DNA of 45,052 bases from a virus: positions 1-45,052 of the IMG/VR virus record IMGVR_UViG_3300048592_001028; one strand, written 5' to 3'. A program made the translations under genes and the position numbers. The number at the start of each line of letters is the position of its first letter. Position 1 is the stretch's first letter. Shown here in pieces: positions 1 to 45,052 of the stretch. The notes below the pieces were generated by a model, which was not told the DNA's origin, did no database searches, and worked only from the letters and a program-made list of their open reading frames with translations.

Positions 1-43
1 GGCATCGATCCTCGATTTTGGGGTGGTCCCTCGACGCGCGAAC

Positions 44-64
44 GCCGCCGTTGGTGACGGCGGC
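44..64 (-). terminator. Hairpin downstream of the tRNA remnant
   Basis: A perfect 8-bp stem (44-51 against 57-64) with a 5-nt loop lies just beyond the 3' end of the tRNA copy. It could be the original terminator of the initiator tRNA gene on the chromosomal side of the junction. No T-tract follows it on the minus strand, so intrinsic termination is uncertain. Confidence 0.35.
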
Positions 65-80
65 ATTGGTAGGGTCTTGA

Positions 81-127
<47 letters not shown>

Positions 128-308
128 CCGACTAGCCGGAATTGGGTTCTCAATTGATTTCAGCCAGTTAGAGAGCTAATCCCTTGACATCACTAGAGCT
201 TTTCCCAGCGCCGATCGACATTCGACCGCATAGACCGGCGCGAAGCGGAGAACGAAGCGGATACGCCGGTTGACCTATTGTTGACCCGGGATTCTGGCGC
301 CTGGGAGA

Positions 309-3300
309 TCATGCCGGTTTCTCCCGACGTTTCAGGCTATCGAGGATCGTGCGTATCTCGTCCTCAAGATGCTGCCCCCGGTAAACGAAGGACGTCTCAT
401 GCCGCGCGTACTGGCCCTGCCGATCGGCGCTGAGCCAGTTGTAGGATCCGATGCACAAAAGATCGGTATCGATCGCCACGATCTTGCTGTGCAGCTTTGG
501 GAGCTTGTGCAGTCGGACCCTGATCTTGGAGAACGCCTTCTCGACCGCTTCCATCTGGGTTAGCCCGCCCGCGGCAGGTCCCATGTTGAGCAGCGGATCA
601 GCGAACACATCGATCTCAGCGCCGCGACGGATAGCGGCTTCGAACGCGGCAATCAGCCCGACGCGGTCCATCGTGCTCGCAATCGCCCAAGGACTGACTA
701 TCGTGTATCGGCGACCACCCGCAGAAAGTGCATCCAGCAGGAAGGCATCATGCCCGGCCGCATCCCGCAGCATCTGGATCTTGCCACCACCCTGCTTCAG
801 GTCCGTCCGAGGCTCAGCCGCAAACTCAAGAGCATTTGCCTCTGATGCGAAGAGGAAATCTGCCAGGACTGCGCGGGGTGATCCCGAGTGTGCTGCCGCA
901 ATGACATCCATGTCGCCGAAGACAAGACAGCTATCCTTGGCCCGGGAGACCGTCACGTTCAGCATGCTAGGCGAAGCATCAATGAAGCTGCCGTCGGAGT
1001 GCTTAGAATAGACTGGAGAGAAAATCACAACAGGGCGCTCGGCGCCTTGCAGGGCGTGGACCGTGCCGATGGTCATGCCTTCGCGCCCGTCGACGGAAAT
1101 CTTGCGGGTGGCGCAGGCATCGCGAATTTCGCGAACCTGGCGGCCAAAGGGGGTAACGATACCGACGATCTGTTCGAGTGGTCTGCGGTAGCGAGCTTCC
1201 AGCCCAGCGCGGTTGGCATCAAGCCAGGCCGCGATTGTCTGCGCCTCGAGCAGATTGGCGCGGCTGCTCCCCGAAGTTACAGCACGGCCATCGACATGGA
1301 GATACCCGAGCGCCGGAAGGTCTACATCCGGAGGGGCCTTGCCACGCAACGGCCGGAGCTTACCCTTGTAGCACAAAGCGTTGCTGAACCCGATGATCTC
1401 GTCGTAGCACCGCCGATGCTCAAAGAGGTAGAGCCCCTTCTCAAGCTCGGGATAGGGCGAGACAAGGCATGCTTCCTGCGCGAGGCGCATGGCACTGCCG
1501 CTCGTCGAACAGATCCCGCGTTCGGTCAGCGTATCGACGTCGGTGTCGTTGCCCAGAAGGCCAGAGTTCCGCAAGTTCCCGACATCAACCGGACGCGGCA
1601 CCGATGAGATCGGTTCGATCTGTTGCGTGTCTCCAATCACAAGGGCTCGCTTTGCGAGTGCGAAGGAGGCCCCAGCAACCTCGGGAAGGACCTGACCTGC
1701 TTCGTCGACAATCAAGAGGTCAATGAAGTCATATAGATACTCGGTCGCCCACTTGCCTCCGTCGCGGCGAGTGTAGGTCATCTTGCCAGGCAGGCTAGCG
1801 AACGTGGCCACGGCGCAGGGGGTCAACATCATCCGGCGATGCCATCGAGGAATGACCGTCGCCTTGCCATTTTTCCCTTTTGAGGCAGCAATCGCCGCGA
1901 GATCAGCTTCCATGGCCAGAAGCCAGCGACCCTCCCAGTAATGCGTGGCCAGAAGGAACAGCGTGAACCGAATTTCGAGGTCGGCCCGGCGTTCCAGCTC
2001 GGCTAGTTCGCCAGTGCTGCCGAGTGCGGAAACTGCGGCCTGCCAGTTCCTTTCCGCCTCGAGAGAATCCCGACGCAAGGCTCTGGTCCTTTCAAGGGCC
2101 TGTTCCGCAGATTTCAACGCCTGCTCTGCCGCCTGAAGTTCGGTCCTTACCCGCTCCTCGATCTCAGTGACTCGCTTTGCGGTCTCCAGCCCCGGAAGGA
2201 GGTCGCCGATGGCAAGCCGGGCGCGCAGGGCACGCTTCTCCTTAACCGACGAAAGGAATCCGATCACTGCGGTGAGCGAGGACTCCGAAGCCAAGTGCTG
2301 CTCAAGCGCCGATCGGGCGGCGCGAAACTTTTTGACGGCAGCGGTTCGTTCTGCGAGCTCGCCTGCCCGACTCGACTCCATGGCTTCAGGGTCAGGACCA
2401 AGTTGCGCCTCGAGGGCGGCGCTGGCCGTTTGACGCGCCAGGTTCGCGCGATCGAGCCGCGACAGCTTTTCGACCTCCAACTCGATGCGTTTCTGGAGAG
2501 CCGACACCACGGAAGCCACATCAGGGTTGGCGAACTCTGGAAAGGCCGCCCGAGCGGCCTGCAAGTACGCATCCTTCGCACGCTGCACATAAGCGACTGT
2601 CTCGCGCTCAGCCTGGAATTCTTCGGTCTGATAGCGGCGGGCCGCTTCAAGGCGCCTAGAATGCGACGCAAGGAACATCCCGAAGCTTTCGACCTCAGGA
2701 AGCCAGCGCCCGGCAAGGGGCCCCTCCCCTCTGCCGAAGTCCTTACCGAAGGCGTCGATAATGTTCGTCACCGCCTGGTTGTTCGATGACGCTGCAACGA
2801 TCACCGGCGGGTCTTCGCCTCGCAGCGCGGCACGCACCCAAAGCCCAGCAACGGCCGACAGGAGCATGGTGGTTTTTCCGGTCCCAGGCGGGCCATTGAC
2901 GGCGATCACCTCTCCCGGCGTCGATGCATCCAGCCAAGCCAAGACCTGCCTCTGGTGTTCCGCAAGCGGAAAGTTCGGGTTCGAATGGCCAAGCCGGCGC
3001 GCGAATTCCTGCTCGATCCGTTGATCCGGGCTCCCGGCAGCTCGTCGCGGGTGAGCGACGTGCCTGAGCAGCTTCGCATCAGGCTTTTCGACGAGGAGCT
3101 TGTCATAGAGGTCAAGGATTCCCCGCACCGTGGCGTTCGCATCCTCGGCTAGCTCAAGAAACCCTGACCCGATCGGCTGGTAGTCTGTATCACCACGCGG
3201 CCAGCCTTGGGACACGGCATCCACCATCTTACGGCAGTGCCCAAGGTATTCCTGCCAGGCGCCTTCACCCGTCATCTCCGGAAGAGGGCTCTCGGTCAGA

Positions 3301-3713
3301 AACGAGTCCAGCGCGTCAACCGACCCGATGGCGAATTCGCCCGATGGCAAAGGGGTCAACAGATCGCGTGCTAGGGCATTTCGGGTGGGGGTGATCCGCC
3401 CGCCCCGATCGACCGTCGCCTCGGTCACCACGGGTGCTACGATTTCAGGTGAGCCGCCCCCTCGGGCTGCCCCATGCGACGACTTTCGCGCCGTCACCAG
3501 GGGCCAGAACCGAATGCCCATTGTCTTTGCCGCGGCCTGACCCCGGAAAACCCGCTCAACAACCTGCGCAGGGAGAACGCCTGTTTTCAGTGACTCGCCA
3601 GGCACTTCGACAAAGCGCTTGCGGTCTCCTTGCGTGAACTTCCCTTCGCCCAGCGCGCCGTCGGCAAGGGATGTCCGCCAGTAGCTAAGCAAGTTCTCCT
3701 GACCAAGTACCAT
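309..3713 (-). CDS. SF1 helicase with C-terminal PLD-like nuclease domain
   Basis: A 1134-aa protein. The helicase core has a Q-motif-like segment (about 249-262), Walker A GPPGTGKTT (about 274-282), a long predicted coiled coil between the ATPase motifs (about 360-560), Walker B VDEAGQ (about 669-674), motif III GDTQQIEP (about 694-701) and a motif VI-like VTVSRAK. The last 150 residues form a phospholipase D-like domain with one HKD signature, HSKIVAID followed by GSYNW, so the active site would need dimerisation. The predicted role is ATP-driven DNA or RNA processing coupled to nuclease cleavage. It is the last gene of the minus-strand TerY/PP2C/kinase cluster, 195 bp after the kinase gene, and probably its DNA-directed effector. 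The start has no strong ribosome-binding site, so it could lie slightly downstream. Confidence 0.85.
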   Translation of the reverse strand: MVLGQENLLSYWRTSLADGALGEGKFTQGDRKRFVEVPGESLKTGVLPAQVVERVFRGQAAAKTMGIRFWPLVTARKSSHGAARGGGSPEIVAPVVTEATVDRGGRITPTRNALARDLLTPLPSGEFAIGSVDALDSFLTESPLPEMTGEGAWQEYLGHCRKMVDAVSQGWPRGDTDYQPIGSGFLELAEDANATVRGILDLYDKLLVEKPDAKLLRHVAHPRRAAGSPDQRIEQEFARRLGHSNPNFPLAEHQRQVLAWLDASTPGEVIAVNGPPGTGKTTMLLSAVAGLWVRAALRGEDPPVIVAASSNNQAVTNIIDAFGKDFGRGEGPLAGRWLPEVESFGMFLASHSRRLEAARRYQTEEFQAERETVAYVQRAKDAYLQAARAAFPEFANPDVASVVSALQKRIELEVEKLSRLDRANLARQTASAALEAQLGPDPEAMESSRAGELAERTAAVKKFRAARSALEQHLASESSLTAVIGFLSSVKEKRALRARLAIGDLLPGLETAKRVTEIEERVRTELQAAEQALKSAEQALERTRALRRDSLEAERNWQAAVSALGSTGELAELERRADLEIRFTLFLLATHYWEGRWLLAMEADLAAIAASKGKNGKATVIPRWHRRMMLTPCAVATFASLPGKMTYTRRDGGKWATEYLYDFIDLLIVDEAGQVLPEVAGASFALAKRALVIGDTQQIEPISSVPRPVDVGNLRNSGLLGNDTDVDTLTERGICSTSGSAMRLAQEACLVSPYPELEKGLYLFEHRRCYDEIIGFSNALCYKGKLRPLRGKAPPDVDLPALGYLHVDGRAVTSGSSRANLLEAQTIAAWLDANRAGLEARYRRPLEQIVGIVTPFGRQVREIRDACATRKISVDGREGMTIGTVHALQGAERPVVIFSPVYSKHSDGSFIDASPSMLNVTVSRAKDSCLVFGDMDVIAAAHSGSPRAVLADFLFASEANALEFAAEPRTDLKQGGGKIQMLRDAAGHDAFLLDALSAGGRRYTIVSPWAIASTMDRVGLIAAFEAAIRRGAEIDVFADPLLNMGPAAGGLTQMEAVEKAFSKIRVRLHKLPKLHSKIVAIDTDLLCIGSYNWLSADRQGQYARHETSFVYRGQHLEDEIRTILDSLKRREKPA

Positions 3714-3908
3714 TAGACGTGCACCATTTCATTTGCTCGCTGTATATTCGCTTGTAGCAGTCTTCGATCATATTCGATGCAGCCTGGCTGTATTCCGATT
3801 TCGTGCCCTAACCTGGAAGCGTCGGTTCGAGGGGGGACATGATGGCCTGCATGAACTCCTTGACGGAAATCGCGCCATCTCAACAAGTCGCTGATTGGGC
3901 GGCCATCG

Positions 3909-6071
3909 CTAGATGTTCCTTGTACCGCGACAGCCTGGATAGCGAGAGCACCCCCAGAACGGGCCACGTCGCCCACGCCTGCGGCGCATGGAGGCACCGC
4001 AGGTCGGACAGAGTGGGGTTCCTCCGGTAGGCCGCGGGGCGGGAGTTGGCGAGGTTGGAAAAACTGGCGTGAAGGGTGGCGGCACGGGGCGCGGTGTAGC
4101 CGTAACCTTGAGCGTTACCTTGGATGACGGAACGCTCGCCCCTAGCAATCTCAGATCGTGTGCAGCCCCCGCCCTTTCTACAAGAGCCTGCACTAGTGCG
4201 GTATCTCCCCGAACTCGCGAGGGCAGCGCATCCAATCGTGGTTTGGCGGTGCGGAGCGTGGTCAAACCGCCCCGTATGGAGGCTTCGAGCTTCGCCTTCT
4301 GGGTCGCATACTTGGACCGAAGAGCGCGCTCGTCGGTAACGTCCTGCGCGTTCGGTGCGGGGTTATAGCGGAACCTTGCCTCGTGCGCTTTCCGCCAGTT
4401 CATCAACTTTTGGGTCATGACTTCGCCGAAGCCCGGCACCGCGCGAACAACAGACCAGTCAACATCGGCGGCTGTTTCAACACCGAAGGAAATCAGCGTT
4501 GCAGTCTTGGCCGGCCCTATGCCGGAAATACTCGCACGTCGCACCTGAAACTGATCGAGGTATGCCGCACGCTGGCGAGCTTCGCGATTGGATTTGAAGT
4601 TACGAAGGTCTTGGGCGAGGTCATCGTCGATACGTTTGTATGCCGCGATTTCTGCATCCAGATCGGCGCGAACTTGCACGACTTCTGTCAGGTTGCTCCG
4701 GCGCATGAAGGCGTCAAGCTCCGCCTGCACCTTACTATCGGCCTTTTCGAATCGTTTCAGAAAGGGCTGCTCGGAAACATTCCGGTCGCGAAATCTTGCA
4801 AAGCCCCAACCGGCGAGCCCAAGCCAGATGAACCAGATCGAAGTTGCAAAGACGAGTCCGGCAACGGCACCCACGATCATTAGGAGAGCCGTGAGGAAAT
4901 GACCGCGCTTCGCGTTCTTTGCTTCCCGTAACGCCGCACTAGGGCCGGGCGGAATAGCAATGGAAAGCGACAGCAGGTCCGATGCAGTCGGGAACCGGAA
5001 CGCCAAAATCTCCCGTATCGCCTCCTCCGTGCCGCGCACGTCGGTTGGAATGTCCGGGGTGACGAAAGACAGGTCCGGGAACATATCGAAGCCGCTTCTC
5101 GCGGCAAGACCGCACCAGACGCATCCCTTGGCACTGCTTGGGTAAAAGTGCGACTTGACCTTGCCGCAGCGGCTCAATGAGCCTTCCAGTCGCGTGAGTG
5201 CATCCACCCATTCCGCCGCACTCGGGCGCGACGAGGCATTCAACCCGAAGGCGCGCTCAATGGCTGAACTGACGGGGGCCGGGAACAGATCAAGGGGCAG
5301 AGCCCCGGGCGGCGGGCTCGTCTGCGTCTCGGATCGGCGAAGCACGGTGAACGCAAACCTGTTCTGGGCGATGGACTCGCCCATCGACAAATCAGGTCCG
5401 TTGTGAACTCCCGCGTAGGGGTGCCGCCCCATGAAGAGAAGGTGAAAGATCGCGACCGCCAGACCGAAATTATCGTGCTGAAGCGTGCGCGTCACAGTGC
5501 CGAGGTTGATGCCATGAAGCTCGGGTGGCGTGAAATCCTCCACCCCGACAAGGCAAGGATAGGTCTTGCCGTTAAAGCTGAACTGGAAGCTGTCCGCGTC
5601 GATTAGCGCAACGGTTGCCTCCTGCGACACCAGAACCCCGGAGTGGTTCAGGTCGCCGATTACACATCCGGTCTGATGCACCTTTCCAACTGCACGCGCG
5701 ACGTTCAGCGCGGCCCGAACAACAAAACGGTAGTCGGCCTTCGGAAAGTGGCGCTGCCGGGACTTCGGGCTGTAAAGCTCATGCAGGGGAAAGTATCCCG
5801 ACACGAGACGCATTAGAAAACCCAGAAACTTGCCGCTCGGATCGGTAGCTATCTCGCCCGGATAGGCAACAAGATCGGTCTTGGCGGCAAGTCCGCCAAG
5901 CACCATCGCCCGAACCTTGTTTTCGCGGGATGCTCGAATTCTGGCACCGTAAATCTTCACCGCTTGCCCGGCCTTGCCAGTGACCGCGAAAACCTCGCCC
6001 TCTCCGCCGCCGCCTATCCTTTCTCCAAGCTGATAGCGCGATGTGCCGACTACAATCTCCCGCATAGTCAC
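3909..6071 (-). CDS. TerY-P-type protein kinase with membrane, HhH and zinc-finger domains
   Basis: A 720-aa multidomain protein. Residues 10-290 resemble a protein kinase: glycine loop GERIGGGGEGEVF (16-28), the lysine in AVKIY, a catalytic loop GDLNHSGVL around Asp140 and DADSF in place of DFG at 158-162. The D+5 metal-binding Asn of kinases is Gly here (residue 145), so catalysis may be weak. A hydrophobic double segment (about 391-425) suggests a membrane hairpin, followed by a coiled coil, a helix-hairpin-helix (ISGIGPAKTATLISFG, about 514-530) and a C-terminal C4 topoisomerase-type zinc finger (about 686-720). The last two suggest DNA binding. It starts with GTG overlapping the PP2C stop (GTGA), which implies translational coupling. 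This architecture is that of the kinase in the TerY-phosphorylation triad. Confidence 0.85.
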   Translation of the reverse strand: MTMREIVVGTSRYQLGERIGGGGEGEVFAVTGKAGQAVKIYGARIRASRENKVRAMVLGGLAAKTDLVAYPGEIATDPSGKFLGFLMRLVSGYFPLHELYSPKSRQRHFPKADYRFVVRAALNVARAVGKVHQTGCVIGDLNHSGVLVSQEATVALIDADSFQFSFNGKTYPCLVGVEDFTPPELHGINLGTVTRTLQHDNFGLAVAIFHLLFMGRHPYAGVHNGPDLSMGESIAQNRFAFTVLRRSETQTSPPPGALPLDLFPAPVSSAIERAFGLNASSRPSAAEWVDALTRLEGSLSRCGKVKSHFYPSSAKGCVWCGLAARSGFDMFPDLSFVTPDIPTDVRGTEEAIREILAFRFPTASDLLSLSIAIPPGPSAALREAKNAKRGHFLTALLMIVGAVAGLVFATSIWFIWLGLAGWGFARFRDRNVSEQPFLKRFEKADSKVQAELDAFMRRSNLTEVVQVRADLDAEIAAYKRIDDDLAQDLRNFKSNREARQRAAYLDQFQVRRASISGIGPAKTATLISFGVETAADVDWSVVRAVPGFGEVMTQKLMNWRKAHEARFRYNPAPNAQDVTDERALRSKYATQKAKLEASIRGGLTTLRTAKPRLDALPSRVRGDTALVQALVERAGAAHDLRLLGASVPSSKVTLKVTATPRPVPPPFTPVFPTSPTPAPRPTGGTPLCPTCGASMRRRRGRRGPFWGCSRYPGCRGTRNI

Positions 6072-6814
6072 ACACCCGACAGCAGAACCAGCGTTTTATC
6101 ATCGTCGGTTCGTTCGCAGACGGAAGATCCGGCAAGATAGCTCCGCAGTTTCTGGGATAGTTCCGGGAGCTTCCCTGAGGCAACCGCACCATCGACGGGG
6201 CGCATCATAGGATTGAAGAATCCGGGGTGCGCCCTCTTGTCCATGACGGAGAGCGCCAGATCGCCAACACCATCGGAGAACAGGGCGAATGCGTCATGCT
6301 GCCGCTCTTGCCGAATGATATTCAAACGGGGCTCGGGATCGTCGGTGATAAAGAATGTGGTCGAGGCATAATCCCCATTTTCAGGCCAGCAGATCGCATC
6401 CCATTCCGATCCACAACGCCCGACGATCGCGCTATCCCCGATATGCAGAGCAAGAATTTCCGTCGGCGTGATCAGGAGGGTCGCCAATGTCGCCGCGAAC
6501 TGCCTGGGCGAGGTTTCTCGCCGATCCGCCGCAATCGAAATCCGGTCTCGGATCTCGTCGATCCAGTCTTTCAGCGTATCGTCATCCGGCAGAGCCTCGT
6601 TTTCGGCCAGCCATTCTCGAAACCGAACCTTGAGCACGCGACACGCAAGCCACGCGCCGGAGCCTCCGAAATTCGCACTTCCGGCCCCATCTGAAACTAT
6701 GGAGAGCACGCATCCATTGCCGACGGCCGAAACTGTGAAGGCGTCTTGCAGTCTTTCACCTGATCGAATGTGCGAAGTGCCTATCTCGGACGCGGCCGCC
6801 CAACGCCACGCCAT
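6068..6814 (-). CDS. PP2C-family protein phosphatase (TerY-P triad)
   Basis: A 248-aa PPM/PP2C-type Ser/Thr phosphatase. Metal-binding motifs are visible: the SDGAGSANFGGSGA segment near residue 50, LHIGDSAIVGR in the middle and LFSDGVGDL towards the C-terminus. It probably reverses the phosphorylation made by the neighbouring kinase, with the vWA protein as the likely substrate or scaffold. The ATG at 6814 lies 5 nt after the vWA stop. An alternative start at 6838 would overlap the vWA gene and add eight residues. The 3' end overlaps the kinase start. Confidence 0.85.
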   Translation of the reverse strand: MAWRWAAASEIGTSHIRSGERLQDAFTVSAVGNGCVLSIVSDGAGSANFGGSGAWLACRVLKVRFREWLAENEALPDDDTLKDWIDEIRDRISIAADRRETSPRQFAATLATLLITPTEILALHIGDSAIVGRCGSEWDAICWPENGDYASTTFFITDDPEPRLNIIRQERQHDAFALFSDGVGDLALSVMDKRAHPGFFNPMMRPVDGAVASGKLPELSQKLRSYLAGSSVCERTDDDKTLVLLSGV

Positions 6815-6819
6815 TCTTA

Positions 6820-7497
6820 CTATCCCGCAACCGCCCAACCGTCTGGGGCGGTCGGATTCGCCAAGGCGACCTGATCTCCGGGATTTGATTGCGACACGGC
6901 GCTAAGAGAACTGGACAGCCATTTGAACAGTTCCTTGAACGCGAGCCCCTTGAGCTTGAGCGGCTGCCGTGTAGCGATCTGCGATAGAATGCCCATGTCG
7001 GCACCCTCCACGCCTACCGCGTAGAACATGAACTCCTTGCGTTCCTCCCCATCGTGAACCCGGCGCTTCGCCTCATTCCAACTGTCGGTTGGAGCACCGT
7101 CGGTAATCAGGAAAACCCAAGGCCGAAAAATCTTGAGGCCATTGGCGCGGATATGGTCTTTACGCGTGCGCAACATATCCAAGCCTGTGATAATCGCTTC
7201 GCCCAATGGCGTTGCGCCCGTCGGTTGCAGGGTTTCGGGATAGAAGTGATCCACCGTGGCGAACTCGTGCCGCACCTCTACGGGGCCGAAAGTCACCATC
7301 GCCAGTTCGACGCGTTTTGCCGCAAGGGAGTCCCCGAGAAGTTCTTGACGAAGAGTCGCGAGCCCTTCGTTCAACTCCGCAATAGGCGCACCGCTCATAG
7401 AACCCGACGTATCCAGCAGTAGGAGAACCGGGCATCTCGGCTCAGGGTTCTCGGCAAGTTGTGCATCAAAAAACGGTTCCTGCTCAAAATCGGTCAT
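6820..7497 (-). CDS. terY: TerY-like vWA domain protein (TerY-P triad)
   Basis: A 225-aa von Willebrand factor A domain protein. The MIDAS metal site is complete: DTSGSMSG (DxSxS), GATPLGEA (Thr) and ITDGAPTD (Asp). It is first in a tight minus-strand operon with the PP2C phosphatase and the kinase, the arrangement defined as the TerY-phosphorylation triad and reported as anti-phage. The start at 7497 was preferred over the longer frame from 7647 because GAGGAG lies just upstream and the vWA fold begins soon after. The 213 bp between this start and the integrase stop (7498-7710) should hold the operon promoter. A TATGCT-like -10 on the minus strand at 7550-7555 is only a weak candidate. Confidence 0.85.
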
Positions 7498-7710
7498 CGG
7501 CGACTCCTCGTTCTTGAATGATCTTTGCTCACGCTGCATTGGCAGCCTTAGCATATCATTGAGAAATATGAAGACTTCGCGCGCGGCGCGGCGACAGGAT
7601 ATGGAGGTTCTGCCGCACAGGGTGATGCGTCCGAGCTCCTGGCGCATCGCACTGTCATCGGCCCGAGAAGACCAGCGTGATGCTGCGTTACTGTCAGGCC
7701 GCTTTCCGCT

Positions 7711-8940
7711 TTACTCTCCCACCACCTTCAGCCGCGGCCGCAGCATTTCGCCCACCGCGTTGACGCCGGCGCGCAGCGGGGACTCGATCAGGTGGGCGTA
7801 GCGCTGGGTGGTGCCGATCTGGGTGTGCCCGAGCAGTTTGCCGATCATCTCAAGCGATGCCCCTCCCGAAACCAGCAGCGAGGCGAAGGTGTGGCGCAGG
7901 TCGTGGATGCGGACGTCCGGGATCTCGGCCTCCTCCCGCATCCGCGCCCAGAAGCGCTTCAACTCGATCACCGGCTGGCCCTCGACGTCGCCGGGGAAGA
8001 GGAACGGGCAGCCTGCCGGCGCGGCCTCACGGCGCAGCCGGATCAGCGCCACCGCCTCGGCCGATATCGGAATGCGGTGGACCCGGCGCTGCTTGGTGTA
8101 GGCCGCCTGCTTCGTCCAGATTGCGAGTTCCAGATTGAACTGGTCGAAGGTGGCGGTGCGAACCTCGCCCAACCGGGCGCCGGTCAGCATGCAGAGCCGG
8201 ATGATCCCGGCCGCGCGCTGATCCTCGTCACGGGCCAGCGCATCGGCCAGCCGCCCGATCTCCTCGAACGACAGGAACCGCTCGCGCGCCGTCTCGGGTC
8301 GCTTGCGGAAGGCAAGCGCCGGGTTGTCGGTGCGCATCCGCCACTGGATGGCGAGATTGAACATCTTGCGCAGGACCTCGCCCACGCGGTTCGCCCGCAC
8401 CGGCGTGGGCCGGGGTGGCTTCAACTGCTTCCGGCGCTTCGCCTTCGGCTGCCTCGATGCCGGCCTGACCCGGCCCTCTGCGATCTTCGTCAGCAGCCGG
8501 TCGACGTCCGTCGGCGTGATGTCGGCGACCTTGTGCAGCCGCCAGTCGGGCAGCACCAGTTTCTGCAGCATGCTCTTCTGGTCGGCAGCGTTGGCGGCCT
8601 CCAGCTTCGGCAGGTGCTCTTCGATGAAGCGATCCGCCAGATCACCGATCGTCGGCGCCCCGCGGTCGGACTTGCGGCCCTCGACCGGGTCCTCGCCGCG
8701 ATCGATTTCACGCTTGAGGCGCTGGGCCTCTTCGCGCGCCGCGGTCACGCTCCAGCTCGGCCAGGTCCCGATCGTGAAACGACGCTGTCGCCCGGCGAGC
8801 CGGTAGATCAGCACGAAGCCCTTGCGACCGGACTCGTAGACGCAGAGGCCGAAGCCGGCGCAGTCTTCGTCGAAGATCACGTATTTCCGGCTGCCGACGC
8901 CGGCAGCCTTCACAACCCTCTCGGTAATCCGCGTACCCAT
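7711..8940 (-). CDS. int: Tyrosine-type site-specific integrase (P4-like)
   Basis: A 409-aa phage integrase with an N-terminal arm-type DNA-binding domain of the DUF4102/P4 type (about 1-90), a core-binding SAM-like domain (about 95-190) and a C-terminal catalytic domain. Catalytic motifs are TGARLGEVR (first Arg), HDLRHTFASLL (HxxR) and GTTQRYAHL (nucleophilic Tyr). The ATG at 8940 is preferred over the upstream frame because GGAAGGAG precedes it. It presumably recombines attP with the initiator tRNA whose 3' half remains at 81-127. About 7.6 kb of cargo lies between this gene and that site. Confidence 0.95.
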   Translation of the reverse strand: MGTRITERVVKAAGVGSRKYVIFDEDCAGFGLCVYESGRKGFVLIYRLAGRQRRFTIGTWPSWSVTAAREEAQRLKREIDRGEDPVEGRKSDRGAPTIGDLADRFIEEHLPKLEAANAADQKSMLQKLVLPDWRLHKVADITPTDVDRLLTKIAEGRVRPASRQPKAKRRKQLKPPRPTPVRANRVGEVLRKMFNLAIQWRMRTDNPALAFRKRPETARERFLSFEEIGRLADALARDEDQRAAGIIRLCMLTGARLGEVRTATFDQFNLELAIWTKQAAYTKQRRVHRIPISAEAVALIRLRREAAPAGCPFLFPGDVEGQPVIELKRFWARMREEAEIPDVRIHDLRHTFASLLVSGGASLEMIGKLLGHTQIGTTQRYAHLIESPLRAGVNAVGEMLRPRLKVVGE

Positions 8941-9023
8941 AAAGCATTCTCCTTCCCGGACCGGGACGACTGAGCCAACACCGCCCGCGGGGAGCAACCT
9001 GCTCTTTGCGGACAGGTGGCGAA

Positions 9024-9042
9024 GAGGCGGAAACCGGCGGAA
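9024..9042 (+). repeat. 19-bp repeat, copy 1 of an inverted pair
   Basis: GAGGCGGAAACCGGCGGAA lies upstream of the integrase start and reappears, identical and inverted, at 9929-9947. It contains an internal near-repeat of GGCGGAAAC. An arm site for the integrase or excisionase, or an operator, is possible. Confidence 0.7.
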
Positions 9043-9126
9043 ACGGCGCAACGATTGCGCCGCAGGCGAGCGGAGCCCGCGCTCTGCGGCGAGGCACGGG
9101 TGCTTTGACGGGCTGGAGCTGCAGCG

Positions 9127-9741
9127 CTACTGCTGGTTCAGCTCACGCCAGACAGCAGTTATTCGCTTTCGGATCGTGCTCTCGTCCGGCGCATCGCCAG
9201 TCGGGCTGTTCGCGATGAACCAATCCTGCATCTCTCCGATGAGCGCACGCAGGGACTCCGGCATGCCGTCGTTGAAGAGGCGCCGGATCAGAGCGATGTA
9301 GAAGCGATCCCAGTCGTACCGGGGCGGCGCTCCCGGGCTGGAAGCCCGCGCACGCACGAGACCGTGGGCGCTTTCGAAGCGCTCGATCTCGGCGGCCGTA
9401 ACCATGATGTCGGCCGCCTCCATCCGGACTCCGCCGGACGGCCTCGTGATATACTTCCACTCGTCCGAGCCCGGCCGCTTCGCCTGCTCGACATAGACCT
9501 TTTTCGCCGCCGCACCGAAGGGCCGAAACAGCGGGCGCACCTCGGTTCCAGCGACGCTCATCAGACCGCTCGCCTGCTCGACCCCGAGCTTCACCACCGG
9601 AAATCCTGCGACCAGATCAAGCTCGTCGACGATAGCCCAGTCGAGAATCTGTGCCTGACTACACCCCCATCGCACTGACACTTCGAGCACCGTGAACAGG
9701 GACCGCTGTGGAATACCCACAACTTGCCTCCATCGATTCAT
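9127..9741 (-). CDS. Hypothetical protein next to the integrase
   Basis: A 204-aa soluble protein that I cannot assign to a named family. The C-terminal half contains PPRYDWDRFYIALIRRLF, then a region ending PDESTIRKRITAVWREL, which looks like a small helical DNA-binding-type tail. It resembles hypothetical proteins seen next to regulatory genes in alphaproteobacterial prophages, but its role is unknown. ATG 9741 is chosen; a TTG at 9768 would add nine residues. It lies between the two inverted 19-bp repeats and is divergent from the excisionase gene, which suggests a regulatory or recombination-related job. Confidence 0.65.
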   Translation of the reverse strand: MNRWRQVVGIPQRSLFTVLEVSVRWGCSQAQILDWAIVDELDLVAGFPVVKLGVEQASGLMSVAGTEVRPLFRPFGAAAKKVYVEQAKRPGSDEWKYITRPSGGVRMEAADIMVTAAEIERFESAHGLVRARASSPGAPPRYDWDRFYIALIRRLFNDGMPESLRALIGEMQDWFIANSPTGDAPDESTIRKRITAVWRELNQQ

Positions 9742-9780
9742 GCCACGATGACCCCCGAATGTCGGCAATAGCCTGCAAGG

Positions 9781-9798
9781 CCCTGCGGGATCGCAGGG
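9781..9798. promoter_or_regulatory. Perfect inverted repeat upstream of the 9127-9741 gene
   Basis: CCCTGCG and CGCAGGG form a perfect 7-bp stem around a 4-nt loop, 40 bp before the divergent minus-strand gene. It may be an operator or a leader hairpin. Confidence 0.4.
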
Positions 9799-9850
9799 AG
9801 TGGTCTGTTGGCGATTCCAATCTAGAACTTAACTCGCCGTTAGGTTGAGA

Positions 9851-9866
9851 ATCCCACCGGCGGGAT
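9851..9866. promoter_or_regulatory. 16-bp imperfect palindrome, operator candidate
   Basis: ATCCCACCGGCGGGAT is palindromic except for one mismatched pair and is centred on CCGG. It lies in the 258-bp divergent region between the 9127-9741 gene and the excisionase, where early-gene control would be expected. Confidence 0.4.
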
Positions 9867-9928
9867 CAAGCCGGAATCGTCACCTTCCCCTGCGTCATGC
9901 GCCGCCGCGGGAAAATGTCCCGGCAGGA

Positions 9929-9947
9929 TTCCGCCGGTTTCCGCCTC
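9929..9947 (-). repeat. 19-bp repeat, copy 2 of an inverted pair
   Basis: This is the exact reverse complement of 9024-9042. It sits about 80 bp upstream of the excisionase start. The two copies bracket the 9127-9741 gene. Confidence 0.7.
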
Positions 9948-10026
9948 ACCGCCTCGCCAATCTCCGTGCCAGCCTCCCTGGACCGCAACGGGCGTCTCGA
10001 AGCGGACGCCGAGACAGGAGAATTGC

Positions 10027-10284
10027 ATGGATACCAGCACGTTTAACGCCTCGACCCCCGAGGACACCGGGCTGCTCGACGGATGGCTCAACCGGGCGGA
10101 GCTCGCGCAGGAACTGGCGCTTTCGGTGGACACCCTGCAGCGCTGGGAGACACGCCGAATGGGTCCGCCCTGCGTGCGGGTCGGCCGCAAGGTGCTTTAC
10201 CGCAAGCACGCGGTTCGCGAGTGGCTCTGCGAGCAGGAAGCCCGGAAGACCGGTGCCCACCGCGCCGTCGCCGGCCGGCGTTGA
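10027..10284 (+). CDS. AlpA/excisionase-like HTH protein
   Basis: An 85-aa MerR/AlpA-type winged helix-turn-helix protein. Residues 20-72 show the characteristic pattern: LNRAELAQELALSVDTLQRW, then RRMGPPCVRVGRKVLYRK and a short C-terminal helix. Such proteins act as recombination directionality factors or as regulators of the neighbouring integrase. A clear AGGAGA precedes the ATG. It opens the plus-strand early operon, and its TGA overlaps the next ATG (TGATG). Its position near the integrase and the inverted repeats supports a role as excisionase. Confidence 0.8.
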   Translation: MDTSTFNASTPEDTGLLDGWLNRAELAQELALSVDTLQRWETRRMGPPCVRVGRKVLYRKHAVREWLCEQEARKTGAHRAVAGRR

Positions 10285-10490
10285 TGGGGGTGATGATGCG
10301 CAGGGACACCCTCCACACCTGCTTCACGATCGACGAGATGATCCGCGAGGCGCAGCGCGAGCTCGAGCTGCGCCGGCAATACTACTGGCCTCGCGTCCGG
10401 GACGGAAAGTTGCGCGCCGACGACGCCGAGAGGCGGATCGCGCTGATGGAGGCGATCGTGAAGCGCCTCACCGCGACCGCGGCGATATGA
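10284..10490 (+). CDS. Small hypothetical early phage protein
   Basis: A 68-aa protein starting at the ATG that overlaps the excisionase stop and ending in an ATGA overlap with the next gene. The sequence is charged and probably helical (FTIDEMIREAQRELELRRQ). No domain is recognised. The tight overlaps on both sides support it as a real gene in the early operon. Confidence 0.65.
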   Translation: MGVMMRRDTLHTCFTIDEMIREAQRELELRRQYYWPRVRDGKLRADDAERRIALMEAIVKRLTATAAI

Positions 10491-11422
10491 GCGTGCAGGC
10501 GATCACCTGGGCCCTGGAGCATCCCGTGGCCAGCGTCACCGAGAAGGTGGTCCTGCTCGTGCTGGCAAACTACGCGAACGAGTACGGAATCAGCTGGCCC
10601 TCGCAGCGGACGCTCGCGGAGAACGCCGCCTGCGACGAGCGGACGGTTCGCAGGACGCTGGTTCGGCTGGAGGCCCGAGGCGTGATCCGGCGCATCGCGC
10701 GCCGCCGCGGCAACGGCAGCCGACAGTCCGACATGATCCTGATGTCGGCCTTCACGGCCCGCAAACCGGCGCCGCCCGGCATGATCGATGACGACGAGGA
10801 GTCCGGTGATCCGGGCTCCGCCGGCGAGCTGCCGAGGCCCGACAACCGGTCAGATTGTCCGGCTGCCAAGCGGACACTGTGCCCCCACCCCCCGGGCACT
10901 GTGCCCGCCCTTGAACCTTCACTGATACTAAAGGACTCTTCTATTGGCGCCGGCCCAGATCCGGGAGCGGCTTGCCTCGCCGTTGCCGGCCCCGGTCTCG
11001 ATCGCAATGAACGGGGACCTCTGGCCCTGTCGCTCCCCGAGATCGACCGTTGGCTCGCGGCAGGCTGCGACCTGATCGCCGACATCCTGCCCGTGATCGC
11101 CGCGAAGACGGCCGCGTCGCGGCCGCAGCCGATCCGAAGCTGGGCGTATTTCACGCCGGCGATCATCGAGGCGAGGGACCGCCGCGTGGCGGCGAACGCC
11201 CAGCCGAGGGAGACGAGCAATGACGAGCACAGAGGCGGCCGGGGAAAAGCCAAGCGCCGCCAATCCGCTGCCGAGGATTGGCGCGACGCCTGGGATGCAG
11301 CTGTTGCGAAAGCAGATCAGGCACGGGCCGCAGCGGCCGCAGCTGACGCCGGAGGAACGGGCGGACCTCGCTCGGGCGGCGGCGGCGCTCTCCACCTCGC
11401 TTTCTCCCGCGATGCCGGCTGA
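10487..11422 (+). CDS. HTH-domain protein, replication initiator-like
   Basis: A 311-aa protein whose first 80 residues form a winged helix of the HTH_36 / phage replication O type: ALEHPVASVTEKVVLLVLA, then SWPSQRTLAENAACDERTV and RRTLVRLEARGVIRRI. The middle is low-complexity. A second ordered part (about 180-230, SLPEIDRWLAAGCDLI to RSWAYFTPAII) resembles the C-terminus of such phage proteins. It could load replication proteins at the phage origin or act as an early regulator. The last 200 bp overlap the next gene in another frame, and the Arg/Ala/Gly-rich tail looks less protein-like, so the true end or a frameshift is open to question. Confidence 0.75.
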   Translation: MSVQAITWALEHPVASVTEKVVLLVLANYANEYGISWPSQRTLAENAACDERTVRRTLVRLEARGVIRRIARRRGNGSRQSDMILMSAFTARKPAPPGMIDDDEESGDPGSAGELPRPDNRSDCPAAKRTLCPHPPGTVPALEPSLILKDSSIGAGPDPGAACLAVAGPGLDRNERGPLALSLPEIDRWLAAGCDLIADILPVIAAKTAASRPQPIRSWAYFTPAIIEARDRRVAANAQPRETSNDEHRGGRGKAKRRQSAAEDWRDAWDAAVAKADQARAAAAAADAGGTGGPRSGGGGALHLAFSRDAG

Positions 11423-11744
11423 GATTGCCGAGATGGTCGACCGGCTGGCCTGGCACTATCCGCGGACGGCGCGACCCGCAGCCGCCCGACGGTCGATCGC
11501 CGAGGACTGGATCGCGGATCTCGCGCATCTGCCTGCGGACATCATCGACGCGGCCTGCGCCTCCTGGAGGCGAGCCCCGAATGTTTTTGCCCCGACTCCG
11601 GGTCACCTGCTCGCGCTCGCCACGCCGATCCTGGACGCGCGCCGGTTCTGGGCCCGGCTGGCGGCGCAGCTCGCCGGCGAGGCCGAGCGCGGCGAGACCA
11701 CCGAGACCGCCCCGCAACGATACCCGAGAGAGGACCGAGCATGA
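11220..11744 (+). CDS. Hypothetical early phage protein
   Basis: A 174-aa protein, largely helical in character, with conserved-looking segments MPAEIAEMVDRLAWHY and APTPGHLLALATPILD. No family is recognised; a helicase-loader or replication-accessory role is possible from position only. The ATG is preceded by GGGAGACGAGCA. The gene overlaps the HTH gene by about 200 bp, which is unusual, and ends in an ATGA overlap with the DUF6362 gene. Confidence 0.65.
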   Translation: MTSTEAAGEKPSAANPLPRIGATPGMQLLRKQIRHGPQRPQLTPEERADLARAAAALSTSLSPAMPAEIAEMVDRLAWHYPRTARPAAARRSIAEDWIADLAHLPADIIDAACASWRRAPNVFAPTPGHLLALATPILDARRFWARLAAQLAGEAERGETTETAPQRYPREDRA

Positions 11745-12271
11745 GCCTGACTGTCAGCGAGATCGAGGATCGCTTCGAGGAGGCAGCCTGGACGCTGCGA
11801 CGTCTGCCCGAGAAGGACCGGCCACGAGGCTATGGCTCGTCCTGGCTGCCGATCGTGCGGGACGCGAAGCATGCCTATGGCTACACGCCCGAGGCGCCGA
11901 TGCGGGTCGTGCCGAGCGCGGCCGCGATCACCCGGATGGAGGAATGCTTCGACTGGCTGATGATGATCGACCCCGAGGATGCAAGGATCGTCTGGCTGCG
12001 GGCGGACAACGTGCGCTGGAGGCAGGTCTGCATCCGCGCCGGCTGCGTGCGATCGACCGCCTGGCGGCGCTGGGTGGCCGCGCTGGTGACGATCTCGAAG
12101 AAGCTGGAAAGACAAGCAAAAACAGGACGTAAGCCGAGCGACGCGAAAGGGCCCGCCGCAACGGGCGGCGTAAACCCGCGCGGAAGCCACGCCGGACCGG
12201 GGGACAACCCGCAGAATGCGTTGAACTTCGGGCGCGACACTTTCCCCGTTTTTGGTGCAGAAAAGGGTTAG
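11741..12271 (+). CDS. DUF6362 family protein
   Basis: A 176-aa protein recognisable as DUF6362 by its core, WLRADNVRWRQVCIRAGCV followed by RSTAWRRWVAAL (about 87-120), which looks like a helix-turn-helix. The family is common in alphaproteobacterial prophages upstream of DNA-modification or terminase genes; its function is unknown. A late-gene regulator is a reasonable guess from the HTH-like core and its position last in the early block. The C-terminal 50 residues are low-complexity. It begins in an ATGA overlap. Confidence 0.75.
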   Translation: MSLTVSEIEDRFEEAAWTLRRLPEKDRPRGYGSSWLPIVRDAKHAYGYTPEAPMRVVPSAAAITRMEECFDWLMMIDPEDARIVWLRADNVRWRQVCIRAGCVRSTAWRRWVAALVTISKKLERQAKTGRKPSDAKGPAATGGVNPRGSHAGPGDNPQNALNFGRDTFPVFGAEKG

Positions 12272-12437
12272 GCTGAGGCACCCAACGGGCGAGCGATCGC
12301 CCCGCCGCAGCCACCGCATCGGGCGCCATGCTTGCCCCTCGCGCGACATTGGCCCGCCAAAGGTTCTTCCGGGCGCCTGTCGTATGCGGGGGGCAAAGGC
12401 GCGTTAAACCGCTAGTGTCAAAAGAAAAATCGGGGTT

Positions 12438-12475
12438 CGCACCCGGGTGCGCACCGTCCGGGTGCGCGGGTGCGC
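12438..12475. promoter_or_regulatory. Palindrome and triple GGGTGCGC repeat upstream of the ParB-like gene
   Basis: A perfect 14-bp palindrome (CGCACCCGGGTGCG, 12438-12451) is followed by two more direct copies of its GGGTGCGC half (starting at 12460 and 12468). All lie 33-70 bp before the ParB-like start, in a 236-bp gap. This looks like a cluster of protein-binding sites, possibly for self-regulation. Confidence 0.55.
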
Positions 12476-12507
12476 ATGCGCCAACACGAGAGCCAAGGGG
12501 ACACCGC

Positions 12508-13299
12508 TTGCAGATCGAACAGGTGCCGGTCGGCCGGCTGATCCCCTATGTCCGCAACGCCCGGACGCATTCGGCCGATCAGATCGCCCAGATCGCGGCC
12601 TCGATCGCCGAGTTCGGGTTCACCAACCCGATCCTGATCGGCGAGGACGACGTGATCATCGCGGGCCACGGCCGGCTGATGGCCGCGCAGCAGCTCGGCC
12701 TGCCGGAGGTGCCGGTGATCGTGCTCGATCATCTGAGCGAGGCGCAGCGCCGGGCGCTGCTGATCGCCGACAACCGTCTCGCGGAGAGCGCCGGCTGGGA
12801 CGACGACCTGCTGCGCGCCGAACTGGCGGCGCTGCGCGAGGAGGAGTTCGATCTGGACCTGCTCGGGTTCGACGAGGCCGCCCTCGATGAAATCCTTGCC
12901 GGTTTCGAAGGCCCGGATGGCACTCCCCTCCCATCCGGCGAGGGGGCCGAGGCAGAGACCGGCGCGAGGCCCGGCGCCTCGGCCCCCGGCGCCCTTGCCG
13001 AGCGCTTCGGCGTGCCGCCCTTCAGCATTCTCGATGCCCGCAAGGGCTGGTGGCAGGACCGCAAGCGCGCCTGGATCGACCTCGGCATCCGTTCCGAGCT
13101 CGGCCGCGGCGCCGCGCCGGGCGGCAGCCCGCGTCCGCTCGATAGGCAGAAGGCCGTCGCTTTTCACAATCAGGACAAGCTCAGTGCGATCCAGGCGCAG
13201 AAGCGCCACCACAATGCAGCACCCGGCGGCTCGCCGCTGCCGGCGACCGACTACGCCAAGTCGAAGGCGCGCGGCGATGGGCGCGGGAGGCCGATGTGA
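12508..13299 (+). CDS. ParB/Srx-fold N-terminal domain protein
   Basis: A 263-aa protein. Residues 1-90 match the ParB N-terminal fold: VGRLIPYVRNARTHSADQI, EFGFTNPILIGEDDVIIAGHGR with the GHGR nucleotide-binding motif, and RRALLIADNRLAE. Phage ParB-fold proteins of this type can bind CTP or ATP, act as nucleases, or accompany DNA methyltransferases. The C-terminal half is variable and includes a segment (about 170-262) rich in Gly, Ser and basic residues. TTG at 12508 is preferred because AAGGGG lies upstream and the fold starts immediately; the upstream frame (from 12328) looks non-coding. The end overlaps the methyltransferase (GTGA). Confidence 0.8.
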   Translation: MQIEQVPVGRLIPYVRNARTHSADQIAQIAASIAEFGFTNPILIGEDDVIIAGHGRLMAAQQLGLPEVPVIVLDHLSEAQRRALLIADNRLAESAGWDDDLLRAELAALREEEFDLDLLGFDEAALDEILAGFEGPDGTPLPSGEGAEAETGARPGASAPGALAERFGVPPFSILDARKGWWQDRKRAWIDLGIRSELGRGAAPGGSPRPLDRQKAVAFHNQDKLSAIQAQKRHHNAAPGGSPLPATDYAKSKARGDGRGRPM

Positions 13300-14123
13300 G
13301 CGCCGCGGGCAACCTGACGTTCGTGCGCGGCGAACGCGACGCCGAGGCGCTCGATCCGGTTTCGGCGGCGATTCTCGATGTGGCCGGCGGTGGCACCTCG
13401 ATCTTCGACCCGGTGCTATGCGAGATCGCCTATCGCTGGTTCTGCCCGCCGGGCGGCACGGTGCTCGATCCCTTCGCCGGTGGATCGGTGCGGGGCATCG
13501 TCGCCTCGCGCCTCGGCCGCGGCTACCTCGGAGTCGAGCTTCGGGCCGAGCAGGTTGCGGCCAACGAGGCACAGCTCGACCTGGCCGGCGATCCGGCACC
13601 GCGCTGGGTCTGCGGGGATACCCGCGATCTCACCCGGCTTGCCGGGGATGTGCAGGCCGATCTCGTCTTCAGCTGCCCGCCCTACTGGAACCTGGAGCGG
13701 TACTCCGACGATCCGGCGGATCTCTCGACCATGGGCATCGAGGCCTTCTTCGACGCCTACGCCGTGATCATTGCCGCCAGCATCGACCGGCTCCGAGAGG
13801 ATCGCTTCGCGGTCTGGATCGTCGGCGACGTGCGCGACGAGGACGGATGCTTCGTGAACCTGCCGGGCCGCACGGTCGAGGCCTTCGAGGCCGCCGGTGC
13901 CCGGTTCTACAACGACGCGATCCTCGTCACCGCGGTGGGCTCACTCCCTGTGCGCGCCGGGCGGCAGTTCGTGGCCTCGCGGAAGCTCGGCCGGACGCAT
14001 CAGAACGTGATGGTCTTTGTGAAGGGCGAGCCGAAGCGGGCGACCGAGGCCTGCGGTCCAGTGGAGTTCGGCGAGATCGAGGCGGCGGCGGAAATCCCGG
14101 ACAGCGAGGAGGCCGAGGCGTGA
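13296..14123 (+). CDS. DNA methyltransferase (N4-cytosine/N6-adenine type)
   Basis: A 275-aa SAM-dependent DNA methylase. Motif I-like DPFAGGSVRG (58-67) and catalytic motif IV SCPPYWNLERY (126-136, S-PPY) are clear. Motif order (IV after FxGxx) fits the beta-type amino-methyltransferases. It probably protects phage DNA from restriction or marks it for packaging. It starts with GTG overlapping the ParB-like gene stop and ends overlapping the next GTG, so the three genes form one translationally coupled unit. Confidence 0.85.
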   Translation: MSAAGNLTFVRGERDAEALDPVSAAILDVAGGGTSIFDPVLCEIAYRWFCPPGGTVLDPFAGGSVRGIVASRLGRGYLGVELRAEQVAANEAQLDLAGDPAPRWVCGDTRDLTRLAGDVQADLVFSCPPYWNLERYSDDPADLSTMGIEAFFDAYAVIIAASIDRLREDRFAVWIVGDVRDEDGCFVNLPGRTVEAFEAAGARFYNDAILVTAVGSLPVRAGRQFVASRKLGRTHQNVMVFVKGEPKRATEACGPVEFGEIEAAAEIPDSEEAEA

Positions 14124-14824
14124 GCGCACCGATCGTGGAGCAGCATTGTGGCGTGTTTGTGGTCCGGGACGACTTGTTCCCAGGCGGGACAAAGGCGCGC
14201 TACATCGGCCGCGTGTTCGACGGAGTGGCCGAGGCGGTCTATGCGAGCCCGGCCGAGGGCGGGGCACAGACAGCACTCGCGCACACCGCCCGGGCGATGG
14301 GCAAGCGGGCGACGATCTTCGTGGCACGGCGCGCCCGCCCGCATCCGCGGACCCTCGAAGCGGCGCGGCTCGGTGCCAAGGTCGTGCAGGTCGCCCCGGG
14401 CTACCTCTCGGTCGTCCAGAGCCGCGCCCTAGCATACTGCCGCGAGACCGGCGCGACGCTAATCCCGTTCGGTGCGGAGATCCCGGGCAGCATCGAGGCA
14501 ATCGCCGCGGCGGCGCGAGCGACAGAGCTTCATCCGGACGAAGTCTGGTGCGCCGCAGGCTCGGGCGTTCTCGCCCGTGGCCTCGCGCTCGCATGGCCAA
14601 AAGCACAGCGGCACGCCGTGCAGGTCGGCCGCAACCTGACGCCGAAGGACGTGGCCGGGGCGCGCATCCATGTGCACCCGCGCGCCTTCGACAGGACGGC
14701 GAAAGCGACGCCGCCGTTTCCGAGCGACCCGCACTACGACGCCAAGGCCTGGGAATTTTGTCTGGCCGGACACGGGCCGGGACAGGTGCTGTTCTGGAAC
14801 GTGGCGCCGCTGGCAAGACCATAG
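14120..14824 (+). CDS. Compact PLP-dependent fold-type-II-like enzyme
   Basis: A 234-aa protein resembling the tryptophan-synthase-beta / ACC-deaminase / cysteine-desulfhydrase superfamily. PGGTKAR (21-27) matches the PLP-lysine motif GGNKxR, giving Lys25 as the cofactor lysine. SPAEGGAQTALAHTARAMG (43-61) parallels the substrate-loop helix, and CAAGSGVLARGLALA (144-158) resembles the glycine-rich phosphate-binding loop. It is clearly shorter than the usual 300-400 aa. Being coupled (GTGA) to a ParB-like protein and a DNA methyltransferase, it may act in base hypermodification or in amino-acid metabolism during infection. No substrate can be read from the sequence. Confidence 0.7.
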   Translation: MSAPIVEQHCGVFVVRDDLFPGGTKARYIGRVFDGVAEAVYASPAEGGAQTALAHTARAMGKRATIFVARRARPHPRTLEAARLGAKVVQVAPGYLSVVQSRALAYCRETGATLIPFGAEIPGSIEAIAAAARATELHPDEVWCAAGSGVLARGLALAWPKAQRHAVQVGRNLTPKDVAGARIHVHPRAFDRTAKATPPFPSDPHYDAKAWEFCLAGHGPGQVLFWNVAPLARP

Positions 14825-14952
14825 GTAAGCATCGTCCTCCGTTAACGCCTTAAGACTCCAAAGGTTTGAGCGAAATCGGGAATCACGTACCCCCGTAGTC
14901 ATGGGAGGCCGATACGAGATCTATATCGGCATTGGAGCGGGGGACTTCCGAA

Positions 14953-15321
14953 ATGAAACCTATTCTGGCAATCATGGCCGCCAGCGTTGCGTTGAGTGCG
15001 TGTGCACAGAAGGCAGCTGACATCGCGCCCAGCTATGCGAGTCGTGCGCTGTACGATTCCTACAGCTGCGAACAGATCAGGTTCGAAACGGAAGAGGTGG
15101 TGAATCGCCTGAACACGCTCTCCGGGCATCAGGACAAGAAGGCAACGACCGACGCGGTCCTGACGGGCGTCGGAATCGTCCTCTTCTGGCCCGCGCTCAT
15201 CTTCACCAGCGGATTGGCCGGACCCGACGATCAGTCGACCGAGATTGCCCAGTTGAAGGGACAGGCCGAGGCCCTTTCCGCGACCTATCGCGCAAAGGGC
15301 TGTGGCACCTCCGGAGCCTAG
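14953..15321 (+). CDS. Small lipoprotein
   Basis: A 122-aa protein with an N-terminal signal (MKPILAIMAASVALSACAQ) ending in a lipobox LSAC, so it should be lipidated and anchored in the cell envelope. A hydrophobic stretch, GVGIVLFWPALIFTSGLAG, lies in the middle, and the C-terminal part looks helical with a final Cys. The start at 14953 was chosen over 14932 because it gives a proper signal peptide after GCGGGGGACTTCC. It could be a lysogenic-conversion protein such as a superinfection-exclusion lipoprotein, but nothing proves this. Confidence 0.75.
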   Translation: MKPILAIMAASVALSACAQKAADIAPSYASRALYDSYSCEQIRFETEEVVNRLNTLSGHQDKKATTDAVLTGVGIVLFWPALIFTSGLAGPDDQSTEIAQLKGQAEALSATYRAKGCGTSGA

Positions 15322-15352
15322 TGGCGCCCGAAGGCACCGACCGATCCGGGGA

Positions 15353-16081
15353 TCAGTCTCCGATACCGGGAGCCTTCATGGCCTCGAGGGCGATGACACA
15401 GAGGTCGCGATAGCGTGCCATCGCCTTCGGGCTGGATGAAACCGGGTTGATCTCGAAGCTGCGGAGCCCTTCGAGATCGCCCGCCGCGGCGAGCTCGGTC
15501 AACCTGACCAGCTTGTTGCGGAACCGGGCGTGGGTCGCCGCGCTGAAATCCGGCGCCTCCGGCAGCTTGCCGGCGCGGGCTTGCGCTTCGAGGTCTTCGT
15601 AGCGGGTCCGGCGCCCCCGCTTCGGCTCCGCGGCCGGCTTGGCCGCAGGACGCCTGCCCCTCGCCCGCGGCGCCGGGGCCGGTTCGGGCGTGGCAGCCGC
15701 GGGCTGCTCGCGCCAGGCGAACCCGTCCGGGGTCTTCACGATCTCGATCCGGTCGGGGGCGATCCCGGCCCGCTCGGCGGCGCGCTGGGCGTTGAACTTC
15801 GAGCTGTAGGTCTTCTGCATGGCGTGCATCTCCATCGCCTGGAAGGTTGCAGGGGTGACGAGGGCCGAGCGGCCCCCGGCATCGAGCGCGTAGATCAGCG
15901 CGGGGCGTGCGTTCGCCACCTCGGCTTCCAGCCGCGCCGCGGCCGCGCGCGCCTCGTCGAGCGAGGCGGCACGGGCCCTGGCGTAGCTCCCCTGCCCGCG
16001 AAAGAGCGCGATCTCGAAGCGCCGGGCTCCGGCAATGAGCCGGGCGGCGGCTTCGTCGGCAGGGTGGACCTTGGGCGGCAT
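15353..16081 (-). CDS. Hypothetical protein, opposite strand
   Basis: A 242-aa protein in two parts joined by an Ala/Pro/Arg-rich linker (about 124-160). The N-terminal part includes ALIYALDAGGRSALVTPA and SKFNAQRAAERAGIAPDRI; the C-terminal part ends FEINPVSSSPKAMARYRDL. This layout recurs as a hypothetical protein in rhodobacterial prophages, but I cannot name a function. A DNA-binding role is possible from the basic linker. It is convergent with the lipoprotein gene and divergent from the terminase operon, the only minus-strand gene in the head region. Confidence 0.65.
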   Translation of the reverse strand: MPPKVHPADEAAARLIAGARRFEIALFRGQGSYARARAASLDEARAAAARLEAEVANARPALIYALDAGGRSALVTPATFQAMEMHAMQKTYSSKFNAQRAAERAGIAPDRIEIVKTPDGFAWREQPAAATPEPAPAPRARGRRPAAKPAAEPKRGRRTRYEDLEAQARAGKLPEAPDFSAATHARFRNKLVRLTELAAAGDLEGLRSFEINPVSSSPKAMARYRDLCVIALEAMKAPGIGD

Positions 16082-16176
16082 GAACGGGCTCCTCTGGCTG
16101 ATCCCGGTCGCACACAGGCTCGACCGTCCGCACGGAGCAACTGCTAAATGACTGCAATAGTGAGGTTTTTGTCTTC

Positions 16177-16788
16177 ATGGGCCTCTCTCGGCGGGCATAT
16201 GCGGCGCATCGCGGATGCAGCGAAAGCGCGGTGCGCAAGGCACTTGCCACCGGCCGGATCAGGGCCGAGCCGGATGGCACGATCGATCCCGCGCGGGCCG
16301 ATGCGATGTGGGACGCCCACACCGATCCGGCCCAGCAGCGCGGGGCCCATGCCAGGGCCTCCGCGATCGAAACCGCATCGGCGACCTCTGCCGCGAAGGC
16401 CTCGCTCAACAGGCCCGTGCCGCGGGCCGCGCTCGATGCGGTGAAGGATACGCTCCGCGAGGTCGGGGGCGATCCGGCGGTGGGCGAGCCCGGCGGCGAG
16501 GTGTCCTTCGTCCGGGCCCGCATGGCGAACGAGGTTCTGAAGGCGCAGACCGCGCGGGTGCGGCTGCAGAAGATGAAGGGCGAACTGGTCGATCGCGCCC
16601 GCGCGACGGCGATAGTCTTCAATCTGGCGCGTCGCGAGCGCGACGCCTGGCTGAACTGGCCACCCCGGGTGGCGGCGCTGATGGCGGCCGAGCTCGGGGT
16701 GGAGGCGCACCGGATGGAGACCGTGCTGGAGCGCCATCTCCGGGCGCATCTGGGCGAGCTGGCGGAGGTGAAGGTTGAGCTCCGCTGA
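16177..16788 (+). CDS. Terminase small subunit-like protein
   Basis: A 203-aa protein. The first 40 residues form an HTH of the Nu1-like type (SRRAYAAHRGCSESAVRKAL) that would bind the packaging site. The C-terminal part (about 110-203) is helical and ends beside the large subunit, suiting interaction with it. It overlaps the terminase large subunit by 14 bp. This, with the HTH, is the main basis for the call. Confidence 0.75.
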   Translation: MGLSRRAYAAHRGCSESAVRKALATGRIRAEPDGTIDPARADAMWDAHTDPAQQRGAHARASAIETASATSAAKASLNRPVPRAALDAVKDTLREVGGDPAVGEPGGEVSFVRARMANEVLKAQTARVRLQKMKGELVDRARATAIVFNLARRERDAWLNWPPRVAALMAAELGVEAHRMETVLERHLRAHLGELAEVKVELR

Positions 16789-18760
16789 AGCCTTCGAGGG
16801 CGCGGAAGATATCCGCCGCGCCTGGGCCCGCGGGCTCGCGCCCGACCCGGCGCTCACCGTCTCGGAATGGGCCGACCGGCATCGGGTGCTGTCGTCGCGC
16901 GCCGCCTCCGAGGCGGGACCGTACCGGACCAACCGGACGCCCTACATGCGCGCGATCATGGACGCGCTCTCGCCGGCGAGCCCGGTGCAGCGCATCGTCT
17001 TCATGAAATCCGCCCAGGTGGGCGCGACGGAGGCCGGAAACAACTGGATCGGCTTCTGCATGCATCGCGCGCCGGGGCCGTTTCTGGCCGTGCAGCCCAC
17101 GGTCGATCTGGCGAAACGTCTTTCGCAGCAGCGGATCGAGCCGCTGATCGAGGAAAGCCCCGATCTGCGGGAGCTGGTGCTGCCGTCGCGGTCGCGCGAC
17201 GCCGGCAACACCGTGCTGGCGAAGCGGTTCCCGGGCGGCCAGCTGATCCTCACCGGGGCGAACTCGGCGGTCGGCCTGCGCTCGATGCCGGCACGGTGGC
17301 TCTTTCTCGACGAGGTGGACGCCTACCCGGGCGATCTCGACGGCGAGGGCGATCCGATCGGGCTCGCCGAGGCGCGCACCGACAGTTTCGGCCACCGCCG
17401 GAAGATCTTCGTCGTCTCGACGCCAACGCTGAAGGGCCTCAGCCGCATCGAGCGGGAGTTCGAATTGACCGACCAGCAGCGCTACCACGTCCCGTGCCCG
17501 CATTGCGGGGCCCTGCAATGGCTGAAGTTCGAACGCCTGCGCTGGAAGTCCGGCCGGCCAGAAACCGCCGCCTATCTCTGCGAGCACTGCGACGAGCCGA
17601 TCGCCGAGCGGCACAAGACATGGATGATGGCCGAGGAAAGCGGTGCCTGCTGGATGGCCACGGCCGAGCCCGATCGGGCCGACGAGGCGCGGCGCGGCGG
17701 TCTGGCGGGGTTCCACATCAACGGGCTCTATTCGCCGCTGGGCTGGCTCTCTTGGGAGGAGATCGCCCGGCGCTGGGAACAGGCGCAGGGCAATGACGCG
17801 GCGCTGAAGACGGTGAAGAACACGGTACTGGGCGAGACTTGGCAGGAGCGCGGCGAGGCGCCGGACTGGCAGCGGCTCTACGAGCGCCGGGAGGACTGGC
17901 ATCTGGGATCGGCACCGGAGGGCGTGCTGATCCTGACCGCCGGCGCCGACGTGCAGCGCGACCGGATCGAGATCGACGTCTGGGGCTGGGGCCGCAACCT
18001 CGAATCCTGGCTCGTCGATCACGTGGTTCTGGAAGGCGACACGGCGCGGCCGGAGATCTGGGCGGACCTCAGCGAATTCCTGCGCGAGACCTGGCCGCAC
18101 GCCTCGACCGTGCGGATGGCGCTGGCGCGGCTCGCGATCGACTCGGGCGACGGAGCAAGCACGGACGCGGTCTATGCCTGGGCGCGCAAGGCCGGTCCCG
18201 GACAGGTGATCCCGCTGAAGGGGATGGGCGGGTTCGACCGCTCCACCCCGGTGGACGGCCCCACCTTCGTGGAGGCGACCGAGGGCGGTCGGAAAATCCG
18301 CCGCGGCGTGCGGCTCTGGAAGGTGTCGGTCTCGGTCTTCAAGTCGGAGACCTACCGCTTCCTGCGCCTCTCGGCGCCGACCGAGGAGGAGCGCGCCGAG
18401 GGGGCCGGCTGGCCCGGAGGCTTCGTTCATCTGCCGAAGGGCGCCACGGCCGAATGGCTGAAGCAGCTGACCGCCGAGCAGCTGGTTACGGTGAAGACCC
18501 GGCAGGGCTTCCAGCGGCTCGAATGGCAGCAGATGCGCGAGCGAAACGAGGCGCTCGACTGCCGTGTCTACGCCCGCGCGGCCGCCTGGCTGATCGGGCT
18601 CGATCGCTGGGACGACCGGCGCTGGGCTGAACTGGAAGAGCAGATCGCCATCGGCCGCAGGGATGCGCCGCCCGCGGGACAGCCGAACCGGCCGAGCCTG
18701 CACGAGACACCGAAACGCCCGGCCGACTGGCTCGGGAGCCGGCGAGGGAACTGGTTCTGA
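16775..18760 (+). CDS. Phage terminase large subunit, GpA family
   Basis: A 661-aa protein of the lambda gpA family, which cuts concatemeric DNA and powers packaging into the prohead. The ATPase has a Walker A-like KSAQVGATEAG (78-88) and Walker B LFLDEVDAY (176-184). A Cys cluster, CPHCGALQW and LCEHCDEP (about 235-275), probably binds zinc. The nuclease domain begins at AGADVQRDRIEIDVWGWG with its metal-binding Asp residues. TTG at 16775 overlaps the end of the small subunit; the stop overlaps the gpW-like gene. Confidence 0.95.
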   Translation: MSSAEAFEGAEDIRRAWARGLAPDPALTVSEWADRHRVLSSRAASEAGPYRTNRTPYMRAIMDALSPASPVQRIVFMKSAQVGATEAGNNWIGFCMHRAPGPFLAVQPTVDLAKRLSQQRIEPLIEESPDLRELVLPSRSRDAGNTVLAKRFPGGQLILTGANSAVGLRSMPARWLFLDEVDAYPGDLDGEGDPIGLAEARTDSFGHRRKIFVVSTPTLKGLSRIEREFELTDQQRYHVPCPHCGALQWLKFERLRWKSGRPETAAYLCEHCDEPIAERHKTWMMAEESGACWMATAEPDRADEARRGGLAGFHINGLYSPLGWLSWEEIARRWEQAQGNDAALKTVKNTVLGETWQERGEAPDWQRLYERREDWHLGSAPEGVLILTAGADVQRDRIEIDVWGWGRNLESWLVDHVVLEGDTARPEIWADLSEFLRETWPHASTVRMALARLAIDSGDGASTDAVYAWARKAGPGQVIPLKGMGGFDRSTPVDGPTFVEATEGGRKIRRGVRLWKVSVSVFKSETYRFLRLSAPTEEERAEGAGWPGGFVHLPKGATAEWLKQLTAEQLVTVKTRQGFQRLEWQQMRERNEALDCRVYARAAAWLIGLDRWDDRRWAELEEQIAIGRRDAPPAGQPNRPSLHETPKRPADWLGSRRGNWF

Positions 18761-18969
18761 TGTCCTGGACGGAAGCTGAGCTCGCGGCGCTCAAGCGCGC
18801 CTTCGCCTCCGGCACGCTGCGCGTAAGCTACGAAGGAAAGACGGTCGAATACGGCAACGCCGACGACCTCCTGCGCCGCATCCGCACGATCGAGGCCGAG
18901 ATGGCTGCCGGGCGCGGCCGACCGCTGCCCGTCGCCGGTGTCGCCGGGTTCCGTCGAGGGGATCGCTGA
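18760..18969 (+). CDS. gpW-like head-tail joining protein
   Basis: A 69-aa protein with the gpW pattern: helix TEAELAALKRAFASG, beta hairpin TLRVSYEGKTVEYG, then helix DDLLRRIRTIEAEM. Lambda gpW closes the portal after packaging and lets the connector bind the tail. Position between terminase and portal, with 1-nt overlaps on both sides, is as in lambda. Confidence 0.9.
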   Translation: MSWTEAELAALKRAFASGTLRVSYEGKTVEYGNADDLLRRIRTIEAEMAAGRGRPLPVAGVAGFRRGDR

Positions 18970-20489
18970 TGGGCGAACATCACGATGTTCCGTTCGGAGC
19001 GCTCGATCGGGCGCTGGCACTGGTGGCACCGCGGGCAGCCGCGAAGCGCTACGCCGCCCAGGTCGCGCTGGGCAATCTGCGCCGCGCCTACGATGCCGCC
19101 CGGAAAGGCCGGCGCACCGAGGGATGGCGCACGGCGGGCACCGCTGCGGATGCCGAGATCGCCGGCGCCGGCGGCCTCCTTCGCGACCGGATGCGCGATC
19201 TCGTTCGGAACAACCCGCTCGCAGCGCGCGCGGTGTCAGTGCTGGTGAACAACCTCGTGGGCTCGGGCATCCGGCCGCGGGCCGCGAGCGCCGATCCGGC
19301 GCTGAACCAGGCGGTCGACTGGCTCTGGGCGCGCTGGGCGGAGAAGTGCGACGCCGACGGCCACACCGACTTCCATGGGCTCACGAGCCTCGCCGTGCGC
19401 GAGATGATCGAAGGCGGCGAGGTTTTCGCGATCCGCCGGCGGCGACGCATGGCGGACAATCTGCCCGTGCCGTTGCAGATCGAGCTGAAGGAGGCCGATC
19501 ATCTGGACGGCGCCCGCTTCGGCGACACGACCGCGGGTGGGCGCGTTGCCCAGGGCATCGAATACGACCGCGAGGGGCGACGCCGGGCCTACTGGATGTT
19601 TCCCGATCACCCGGGGGACCAGTCGCCGAGCTTCGGCCGCCGGATGGAGGCGGTGCGGATCGAGGCCGCAGCCGTCGCGCATCTCTACGAACGCCAGCGG
19701 GTGCAGAGCCGCGGCGTGCCCTGGGGGACGCCGGCGATCCGGGCGCTACGCGATGTGGACGACTGGCAGACCGCCGAGCTCGTGCGCAAGAAGACCGAGG
19801 CCTGCCTCGTCGGCATCGTCTTCGGCGCCGAGGAGGATCAGCAGTCGATCGCCCCGGTCATCCAGGACGGCGACGGCAACCGGGTGGAGCAGTTCGAGCC
19901 CGGGCTGATCGCCTATGCCCGCGGCGGAAAGGACATCAAGTTCAACCAGCCGGCCAGCACATCGGGCGTCTACGAGTGGCACCGTGTCCAGCTGCACATC
20001 ATCGCGGCCGGGTTCCGGGTGCCCTACGAGCTGATGACCGGGGATCTGAGCCAGGTCAATTTCTCCTCGATCCGGGCGGGGCTCAACGAGTTCCGCCGCA
20101 TGATCGACACAATGCAATGGCAGATCGTGATCCCGGGCTTCTGCGCCCCTGTCTGGCGCTGGTTCCTCGATGCCGCCTTCACTGCAGGGCTGATCCCCAC
20201 CGCCGACATCCCCGCGGAATGGGCGCCGCCGAGCTTCGAGAGCGTGAACCCGCTGCAGGACGCCCAGACCGACCTCCTGGAGACCCGCGCGGGCTTCGCC
20301 ACCCTGCCGCAGCAGATCGCCAAGCGCGGCTACGACCCGAAAAAGGTGCTCGCAGAATACGCCGAATGCCTCGCCCTCGCCGACGGCCTCGGCCTCGTGC
20401 TCGATTCCGACCCCCGCAAGGTCAGCCAGGCGGGGCTCACGCAGCCCCGCCCTACCGACGAGACCGCGCCCGAGAAGGGTGCCGCCTAG
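18969..20489 (+). CDS. Portal protein, lambda gpB family
   Basis: A 506-aa lambda-type portal protein that forms the dodecameric ring through which DNA enters and leaves the capsid. Typical segments include RDRMRDLVRNNPLAARAVS, the VPYELMTGDLSQVNFSSIR motif near residue 350 and EFRRMIDTMQWQ. Length is normal for the family. It starts in overlap with the gpW-like gene and is followed after 13 bp by the protease-capsid gene. Confidence 0.93.
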   Translation: MGEHHDVPFGALDRALALVAPRAAAKRYAAQVALGNLRRAYDAARKGRRTEGWRTAGTAADAEIAGAGGLLRDRMRDLVRNNPLAARAVSVLVNNLVGSGIRPRAASADPALNQAVDWLWARWAEKCDADGHTDFHGLTSLAVREMIEGGEVFAIRRRRRMADNLPVPLQIELKEADHLDGARFGDTTAGGRVAQGIEYDREGRRRAYWMFPDHPGDQSPSFGRRMEAVRIEAAAVAHLYERQRVQSRGVPWGTPAIRALRDVDDWQTAELVRKKTEACLVGIVFGAEEDQQSIAPVIQDGDGNRVEQFEPGLIAYARGGKDIKFNQPASTSGVYEWHRVQLHIIAAGFRVPYELMTGDLSQVNFSSIRAGLNEFRRMIDTMQWQIVIPGFCAPVWRWFLDAAFTAGLIPTADIPAEWAPPSFESVNPLQDAQTDLLETRAGFATLPQQIAKRGYDPKKVLAEYAECLALADGLGLVLDSDPRKVSQAGLTQPRPTDETAPEKGAA

Positions 20490-20502
20490 AAGGACCGGAC
20501 CC

Positions 20503-22584
20503 ATGCCGAACGACAGAATCGACCTGCCCGTGCTGGCACGGGCAGCCCGGCTGCGCGCCGACAGCGCGGACGCAGCCGAGCGCACCATCGAGGTGATCTG
20601 GACCACCGGCGCCACCGTGCGCCGGCGCCGTTTCTTCGACGACGCCATCGACGAGGAGCTGATGCTCGGGCCCGGGGCGGTCCGGCTCGACCGGCTGAAC
20701 GGCGGCGCGCCGTTCCTGAATTCCCATGAGGCGCGACGGCTCGACGCCGTCCTCGGTGTCGTCGTCGACGGCTCCGCGCGGATTGGCAACGGCCAGGGCA
20801 CGGCGTTGATCCGGTTCAGCGACCGCCCCGAGGTCGAGCCGATCTGGCGCGACATCCAGGCCGGCATCATCCGCAACGTCTCGGTCGGCTACCGCGTTCA
20901 CCGCTTCGAGATCGAAAAGCGCGACGGCGCCCCCGAGCTCTGGCGGGCCGTCGATTGGGAACCGCTCGAGATCTCGGCCGTCGCCATCGGCGCCGATCCC
21001 GGGGCGCGGGTGCGGGCCGAGAACGGCGCCGACCCGTTGCTTCACCCCTGCGCCCTCATCCGGCGCGACCCCCCGGCCGCGATGCCCGCGGCCCAACCCG
21101 TGAGGACCACCATGCCTGAAGACATCCCGGCGGCGGGGACGCGAACTGACGCGGCCGCGGAGCCCGCGGCACCCGTGACCAGCCGCCCCACCGAGGCGAC
21201 GCGGACCGCCGACACCACGCTCCCGGCCGATCCAACCCCGGCGACGGGCGCGGCCGCGCCGGCGCCGTCGGCCGACGACATCCGCGCCCACGAGCGCAGG
21301 CGCGCCGCCGACATCATGGCGCTCTGCCAGCGCCACGGCCTCGGCTCGGACGTCTCCGCGGATCTGATCGCCCGCGGCCTCTCGATGGACGCTGCCCGCG
21401 CGGCGATCCTCGACCAGTTGGCCGAGGCCGACGCCGCCGCCGGGCGACGCTCCGAGCCAGTCGCGGCAACCGCGCGCGGCGGCCTGGAAGCCGAGGCCGC
21501 CTACCGTGACGCGGTGACCGAGGCGCTCCTGCACCGACACGCGCCGGGCGCCTATCCGCTGCCGGACCGGGCGCGCGAGTTTCGCGGCATGTCGCTGATC
21601 GAGCTCGCCAAGGACGCGCTGGAACGTCGGGGCTCCCGCACCCGGGGCATGTCGAAGCTGGAGGCCGCCTCGGCCGCGCTCTCGATGCGCTCGGGCGCCG
21701 GTTACCATTCGACAAGTGACTTCCCGGCGATCCTCGCCAACGTGGCGAACAAGACGCTGCGCGACGCCTATGCCGCCACGCCGCGGACCTTCACCGCCTG
21801 GGCGCGCCGCGCGACCATCGCGGACTTCAAGCCGGTCCAGCGCACCCAGCTCGGCGGCGCGCCGGACCTGCACAAGGTGTTGGAATCGGGCGAGTTCACC
21901 TACGGCACGATCGGCGAGGCCAAGGAGGTCTATGCGCTCGCCACCTACGGCCGGATCGTCGGCATTACCCGGCAGACTCTGATCAACGACGATCTCGACG
22001 CCTTCACCCGAGTGCCCGCCGCCTTCGGCGCTTCGGCGGCCGATCTCGAATCCGACATCGTCTACGCGATCCTGAAGCAGAACCCGGCGATGGGCGATGG
22101 TAACGCCCTCTTCCACGCCGAGCACGGCAATGTCGGCACCGCCTCGGTGATCTCGGAAGCGGCGCTCGCCGAGGCCTACCGCCTTTTCGGCGTCCAGAAG
22201 GGGCTCGAAGACCGGCTCGTCTCGATCCTGCCGCGTTTCCTGATCGTGCCGCCGGGGAGCCGCTCCCTCGAGGCGCGCAAGCAGGTGACCGCCACCACGC
22301 CGAACAGCACCGCGCAAGTGAACACCTTCGCCGGACGGCTGGAGGTGGTCGAGGAGCCGCGCCTGATCCCCGAGGCCGGCGAGGACCCGTGGTTCCTGGC
22401 CGCCGATCCCGCCCGCATCGACACCGTCGAATACGCCTATCTCGAGGGCCAGCAGGGCGTCTACACCGAGACCCGCATGGGCTTCGAGGTCGACGGGATC
22501 GAGATCAAGGCCCGCCACGACTTCGCCTCCAAGGCAATCGACTGGCGCGGGCTCTACCGTAACGCCGGCGCCGCGGCGGCCTGA
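20503..22584 (+). CDS. Prohead protease fused to major capsid protein
   Basis: A 693-aa fusion. Residues about 20-190 form the prohead protease, with FLNSHEARRL (catalytic His), IIRNVSVGYRVH (catalytic Ser) and ISAVAIGADPGA. Residues about 190-260 are an Ala/Pro/Thr-rich linker. A helical part that could be the scaffold follows, and from about 330 a Mu gpT-like major capsid domain (ILANVANKTLRDAY, FKPVQRTQLGGAPDL, GNALFHAEHGN). The fusion implies self-cleavage to release capsid protein. Such fusions are known in alphaproteobacterial phages. The start at 20503 is backed by AGAAGGA; the ATG 24 nt upstream is less likely. Confidence 0.93.
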   Translation: MPNDRIDLPVLARAARLRADSADAAERTIEVIWTTGATVRRRRFFDDAIDEELMLGPGAVRLDRLNGGAPFLNSHEARRLDAVLGVVVDGSARIGNGQGTALIRFSDRPEVEPIWRDIQAGIIRNVSVGYRVHRFEIEKRDGAPELWRAVDWEPLEISAVAIGADPGARVRAENGADPLLHPCALIRRDPPAAMPAAQPVRTTMPEDIPAAGTRTDAAAEPAAPVTSRPTEATRTADTTLPADPTPATGAAAPAPSADDIRAHERRRAADIMALCQRHGLGSDVSADLIARGLSMDAARAAILDQLAEADAAAGRRSEPVAATARGGLEAEAAYRDAVTEALLHRHAPGAYPLPDRAREFRGMSLIELAKDALERRGSRTRGMSKLEAASAALSMRSGAGYHSTSDFPAILANVANKTLRDAYAATPRTFTAWARRATIADFKPVQRTQLGGAPDLHKVLESGEFTYGTIGEAKEVYALATYGRIVGITRQTLINDDLDAFTRVPAAFGASAADLESDIVYAILKQNPAMGDGNALFHAEHGNVGTASVISEAALAEAYRLFGVQKGLEDRLVSILPRFLIVPPGSRSLEARKQVTATTPNSTAQVNTFAGRLEVVEEPRLIPEAGEDPWFLAADPARIDTVEYAYLEGQQGVYTETRMGFEVDGIEIKARHDFASKAIDWRGLYRNAGAAAA

Positions 22585-22640
22585 TCCATCAGCGCGGCCA
22601 GCAAGGCCGCCCCCATCCCTTCCGATCCCAAGGAGACCCC

Positions 22641-22991
22641 ATGAAGAACTTCATCGCGGTGGGCGACCGGTTCACTATCACCGCGCCCGCGGACATCGCC
22701 TCGGGCGAGGGCATCCTCGTCGGCACGCTCTTCGGCGTGGCCGAGGGCACAGCCGCCACCGGCGCCGAGGTCGTGCTCAAGCTCACGGGCGTGTTCGATC
22801 TGCCGAAGGCCGGGAGCCAGGAATGGACTGTCGGTGCCGCGGTCTACTGGGACGCAACGGAAGGCCGGTGCACCACGGTCGCCGCCGGCAACCGGCTGAT
22901 CGGTGCGGCCGTGCGGGCGGTGGGCGACACGCCGCTTGAAATCATCGGCCGGGTACGGCTCAACGCCTGCTTCGGCATCCCGGTTGCCTGA
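22641..22991 (+). CDS. DUF2190 family capsid decoration-like protein
   Basis: A 116-aa beta-rich protein of the DUF2190 family (GDRFTITAPADIASGEGILVG, then GVFDLPKAG and GAAVYWDATEGRC). Members usually follow the capsid gene and are thought to be head-decoration or capsid-fibre proteins. AAGGAGACCCC lies directly before the ATG. Confidence 0.88.
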   Translation: MKNFIAVGDRFTITAPADIASGEGILVGTLFGVAEGTAATGAEVVLKLTGVFDLPKAGSQEWTVGAAVYWDATEGRCTTVAAGNRLIGAAVRAVGDTPLEIIGRVRLNACFGIPVA

Positions 22992-22995
22992 TTCC

Positions 22996-23310
22996 GTGTC
23001 TGCCTTCGCCGCCGCCCTCGACGGGCTCTTCGCCGATCCGAACCTGTCCGTCCTGGCGACCTGGCGCCCGGGCGGCGCGGCCCCTGGCCAGCCGATCCGG
23101 GTGGTCCGGCTGAGCCCGGATCGCATCGCCAGCTTCGGAGAGAGTCGCTTCGTCACCGATACGGTTCACTTCGAGATCCGCGTCGCGGAGGCCCCAGAAA
23201 TGGCAAGGGGCGACCTGATCGAGATCGACGGCGAGGCCTTCGAGATCATCGGCGAGCCGCTGCGCGACCGCGAGCGGCTTCTCTGGACGGCGGAGGCGCG
23301 GGCAGCATGA
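22996..23310 (+). CDS. Head-tail joining protein
   Basis: A 104-aa small beta-rich protein (FGESRFVTDTVHFEIRV, GDLIEIDGEAFEIIGEPLRD) in the position of the gpFII/head-tail attachment protein. It is typical of phage head-tail connectors, though primary-sequence similarity is low. GTG at 22996 follows the previous stop by 4 nt; the end overlaps the DUF6441 gene (ATGA). Confidence 0.78.
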   Translation: MSAFAAALDGLFADPNLSVLATWRPGGAAPGQPIRVVRLSPDRIASFGESRFVTDTVHFEIRVAEAPEMARGDLIEIDGEAFEIIGEPLRDRERLLWTAEARAA

Positions 23311-23951
23311 GGATCATGGCCGAGCTCGAGGGCGATCTCGACGCCTGGATCGCCGCCGAGCTCGCGGTCGCCGAGAATGCCGTCACCGCCGGCGTCAGGG
23401 TCGCCGCCGCCGGGCTGAAGGATCGCTGGCGGGGCCAGATCACCGGCGCAGGTCTCGGGCCGCGTCTGGCCCGGACGATCCGGCAGCGTGATTTCCCGGT
23501 GGGCGAGCCGTCACTTCGGGCCGCGTCGCTCGTCTATTCGCGCGCGGCAACGATCGTGCACGCCTTCGATGAGGGCGTCACGATCCGCTCGGAGCACGGG
23601 TTCTTCCTCGCGATCCCGACCGCGGCCGCGGGGGTCAGGGGCCCGGGCGGAAGGCGGATCACTCCGGGCGGCTGGGAGCGGCGGACTGGCATACGCTTGC
23701 GCTTCGTGTATCGGCGCCGCGGCCCGAGCCTGCTGGTGGCCGACGATGTGCGTCTTGGCCGCGCCGGCCTGGCCCGTGCGAAGCTCGGCCGCAGGCGGCG
23801 GGACGGCATCCTGTCCGGCGCGCAGACGGTGCCGATCTTCCTGTTGGTTCCGCAGGTTTCTCTGCAGAAGCGGCTTGATCTGGTGCGCGAAGCACGCTGG
23901 GCGTCTGCAACATTGCCCGATTTGATTGCTAGGGGGTGGCCAGTCGATTGA
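23307..23951 (+). CDS. DUF6441 family phage protein (head-tail/tail connector)
   Basis: A 214-aa protein resembling DUF6441, found between head-tail joining and tail terminator genes in rhodobacterial siphophages. Features are AAAGLKDRWRGQITGAGLG, AIPTAAAGVRGPGG and the late VPIFLLVPQVSLQKRLDL. It occupies the position of a gpZ-like tail completion protein. After it the operon is interrupted by the cassette at 23952-27501. Confidence 0.75.
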   Translation: MRIMAELEGDLDAWIAAELAVAENAVTAGVRVAAAGLKDRWRGQITGAGLGPRLARTIRQRDFPVGEPSLRAASLVYSRAATIVHAFDEGVTIRSEHGFFLAIPTAAAGVRGPGGRRITPGGWERRTGIRLRFVYRRRGPSLLVADDVRLGRAGLARAKLGRRRRDGILSGAQTVPIFLLVPQVSLQKRLDLVREARWASATLPDLIARGWPVD

Positions 23952-24374
23952 TCAGCACGCCGCTTCACCAATCGAAGTTGCAACGGGAAACCGACGTGCA
24001 CTCCATGATATTGCAAGCGGCGACCAGTTCGTCGGCTGCACCCTTACTGCTGCCCCCCCAAAAAGACCGGCATGAGAAGTCGTCCTTGGACTTGGAGGGA
24101 CAGCTTCACGACGTTGGTGCCCTGCGCATGATATCGGGCCATCATTGTGGCGGACACACTTTTAGCAACCGCCCCAACTTCCGGTCGCCAGAATACACTA
24201 GCGATAGCAGCACCAGGTACGGCCTAAGCTTTGTTGGGGCATTCTGAGTGCGCTCTCGTCGCCCGGGAGCGCCGCATGATGCGCGTAGACGAAGCAAAAC
24301 CGGTTGGCCGGCGCGGCGCCGTATGATACTTCTTAAACGATCAAATTGCAAAGATATTGCTTGGGGGGAATGTG
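23952..24374. other. Non-coding left junction of the exported-protein cassette
   Basis: 423 bp with no convincing gene; a 103-codon open frame at 23936-24247 lacks protein-like composition. A TATGAT at 24322-24327 could be a -10 element, but no good -35 is present at the right distance. It is visibly less GC-rich than the flanking structural genes. Confidence 0.5.
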
Positions 24375-24956
24375 ATGCTTGCTCGGGCGTACAAACTAAA
24401 CAAGTGCACTTTCTTGCTTGCGTTCATTCTATTTTGTTCCGCTTGCTTGCCGCCTGATCCGGCCGTCATGGTAGACTTAGCGCGCCTGCAAGACCCAGTG
24501 ACCAGGGTCGGGGAACTTGTTACGGTGTCGCCCGCCGAGGAACTTCGATACGTCGCGGATGGACGTCTGGCCGATGGTCGTTCTCTTAACCCGGTACTAT
24601 CCCGGTCGTTGCGGACATATCCCCGGGTCACGGTTGTGTTTTCGGAGGCGAGCGATGTGTCTATCGAAGGGTCCAGCAACTACGACGTCTATTCCTGGAG
24701 GCTCGCCGCCCGTCACCTAGGGCTCGGTGAACAGCTGTGCGACACCGCCGGGGGCGATGCGGCCGGCAGCTTAAGCGACGTGATCAAGCTTGCTGCGCGC
24801 GCCCTCAACGTCGGCACGGCGTTGGCCACCTTCGCGCCAATTGAGGATCGAACCCTTATCACGCGCTACGACAGCAGTGCCAACGGAAAAATATCGGAGA
24901 TGGTCTTTGTATACGGCCAGACATCTGCCTGTGGCACGCGTGCGGGGAGCGCATAG
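24375..24956 (+). CDS. Exported lipoprotein, accessory cassette gene 1
   Basis: A 193-aa protein. The N-terminus MLARAYKLNKCTFLLAFILF runs into a lipobox CSAC at residues 21-24, so it should be a membrane lipoprotein with Cys24 lipidated. No named domain is recognised in the mature part. It contains RVTVVFSEASDVSIEG and a Cys pair (CDTAG, TSACGT) that could form a disulfide. GGGGGGAATGTG stands before the chosen ATG. It is the first of three consecutive genes for exported proteins (6-nt gap to the next), so envelope tethering of the two proteases is a natural hypothesis. Confidence 0.75.
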   Translation: MLARAYKLNKCTFLLAFILFCSACLPPDPAVMVDLARLQDPVTRVGELVTVSPAEELRYVADGRLADGRSLNPVLSRSLRTYPRVTVVFSEASDVSIEGSSNYDVYSWRLAARHLGLGEQLCDTAGGDAAGSLSDVIKLAARALNVGTALATFAPIEDRTLITRYDSSANGKISEMVFVYGQTSACGTRAGSA

Positions 24957-24961
24957 CGGGT

Positions 24962-25666
24962 ATGGAACTCAAGCGAATTATTGTCGGCCTCTTGGCCCTC
25001 TTAGTGCTCCAGGTTGCCTCGGAGCAACCGGCTCTGTCTCAGCACCAACTCGACGAGGATGCCGCCTTCGGATTCAGGACGATCGACGATAGGGCAGTCG
25101 TGGCGACGGCGCATATCTGGCCGACAAGGAACATCCCGGTCTGCTGGGAGAACCCGCAGCAGCGTAACCTCGCAGATCGCCAATTGGTCATTCGGGCCGT
25201 GAGCGAAACGTGGGAGAGACATTCCGCAGTAAGGTTCGTTCAGTGGGGATTATGCAATCCTCGGAGCCGCGGCATACGAATTCTGATAGCGGATGCCGGG
25301 CCGCGCACCCTTGGGCTTGGTAGCCAACTCGATCGCAAGCCGCACGGAATGCTTCTGAATTTCACCTTCGCCAACTGGAAGCGGGACTGCCGTAGGCCCG
25401 AGGCTCGCCGACAGTTCTGCATCAGGTCTATAGCAGTCCACGAATTCGGCCATGCGCTGGCCTTTGCGCACGAGCAGAACCGATGGGACACACCGGGGGA
25501 GTGCGCCAAGCTCAATTTGACGCAAGGTTCACAAGGAGATCTTCAGCTAACGCGATGGGATCCCGAGTCGGTCATGAACTACTGCACTCGTCCATGGGTG
25601 AACAATGGCGAGCTCTCGGCTAACGACCAGTTCGCCGTGGCTGAAATCTACGGAGACCCAGAATGA
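24962..25666 (+). CDS. Secreted metzincin-type zinc metalloprotease
   Basis: A 234-aa protein with a signal peptide (about 1-27, hydrophobic core IIVGLLALLVLQVAS). The extended zinc motif HEFGHALAFAHE (160-171) supplies His160, His164 and His170 and catalytic Glu161, and ESVMNYC (202-208) gives the Met-turn, so this is a complete metzincin catalytic domain, closest in style to the matrixin/astacin group. Six or more Cys residues suggest disulfides and an extracytoplasmic location. No propeptide Cys switch is obvious. It overlaps the following serine protease gene by ATGA, so the two are probably made together. Confidence 0.85.
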   Translation: MELKRIIVGLLALLVLQVASEQPALSQHQLDEDAAFGFRTIDDRAVVATAHIWPTRNIPVCWENPQQRNLADRQLVIRAVSETWERHSAVRFVQWGLCNPRSRGIRILIADAGPRTLGLGSQLDRKPHGMLLNFTFANWKRDCRRPEARRQFCIRSIAVHEFGHALAFAHEQNRWDTPGECAKLNLTQGSQGDLQLTRWDPESVMNYCTRPWVNNGELSANDQFAVAEIYGDPE

Positions 25667-27228
25667 ACAGGAAAGTGATTTTCGTCTGCCTGTGCCTTAT
25701 CGCAGCAGTGATCGAGCAGGCACAAGCTCAGGAGCGCCCAAGAGCATCGGTTCATGAACTGGTCCGACCCTCCGTTGTCTATCTCACTCTTAGCGGATTT
25801 TCAGACGCCGGTAGTGTCGAAACGTCCGGTACAGGGGTCGTTGTCACTTCGGACGGTCTGGCCTTGACTTCATACCATATCCTTGAGCCGATCTTAGCTA
25901 CGCAGCAAGAGGGAAGAGAGCTCAGAGCACGGCTTGGGTTCAAAACGGGACAAGAGCACACTTTCACGATCGTCAACGCCGACAAGGACCGGGACTTTGC
26001 TCTGATCAAACTTAGTGATGGGCTTGGTGATTTTGCGGCCGTCTGCTTTTCGACTGAAAGGTTCCATAGGGGACTTGACGTGTTTACGACTGGGTTCCCA
26101 GAGATCTTTCCGGTTCTCGACCTGCGTGGGCCAATCGCCAGCTTCGACGGTGAGCGGGGTACGATCGTCGCTCAGTTTGGCGCGCCCGCAGGGATGAGCG
26201 GCTCTCCGGTATTCCAAGAGGACGGCGTCGTCAGGGGCTTCGTTAAGGGGTCATTTTCCGGTGCAGAGCCGAGGAATGCCGAAGATGATAACGGAGGCCT
26301 TCTGAGCGCGATCGTTCCACTGAGCGGGGTAGCTGGCCTGCCAGCGCCTGATCCGGGCTGCGCAGCGACATCCCGTCGGCCTGGCGAACTTGAACTGATC
26401 GAAATCGGCGATCGCGTTCTCGACGCGCCCCTATTAATTGATCAGCCGAATGCGGAGGTGGTGCTTTCCGGCAACCTTGAAATCGGTTCGAACTCAGTCA
26501 ACATACGGGCGGCGCGGCTTTCTGCGGAAAACGTAACGATCATCAGCTTCCCGATTGGCCAAACAGCAACGGCGGGCGCAAGAGGGGAGACCGGGCAGAG
26601 CGGTGACGATGCCCCTTCACGTAGCGGACAGCGCGGTCGCGACGGTGGGAACGGGAGTCCCGGAGGGTCGGGCGTGAGTGGCAAGAATGGCGGAAGCGTC
26701 CGACTCGTGGCCGAACAATTCGTTGGAAGGCTTGCGATCAATACTTCTGGCGAGGCGGGCGGCGACGGCGGCATTGGCGGTGATGGCGGCGATGGCGGAA
26801 GCGGAGCCGCGGGCCAGAATGCAGTGGATGGATTCCTGTCCTGTAACAGCGGACCCGGCAACGGCGGCGACGGCGGGAATGCGGGCTCCGGTGGCGATGG
26901 AGGCAATGGTGGCGACGGCGGCGACGCCGGGCGGGTGGAGATTGAATTCATCTCCGTCGCGACAGATGCATCGCTCCAAATCGTTGCGGAGGGCGGCCTA
27001 GCAGGCTTGGGAGCTGACGGTGGCCGGCAGGGTCGACCGGGCAAGCCGGGACCAAGGGGCCCAGCCTCCACCTTCTGCAGTGGAGCCGGGCGGGGTGAGG
27101 GAAGTCCGGGCCGCCATGCATCGAGCGGCGTCGCCGGTCAAACCGGAGAAGCAGGAAGCGCAGCGCCGGTCGAACTCCTTATTGGGAGTCAGAAATCCGT
27201 AACAACAGGAAGGGCAAGCTTTCCTTGA
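25663..27228 (+). CDS. Secreted trypsin-like serine protease with collagen-like Gly-rich region
   Basis: A 521-aa protein. A signal peptide (1-22, ending AQAQ) precedes a trypsin/HtrA-like domain (about 28-230) with SYHIL (His72), DRDFALIKL (Asp111) and PAGMSGSP (Ser179); no PDZ domain follows. Residues about 240-300 look beta-structured, and about 300-505 is glycine-rich with collagen-like GxxGxxG runs (GGDGGIGGDGGDGGSG near 365-380, GRPGKPGPRGP near 460) interrupted by hydrophobic strands such as SVRLVAEQFVGRLAI. This part may form a fibrous, anchoring or assembly stalk. Start is in ATGA overlap with the metalloprotease gene. Substrate and target are unknown. Confidence 0.85.
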   Translation: MNRKVIFVCLCLIAAVIEQAQAQERPRASVHELVRPSVVYLTLSGFSDAGSVETSGTGVVVTSDGLALTSYHILEPILATQQEGRELRARLGFKTGQEHTFTIVNADKDRDFALIKLSDGLGDFAAVCFSTERFHRGLDVFTTGFPEIFPVLDLRGPIASFDGERGTIVAQFGAPAGMSGSPVFQEDGVVRGFVKGSFSGAEPRNAEDDNGGLLSAIVPLSGVAGLPAPDPGCAATSRRPGELELIEIGDRVLDAPLLIDQPNAEVVLSGNLEIGSNSVNIRAARLSAENVTIISFPIGQTATAGARGETGQSGDDAPSRSGQRGRDGGNGSPGGSGVSGKNGGSVRLVAEQFVGRLAINTSGEAGGDGGIGGDGGDGGSGAAGQNAVDGFLSCNSGPGNGGDGGNAGSGGDGGNGGDGGDAGRVEIEFISVATDASLQIVAEGGLAGLGADGGRQGRPGKPGPRGPASTFCSGAGRGEGSPGRHASSGVAGQTGEAGSAAPVELLIGSQKSVTTGRASFP

Positions 27229-27274
27229 TCGTCGCACTCAAGTTGGCGCGGGGGGTCTTCCAGAAGCTGTGAAT

Positions 27275-27295
27275 TAGCCTCTATATAGTAGGCTA
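27275..27295. other. Hairpin after the serine protease gene
   Basis: TAGCCT and AGGCTA pair across a 9-nt AT-rich loop in the 273-bp gap (27229-27501) at the right edge of the cassette. It may be a weak terminator or part of an old junction. Confidence 0.35.
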
Positions 27296-27358
27296 TCTTC
27301 TCGTCCGTTGAATTAAACCCTCTGGCTTGCGCAGCAAGAAGAGCTACCTTCTCGTCTG
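27292..27358. repeat. 16-nt imperfect direct repeat in the cassette right flank
   Basis: GCTATCTTCTCGTCCG (27292-27307) recurs as GCTACCTTCTCGTCTG (27343-27358), two differences in 16 and 51 bp apart. Both lie in the non-coding gap before the tail terminator gene. Confidence 0.5.
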
Positions 27359-27366
27359 CTCTTCTT
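27336..27366. terminator. 9-bp inverted repeat, possible terminator
   Basis: AAGAAGAGC and GCTCTTCTT form a perfect 9-bp stem around a 13-nt loop downstream of the protease cassette. There is no clear T-tract, so termination is only a possibility. Confidence 0.35.
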
Positions 27367-27501
27367 CAGGTCCGCCATCTCCAGTTCCAAACGCATACCG
27401 CATGACAGCCACTGGCGCCATCCAGCGGCGTTGGGAGCGTGTCCAATGACTGGTGCTCATGCCTCGCAGTCTCCCCCGCAATAGTGGAGTGGGAAAGCAC
27501 G

Positions 27502-27945
27502 ATGACCACACCGACCACCGCCGAGAGCACCTTCTCGGCGCTCTTCGCTGCACTGGGGGCAACCCTGCCCGCGGGCGCGAAACTGCTTCGCAACGTCATC
27601 CTGCCAGAGCGCGTCCCACCGAAAGGCGTCGCGATCCTGCGCGACGGCGAGCCGGGCGAACCAGAGATCCTGCTCTCGCCACCGCGGTACATCTACGAAC
27701 ACCGTGCCGAGATCGATATCGCCGTCGAGGCCGCCAACGCTGCCGACCGCGACATGGCCTTCGACGCCCTGAAGCGCGCGATCAGCGAGGCGCTCGCCGC
27801 CGACCGCACCCTCGGCGGGCGGTGCGACTACGTCATCGGTGAGGCGCCGGCATCCATCGGCCTGCCTATCGAGGGCGCCGAAGGTCTCAAGGCCGCAACG
27901 ATCGGGATCGTGCTCACCTACGAGACGAGCGATCCGCTGCTCTGA
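27502..27945 (+). CDS. Tail terminator-like minor tail protein
   Basis: A 147-aa protein matching tail terminator (gpU-like) proteins of rhodobacterial siphophages: ESTFSALFAALGATLPAGAKL, RYIYEHRAEIDIAVEA, DAAFDALKRAI-type helix and a final strand IGIVLTYETSDPLL. It would cap the tail tube and join it to the head. It stands alone between two accessory insertions. The ATG at 27502 follows GGGAAAG; the longer frame from 27439 has no ribosome-binding site. Confidence 0.8.
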   Translation: MTTPTTAESTFSALFAALGATLPAGAKLLRNVILPERVPPKGVAILRDGEPGEPEILLSPPRYIYEHRAEIDIAVEAANAADRDMAFDALKRAISEALAADRTLGGRCDYVIGEAPASIGLPIEGAEGLKAATIGIVLTYETSDPLL

Positions 27946-27948
27946 GCA

Positions 27949-28428
27949 TCAGCAGGTCCGGTAGAGGTTCCCGGAGTAGCGGCAGAACTCGCGCGCGGTG
28001 CCGCTCGCGATCATCGCCGCAGTGATGTCGCGGCCGTCGGGCAGGAAGCACTGTCCGACGATGCGGCCGTACCGGTCGGTGTCGCGCTGACGACAGGTCA
28101 GGGTCTGCCCGGAGATCAGGTTCGACAGGGTGGCCGTCGCCTGCGATCCGCCCGGCCTGCCGCTTTCGGGCGCATCGAGGCCCCAGACCCGGATGCGCAC
28201 GTCGGCCGAACTGATCCAAAAGGTGTCGCCGTCGATCACCCGGGTGACGCGGCCGGTGAAGGTTTCGCCGGCCGGCAAGGCGACTGCGGTTATGGAGTCC
28301 GGTCCGGCCGCGCCGGCATCCTCTGCGCCGGGTAGAATAGCGGAACAGGCTGCCATGATCGCAAGGACCCCGACGAATAGCCCGGCGAGCGTGCCCCGTC
28401 CCTGGCGCCTGAAGCCGAGGGGCCTCAT
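27949..28428 (-). CDS. Exported thermonuclease (SNase-like)
   Basis: A 159-aa protein. A hydrophobic N-terminus GTLAGLFVGVLAIMAAC suggests a signal peptide or lipobox (MAAC). The SNase fold follows: TGRVTRVIDGDTFWI, VRIRVWGLDAPESG (active-site Arg and Asp region) and RDTDRYGRIVGQCF. Such enzymes cleave DNA or RNA with calcium, here outside the cytoplasm. It is on the minus strand in an otherwise plus-strand tail operon and begins in ATGA overlap with a small upstream gene, so the pair is an accessory (moron) unit. Confidence 0.85.
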   Translation of the reverse strand: MRPLGFRRQGRGTLAGLFVGVLAIMAACSAILPGAEDAGAAGPDSITAVALPAGETFTGRVTRVIDGDTFWISSADVRIRVWGLDAPESGRPGGSQATATLSNLISGQTLTCRQRDTDRYGRIVGQCFLPDGRDITAAMIASGTAREFCRYSGNLYRTC

Positions 28429-28694
28429 TCGAGCATGTGCCCGCGCCGGCGCTTCCATCCGGCGAGGACCTCGTATCTCGTGGCGATGTCGAGGCCGTCG
28501 AGGAACCGGTGACGGCGTGCTGCGAGGCGCGTGACCCGACGGTAATGCGCGCGCCGCTCCTCGGTGGAGAGCGGACAGTCCGAATAGGCCCGCGCCATCT
28601 CGACGCCGCGGGCACCCCAGCGCCAGACGAGCGCCTCGGCCTCGACGATGGCTGCCTGCCGCCGCAGGAGCGCGGCCCGAACACGAGAGAACAT
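28425..28694 (-). CDS. Small basic hypothetical protein paired with the thermonuclease
   Basis: An 89-aa very basic, helical protein (MFSRVRAALLRRQAAIVEAE, then YSDCPLSTEERRAHYRRVTR). No family is recognised. The start at 28694 is preferred over 28763. The stop overlaps the thermonuclease ATG (ATGA), so they are co-translated. Its charge would suit nucleic-acid binding or an inhibitor role, but that is conjecture. Confidence 0.6.
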   Translation of the reverse strand: MFSRVRAALLRRQAAIVEAEALVWRWGARGVEMARAYSDCPLSTEERRAHYRRVTRLAARRHRFLDGLDIATRYEVLAGWKRRRGHMLE

Positions 28695-28771
28695 ACGAAT
28701 ACCCACCAAACCCCGGCGACATCCTGAACGCGGGCGCAACGACAGGCAAGTCCCAGGCGGCAAAAGGGTAA

Positions 28772-28882
28772 ACCGCCGGGCAACGCGGCATTCGGACCGT
28801 GGCCCAGTTAAGCGATCTCTCCAGGGAAGCGGATGAGCTGACCGCGATCTTCGTTGCGACGGTCAAGCAGCTCAAATCCTGA
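28772..28882 (+). pseudogene. Short remnant reading frame before the tail tube gene
   Basis: In this frame the sequence reads GIRTVAQLSDLSREADELT and then AIFVATVKQLKS before a stop, an amphipathic helix of the sort that ends four-helix-bundle proteins. An in-frame stop at 28769-28771 separates it from further open sequence upstream. It could be the tail of a gene broken when the thermonuclease pair was inserted. Confidence 0.25.
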
Positions 28883-28911
28883 ATCAGCAATCAGAAATCG
28901 GAGATCAGATC

Positions 28912-29871
28912 ATGGCACGCGCACAGGGCGCGCGGGCGCAGATGGCGCTCGGCTTCGAGACCGTCTACGGCACGCCGCCCGCCTCCGGCCGCTTCTGGCG
29001 GATGCCCTTCGCCCAGGCGAAACTCGGGGCCGAGCAGCCGCTCCTCGCCTCCGAGCTACTCGGCTACGGCCGCGATCCGGTCGCGCCGATCGGCGACGCG
29101 ATCACCAGCGACGGCGAGATCACCGTGCCGATCGACGCCCGCTTCTGGGGCGTCTGGCTAAAGGGCGCGTTCGGCGCGCCAGTCACCACCGAGGACACCG
29201 GCGTCTATACCCACGAGTTTCGCTCGGGCGGGTGGCTGCTGCCGAGCATGGCCGTCGAGATCGGCATGCCCGAGGTGCCGCATTTCGGGATGAATGGCGG
29301 CTGCATGGTCAACCAGATCAGCTGGTCGATGCAGCGCGCAGGCCTCGTCACCGCGACCGTGGGCCTGATCGGACGGGGCGAGACGGTCGCGACCGGCTCC
29401 GCCGCCGGCACGCTCAACGGCCTCGATCTGGCGCGCTTCGGAGCGTTCCACGGATCGGTGAAGCGCGGGGGTACGACGCTCGGCAACGTGGTCTCCGCGC
29501 AAATCACCTACGCGAACAACCTCGACCGGATCGAGACGATCCGCGCCGACGGCATGATCGACGGCGCCGATCCCTCGATGGCGAGCCTCACCGGGACGAT
29601 CGAGGTGCGCTTCGCCGATCATGTGCTGCTCGACCAGGCGCTGGCCGGCGATCCGGCCGAGCTCGAATTCGCCTACACCGCCTCACCCGATCTCGCCTTC
29701 ACGCTGACCGCCCATGCCGTCTACCTGCCGAAGCCGCGTCTCGCCCTGCAGGGCCCCGGCGGCGTGCAGGCGAGCTTCGCCTGGCAGGCTGCCCAGGACG
29801 CCGGCCTCGGCCGCATGGCGACCGTCACGCTCGTCAACGACCTGCCCGATTACGACAACCCCGGCCTCTAG
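28912..29871 (+). CDS. Phage major tail tube protein
   Basis: A 319-aa protein matching the tail tube family of alphaproteobacterial siphophages: RAQGARAQMALGFETVYGTP at the start, DGEITVPIDARFWGVWLKGA, then a beta-rich core and C-terminal VTLVNDLPDYDNPGL. It polymerises into the tail tube around the tape measure. GGAGATCAGATC precedes the ATG. It resumes the plus-strand structural operon after the accessory insertion. Confidence 0.88.
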   Translation: MARAQGARAQMALGFETVYGTPPASGRFWRMPFAQAKLGAEQPLLASELLGYGRDPVAPIGDAITSDGEITVPIDARFWGVWLKGAFGAPVTTEDTGVYTHEFRSGGWLLPSMAVEIGMPEVPHFGMNGGCMVNQISWSMQRAGLVTATVGLIGRGETVATGSAAGTLNGLDLARFGAFHGSVKRGGTTLGNVVSAQITYANNLDRIETIRADGMIDGADPSMASLTGTIEVRFADHVLLDQALAGDPAELEFAYTASPDLAFTLTAHAVYLPKPRLALQGPGGVQASFAWQAAQDAGLGRMATVTLVNDLPDYDNPGL

Positions 29872-29883
29872 GAAGGAGCCCCG

Positions 29884-30321
29884 ATGATCCGTCTCGATCT
29901 CGCCCATGAGCCCGCCTGGCTCGACCTCGCCCCCGGCGTGCGCGTGCTGGTCGCACCGCTCACCACCGCGCTGATGCTCGCCGCGCGCAGCGACCCCGGC
30001 GTCGAGGCCCTGCCCGAGACGGCCTCCGACGAGGACCGGGCGCTCGCGCTCGGCCGGGCGCTCGGGCGCCTCGCGATCCGCGACTGGGAGGGCGTGGGCG
30101 ATGCCGACGGCGTCCCGATCCCGCCCGGCCCCGAGGCTATCGCCGCACTCCTCGATCTCTGGCCGCTCTTCGAGGCCTTCCAGCTGCACTACGTGGCAAA
30201 AGGCCTGATCCTGGACGCGGAAAAAAACGTCTGCGCGCCCGCGCCGAATGGCACTTCGGCGGGGGCGACGGATACTGCGCCGCCTGCCCCGGCCAATGCG
30301 CCGACTGTCCCGGCCGGATGA
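29884..30321 (+). CDS. Tail assembly chaperone (gpG-like), upstream frame
   Basis: A 145-aa protein in the position of lambda gpG, between tail tube and tape measure. Features are EPAWLDLAPGVRVLVAPLT and ALLDLWPLFEAFQLHYVAKG. After residue 115 (DAEKN) the in-frame tail becomes Ala/Pro/Thr-rich and poorly conserved-looking, which fits termination after a frameshift point. A slippery A_AAA_AAC occurs exactly there and leads into the downstream frame, giving a fused chaperone of about 222 aa. The two products would coat and guide the tape measure during tail assembly. Confidence 0.82.
   Translation: MIRLDLAHEPAWLDLAPGVRVLVAPLTTALMLAARSDPGVEALPETASDEDRALALGRALGRLAIRDWEGVGDADGVPIPPGPEAIAALLDLWPLFEAFQLHYVAKGLILDAEKNVCAPAPNGTSAGATDTAPPAPANAPTVPAG
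30222..30261 (+). promoter_or_regulatory. Programmed -1 ribosomal frameshift site with hairpin
   Basis: The slippery heptamer A AAA AAC (30222-30228) is read in frame as GAA AAA AAC. Thirteen nt later a perfect 7-bp hairpin (30242-30248 with 30255-30261, 6-nt loop) follows. A -1 slip continues without a stop through 30 codons with a CxxCxxxCxxC cluster into the frame of the 30318-30551 gene. Confidence 0.8.
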
Positions 30322-30551
30322 GCCAGCCCGCGACCATGGAAGGCTGGCAGATCTGGGATCTGGTGCTGCGCATGGGCGGTCAGCTGCGCGCGATCCCCGG
30401 CGCGGTGCTCGGCTGGGACCTCACCGCGGCCTTCGCGCTGGCGCGAGCGCTCGGAATCGATGCCCGCCTCGTCGCGGAAGTGCTCCCCGAGATCGAGCCG
30501 ATCGTCGTCGCGAAGATCAATGAACAGGTGAAGGTGTCGAGCGATGGCTGA
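30318..30551 (+). CDS. Tail assembly chaperone downstream frame (gpT-like extension)
   Basis: A 77-aa frame if started at the ATG 30318, but its coding potential extends back without a stop to the slippery site at 30228. The extension reads AEWHFGGGDGYCAACPGQC, then ADCPGR, then the annotated start. It is therefore probably the T part of a G-GT chaperone made by -1 frameshifting, with 107 aa after the shift. Motifs EGWQIWDLVLRMGGQLR and LPEIEPIVVAKINEQ look helical. The four-cysteine cluster could bind a metal. Independent translation from 30318 cannot be excluded, as the ATG overlaps the upstream stop. Confidence 0.72.
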   Translation: MSQPATMEGWQIWDLVLRMGGQLRAIPGAVLGWDLTAAFALARALGIDARLVAEVLPEIEPIVVAKINEQVKVSSDG

Positions 30552-32592
30552 ACGCAAGGTCTCCGTCCGCCTCTCCGCGGTGGGCGGCAAGGAGATGAAG
30601 GCCGAACTCGTAGCACTCGGCGATGCCGGCAGCCGGGCGCTCGGCCGGATCGCCGGCGGGGCGGAGCCGGCGAGCCGCGGGCTTGCGGGCCTCAGTCGAT
30701 CGGCTGGGGCGGCGCTCGGCGCGATGGAGGCGCTCGCCGCCCGGGCCACCCGCACCGCCACGGCGCTGCGCGCCGCCGGCGCCTCGACCGGCTCGCTCAG
30801 GGAGCGGATCGATCAGGTGACGGGCGCCGCACCGCGGATCGGGCGCAGCGCCGGGGACATCGCCGCCTATGGCGCCGCACTCGACGACCTGCGGACGAAG
30901 TACAACCCGCTCTTCGCGGTGATCCGGCGATACCGGGCGAGCCTCGAGGACATCCGCCAGGCGCATCGGGTCGGCGCGATCGGCGCGGACGAGATGGGTG
31001 CTGCGATCTCGCGCGAACGGCAGGCGGCGCTTGCCAGCATCGCGGCGATCAAGGGCCGCGGCACCGCACTCACGCAGATGGCCGGCGCCTCGCGCTTTGC
31101 CGCCTACCAGAGCCGGATGCTGATGTTCCAGCTCAACGACATCTTCGTCACGCTCGCCTCGGGCATGAACCCGCTGATGGTCCTGATCCAGCAGGGCCCG
31201 CAGATCGCCCAGATCTATGGGGCCGGCCAGGGCGGGATCGGCGGCGCGCTGCGCGACACCGGACGAATGCTCGGCGGCCTTCTCACGCGCTTCCCACTGC
31301 TGACGGCCGCAGTCGCGGCAAGCGGCGTCGCCATGGCCGGCATGCGGGCCGAGATCAACAAAACCTCCGATGTCGCGGTCTCCTTCGGCGACGTGGCGCT
31401 CGCCGTCTGGCAGACCGTGCGCGACGGGCTCCTGCGGGTGCTGAAGCCCGCGATCGACCTGATCGGCCCCTGGTTCTCCGCCGCCTGGGATCTCGTGGTC
31501 GAAGGGGTGCGGCTCGCCGGCAACGCCATCATCAATGCCTTCCGGGCGGCCTTCGAGGCGATCCGGGCGATCTGGGGCACGCTTCCCGCGCTGATCGGCG
31601 CGGCGGTCCTCGGCGCGGCGAACGCCACGATCCTGGGGCTGGAGATCATGGTGAACCGGGCGATCGGGCTCCTGAACGGGCTCGCGACCCGGGTGAACGA
31701 GCTGCTCGCCAACATTCCCGGCCTGCCCGAGGGGTTGCGGGTCGGCACGCTGGAGGCGCTCGACATCCCCCGCATCGAGAACCCCTATCCCGAGCAGGTG
31801 ATGGGTGCCGCCGGGGAACTTCGCACCCGCATGGCCGAGATCCTCGCGAGCGACCCGCTCGGCGAGTTCTTTGGGACGATCCGCGACCGCGCGGTCGAGA
31901 ACGCAAGCGCGCTCGACGAGACCAGCGAGGCGGCCGGCCGGGCCGGCGGCGCCATGCGCAGGGCCGGGGAGCAGGCGGCCGAAGGTATGGAGACGGCGAA
32001 GACCGCCATCGATCAGGTCCGCGAGGCGCTTTCCGACTACGCCGCCCGCGCCGCGGACATCGGCAAGGGTCTCGGCGAGACGATCGCCGGCGCCTTCAGC
32101 TCGGCCGAGGAAGCGGTTGCCACCTTCGTGCGCACCGGCAAGATCGGGTTCTCCGAGCTCGTCACCTCGATCCTCGCCGATCTCGCGAAGATCGCCGTTC
32201 GCAAGGCGGTGCTCGGGCCGATCGCCGAGGCACTGAGCGGCGCGCTGGGCGGAAGCGGCCTCTTCCAGGGCATCGCCGGCGTCCTCGGCGGCACCTTCCA
32301 CGACGGCGGGCGCGTGCCGGGCGGGCGGTCGACGCTGATCCCTGTTGCGGCGCTCGCGAACGCGCCACGGTTTCACGGCGGCGGCGGCTTCGGGCTCAGG
32401 CCCGACGAGCAGGCGGCGATCCTGCAGCGCGGCGAGCGCGTGCTGAACCGGCGCGAGACCCGCGAGTGGGAGGGCGGCGGCGGCACGCGCATCGTGATCA
32501 ACGCCCGCGACGCCACGAGCTTCCGGGCGAGCCGGGCGCAGGTCGCCGCCGACATCGCCCGGGCGGTCGCCTATGGCCGGCGGGGGCTCTGA
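30544..32592 (+). CDS. Tail tape measure protein
   Basis: A 682-aa tape measure, which sets tail length and is ejected into the host. It is Ala/Gly-rich and mostly helical, with coiled-coil-like N-terminal and C-terminal parts, a hydrophobic central section (AFRAAFEAIRAIWGTLPALI, then GAAVLGAANATILG) and a glycine-rich end FHGGGGFGLRPDEQAAILQR seen in other tape measures. By the usual rule of about 0.15 nm per residue the tail would be near 100 nm. It overlaps the chaperone stop by 8 nt. Confidence 0.9.
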   Translation: MAERKVSVRLSAVGGKEMKAELVALGDAGSRALGRIAGGAEPASRGLAGLSRSAGAALGAMEALAARATRTATALRAAGASTGSLRERIDQVTGAAPRIGRSAGDIAAYGAALDDLRTKYNPLFAVIRRYRASLEDIRQAHRVGAIGADEMGAAISRERQAALASIAAIKGRGTALTQMAGASRFAAYQSRMLMFQLNDIFVTLASGMNPLMVLIQQGPQIAQIYGAGQGGIGGALRDTGRMLGGLLTRFPLLTAAVAASGVAMAGMRAEINKTSDVAVSFGDVALAVWQTVRDGLLRVLKPAIDLIGPWFSAAWDLVVEGVRLAGNAIINAFRAAFEAIRAIWGTLPALIGAAVLGAANATILGLEIMVNRAIGLLNGLATRVNELLANIPGLPEGLRVGTLEALDIPRIENPYPEQVMGAAGELRTRMAEILASDPLGEFFGTIRDRAVENASALDETSEAAGRAGGAMRRAGEQAAEGMETAKTAIDQVREALSDYAARAADIGKGLGETIAGAFSSAEEAVATFVRTGKIGFSELVTSILADLAKIAVRKAVLGPIAEALSGALGGSGLFQGIAGVLGGTFHDGGRVPGGRSTLIPVAALANAPRFHGGGGFGLRPDEQAAILQRGERVLNRRETREWEGGGGTRIVINARDATSFRASRAQVAADIARAVAYGRRGL

Positions 32593-32594
32593 GC

Positions 32595-33221
32595 ATGGCG
32601 TTTCACGAGATCCGGTTTCCCGACAACATCAGCCGCGGCGCCCGCGGCGGACCCGAGCGGCGCACGCAGGTGGTGGAGCTCGCAAACGGGCGCGAGGAGC
32701 GCAACAGCCCCTGGGCCAATTCGCGCCGGCGCTACGATGCCGCCTACGGCATCCGCCGCGCCGACGACCTCGCCGCCGTCATCGCCTTCTTCGAGGCGCG
32801 CCGTGGCCGGCTGCACGGCTTCCGCTGGAAGGACTGGGCCGACTACAAGTCCTGCCTGCCCTCGGCCGAGCCCGGGCCGGAGGACCAGTTCCTCGGCCAG
32901 GGCGACGGCGCGGCGACCGCCTTCCAGCTGGTGAAGCTCTATGCCAGCGGCGCGCAGTCCTGGACGCGGGCCATCACCAAGCCCGTCACCGACTCGGTGC
33001 AGATCGCGCTCGGCGGCGTGCCGCAGCCCTCGGGATGGACGGTCGATGTCACGACCGGGATCGTCACCTTCGACGTGCCGCCGGCCGACGGCGTCGCGGT
33101 CACCGCGGGCTTCACCTTCGACGTGGCCGTGCGCTTCGACAGCGACGAGCTGCCCGTCACCCTCGACATCGAGCGGCTCGGCTCGATCACCTCGATCCCG
33201 CTCGTGGAGATCCGGCCATGA
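32595..33221 (+). CDS. DUF2460 distal tail protein (GTA gp12-like)
   Basis: A 208-aa DUF2460 protein, homologous to gp12 of the Rhodobacter gene transfer agent, the distal tail protein at the base of the tube. It shows FHEIRFPDNISRGARGGPER, RRYDAAYGIRRADDLAAVI and GRLHGFRWKDWADYKS. The ATG follows the tape-measure stop by 2 nt; the end overlaps the next gene (ATGA). It is the first of four consecutive GTA-type tail-tip genes in the same order as in the GTA. Confidence 0.92.
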   Translation: MAFHEIRFPDNISRGARGGPERRTQVVELANGREERNSPWANSRRRYDAAYGIRRADDLAAVIAFFEARRGRLHGFRWKDWADYKSCLPSAEPGPEDQFLGQGDGAATAFQLVKLYASGAQSWTRAITKPVTDSVQIALGGVPQPSGWTVDVTTGIVTFDVPPADGVAVTAGFTFDVAVRFDSDELPVTLDIERLGSITSIPLVEIRP

Positions 33222-34129
33222 AGACGCTGCCCCCGGGCCTTCAGGCCCATCTCGACAGCGGTTCCACGACGCTCGCCTGGTGCTGGCGGATCACCCGCAC
33301 CGACGGCGTCGTGCTCGGCTTCACCGACCACGACCGGGGGCTCGCCTTCGACGGCACCGAATTCGAGCCCGACAGCGGCCTTGTCGCCTCGGAGGTCCGC
33401 GCCGGCAGCGATCTCGCGGTCGATGCGCAGGACGCCGAAGGCGCGCTCACCTCCGGGCGCATCACCGAGACCGACATCCTCGACGGCCGCTGGGACAACG
33501 CCGCGGTCGACCTCTGGCGGGTGAACTGGGAGGCGCCCGCCGAGCGCGTGCTCCTGCGGCGGGGCAACATCGGCGAGATCCGGCGCGGCCGCACCGCCTT
33601 CGTTGCCGAGGTCCGCTCGCTCGCCCACTACCTCAACCAGACCGTCGGACGCACCTACCAGTTCCATTGCGACGCGGCGGTGGGCGACGCCCGCTGCGGG
33701 GTCGATCTCGACGCCGCCGCCTTCTCGGCCGCGGGCACCGTCACAGCCACCACCGGCGATCGCGGCTTCACCGTGAGCGGCGCGCTCGACGGCTTCGAAC
33801 CCGGCTGGTTCGATCTCGGGCGGATCGACTGGACGAGCGGCGCGAACGCCGGGCGGCGGGCCGAGATCGCGAGCCACGGGACCTCGGGCGGCATCGCCCT
33901 GATCGGTCTCTTCGAGCCGCCGGTCCGCGCCATCGCGCCCGGCGACGGCTTCATACTCCGCGCCGGCTGCGACAAGCGCTTCGCCACCTGCCGTGCGAAG
34001 TTCGCCAATGCGGCGAACTTCCGCGGCTTCCCGGTGATGCCCGGCGACGACGTGGTGGTACGCTACCCCAACCGGGGCGACGCCAATAGCGGCGCGCCGC
34101 TGGTCCCGATCGAGGGTGGCGGGGCATGA
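33218..34129 (+). CDS. DUF2163 tail hub protein (GTA gp13-like)
   Basis: A 303-aa DUF2163 / phage BR0599-type protein, homologous to GTA gp13, the baseplate hub. It has LAWCWRITRTDGVVLGFTDH near the start and the conserved C-terminal block AGCDKRFATCRAKFANAANF. Together with the earlier FHCDAAVGDARCGVD this gives four conserved cysteines, a likely iron-sulfur or metal site as described for lambda gpL-like hub proteins. It overlaps both neighbours by ATGA. Confidence 0.92.
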   Translation: MKTLPPGLQAHLDSGSTTLAWCWRITRTDGVVLGFTDHDRGLAFDGTEFEPDSGLVASEVRAGSDLAVDAQDAEGALTSGRITETDILDGRWDNAAVDLWRVNWEAPAERVLLRRGNIGEIRRGRTAFVAEVRSLAHYLNQTVGRTYQFHCDAAVGDARCGVDLDAAAFSAAGTVTATTGDRGFTVSGALDGFEPGWFDLGRIDWTSGANAGRRAEIASHGTSGGIALIGLFEPPVRAIAPGDGFILRAGCDKRFATCRAKFANAANFRGFPVMPGDDVVVRYPNRGDANSGAPLVPIEGGGA

Positions 34130-34587
34130 GGCCGGCCGATCCGGCCGGGGTGATCGCGGCGGCGCGGGCCTGGCTCGGCACACCCTACCGGCACCAGGCG
34201 AGCACACGCGGCGCCGGCTGCGACTGCCTCGGCCTCGCCCGCGGCGTCTGGCGCGCGCTCCATGGCGCGGAGCCAGGCCCGATCCCGCCCTATACCCGCG
34301 ACTGGGGCGAGGCCGGCGGCCGCGAGGTGCTGGCCGAAGCTGCGCGGCGCTTCCTGATCGAGTTGCCCCTGGCCGAGGCCGGCCCCGGCGCACTGATCCT
34401 TTTCCGCATGGGCAGTCCGGCGCCGGCGAAGCACTGCGGCATCCTGCTCGGCGGCATACCTGCCGCCTTCATCCATGCCTACGAGGGTGCCGGCGTGGTG
34501 ATCCATCCCTGGACGGGGCCCTGGGCGCGCCGCGCCCGCTTCGCCTTCCTCTTTCCCGCATCCGCATCCTATTCCGGGCAAGGCTGA
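34126..34587 (+). CDS. NlpC/P60 tail peptidase (GTA gp14-like)
   Basis: A 153-aa NlpC/P60 cysteine peptidase, homologous to GTA gp14. It opens peptidoglycan during DNA entry. Visible are ARAWLGTPYRHQ, the nucleophile in GAGCDCLGLARGVW (catalytic Cys in DCLGL) and the histidine in AKHCGILL. Length is normal for the phage form. Confidence 0.92.
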   Translation: MRPADPAGVIAAARAWLGTPYRHQASTRGAGCDCLGLARGVWRALHGAEPGPIPPYTRDWGEAGGREVLAEAARRFLIELPLAEAGPGALILFRMGSPAPAKHCGILLGGIPAAFIHAYEGAGVVIHPWTGPWARRARFAFLFPASASYSGQG

Positions 34588-34593
34588 TCTCCA

Positions 34594-37500
34594 ATGGCAT
34601 CCATCATCCTCACCGCGGTCGGCAGCGCGATCGGCGGCAGCATCGGCGGCTCAATCCTCGGGATCTCCAGCGCGGCGATCGGCGGCGCCATCGGCTCGGT
34701 CGTCGGCACGGCGATCGATGCCCGAATCATTGCCTCGCTCGCCCCGACCCAGCGCATCGAGGGCCCGCGGCTCGAGGACGTGCGGGTCACCAGCGCCACC
34801 GAAGGCGCGGTGATCCCGCGCGTCTTTGGCCGGATGCGGCTCGGCGGCAACATCATCTGGGCGACGGATTTCCGCGAGCGGAGGAAGAAGTCCCGCCAAG
34901 GGGGCGGCGGCAAGGGCGGCGGTGGCGGCGGCACCAAGGTCACCGAGTACTTCTATTCCTGCTCCTTCGCCGTGGCGCTTTGCGAGGGCTCGATCGGCGG
35001 CATCGGACGCATCTGGGCCGACGGCAAACCGTTCGATCTGCCGGGCGCGGTGATCCGGCTCCACCGCGGCACGGAGGACCAGCTGCCCGATCCCCATATC
35101 GAGGCGCTCGACGGCGCGGGGAACGCACCGGCCTATCGCGGCACCGCCTATGTCGTCTTCGAGGACCTGGCGCTCGCGCGCTTCGGCAACCGCCTGCCGC
35201 AGCTCTCCTTCGAGATCTTCGCCCCGAGCGACGATCCCGCCTCGGCCGAGCAGCTGGTCCGGGCGGTGAACATCATCCCCTCCGCCGGCGAGTTCGTCTA
35301 CGCCACCCAGCCGATCACCCGGCGGCTCGGCCGCGGCGCCACCCAGTCCGAGAACGTGAACTCGACGCTCGGGGTGCCGGATTTCATCGCGGCGCTCGAC
35401 CAACTGGAGGCCTGCGCCCCGAACTGCCGGTCGGTGTCGCTCGTCGTCTCGTGGTTCGGGCTCGACCTGCGCGCCGGCAATTGCGCCATCCGGCCCGGAG
35501 TCGAGGTCGCCACCAAGGAGACCGTGCCGGGCACGTGGTCGGTGAACGGCGTGGAGCGGGCGGAGGCGCACGAGGTCTCGCGCGACGTGAAGGGCGACCC
35601 GATCTATGGCGGCACGCCGGCAGATTTTTCGGTGGTGCAGGCGATCGGGGAGCTGAAGGCGCGCGGGTTCCGCGTGACCTTCTACCCGTTCCTCATGATG
35701 GACGTGCCCGCGGGCAATGCCCTGCCGAACCCCTATTCGGACGACGCTGCGGAGATCGGCCAGCCGGTGCTGCCCTGGCGCGGCCGGATCACCTGCACGC
35801 CGGCCGCGGGTTACGCCGGCACCGTCGACCAAACCGCAGCCGCCACGGCACAGGTGGCCGCGTTCTTCGGAGCGGCGCAGCCCCATCACTATGCGGTCTC
35901 GGGCACCTCCGTCAGCTGGACCGGGCCCGCCGGCGACCGGGGCCTGCGCCGGATGATCCTGCACTACGCCCATCTCTGCGCCGCCGCCGGCGGGGTCGAT
36001 GCCTTCCTGACCGGCAGCGAGATGCGGGGGCTGACCCAGATCCGCTCGGGGCCGAGCAGCTACCCGGCGGTCGAGGCCTTCCGCGATCTCGCCGCCGCCT
36101 GCCGCGCGATCCTCGGGGCGGGCACGCAGATCAGCTACGCCGCCGACTGGACGGAATACTTCGGCCATCACCCCCAGGACGGGTCGGGCGACGTGCATTT
36201 CCACCTCGATCCGCTCTGGGCGGATGCGGCGATCGATTTCGTCGGCATCGACAACTACATGCCGCTCTCGGACTGGCGCGATGGCGAGGCGCATCTCGAT
36301 GCGCTCGCCGGCTGGCCCGCGATCCACGACCTCGGCTATCTGCGCGCGAACATCGAGGGCGGCGAGGGCTTCGACTGGTTCTATGCGAGCGAGGCCGCCC
36401 GCGCCGCGCAAATCCGCACGCCGATCACCGACGGCGCCCATGGCAATCCCTGGGTGTTCCGCTTCAAGGATCTGCGCAGCTGGTGGTCGGAGCCGCATTT
36501 CGACCGGCCGGGCGGTGTCGAGGCGGCGAGCCCCACGCCCTGGGTACCGCAATCGAAGCCGATCCGCTTCAACGAGGTGGGCTGCCCGGCGATCGACCGC
36601 GGCACCAACCAGCCGAACGTGTTCTTCGACCCGAAGTCCTCCGAGAGCGTCCTGCCGCATTTCTCGCGGGGCTGGCGCGACGACATGATCCAGCGCCGCC
36701 ATATCGAGGCGCTCCTGCCCTACTGGTCCGATCCGGCGAACAATCCGGTCTCCTCGCTCTATCCCGGCCGGATGATCGATGTCGACGAGATCAGCATCTG
36801 GACCTGGGATGCCCGGCCCTTCCCGGCCTTCCCGGCCCGCGACGACGTCTGGACCGACGGCGGCAACTGGCGGCTCGGACACTGGCTCGGCGGCCGGCTC
36901 GGCGGCATCGGTCTCGCCGAGCTCGTGCGCGCGCTCTGCCACCGCAGCGGGCTGCCCGAAGGCCTCGCCGACACCGACCGGCTCGCGGCCACGGTGCCGG
37001 GCTATCTGGTGACGGGGATCGAGAGCGCGCGCGGATCGATCGAGCCGCTCGCGCGCTTCTTCGGCTTCGACGGCGTCGAGACCGGCGGGGTACTGCGCTT
37101 CGTTCCGCGCGGTGGGCGCGCGGTGGCCGAGATCTCCGCCGACGATCTCGTCGCCGCCGAGCGGCGCGAAGGCGAGGACATCACCCTCACCCGTGGCCAG
37201 GAAACCGAGCGCGCCCGCGCACTCAAGTGGCGCGTGGTGAAGGCCGATGCGGAGTTCGGCGGCACCACCGTGGAGGCCCGCCGCATCACCGTCGACACCG
37301 CCCGGATCACCGCAGAGAGCTTCCCGATCGCGATCGATCAGGGCCAAGCCGACCGCAACGCCCGCCGCGCCCTTTTCGAGGACTGGGTCGGCCGCGAGGA
37401 GGCGGGCTTCGCGCTGCCGCCGTCGCGCCTCGCGCTCGATCCGACCGACGTGGTGCGGCTCCTGCATGACGGAAGGGCGCAGGACTATACGCTCGTCCGG

Positions 37501-38556
37501 ATTTCGGACGGCGATGCGCGGCGCATCGAGGCGCGGCGCACCGACCCGGCGATCTACGACTTGCCGCCCGGCCCGGAGCGCACGCCCGCCTCCGCGCGGC
37601 CCGCGGTCTTCGGCCCGCCGCTCGCGCTCCTGATGAACCTGCCGCAGCTCGCCGACGAGATCCCCGCCGCGCGGCCCTACGCCGCGGTCTACGCGCGCCC
37701 GTGGTACGGCGAGGCCGCGATCTGGCGGAGTGCTGCCGAGGACGGGTTCGAGCTCCTGGATATCACTACCCGGCCGGCGACGATCGGCACGCTCGCCTTC
37801 GATCTCCATGCCGGCCCGGTGCACCGCTTCGATCTCGGCAACGAACTCTGGGTCGATCTGCCCGAAGGTGCCCTCGCCAGCGTCCCCGACCAGGCGCTCT
37901 TCGCCGGCGCGAACGCGCTCGCCGTCGAGAGCGGATCAGGCGCCTGGGAGATCGTCCAGTTCGCCGCGGCCGAGCTGTTGGCGCCGGGGCGGTACCGGCT
38001 GACGCGCCTCCTGCGCGGCCAGCTCGGCACCGAGGCCGCGATCGGCGCGCCCACCCCGGCGGGCGCCTCCGTCGTGATCCTCGATGCGGCGGTCCAGCCG
38101 CTCGCGGTCACCGCCGCCGACATCGGCCTGCCCTGGAACTGGCGCATTGGCCCGGCGACCGCTTCTGCCGGCGACCCGGTGAACGCAGCCATCACCTTCA
38201 CGCCCGACGGCACGGGCCTGCGCACCTTGAGCCCGGTGCACCTGCGCGGTGCACGCCAGGGCGACGGTTCGATCCGGCTCAGCTGGATCAGGCGCACCCG
38301 GGCGGCCGCGGGCGACAGCTGGGTGCTGGCTGAGGCGCCGCTCGGCGAGGAGCGCGAGGAATACGAGATCGAGGTGCTGGACGGCGGCGGCGCGGTGCTC
38401 CGGACGGTGACCGGGCTGACGGCGCCAGCCTTCACCTACACCGCGGCGATGCTGGCCGCGGACTTCGGCGGGCCGGTGACGAGCCTGCGCCTGCGCGTCT
38501 TCCAGATCGGCGCGCTCGGCCGGGGCGCGCCGGGCGCAGCCGAGATCCCGACCTGA
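34594..38556 (+). CDS. Tail tip/host-specificity protein with GTA TIM-barrel (gp15-like)
   Basis: A 1320-aa protein homologous to the GTA gp15 megatron. It begins with a hydrophobic Gly-rich segment (GSAIGGSIGGSILGISSAAI). A phage-tail domain follows, then the GTA TIM-barrel-like glycosidase-type domain (about 430-740: ISYAADWTEYFGHHP, VGIDNYMPLSDWRD, NEVGCPAIDRGTNQPN) and a C-terminal phage-tail_3 plus fibronectin-like end. It forms the tail tip and contacts the host surface; the TIM barrel may cleave surface glycans. It is the last of the GTA-type block. Confidence 0.93.
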   Translation: MASIILTAVGSAIGGSIGGSILGISSAAIGGAIGSVVGTAIDARIIASLAPTQRIEGPRLEDVRVTSATEGAVIPRVFGRMRLGGNIIWATDFRERRKKSRQGGGGKGGGGGGTKVTEYFYSCSFAVALCEGSIGGIGRIWADGKPFDLPGAVIRLHRGTEDQLPDPHIEALDGAGNAPAYRGTAYVVFEDLALARFGNRLPQLSFEIFAPSDDPASAEQLVRAVNIIPSAGEFVYATQPITRRLGRGATQSENVNSTLGVPDFIAALDQLEACAPNCRSVSLVVSWFGLDLRAGNCAIRPGVEVATKETVPGTWSVNGVERAEAHEVSRDVKGDPIYGGTPADFSVVQAIGELKARGFRVTFYPFLMMDVPAGNALPNPYSDDAAEIGQPVLPWRGRITCTPAAGYAGTVDQTAAATAQVAAFFGAAQPHHYAVSGTSVSWTGPAGDRGLRRMILHYAHLCAAAGGVDAFLTGSEMRGLTQIRSGPSSYPAVEAFRDLAAACRAILGAGTQISYAADWTEYFGHHPQDGSGDVHFHLDPLWADAAIDFVGIDNYMPLSDWRDGEAHLDALAGWPAIHDLGYLRANIEGGEGFDWFYASEAARAAQIRTPITDGAHGNPWVFRFKDLRSWWSEPHFDRPGGVEAASPTPWVPQSKPIRFNEVGCPAIDRGTNQPNVFFDPKSSESVLPHFSRGWRDDMIQRRHIEALLPYWSDPANNPVSSLYPGRMIDVDEISIWTWDARPFPAFPARDDVWTDGGNWRLGHWLGGRLGGIGLAELVRALCHRSGLPEGLADTDRLAATVPGYLVTGIESARGSIEPLARFFGFDGVETGGVLRFVPRGGRAVAEISADDLVAAERREGEDITLTRGQETERARALKWRVVKADAEFGGTTVEARRITVDTARITAESFPIAIDQGQADRNARRALFEDWVGREEAGFALPPSRLALDPTDVVRLLHDGRAQDYTLVRISDGDARRIEARRTDPAIYDLPPGPERTPASARPAVFGPPLALLMNLPQLADEIPAARPYAAVYARPWYGEAAIWRSAAEDGFELLDITTRPATIGTLAFDLHAGPVHRFDLGNELWVDLPEGALASVPDQALFAGANALAVESGSGAWEIVQFAAAELLAPGRYRLTRLLRGQLGTEAAIGAPTPAGASVVILDAAVQPLAVTAADIGLPWNWRIGPATASAGDPVNAAITFTPDGTGLRTLSPVHLRGARQGDGSIRLSWIRRTRAAAGDSWVLAEAPLGEEREEYEIEVLDGGGAVLRTVTGLTAPAFTYTAAMLAADFGGPVTSLRLRVFQIGALGRGAPGAAEIPT

Positions 38557-38578
38557 CGAAGAAAGGAGACCCCGAGGC

Positions 38579-39667
38579 ATGAGCCAGTCGACCAACCTGC
38601 AGCTCCCCTATCTCGCCGCCAACCAGGCGCAGAAGCATGTCACCGTCAACGAGGCGCTGCGGCTGCTCGATGCCGCGGTCCAGCTCACCGTGCAGGACGC
38701 GGCGCTGGGCGCCCCGCCGGGATCACCGGCGGACGGCCAGGCCTGGATCGTGGCGAGCCTAGCGAGCGGGGCGTGGGAAGGCTGGGAGGGCGAGATTGCG
38801 TACTGGGTCGACGGCGCCTGGCAGCGCCTGAGCCCGCGCCCCGGCTGGCGCGCCTTCAATGCCGGCGACGGCCATCTCTGGCTGCGGGGGGCCACCGGCT
38901 GGCGCGCCGTGCAGCTCCTGCCGCCGGCCCTCGCCGAAATCCAGAACGCGGCCCGCCTCGGCCTCGGCATGTCGGCCACGGCCGATAGCCCGTTCGCGGC
39001 GAAACTCAACGCCGCCCTTTGGACCGCGCTCTATGCCGGCGACGGCGGCAGCGGCGATCTGATCACCACGCTGAACAAGGAGGCAGCCGGCGGCGATCTC
39101 GGGCTCGTCCTGCAGACCGCTTTCGTCACGCGGGCGCTGATCGGCCTCTTCGGCTCCGACAGGCTGCGCCTTGCGGTCTCGGCCGATGGAGCCACGTTTC
39201 TCGACGGGCTGATCATCGACAACGCGACCGGCATCGTCGACCAGCCGAACCTGCCGCGCTTCAAGGGATACACCAATTTCGACAACTACGTCGCCGTCGA
39301 TGCCTGGACGAAGATCGCCATCAACACCGCCGAGTACAACGACCAGGGCGCGTTCGACGCCGGGACCAACCGCTTCACCACGCCGGTCGCCGGCACCTAT
39401 CTTTTTGGCGCCTCGCTGCTCTACAAGGTCAACTCCAGCACCGACGCCCGCATGCGCGGCCGGCTCGTGCTGAACGGCAGCACCGAGATCCGTGGCGCCT
39501 TCGGCGAGATCTCGGGCAGCCATGTCTCCGAGCTGACCGCGCTCTGGCTGCAGACGCTCGTGGTGCTCGACGCCGGCGACACCGTCGAGCTGCAGGGCAC
39601 GTTCCGGGCGCAGGACGGATATTTCGCGGCCAATCACACGACGTTCTGGGGGGCCAGGTTCGGATGA
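38579..39667 (+). CDS. DUF2793 fibre protein with C-terminal C1q-like domain
   Basis: A 362-aa protein. Residues 1-115 are DUF2793 (NLQLPYLAANQAQKHVTVNE, DGQAWIVASLASGAWEGWEG), frequent in alphaproteobacterial tail-fibre genes. A helical linker follows. Residues about 226-362 match a C1q/TNF-like jelly roll: NTAEYNDQGAFD, RFTTPVAGTYLFGAS, VVLDAGDTVELQ and the closing TTFWGARFG. C1q heads trimerise and bind ligands, so this is a good receptor-binding candidate. AAGGAG lies upstream of the ATG. It comes immediately after the tail-tip gene. Confidence 0.85.
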   Translation: MSQSTNLQLPYLAANQAQKHVTVNEALRLLDAAVQLTVQDAALGAPPGSPADGQAWIVASLASGAWEGWEGEIAYWVDGAWQRLSPRPGWRAFNAGDGHLWLRGATGWRAVQLLPPALAEIQNAARLGLGMSATADSPFAAKLNAALWTALYAGDGGSGDLITTLNKEAAGGDLGLVLQTAFVTRALIGLFGSDRLRLAVSADGATFLDGLIIDNATGIVDQPNLPRFKGYTNFDNYVAVDAWTKIAINTAEYNDQGAFDAGTNRFTTPVAGTYLFGASLLYKVNSSTDARMRGRLVLNGSTEIRGAFGEISGSHVSELTALWLQTLVVLDAGDTVELQGTFRAQDGYFAANHTTFWGARFG

Positions 39668-39683
39668 CGGAGGCAGATCACCG

Positions 39684-39974
39684 ATGACCCCACCACGAAG
39701 AGACGACGGCCACCTTCGGGTGCCGGAAGCCGAGCTCGAGGCCATGCTCGCGCGCGCCGCCGAGGAGGGTGCGCGCCGCGCGCTCAGCGACGTCGGTCTC
39801 GGCGGCAAGGACGCCGTGCTCACCATCCACGACATGCGCTCGCTTCTCGAATGCATCAGCTTCGTGCGGCGCACCGCGGTGCAGACCGCCGTGAGCGTGA
39901 TCACCACCGGCATCCTGATCGCGCTCCTCACCGGCATCGCCATGAAGCTCCGGTGGTTCGGCCCGAACCCCTGA
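39684..39974 (+). CDS. Small single-span membrane protein (DUF6127-like, holin candidate)
   Basis: A 96-aa protein with a charged N-terminal half and one hydrophobic segment near the C-terminus (VQTAVSVITTGILIALLTGIA-like, about 65-85). It resembles DUF6127 proteins found before endolysin genes in alphaproteobacterial prophages, so a holin-type role is plausible. A strong terminator hairpin lies just after it, ahead of the endolysin gene. Confidence 0.68.
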   Translation: MTPPRRDDGHLRVPEAELEAMLARAAEEGARRALSDVGLGGKDAVLTIHDMRSLLECISFVRRTAVQTAVSVITTGILIALLTGIAMKLRWFGPNP

Positions 39975-40003
39975 CCTGATCCACCACCTTCGCTTCCGTC
40001 CCG

Positions 40004-40024
40004 GCCCGCCTCTGGCGGGCTTTT
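40004..40024 (+). terminator. Rho-independent terminator after the tail operon
   Basis: GCCCGCC (40004-40010), loop TCT and GGCGGGC (40014-40020) form a perfect 7-bp GC-rich stem followed by TTTT. It closes the structural operon 30 bp after the DUF6127-like stop. Confidence 0.75.
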
Positions 40025-40040
40025 CATTGGGAGAGACCCC

Positions 40041-40703
40041 ATGACCACAACGTACTTCCGCAGTTGGCGCGACGTGCCCGCTTCCGCTTGGCGCTGGGCG
40101 AATTTCTCGCCCGCCGACATCGCCTGCCGCGGCACCGGATCGATCCGCATCGACCCCGCCGCCCTCGACAAGCTCCAGGCCCTGCGCGACCGCCTGGGCA
40201 AGCACCTGATCGTGCGCTCGGCTTATCGCAACCCCGAGCACAACCGCCGCGTCGGCGGCGCCCCGGCCTCGAAGCACATGCTCGGCACCGCCTTCGACAT
40301 CGCCATGGTGAACCACGATCCGGCGGTTTTTGAGGCGGCCGCACGCACTGTCGGCTTCCGCGGCATCGGCAGTTACCCGCGCTCGGGCTTCATGCACATA
40401 GACCTCGGGCCCGCGCGGCGTTGGGGCGAGGCGTTCCCGGCGCGGACCGTCCCGTTCGCCGAGAAGACGCCGCCCGCTCGCGAGCGCCTGGCCGAAAGCC
40501 GCACGATGAAGGGAGGGGGCATGGCCGAGGTCGCGACGATTGGCGCGGCCGGCGTTGAGCTCGCGCAGCAGACACTCACCGAAGCCCGGGGCTCCATCCA
40601 GTCCCTGATCCCGAATCTCGGTGGGCGTGACCGTCCGGATCTCGGCGACCGCCGGCTCCGGCCAGGCAGCATGGGCGATCCGGAAGCGTCCCATGTCGAG
40701 TAG
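40041..40703 (+). CDS. M15 peptidoglycan peptidase (endolysin), C-terminus replaced
   Basis: A 220-aa protein. Residues about 18-130 are an M15-type (D-Ala-D-Ala carboxypeptidase-like) domain, with zinc-site segments SKHMLGTAFDIAM and GFMHIDLGP, so it should cleave the peptide part of peptidoglycan as the phage endolysin. GGGAGA precedes the ATG. In related prophages the protein continues into a C-terminal membrane segment after a region like EVATIGAAGVELAQQTL; here, from about residue 184, the sequence changes to unrelated charged residues that overlap a metallophosphoesterase fragment on the other strand. The peptidase domain is intact but the membrane tail appears lost through recombination. 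Confidence 0.85.
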   Translation: MTTTYFRSWRDVPASAWRWANFSPADIACRGTGSIRIDPAALDKLQALRDRLGKHLIVRSAYRNPEHNRRVGGAPASKHMLGTAFDIAMVNHDPAVFEAAARTVGFRGIGSYPRSGFMHIDLGPARRWGEAFPARTVPFAEKTPPARERLAESRTMKGGGMAEVATIGAAGVELAQQTLTEARGSIQSLIPNLGGRDRPDLGDRRLRPGSMGDPEASHVE

Positions 40704-40912
40704 GAGCGGCAGGGTCTGTAGCCAACCGAGCACATCGCGGGCGGTGGCACTGCCGAGCGGAAAGGCATCGAGCAAGGCCCTATTCTGGGCCGCGTTTTTT
40801 CGAGAATGGGCCCGCAGGGGAGCGCCGGTCTCCGGGTGTCGAGAAGCATAATGCAGGGCGTTGAGCTCGTGGCTGCCGAGGACGGCCTCGACGACGCTTT
40901 TGGGAAATGGCG
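40594..40912 (-). pseudogene. Metallophosphoesterase gene fragment
   Basis: Read on the minus strand this gives about 105 codons in one frame: VVEAVLGSHELNALHYASRH, then RAHSRKNAAQNRALLDAF, then VLGWLQTLPLLLDMGRFRI and HAAWPEP. This matches the calcineurin-like phosphoesterases in which a GNHE motif is followed by TLPLWLDL and HACW. The fragment has GSHE for GNHE, starts without a plausible initiation site and lacks the N-terminal metal motif and the C-terminus. It is a broken gene, probably chromosomal or from another element, joined to the endolysin gene. Confidence 0.7.
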
Positions 40913-41105
40913 AAGAGCCTGATCCGCGAGCAAGCTTTGATTTCGGTGTTCCGCCTTGCGCGCCGATCGAATAGTCCCATGATCTGCCAAGGTTCCGGTA
41001 GACGGGTTCAGGCGCTCACTGCTATGTTAACCAGAGATTACTCACGTAAGAATCATTTCAGAGTACCTTACCGACACCTTGGGTGCTGGAACGGGGACAG
41101 GGGAC

Positions 41106-41861
41106 ATGATTCATGTCGAATGGAATGAGGCCGGCCGTCGAATAAGCGATGCGATGCTGCGAAGAGGCGTATCCGCTGCATGGGTCGCGCACAAGGCGGG
41201 ACTTGACCGGAAAACGGTCGACCGTGTGCGCAAAGGTGATCGGATTCGGCTTCAGTCCCTCACGTGCATCGAAGAGGTGCTCGGCCTCTCGCTCCTAAAC
41301 ACCAACATTGTAGATAGAGAAGCTCGGGGGCAAACGATAGCTCCGCCCGAGCTGGGCGGCTACTCACGGGAGATGTTCGAGAATTACGTTGGAACATATT
41401 ACATGTTCCGGAACTCGTATGATTTCAAGGACAGGGTAATATGCTCTTGCATAGAGGTATCTTGGAATCAAGATGGCGGCTTTCTTGTTTATGAGGAAAA
41501 CCAAGACAACAAGAGTCCAGACGGACGCAGATTCCGTTATAAGTTCAACGGAAAGATCGCGATACCCGCGGGATTGTCTATCACCCAATTTCTTGGATCA
41601 TCCGGTAACGGCTTTCATAGAGTGATGACAACTACCGGCTTGCGGGGGCACGAGACACAATACTTCAAAGGGATATTGATGGGAATCAACGAGGTGGCTG
41701 ATATCGGATTTCATCCGGCTACCTCACCGGTCTTCATCGAAAAGGCGTCCGGTCCGGCGGACCCGGAACTGATCGGATCCTTCCTACACAACGAACTGTG
41801 GCACGAGAGTGCCCTCCATCAGCTTCAGTCTGCGCGCGGCAGCTTCACAGCCTTCTACTAA
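41106..41861 (+). CDS. HTH transcriptional regulator-like protein
   Basis: A 251-aa protein. Residues 10-60 form an XRE-type helix-turn-helix (ISDAMLRRGVSAAWVAHKAG, then LDRKTVDRVRKGDRI). The rest (about 85-251) has alternating strands (NYVGTYYMFRNSYD, RYKFNGKIAIPAG, FHPATSPVFI) and is not a recognised domain; it may sense a ligand or bind a partner. It has lower GC than the phage genes. AGGGGAC precedes the ATG. No typical partner gene is next to it; an IS begins one base after its stop codon. Confidence 0.75.
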   Translation: MIHVEWNEAGRRISDAMLRRGVSAAWVAHKAGLDRKTVDRVRKGDRIRLQSLTCIEEVLGLSLLNTNIVDREARGQTIAPPELGGYSREMFENYVGTYYMFRNSYDFKDRVICSCIEVSWNQDGGFLVYEENQDNKSPDGRRFRYKFNGKIAIPAGLSITQFLGSSGNGFHRVMTTTGLRGHETQYFKGILMGINEVADIGFHPATSPVFIEKASGPADPELIGSFLHNELWHESALHQLQSARGSFTAFY

Positions 41862-42725
41862 CTAGGCACTGTCCCCATTAACCGACGATAGCGTTTGCTT
41901 GGCGGCGCGAGTGCTGATTCAACCTTCCTGAAGAGGGAGGGTGAGATGCGCCGGCATGAACTGTCTGACGAGGAATGGGCGATCATCCAGCCGCTGCTGC
42001 CGCAGAAGTCGCGGGGCGTGCCGCGGGTGGACGACCGCCGGGTGATCAACGGCATCCTGTGGCGGTTCCGGACGGGCGCGCCGTGGCGGGACGTGCCGGA
42101 GCGCTACGGGCCGCGCACGACGCTCTACAACCGGTTCGTGCGATGGCGGGCGGCGGGGGTGTGGGACCGGCTTCTGGATGCGGTGTCAGCGGCTTACGAC
42201 GGCGACATCGTGATGATCGACAGCTCCTGCGTCCGCGTCCACCAGCATGGGGCAGCGGCAAAAAGGGGGGCCCCGAGGCCGGTGGGGATCGTTGCATGGG
42301 ACGTTCACGCGGCGGGCTGACCACCAAGATCCACGCCCTCGTGGACGCCGAGGGCCGCACCGTGAAGATCGCGCTCACCGCGGGACAGGCGGGCGACGCC
42401 CCCGCCGCCGAGCAGATGCTGCCCCTCGTCGCGCCCGGCGCCACCCTGATCGCCGACCGCGCCTACGACACCAACGCCATCCGCGACGCCTGCGCGGAGA
42501 AGAAAGCCTGGGCCAACATCCCGCCCCGCACCATCCGAAAGGACGCCTTCGCCTTCAGTCCGTGGGTCTACAAGCAGCGCAACCTCGTCGAGCGCTTCTT
42601 CAACCGTATCAAGCAGTTCAGAGGCCTCGCCACCCGATACGACCGATCCCCGGACAACTTGCTCGCTGCAATCAAGATCGCCGCAATCCGAATATGGATT
42701 GCAGCGAAATGAGTCCGCACCCTAG
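41862..42725 (+). mobile_element. IS5-family (IS427-like) insertion sequence
   Basis: About 860 bp, the usual IS427-group size, with a two-frame transposase. Both ends carry CTAG (41862-41865 and 42722-42725), a typical target duplication for the group, and the outer sequences form an imperfect inverted repeat (GGCACTGTCCCCATT against GGTGCGGACTCATT). It is inserted directly after the HTH gene stop and 2 bp before the LD-carboxypeptidase stop. Confidence 0.8.
41946..42712 (+). CDS. IS5/IS427-family transposase, two frames joined by -1 frameshift
   Basis: The upstream frame (41946-42320) encodes the DUF4096-like N-terminal part (MRRHELSDEEWAIIQPLLP, APWRDVPERYG) and the first catalytic Asp in IVMIDSSCVRVHQH. 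The downstream frame ends at 42712 and carries GRSRGGLTTKIHALVD, TLIADRAYDTNAIR (second Asp) and NLVERFFNRIKQFR (Glu), completing a DDE transposase of about 255 aa. The frames meet at A5G6 (42260-42270), read as GCA AAA AGG, where a -1 slip joins them. Programmed frameshifting is usual in this IS group, so the element may be functional. An AGAGGGAGGGTGAG leader precedes the ATG. Confidence 0.85.
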
Positions 42726-42726
42726 G

Positions 42727-43665
42727 TCAGGCTGCTGCCCGCCGCTGAAGACGCTTCTCCCAGAGGTCCCTGAATGTGAGCCGAACGGCGCTTTGGGTCA
42801 CCTCGACGGTGGTTTCGCAGCCAATCGGAAGGGTCAGTTGCCGATCCGTATGCCCGCATGGAAGCCCGAAGGCGATTGGCCCAGGGAAGTCATGGAAGTG
42901 ATTGTGTAAAACATCCTCAAAAAGCATCCCGAGGGAGTTGTCCGGTGACATTCCATCTTTCAGCTTCATATCCGCGAAGAGTATAGCGCTTGCTCGGTCC
43001 AGCACGCCGGCTCGGCGGAGATGAACAAGGGAGCGGTCCAACGAGTACATGAATTCATTCACATCCTCGAGCATGAGTATTGCCCCGTCGGGGACCGCAA
43101 GGCTGCGGGTGCCAGCCAACGCTCCAATGACAGAGATATTTCCGCCGTATAGAGGCCCACTGACCGTTCCTGAACGAAAATGAATGAAGTCGGGCGAATT
43201 CAGTGTGTATGAAAGAAGCTTGCCTTCGAGCAATGAGAAGAACCAATCGATAGAGTCCTTGTCGTGCTTCCGAGCGAGATCAACCGCCATTGGGCCGTGA
43301 AAGGTTGTGAAGCCTGACTGTGCTGCGACGTGCAGGAGCAGGTTGGTGATGTCACTGTAGCCGACGAGAATTTTCGGCCTCAAGGATTGCCCATCGAGAT
43401 GCGCAAGCAGGCGGCCACTTCCGTAGCCGCCGCGCGCTGCGACGATCGCTGCAATCTTGTCATCCCTGAACGCATCAAGCAGGTGTTCAGCGCGCCGGTG
43501 GTCGTCGGCTGCCATTCGGCCGAACTTCTCGTCTCCACCGCCAAAGATCTTGGCTCGATAGCCTCTCGCCTCAGCCAGGGCTGCGAAGCCATCTAACACG
43601 TCGGTGCCCGTTGCTGACGCGGGGCTCACGACGGCGATCGTATCGCCAGGGACAAGGGGGCGCAT
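42727..43665 (-). CDS. LD-carboxypeptidase (S66 family, MccF/LdcA-like)
   Basis: A 312-aa S66 serine peptidase. LVPGDTIAVVSPAS opens the fold, ARGGYGSGRLL and ILVGYSDITNLLLH carry the nucleophile Ser in GYSD, EDVNEFMYSLDR gives the Glu region and FGLPCGHTDRQLTLPIG the catalytic His. Family members remove the terminal D-Ala from muropeptides or, as MccF, inactivate microcin C-like nucleotide-peptide toxins. The start at 43665 is backed by GGAG; the much longer open frame upstream is non-coding. It stands alone beside the IS. Confidence 0.88.
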   Translation of the reverse strand: MRPLVPGDTIAVVSPASATGTDVLDGFAALAEARGYRAKIFGGGDEKFGRMAADDHRRAEHLLDAFRDDKIAAIVAARGGYGSGRLLAHLDGQSLRPKILVGYSDITNLLLHVAAQSGFTTFHGPMAVDLARKHDKDSIDWFFSLLEGKLLSYTLNSPDFIHFRSGTVSGPLYGGNISVIGALAGTRSLAVPDGAILMLEDVNEFMYSLDRSLVHLRRAGVLDRASAILFADMKLKDGMSPDNSLGMLFEDVLHNHFHDFPGPIAFGLPCGHTDRQLTLPIGCETTVEVTQSAVRLTFRDLWEKRLQRRAAA

Positions 43666-44019
43666 GACATCTCCGCTCAGTTTCTGCCTGCCTCTCCACT
43701 CGGTCTCGCGCGAGCGGCTGACAAGGAAACTACGCTTTTCGTTCGAGAACGACAGCACCAACATCCGGTCAGTTTGGGTGCAATAGGTCCAGAAAGGGAC
43801 AGTTCGGTCACTCGTGCCCATCCGTCCCGGACTGAGGTCATTGCGACCTTTCGAGGTCAGTAAGACGCCATCTCTGCGATCTATGGTGCTGCAGAAACGG
43901 ACAGAAGAAGGTCCAAGCTTCGCAAAGCTGGCGTTTAACTGTCCACCGGTAAGGCGCATCTTAAGGTCATCAAGGAGGCAAGGCAATGACGCCAAGCCAA
44001 AAATGCAAAGGACTGAAAG
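43666..44019. other. Intergenic region between divergent genes
   Basis: 354 bp between the LD-carboxypeptidase and the exported protein, which should hold both promoters. A near-repeat, CAGAAAGGGACAG (43790-43802) and CAGAAACGGACAG (43892-43904), is present. I see no gene or clear promoter box in it. Confidence 0.4.
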
Positions 44020-44457
44020 ATGCGTACCAAGATTATCTTCTCCGCGGCCGCCTTCTTTGCTGCATTCGGCGCATCCAACGCCCATGCTTGCTCCTCCGGG
44101 TTCCTCGCTGATCTTGCGTGCCGGGCAGGTATCATTGATCAGCGGACCGCGAACACGCTGGACGGAATCCATGCTGGGCTCGGCAATCCTCTGGATCATG
44201 CGGCTCCGGCAATCGCGGAGTGGGCGGTGCCGGGCTCAGGTGCGATCATCGGTGGCGTTCAGCAGCTGAACAGCTTTGGCGGCACTCTCGGCGGGGGCTT
44301 CCAGCCTGCACCCGCGGCCCGGCCGATGCCGGAAATGGGGAACTACTGCCTGACACCTTCTGGCGAGTATGGCCCTGGGCCGGTCTATCCGGTTGGGTCC
44401 TCCTGCGCCGTCGACCATGGCTTCCTCGGCGTTGAGTTTGGGTATGTGATCCGCTGA
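44020..44457 (+). CDS. Small exported protein
   Basis: A 145-aa protein with a clear signal peptide (MRTKIIFSAAAFFAAFGASN, cleavage after AHA). The mature part begins with Cys-containing CSSGFLADLACRAGIID and has a C-terminal half with a second Cys pair (NYCLTPSGEYG, GSSCAVDHGFLG), so disulfides are likely. Function is unknown. AAAGGAC precedes the ATG. It is followed by a hairpin and by transposon remnants. Confidence 0.72.
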   Translation: MRTKIIFSAAAFFAAFGASNAHACSSGFLADLACRAGIIDQRTANTLDGIHAGLGNPLDHAAPAIAEWAVPGSGAIIGGVQQLNSFGGTLGGGFQPAPAARPMPEMGNYCLTPSGEYGPGPVYPVGSSCAVDHGFLGVEFGYVIR

Positions 44458-44473
44458 GTGTCGATGTCTCCAG

Positions 44474-44494
44474 AAGGAAGGATCTCCCTTCCTT
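44474..44494 (+). terminator. Hairpin after the exported protein gene
   Basis: AAGGAAGG and CCTTCCTT form a perfect 8-bp stem with loop ATCTC, 17 nt after the stop codon. There is no T-tract after it, so it is a probable but weak terminator. Confidence 0.5.
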
Positions 44495-44626
44495 CCGGAG
44501 GCTCGGAAGGGTGGAGACTGGATCATCCTCGAAGTGCCGCAAAGAGGCGAAAGCGTGCTGGTGCCCGAGGCCACCCTTGAGGCCGACCGTGACGGTTTGC
44601 GGATCTCGGCTGAGCTTGGGCACGGA

Positions 44627-44926
44627 TGTGCTCTGACCCCCGATCCTTCCTCCATCTGATACTGGAGTCCGGCCCGACAGAAGGACCGGACCATGAAGCG
44701 ATCGAAGTTCACCGAGGAGCAGATCATCGGGATCCTGCGGGAGCAGGAAGCCGGTGCGAAGACGGCGGAGCTGTGCCGCCGGCACGGGATCGGCAGCGCC
44801 ACGTTCTACGCTGGAAGGCCAAGTTCGGGGGGATGGAGGTGTCGGACGCGAAGCGGCTGAAGGCGCTCGAGGAGGAGAACGGCCGTCTGATATGAGGCGA
44901 TCGGGGATGTCGACAGACGGCAAAGA
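44627..44926 (+). mobile_element. Left-end fragment of an IS3-family element
   Basis: TGTGCTCTGACCCCC (44627-44641) looks like an IS3-family terminal repeat and is followed by the start of an orfA. The element stops at 44926, where an IS66 terminal sequence begins; orfB and the right end are missing. Confidence 0.65.
44693..44895 (+). pseudogene. IS3-family transposase orfA, frameshifted and truncated
   Basis: The frame from ATG 44693 reads MKRSKFTEEQIIGILREQEA, then CRRHGIGSATFYA, the HTH part of an IS3 orfA. After TTCTACG one base appears to be missing (the expected FYxWKAKFGGMEVSDAKRLK continues in another frame). Shortly after EEENGRLI the reading frame stops, where the leucine-zipper part of orfA should begin. 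It is therefore both frameshifted and truncated. Confidence 0.75.
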
Positions 44927-45052
44927 GTAAGCGTCCGGTCTGACCGCTATCGGTTCCAGCGCCATGGTAGCAGTTCATCGACCTTTGTGATCTTGTAGTC
45001 GGGGATGCGGGCGAGGGTGTCGGCGAGCCAGGCGTAGGGATCGACGGTATTG
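44927..45052 (-). mobile_element. End of an IS66-family element
   Basis: GTAAGCG at 44927-44933 is the usual terminal motif of IS66 elements and is followed within 20 bp by the end of a minus-strand IS66 transposase. It continues past the window edge. Confidence 0.7.
44947..45052 (-). CDS. IS66 family transposase, C-terminal end (partial)
   Basis: Only the last 34 residues are in the window: DPYAWLADTLARIPDYKITK followed by VDELLPWRWNR and a TAG stop. This is the characteristic C-terminus of IS66 transposases (TnpC). The 5' part is cut by the window edge. The gene lies just inside the element end at 44927. Confidence 0.82.
   Translation of the reverse strand, partial: NTVDPYAWLADTLARIPDYKITKVDELLPWRWNR

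Follow-up and report, generated by a model that had tools for sequence, protein, structure and literature searches.

Why would a prophage carry genes for exported proteases in the midst of its late operon? The question is raised by a 45-kb IMG/VR virus record of 45,052 nt, analysed over its full length and called the window here, in which an integrated siphophage is flanked by bacterial DNA. An earlier note on this DNA had described a cassette of three consecutive genes, for a lipoprotein, a metzincin and a serine protease, inserted between the genes for a DUF6441 protein and the tail terminator. The open reading frames and their coordinates are as it claimed.

A cassette in a cargo hotspot

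The phage genes of the window run in the order terminase, portal, fused protease-major capsid protein, cement protein, DUF6441, tail terminator and tail proteins. The same order is found in Rhodobacter phage RcKemmy, with a 4-nt overlap between the DUF6441 counterpart and the gene that follows it; the prophage is related to Rhodobacter siphophages. In the window, 3,550 nt separate the DUF6441 gene (23307-23951, plus strand; PF20039, E 3.5e-53; phrog_6367), which forms the conserved left flank in the head-tail region, from the tail terminator gene (27502-27945, plus strand; phrog_4204, E 4.9e-28), the conserved right flank. We found no literature on DUF6441. The insert begins with a leader of 423 nt (23952-24374, plus strand) that is non-coding in the open reading frame map and yielded no convincing promoter or terminator candidate in a consensus scan. 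The genes for the lipoprotein (24375-24956), the metzincin (24962-25666) and the serine protease (25663-27228) follow, all on the plus strand, which is that of the late operon, and a second non-coding part (27229-27501, plus strand; open reading frame map) completes the insert. The gap between the first two genes is 5 nt, not the 6 nt given earlier, while the ATGA overlap of the two protease genes (25663-25666) had been noted correctly.

The difference in base composition from the flanking genes, also claimed earlier, is clear. GC content is 57-61% in the cassette against 68-73% in sampled integrase, head, tail and lysis genes, and GC3 of the three cassette genes is 0.59-0.67 against 0.82-0.91 in that sample; the cassette is foreign to the phage in its base composition. 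No att repeats were found, and the junctions of the insert carry no insertion sequence and no long repeat. The relatives are too distant for the exact insertion junction to be mapped, and both flanks of the cassette fit the phage gene order in register.

Is this junction peculiar to the window, or do related phages also accept genes here? Sampling of the phage group relied on a single protein and gave 80 viral contigs (often fragments) with a related DUF6441; both flanking genes could be placed in 76. The junction is empty in 62 of the 76 (-10 to +70 nt) and filled in 14 (640-2,629 nt), and all 14 inserts have lower GC than their own flanks. The junction between DUF6441 and the tail terminator is a cargo (moron) hotspot. 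Cargo in the relatives lies mostly antisense to the late operon, whereas the window cassette lies in the sense direction. Pfam confirmed RHH plus ParE (locus L102), PIN (L168), HipA (L104), RES with a HEPN-type N-terminus (L115), Schlafen AlbA_2 (L091) and HNH (L118), and gave a DnaJ C-terminal domain (L103) and a weak match to a C92 papain-like protein (L120). By eye, we recognised a near copy of the L102 ParE (L111), a ParE-like gene (L110) and a RES-like gene (L155). Three further inserts (L105, L107 and L114) had no PADLOC match, and no Pfam match where tested; their cargo genes are candidates for new conversion or defence genes.

Separate cargo occupies the next junction, between the tail terminator and a tail protein gene, where the gap is 967 nt in the window versus 22-67 nt in most relatives. 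It is a gene for an SNase-like nuclease (27949-28428, minus strand; PF00565, E 2.4e-10) with the lipobox IMAAC and predicted to be exported, and it occurs in none of the 80 related contigs. Because it lies on the strand opposite to the cassette and has phage-like GC, it was probably acquired separately; it is also a possible functional partner of the cassette. At the same junction in related phages, L157 (3484-5745, minus strand) and L159 (8100-10361, minus strand) carry a 753-aa P-loop protein without known family.

Other features lie farther away in the window. The left flank, outside the prophage, holds at 309-7647 (minus strand) a gene for an MkoC-like (Mokosh type) helicase protein (PADLOC, 1227 bits) and, adjoining it, genes for a kinase, a PP2C-like phosphatase and a vWA protein that resemble a TerY-P triad; together they are possibly a defence island next to the integrase gene. 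A 260-aa gene of 53% GC with a weak Cro/C1-type HTH (41079-41861, plus strand), close to the right end of the prophage, is possibly further cargo; beyond it lie an IS5-type transposase, apparently in two overlapping frames (41895-42712, plus strand), and then a minus-strand LD-carboxypeptidase (S66) gene.

The three encoded proteins

The lipoprotein (193 aa) starts at the ATG at 24375, with GGGGGG upstream, and has the lipobox FCSAC, recognised by eye. It is without known family or homologue: Pfam and PADLOC gave no match, and at the sensitivity used no relatives were detected among viral contigs or plasmids, in the 84 bacterial loci, or in 385 genomes from the class to which Paracoccus ravus belongs. 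A single-sequence AlphaFold model of it (pLDDT 38) is too poor for comparison with a TIMP-like domain. The two proteases have signal peptides with the signal peptidase sites ALSQ and AQA-QE, likewise recognised by eye, and all three cassette proteins look exported, as the earlier note had proposed.

The metzincin (234 aa, six cysteines) matches the Pfam family Astacin (PF01400, E 2.4e-6, above the family cut-off). Its zinc site, HEFGHALAFAHEQNR, is intact (H160, E161, H164, H170), and its Met-turn is SVMNY (203-207), with M205 and Y207 invariant among 36 aligned sequences. Is it a true astacin? The astacin signature has been defined by the family glutamate and the sequence EXXRXDRD after the third histidine (PMC9848320). 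The SXMXY Met-turn of family M12A, with its zinc-binding tyrosine, is present, and an AlphaFold model (pLDDT 86) shows the astacin catalytic-domain fold: the best match among solved structures is myroilysin (VIA-align Z 18.4, 163 residues, 2.4 A), with Z of 15.8-15.9 for astacins and about 13 for MMPs (matrixins). Where M12A has HEXXHXXGXXH, however, the metzincin has HEFGHALAFAH, with the three His and the Glu in place and Ala for a Gly that is conserved at 90% or more in its relatives. Likewise, its EQNRWDTP keeps the Glu, the Arg and the first Asp of EXXRXDRD and lacks the final RD. Because these two signature positions differ, the protein is, on its modelled fold, better labelled astacin-like than classed as an astacin.

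The serine protease (521 aa) matches Trypsin_2 (PF13365, E 4e-16) and has a complete catalytic triad (H72, D111, S179). Its earlier description as trypsin-like fits the fold, but a PDB profile search places HtrA/DegP nearest among solved structures, and Gly173 occupies the S1-pocket position, in place of the Asp found six residues before the catalytic Ser in trypsin proper (S1A). The PDZ domain that marks the HtrA family is absent as well, Trypsin_2 being all that Pfam finds. The C-terminal third, which had been called collagen-like, proves instead to be Gly-rich (32% Gly in residues 300-505), with several G-x-y runs of up to 9 that are mostly GGD/GGN, unlike collagen-type GPX.

Nothing similar to the metzincin was found in 50,697 phage records, and at the sensitivity used neither it nor the serine protease domain has close phage relatives in INPHARED or IMG/VR. 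An alignment scan with the metzincin gave four weak viral matches, none adjoining a recognisable serine protease, and a viral structure library contained one phage entry near it, a weak match from Lactobacillus phage 3-521 (E 1e-3). The metzincin also had no match in PADLOC, where no curated model of known anti-phage defence was matched beyond weak, fold-level matches of the serine protease.

A protease pair in bacteria

Do these genes keep company elsewhere? Scanning about 85,000 species genomes with a profile yielded 118 metzincin relatives, of which 80 were kept, and further ones came from plasmids. In 20 of 84 loci, a serine protease of the same family lies directly 3' of the metzincin on the same strand (about 17 independent cases, four of the 20 being near-identical Bradyrhizobium loci). 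Elsewhere there are 6 such genes among about 850 (Fisher p about 1e-16), in a comparison that uses heuristic gene calls and a serine-protease profile seeded from paired members. The paired loci represent Alpha-, Beta- and other Proteobacteria, Acidobacteriota, Marinimicrobia and Desulfobulbaceae, and some of them sit on plasmids or in mobile contexts; pairing is scattered on the weakly resolved metzincin tree (10 changes versus 19 in shuffles). Metzincin and serine protease genes form a pair that recurs as a module in bacteria, and it is kept in bacterial loci that have no phage genes nearby. Strong matches number 2 among 395 genomes of one family, a patchy distribution of the kind expected of a mobile trait. 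The earlier note had staked its proposal on co-occurrence of the three genes, and for the two proteases this linkage holds; it is not seen for the triad, the lipoprotein having no detected relatives.

A different lipobox gene does lie directly upstream (same strand or divergent) in several of the pairs. The count is 10 of 20 with the window included, or 7 of 17 after collapsing Bradyrhizobium, compared with 8 of 64 unpaired metzincins and 28 of 267 background genes. One of these upstream genes resembles the housekeeping NlpD, and without that locus and the window the excess is marginal (p 0.03). Moreover, the upstream lipoproteins of paired loci are mostly unrelated to one another, and none is related to that of the window. 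The three-gene set as a unit is known from the window only; elsewhere, unrelated lipoproteins stand in the same place.

Other neighbours of the bacterial metzincins are likewise exported proteins or enzymes, among them a beta-propeller protein with a peptidoglycan-binding domain, a RoxA-like cytochrome and an M23 peptidase. The closest metzincin, from Paracoccus ravus, adjoins genes for a caspase and a GH25-like lysozyme (GH25 by eye); its operon (L202, 93-5469) comprises the caspase, the metzincin, a small lipoprotein, the lysozyme and, at the contig end, a serine protease. Two Roseobacter-type loci (L203 and L204) share a conserved operon in which the metzincin and serine protease genes are accompanied by those for the beta-propeller with peptidoglycan-binding domain and the RoxA-like cytochrome and by a P450-like gene, and which by its content may be an exported oxidative and proteolytic set.

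Might the serine protease activate the metzincin from a zymogen? Arg44 of the metzincin comes just ahead of the residue aligned with the mature N-terminus of astacins (position 46 of the model corresponds to astacin position 1), and a basic residue is found here in 7 of 21 paired and 27 of 68 unpaired metzincins. This idea was set aside, because the Arg44-type residue is independent of pairing and the protease lacks the Asp for Arg/Lys specificity.

Possible functions and known systems

Considering that bacterial loci without any sign of this phage keep the protease pair, a use for the cell is likelier than a use in phage assembly. Cell-directed use and the hotspot position together make a lysogenic-conversion cassette the best reading, and we lean, by a modest degree, to the view that the three genes are a horizontally acquired accessory (moron) set that provides the lysogen with exported proteases. 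The cassette is probably a bacterial trait passed by the virus to its host. The lipoprotein would be anchored in the envelope as their partner, perhaps an inhibitor, a target or an anchor. The metzincin and the serine protease would exit the cytoplasm via the Sec pathway and could then jointly attack envelope proteins or proteins in the surroundings, working in the periplasm or extracellularly, and relatives encoded on bacterial chromosomes and plasmids presumably behave likewise. We infer the export, the joint action, the expression in the lysogen and the benefit to the host cell. The intact catalytic residues of both proteases favour conversion, as do the precedents of phage-linked exported proteases, Mtz-Tim and Jep, described below. 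Against it, the relatives' cargo at this site is mostly on the other strand, the triad is seen once, and the cassette was found in one phage only among those searched.

Expression in the lytic phase is as possible as in the lysogen, because the cassette shares the strand of the late operon and has no recognised promoter of its own. Perhaps the proteases are produced alongside the late gene products and, by weakening the envelope, help lysis or virion release. Such a role has been proposed for a pair from Listeria and its prophages, the secreted metzincin Mtz beside the lipoprotein Tim, which is of phage origin; Mtz cleaves its neighbour Tim, and expression of Mtz-Tim sensitises cells to phage lysis (PMC8235301). 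We regard a lytic role as unlikely for the window cassette, which has a 423-nt leader and a composition unlike that of the phage and whose protease pair recurs in bacterial loci away from phage genes, while Mtz-Tim sits by holin-lysin genes in Firmicutes phages and includes no serine protease.

Superinfection exclusion, one suggestion of the earlier note, is more doubtful still; like the action on a eukaryotic host that the note also considered, it is a guess. Here the exported proteases would destroy receptors or the injected proteins of phages in the periplasm, and the SNase might degrade DNA. The hotspot in relatives does carry toxin-antitoxin and nuclease genes as in phage defence loci, comparable antiviral hotspots exist in P2/P4 phages (PMC9122126), and the predicted exported SNase is next door. 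The relatives' cargo is mostly intracellular, however, the PADLOC matches are weak ones to the serine protease fold, and the SNase, with its other strand and phage-like GC, is probably a separate acquisition. We found no literature on phage-borne protease exclusion systems. That the insertion is transient and has no selected function, or that the assembly is chimeric, would suit the single occurrence in one record and the low GC relative to the flanks, but is improbable in view of the intact frames and catalytic residues, the cargo at this junction in 14 relatives, the flanks in register and the absence of insertion sequences or long repeats at the junctions.

A broader proposal goes beyond the lysogenic-conversion reading, and we give it little credence: the pair, often with a lipoprotein, might be a mobile system of exported proteases, so far undescribed, where one enzyme processes the other and which phages recruit as an extracytoplasmic weapon or barrier, here with an exported nuclease. 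The linked gene pair itself spans several bacterial phyla, and a limited literature search found no description of it; the window shows that phages are able to acquire it. In addition, toxin-antitoxin, defence-like and conversion genes can be sought at the junction between DUF6441 and the tail terminator throughout a large siphophage group. Viral astacins were reported in one insect virus only by a 2023 survey (PMC9848320), and an astacin-like enzyme in a tailed phage widens that range.

How does the cassette compare with systems already described? The earlier note knew of none with this composition, a statement that overlooked Mtz-Tim (PMC8235301) and the exported serine protease Jep of the S. 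aureus Sa1int phages (PMC12554148). The phage-linked combination of metzincin and lipoprotein is already known from Mtz-Tim, and the window cassette differs as a variant. Both consist of accessory genes in which a secreted metzincin adjoins a lipoprotein (the window's signal peptides being recognised by eye), but Mtz-Tim lacks a serine protease, has the metzincin before the lipoprotein, belongs to Firmicutes and lies beside holin-lysin. The lipoprotein of Mtz-Tim is TIMP-like.

Jep and ETA of the Sa1int phages are prophage-encoded proteases of the chymotrypsin fold that are exported, as the window's serine protease is predicted to be; they differ in being single genes, in a Gram-positive host and at a different site. 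Myroilysin and flavastacin share with the window metzincin the long zinc motif, the family glutamate and the Met-turn Tyr. Compared with bacterial astacin-like metallopeptidases, the window enzyme has 24% identity, Ala for the motif Gly, TP for RD at the end of EXXRXDRD, a short prosegment and a serine protease partner. That partner shares the GxSGxP motif with HtrA/DegP, its best PDB profile matches, and differs in its missing PDZ domain and Gly-rich tail. Finally, the antiviral hotspots of P2 phages and P4 satellites (PMC9122126) resemble the window site as small loci of variable cargo between two conserved phage genes, but they belong to another phage group and another junction, and the cargo in the window is predicted to be exported.
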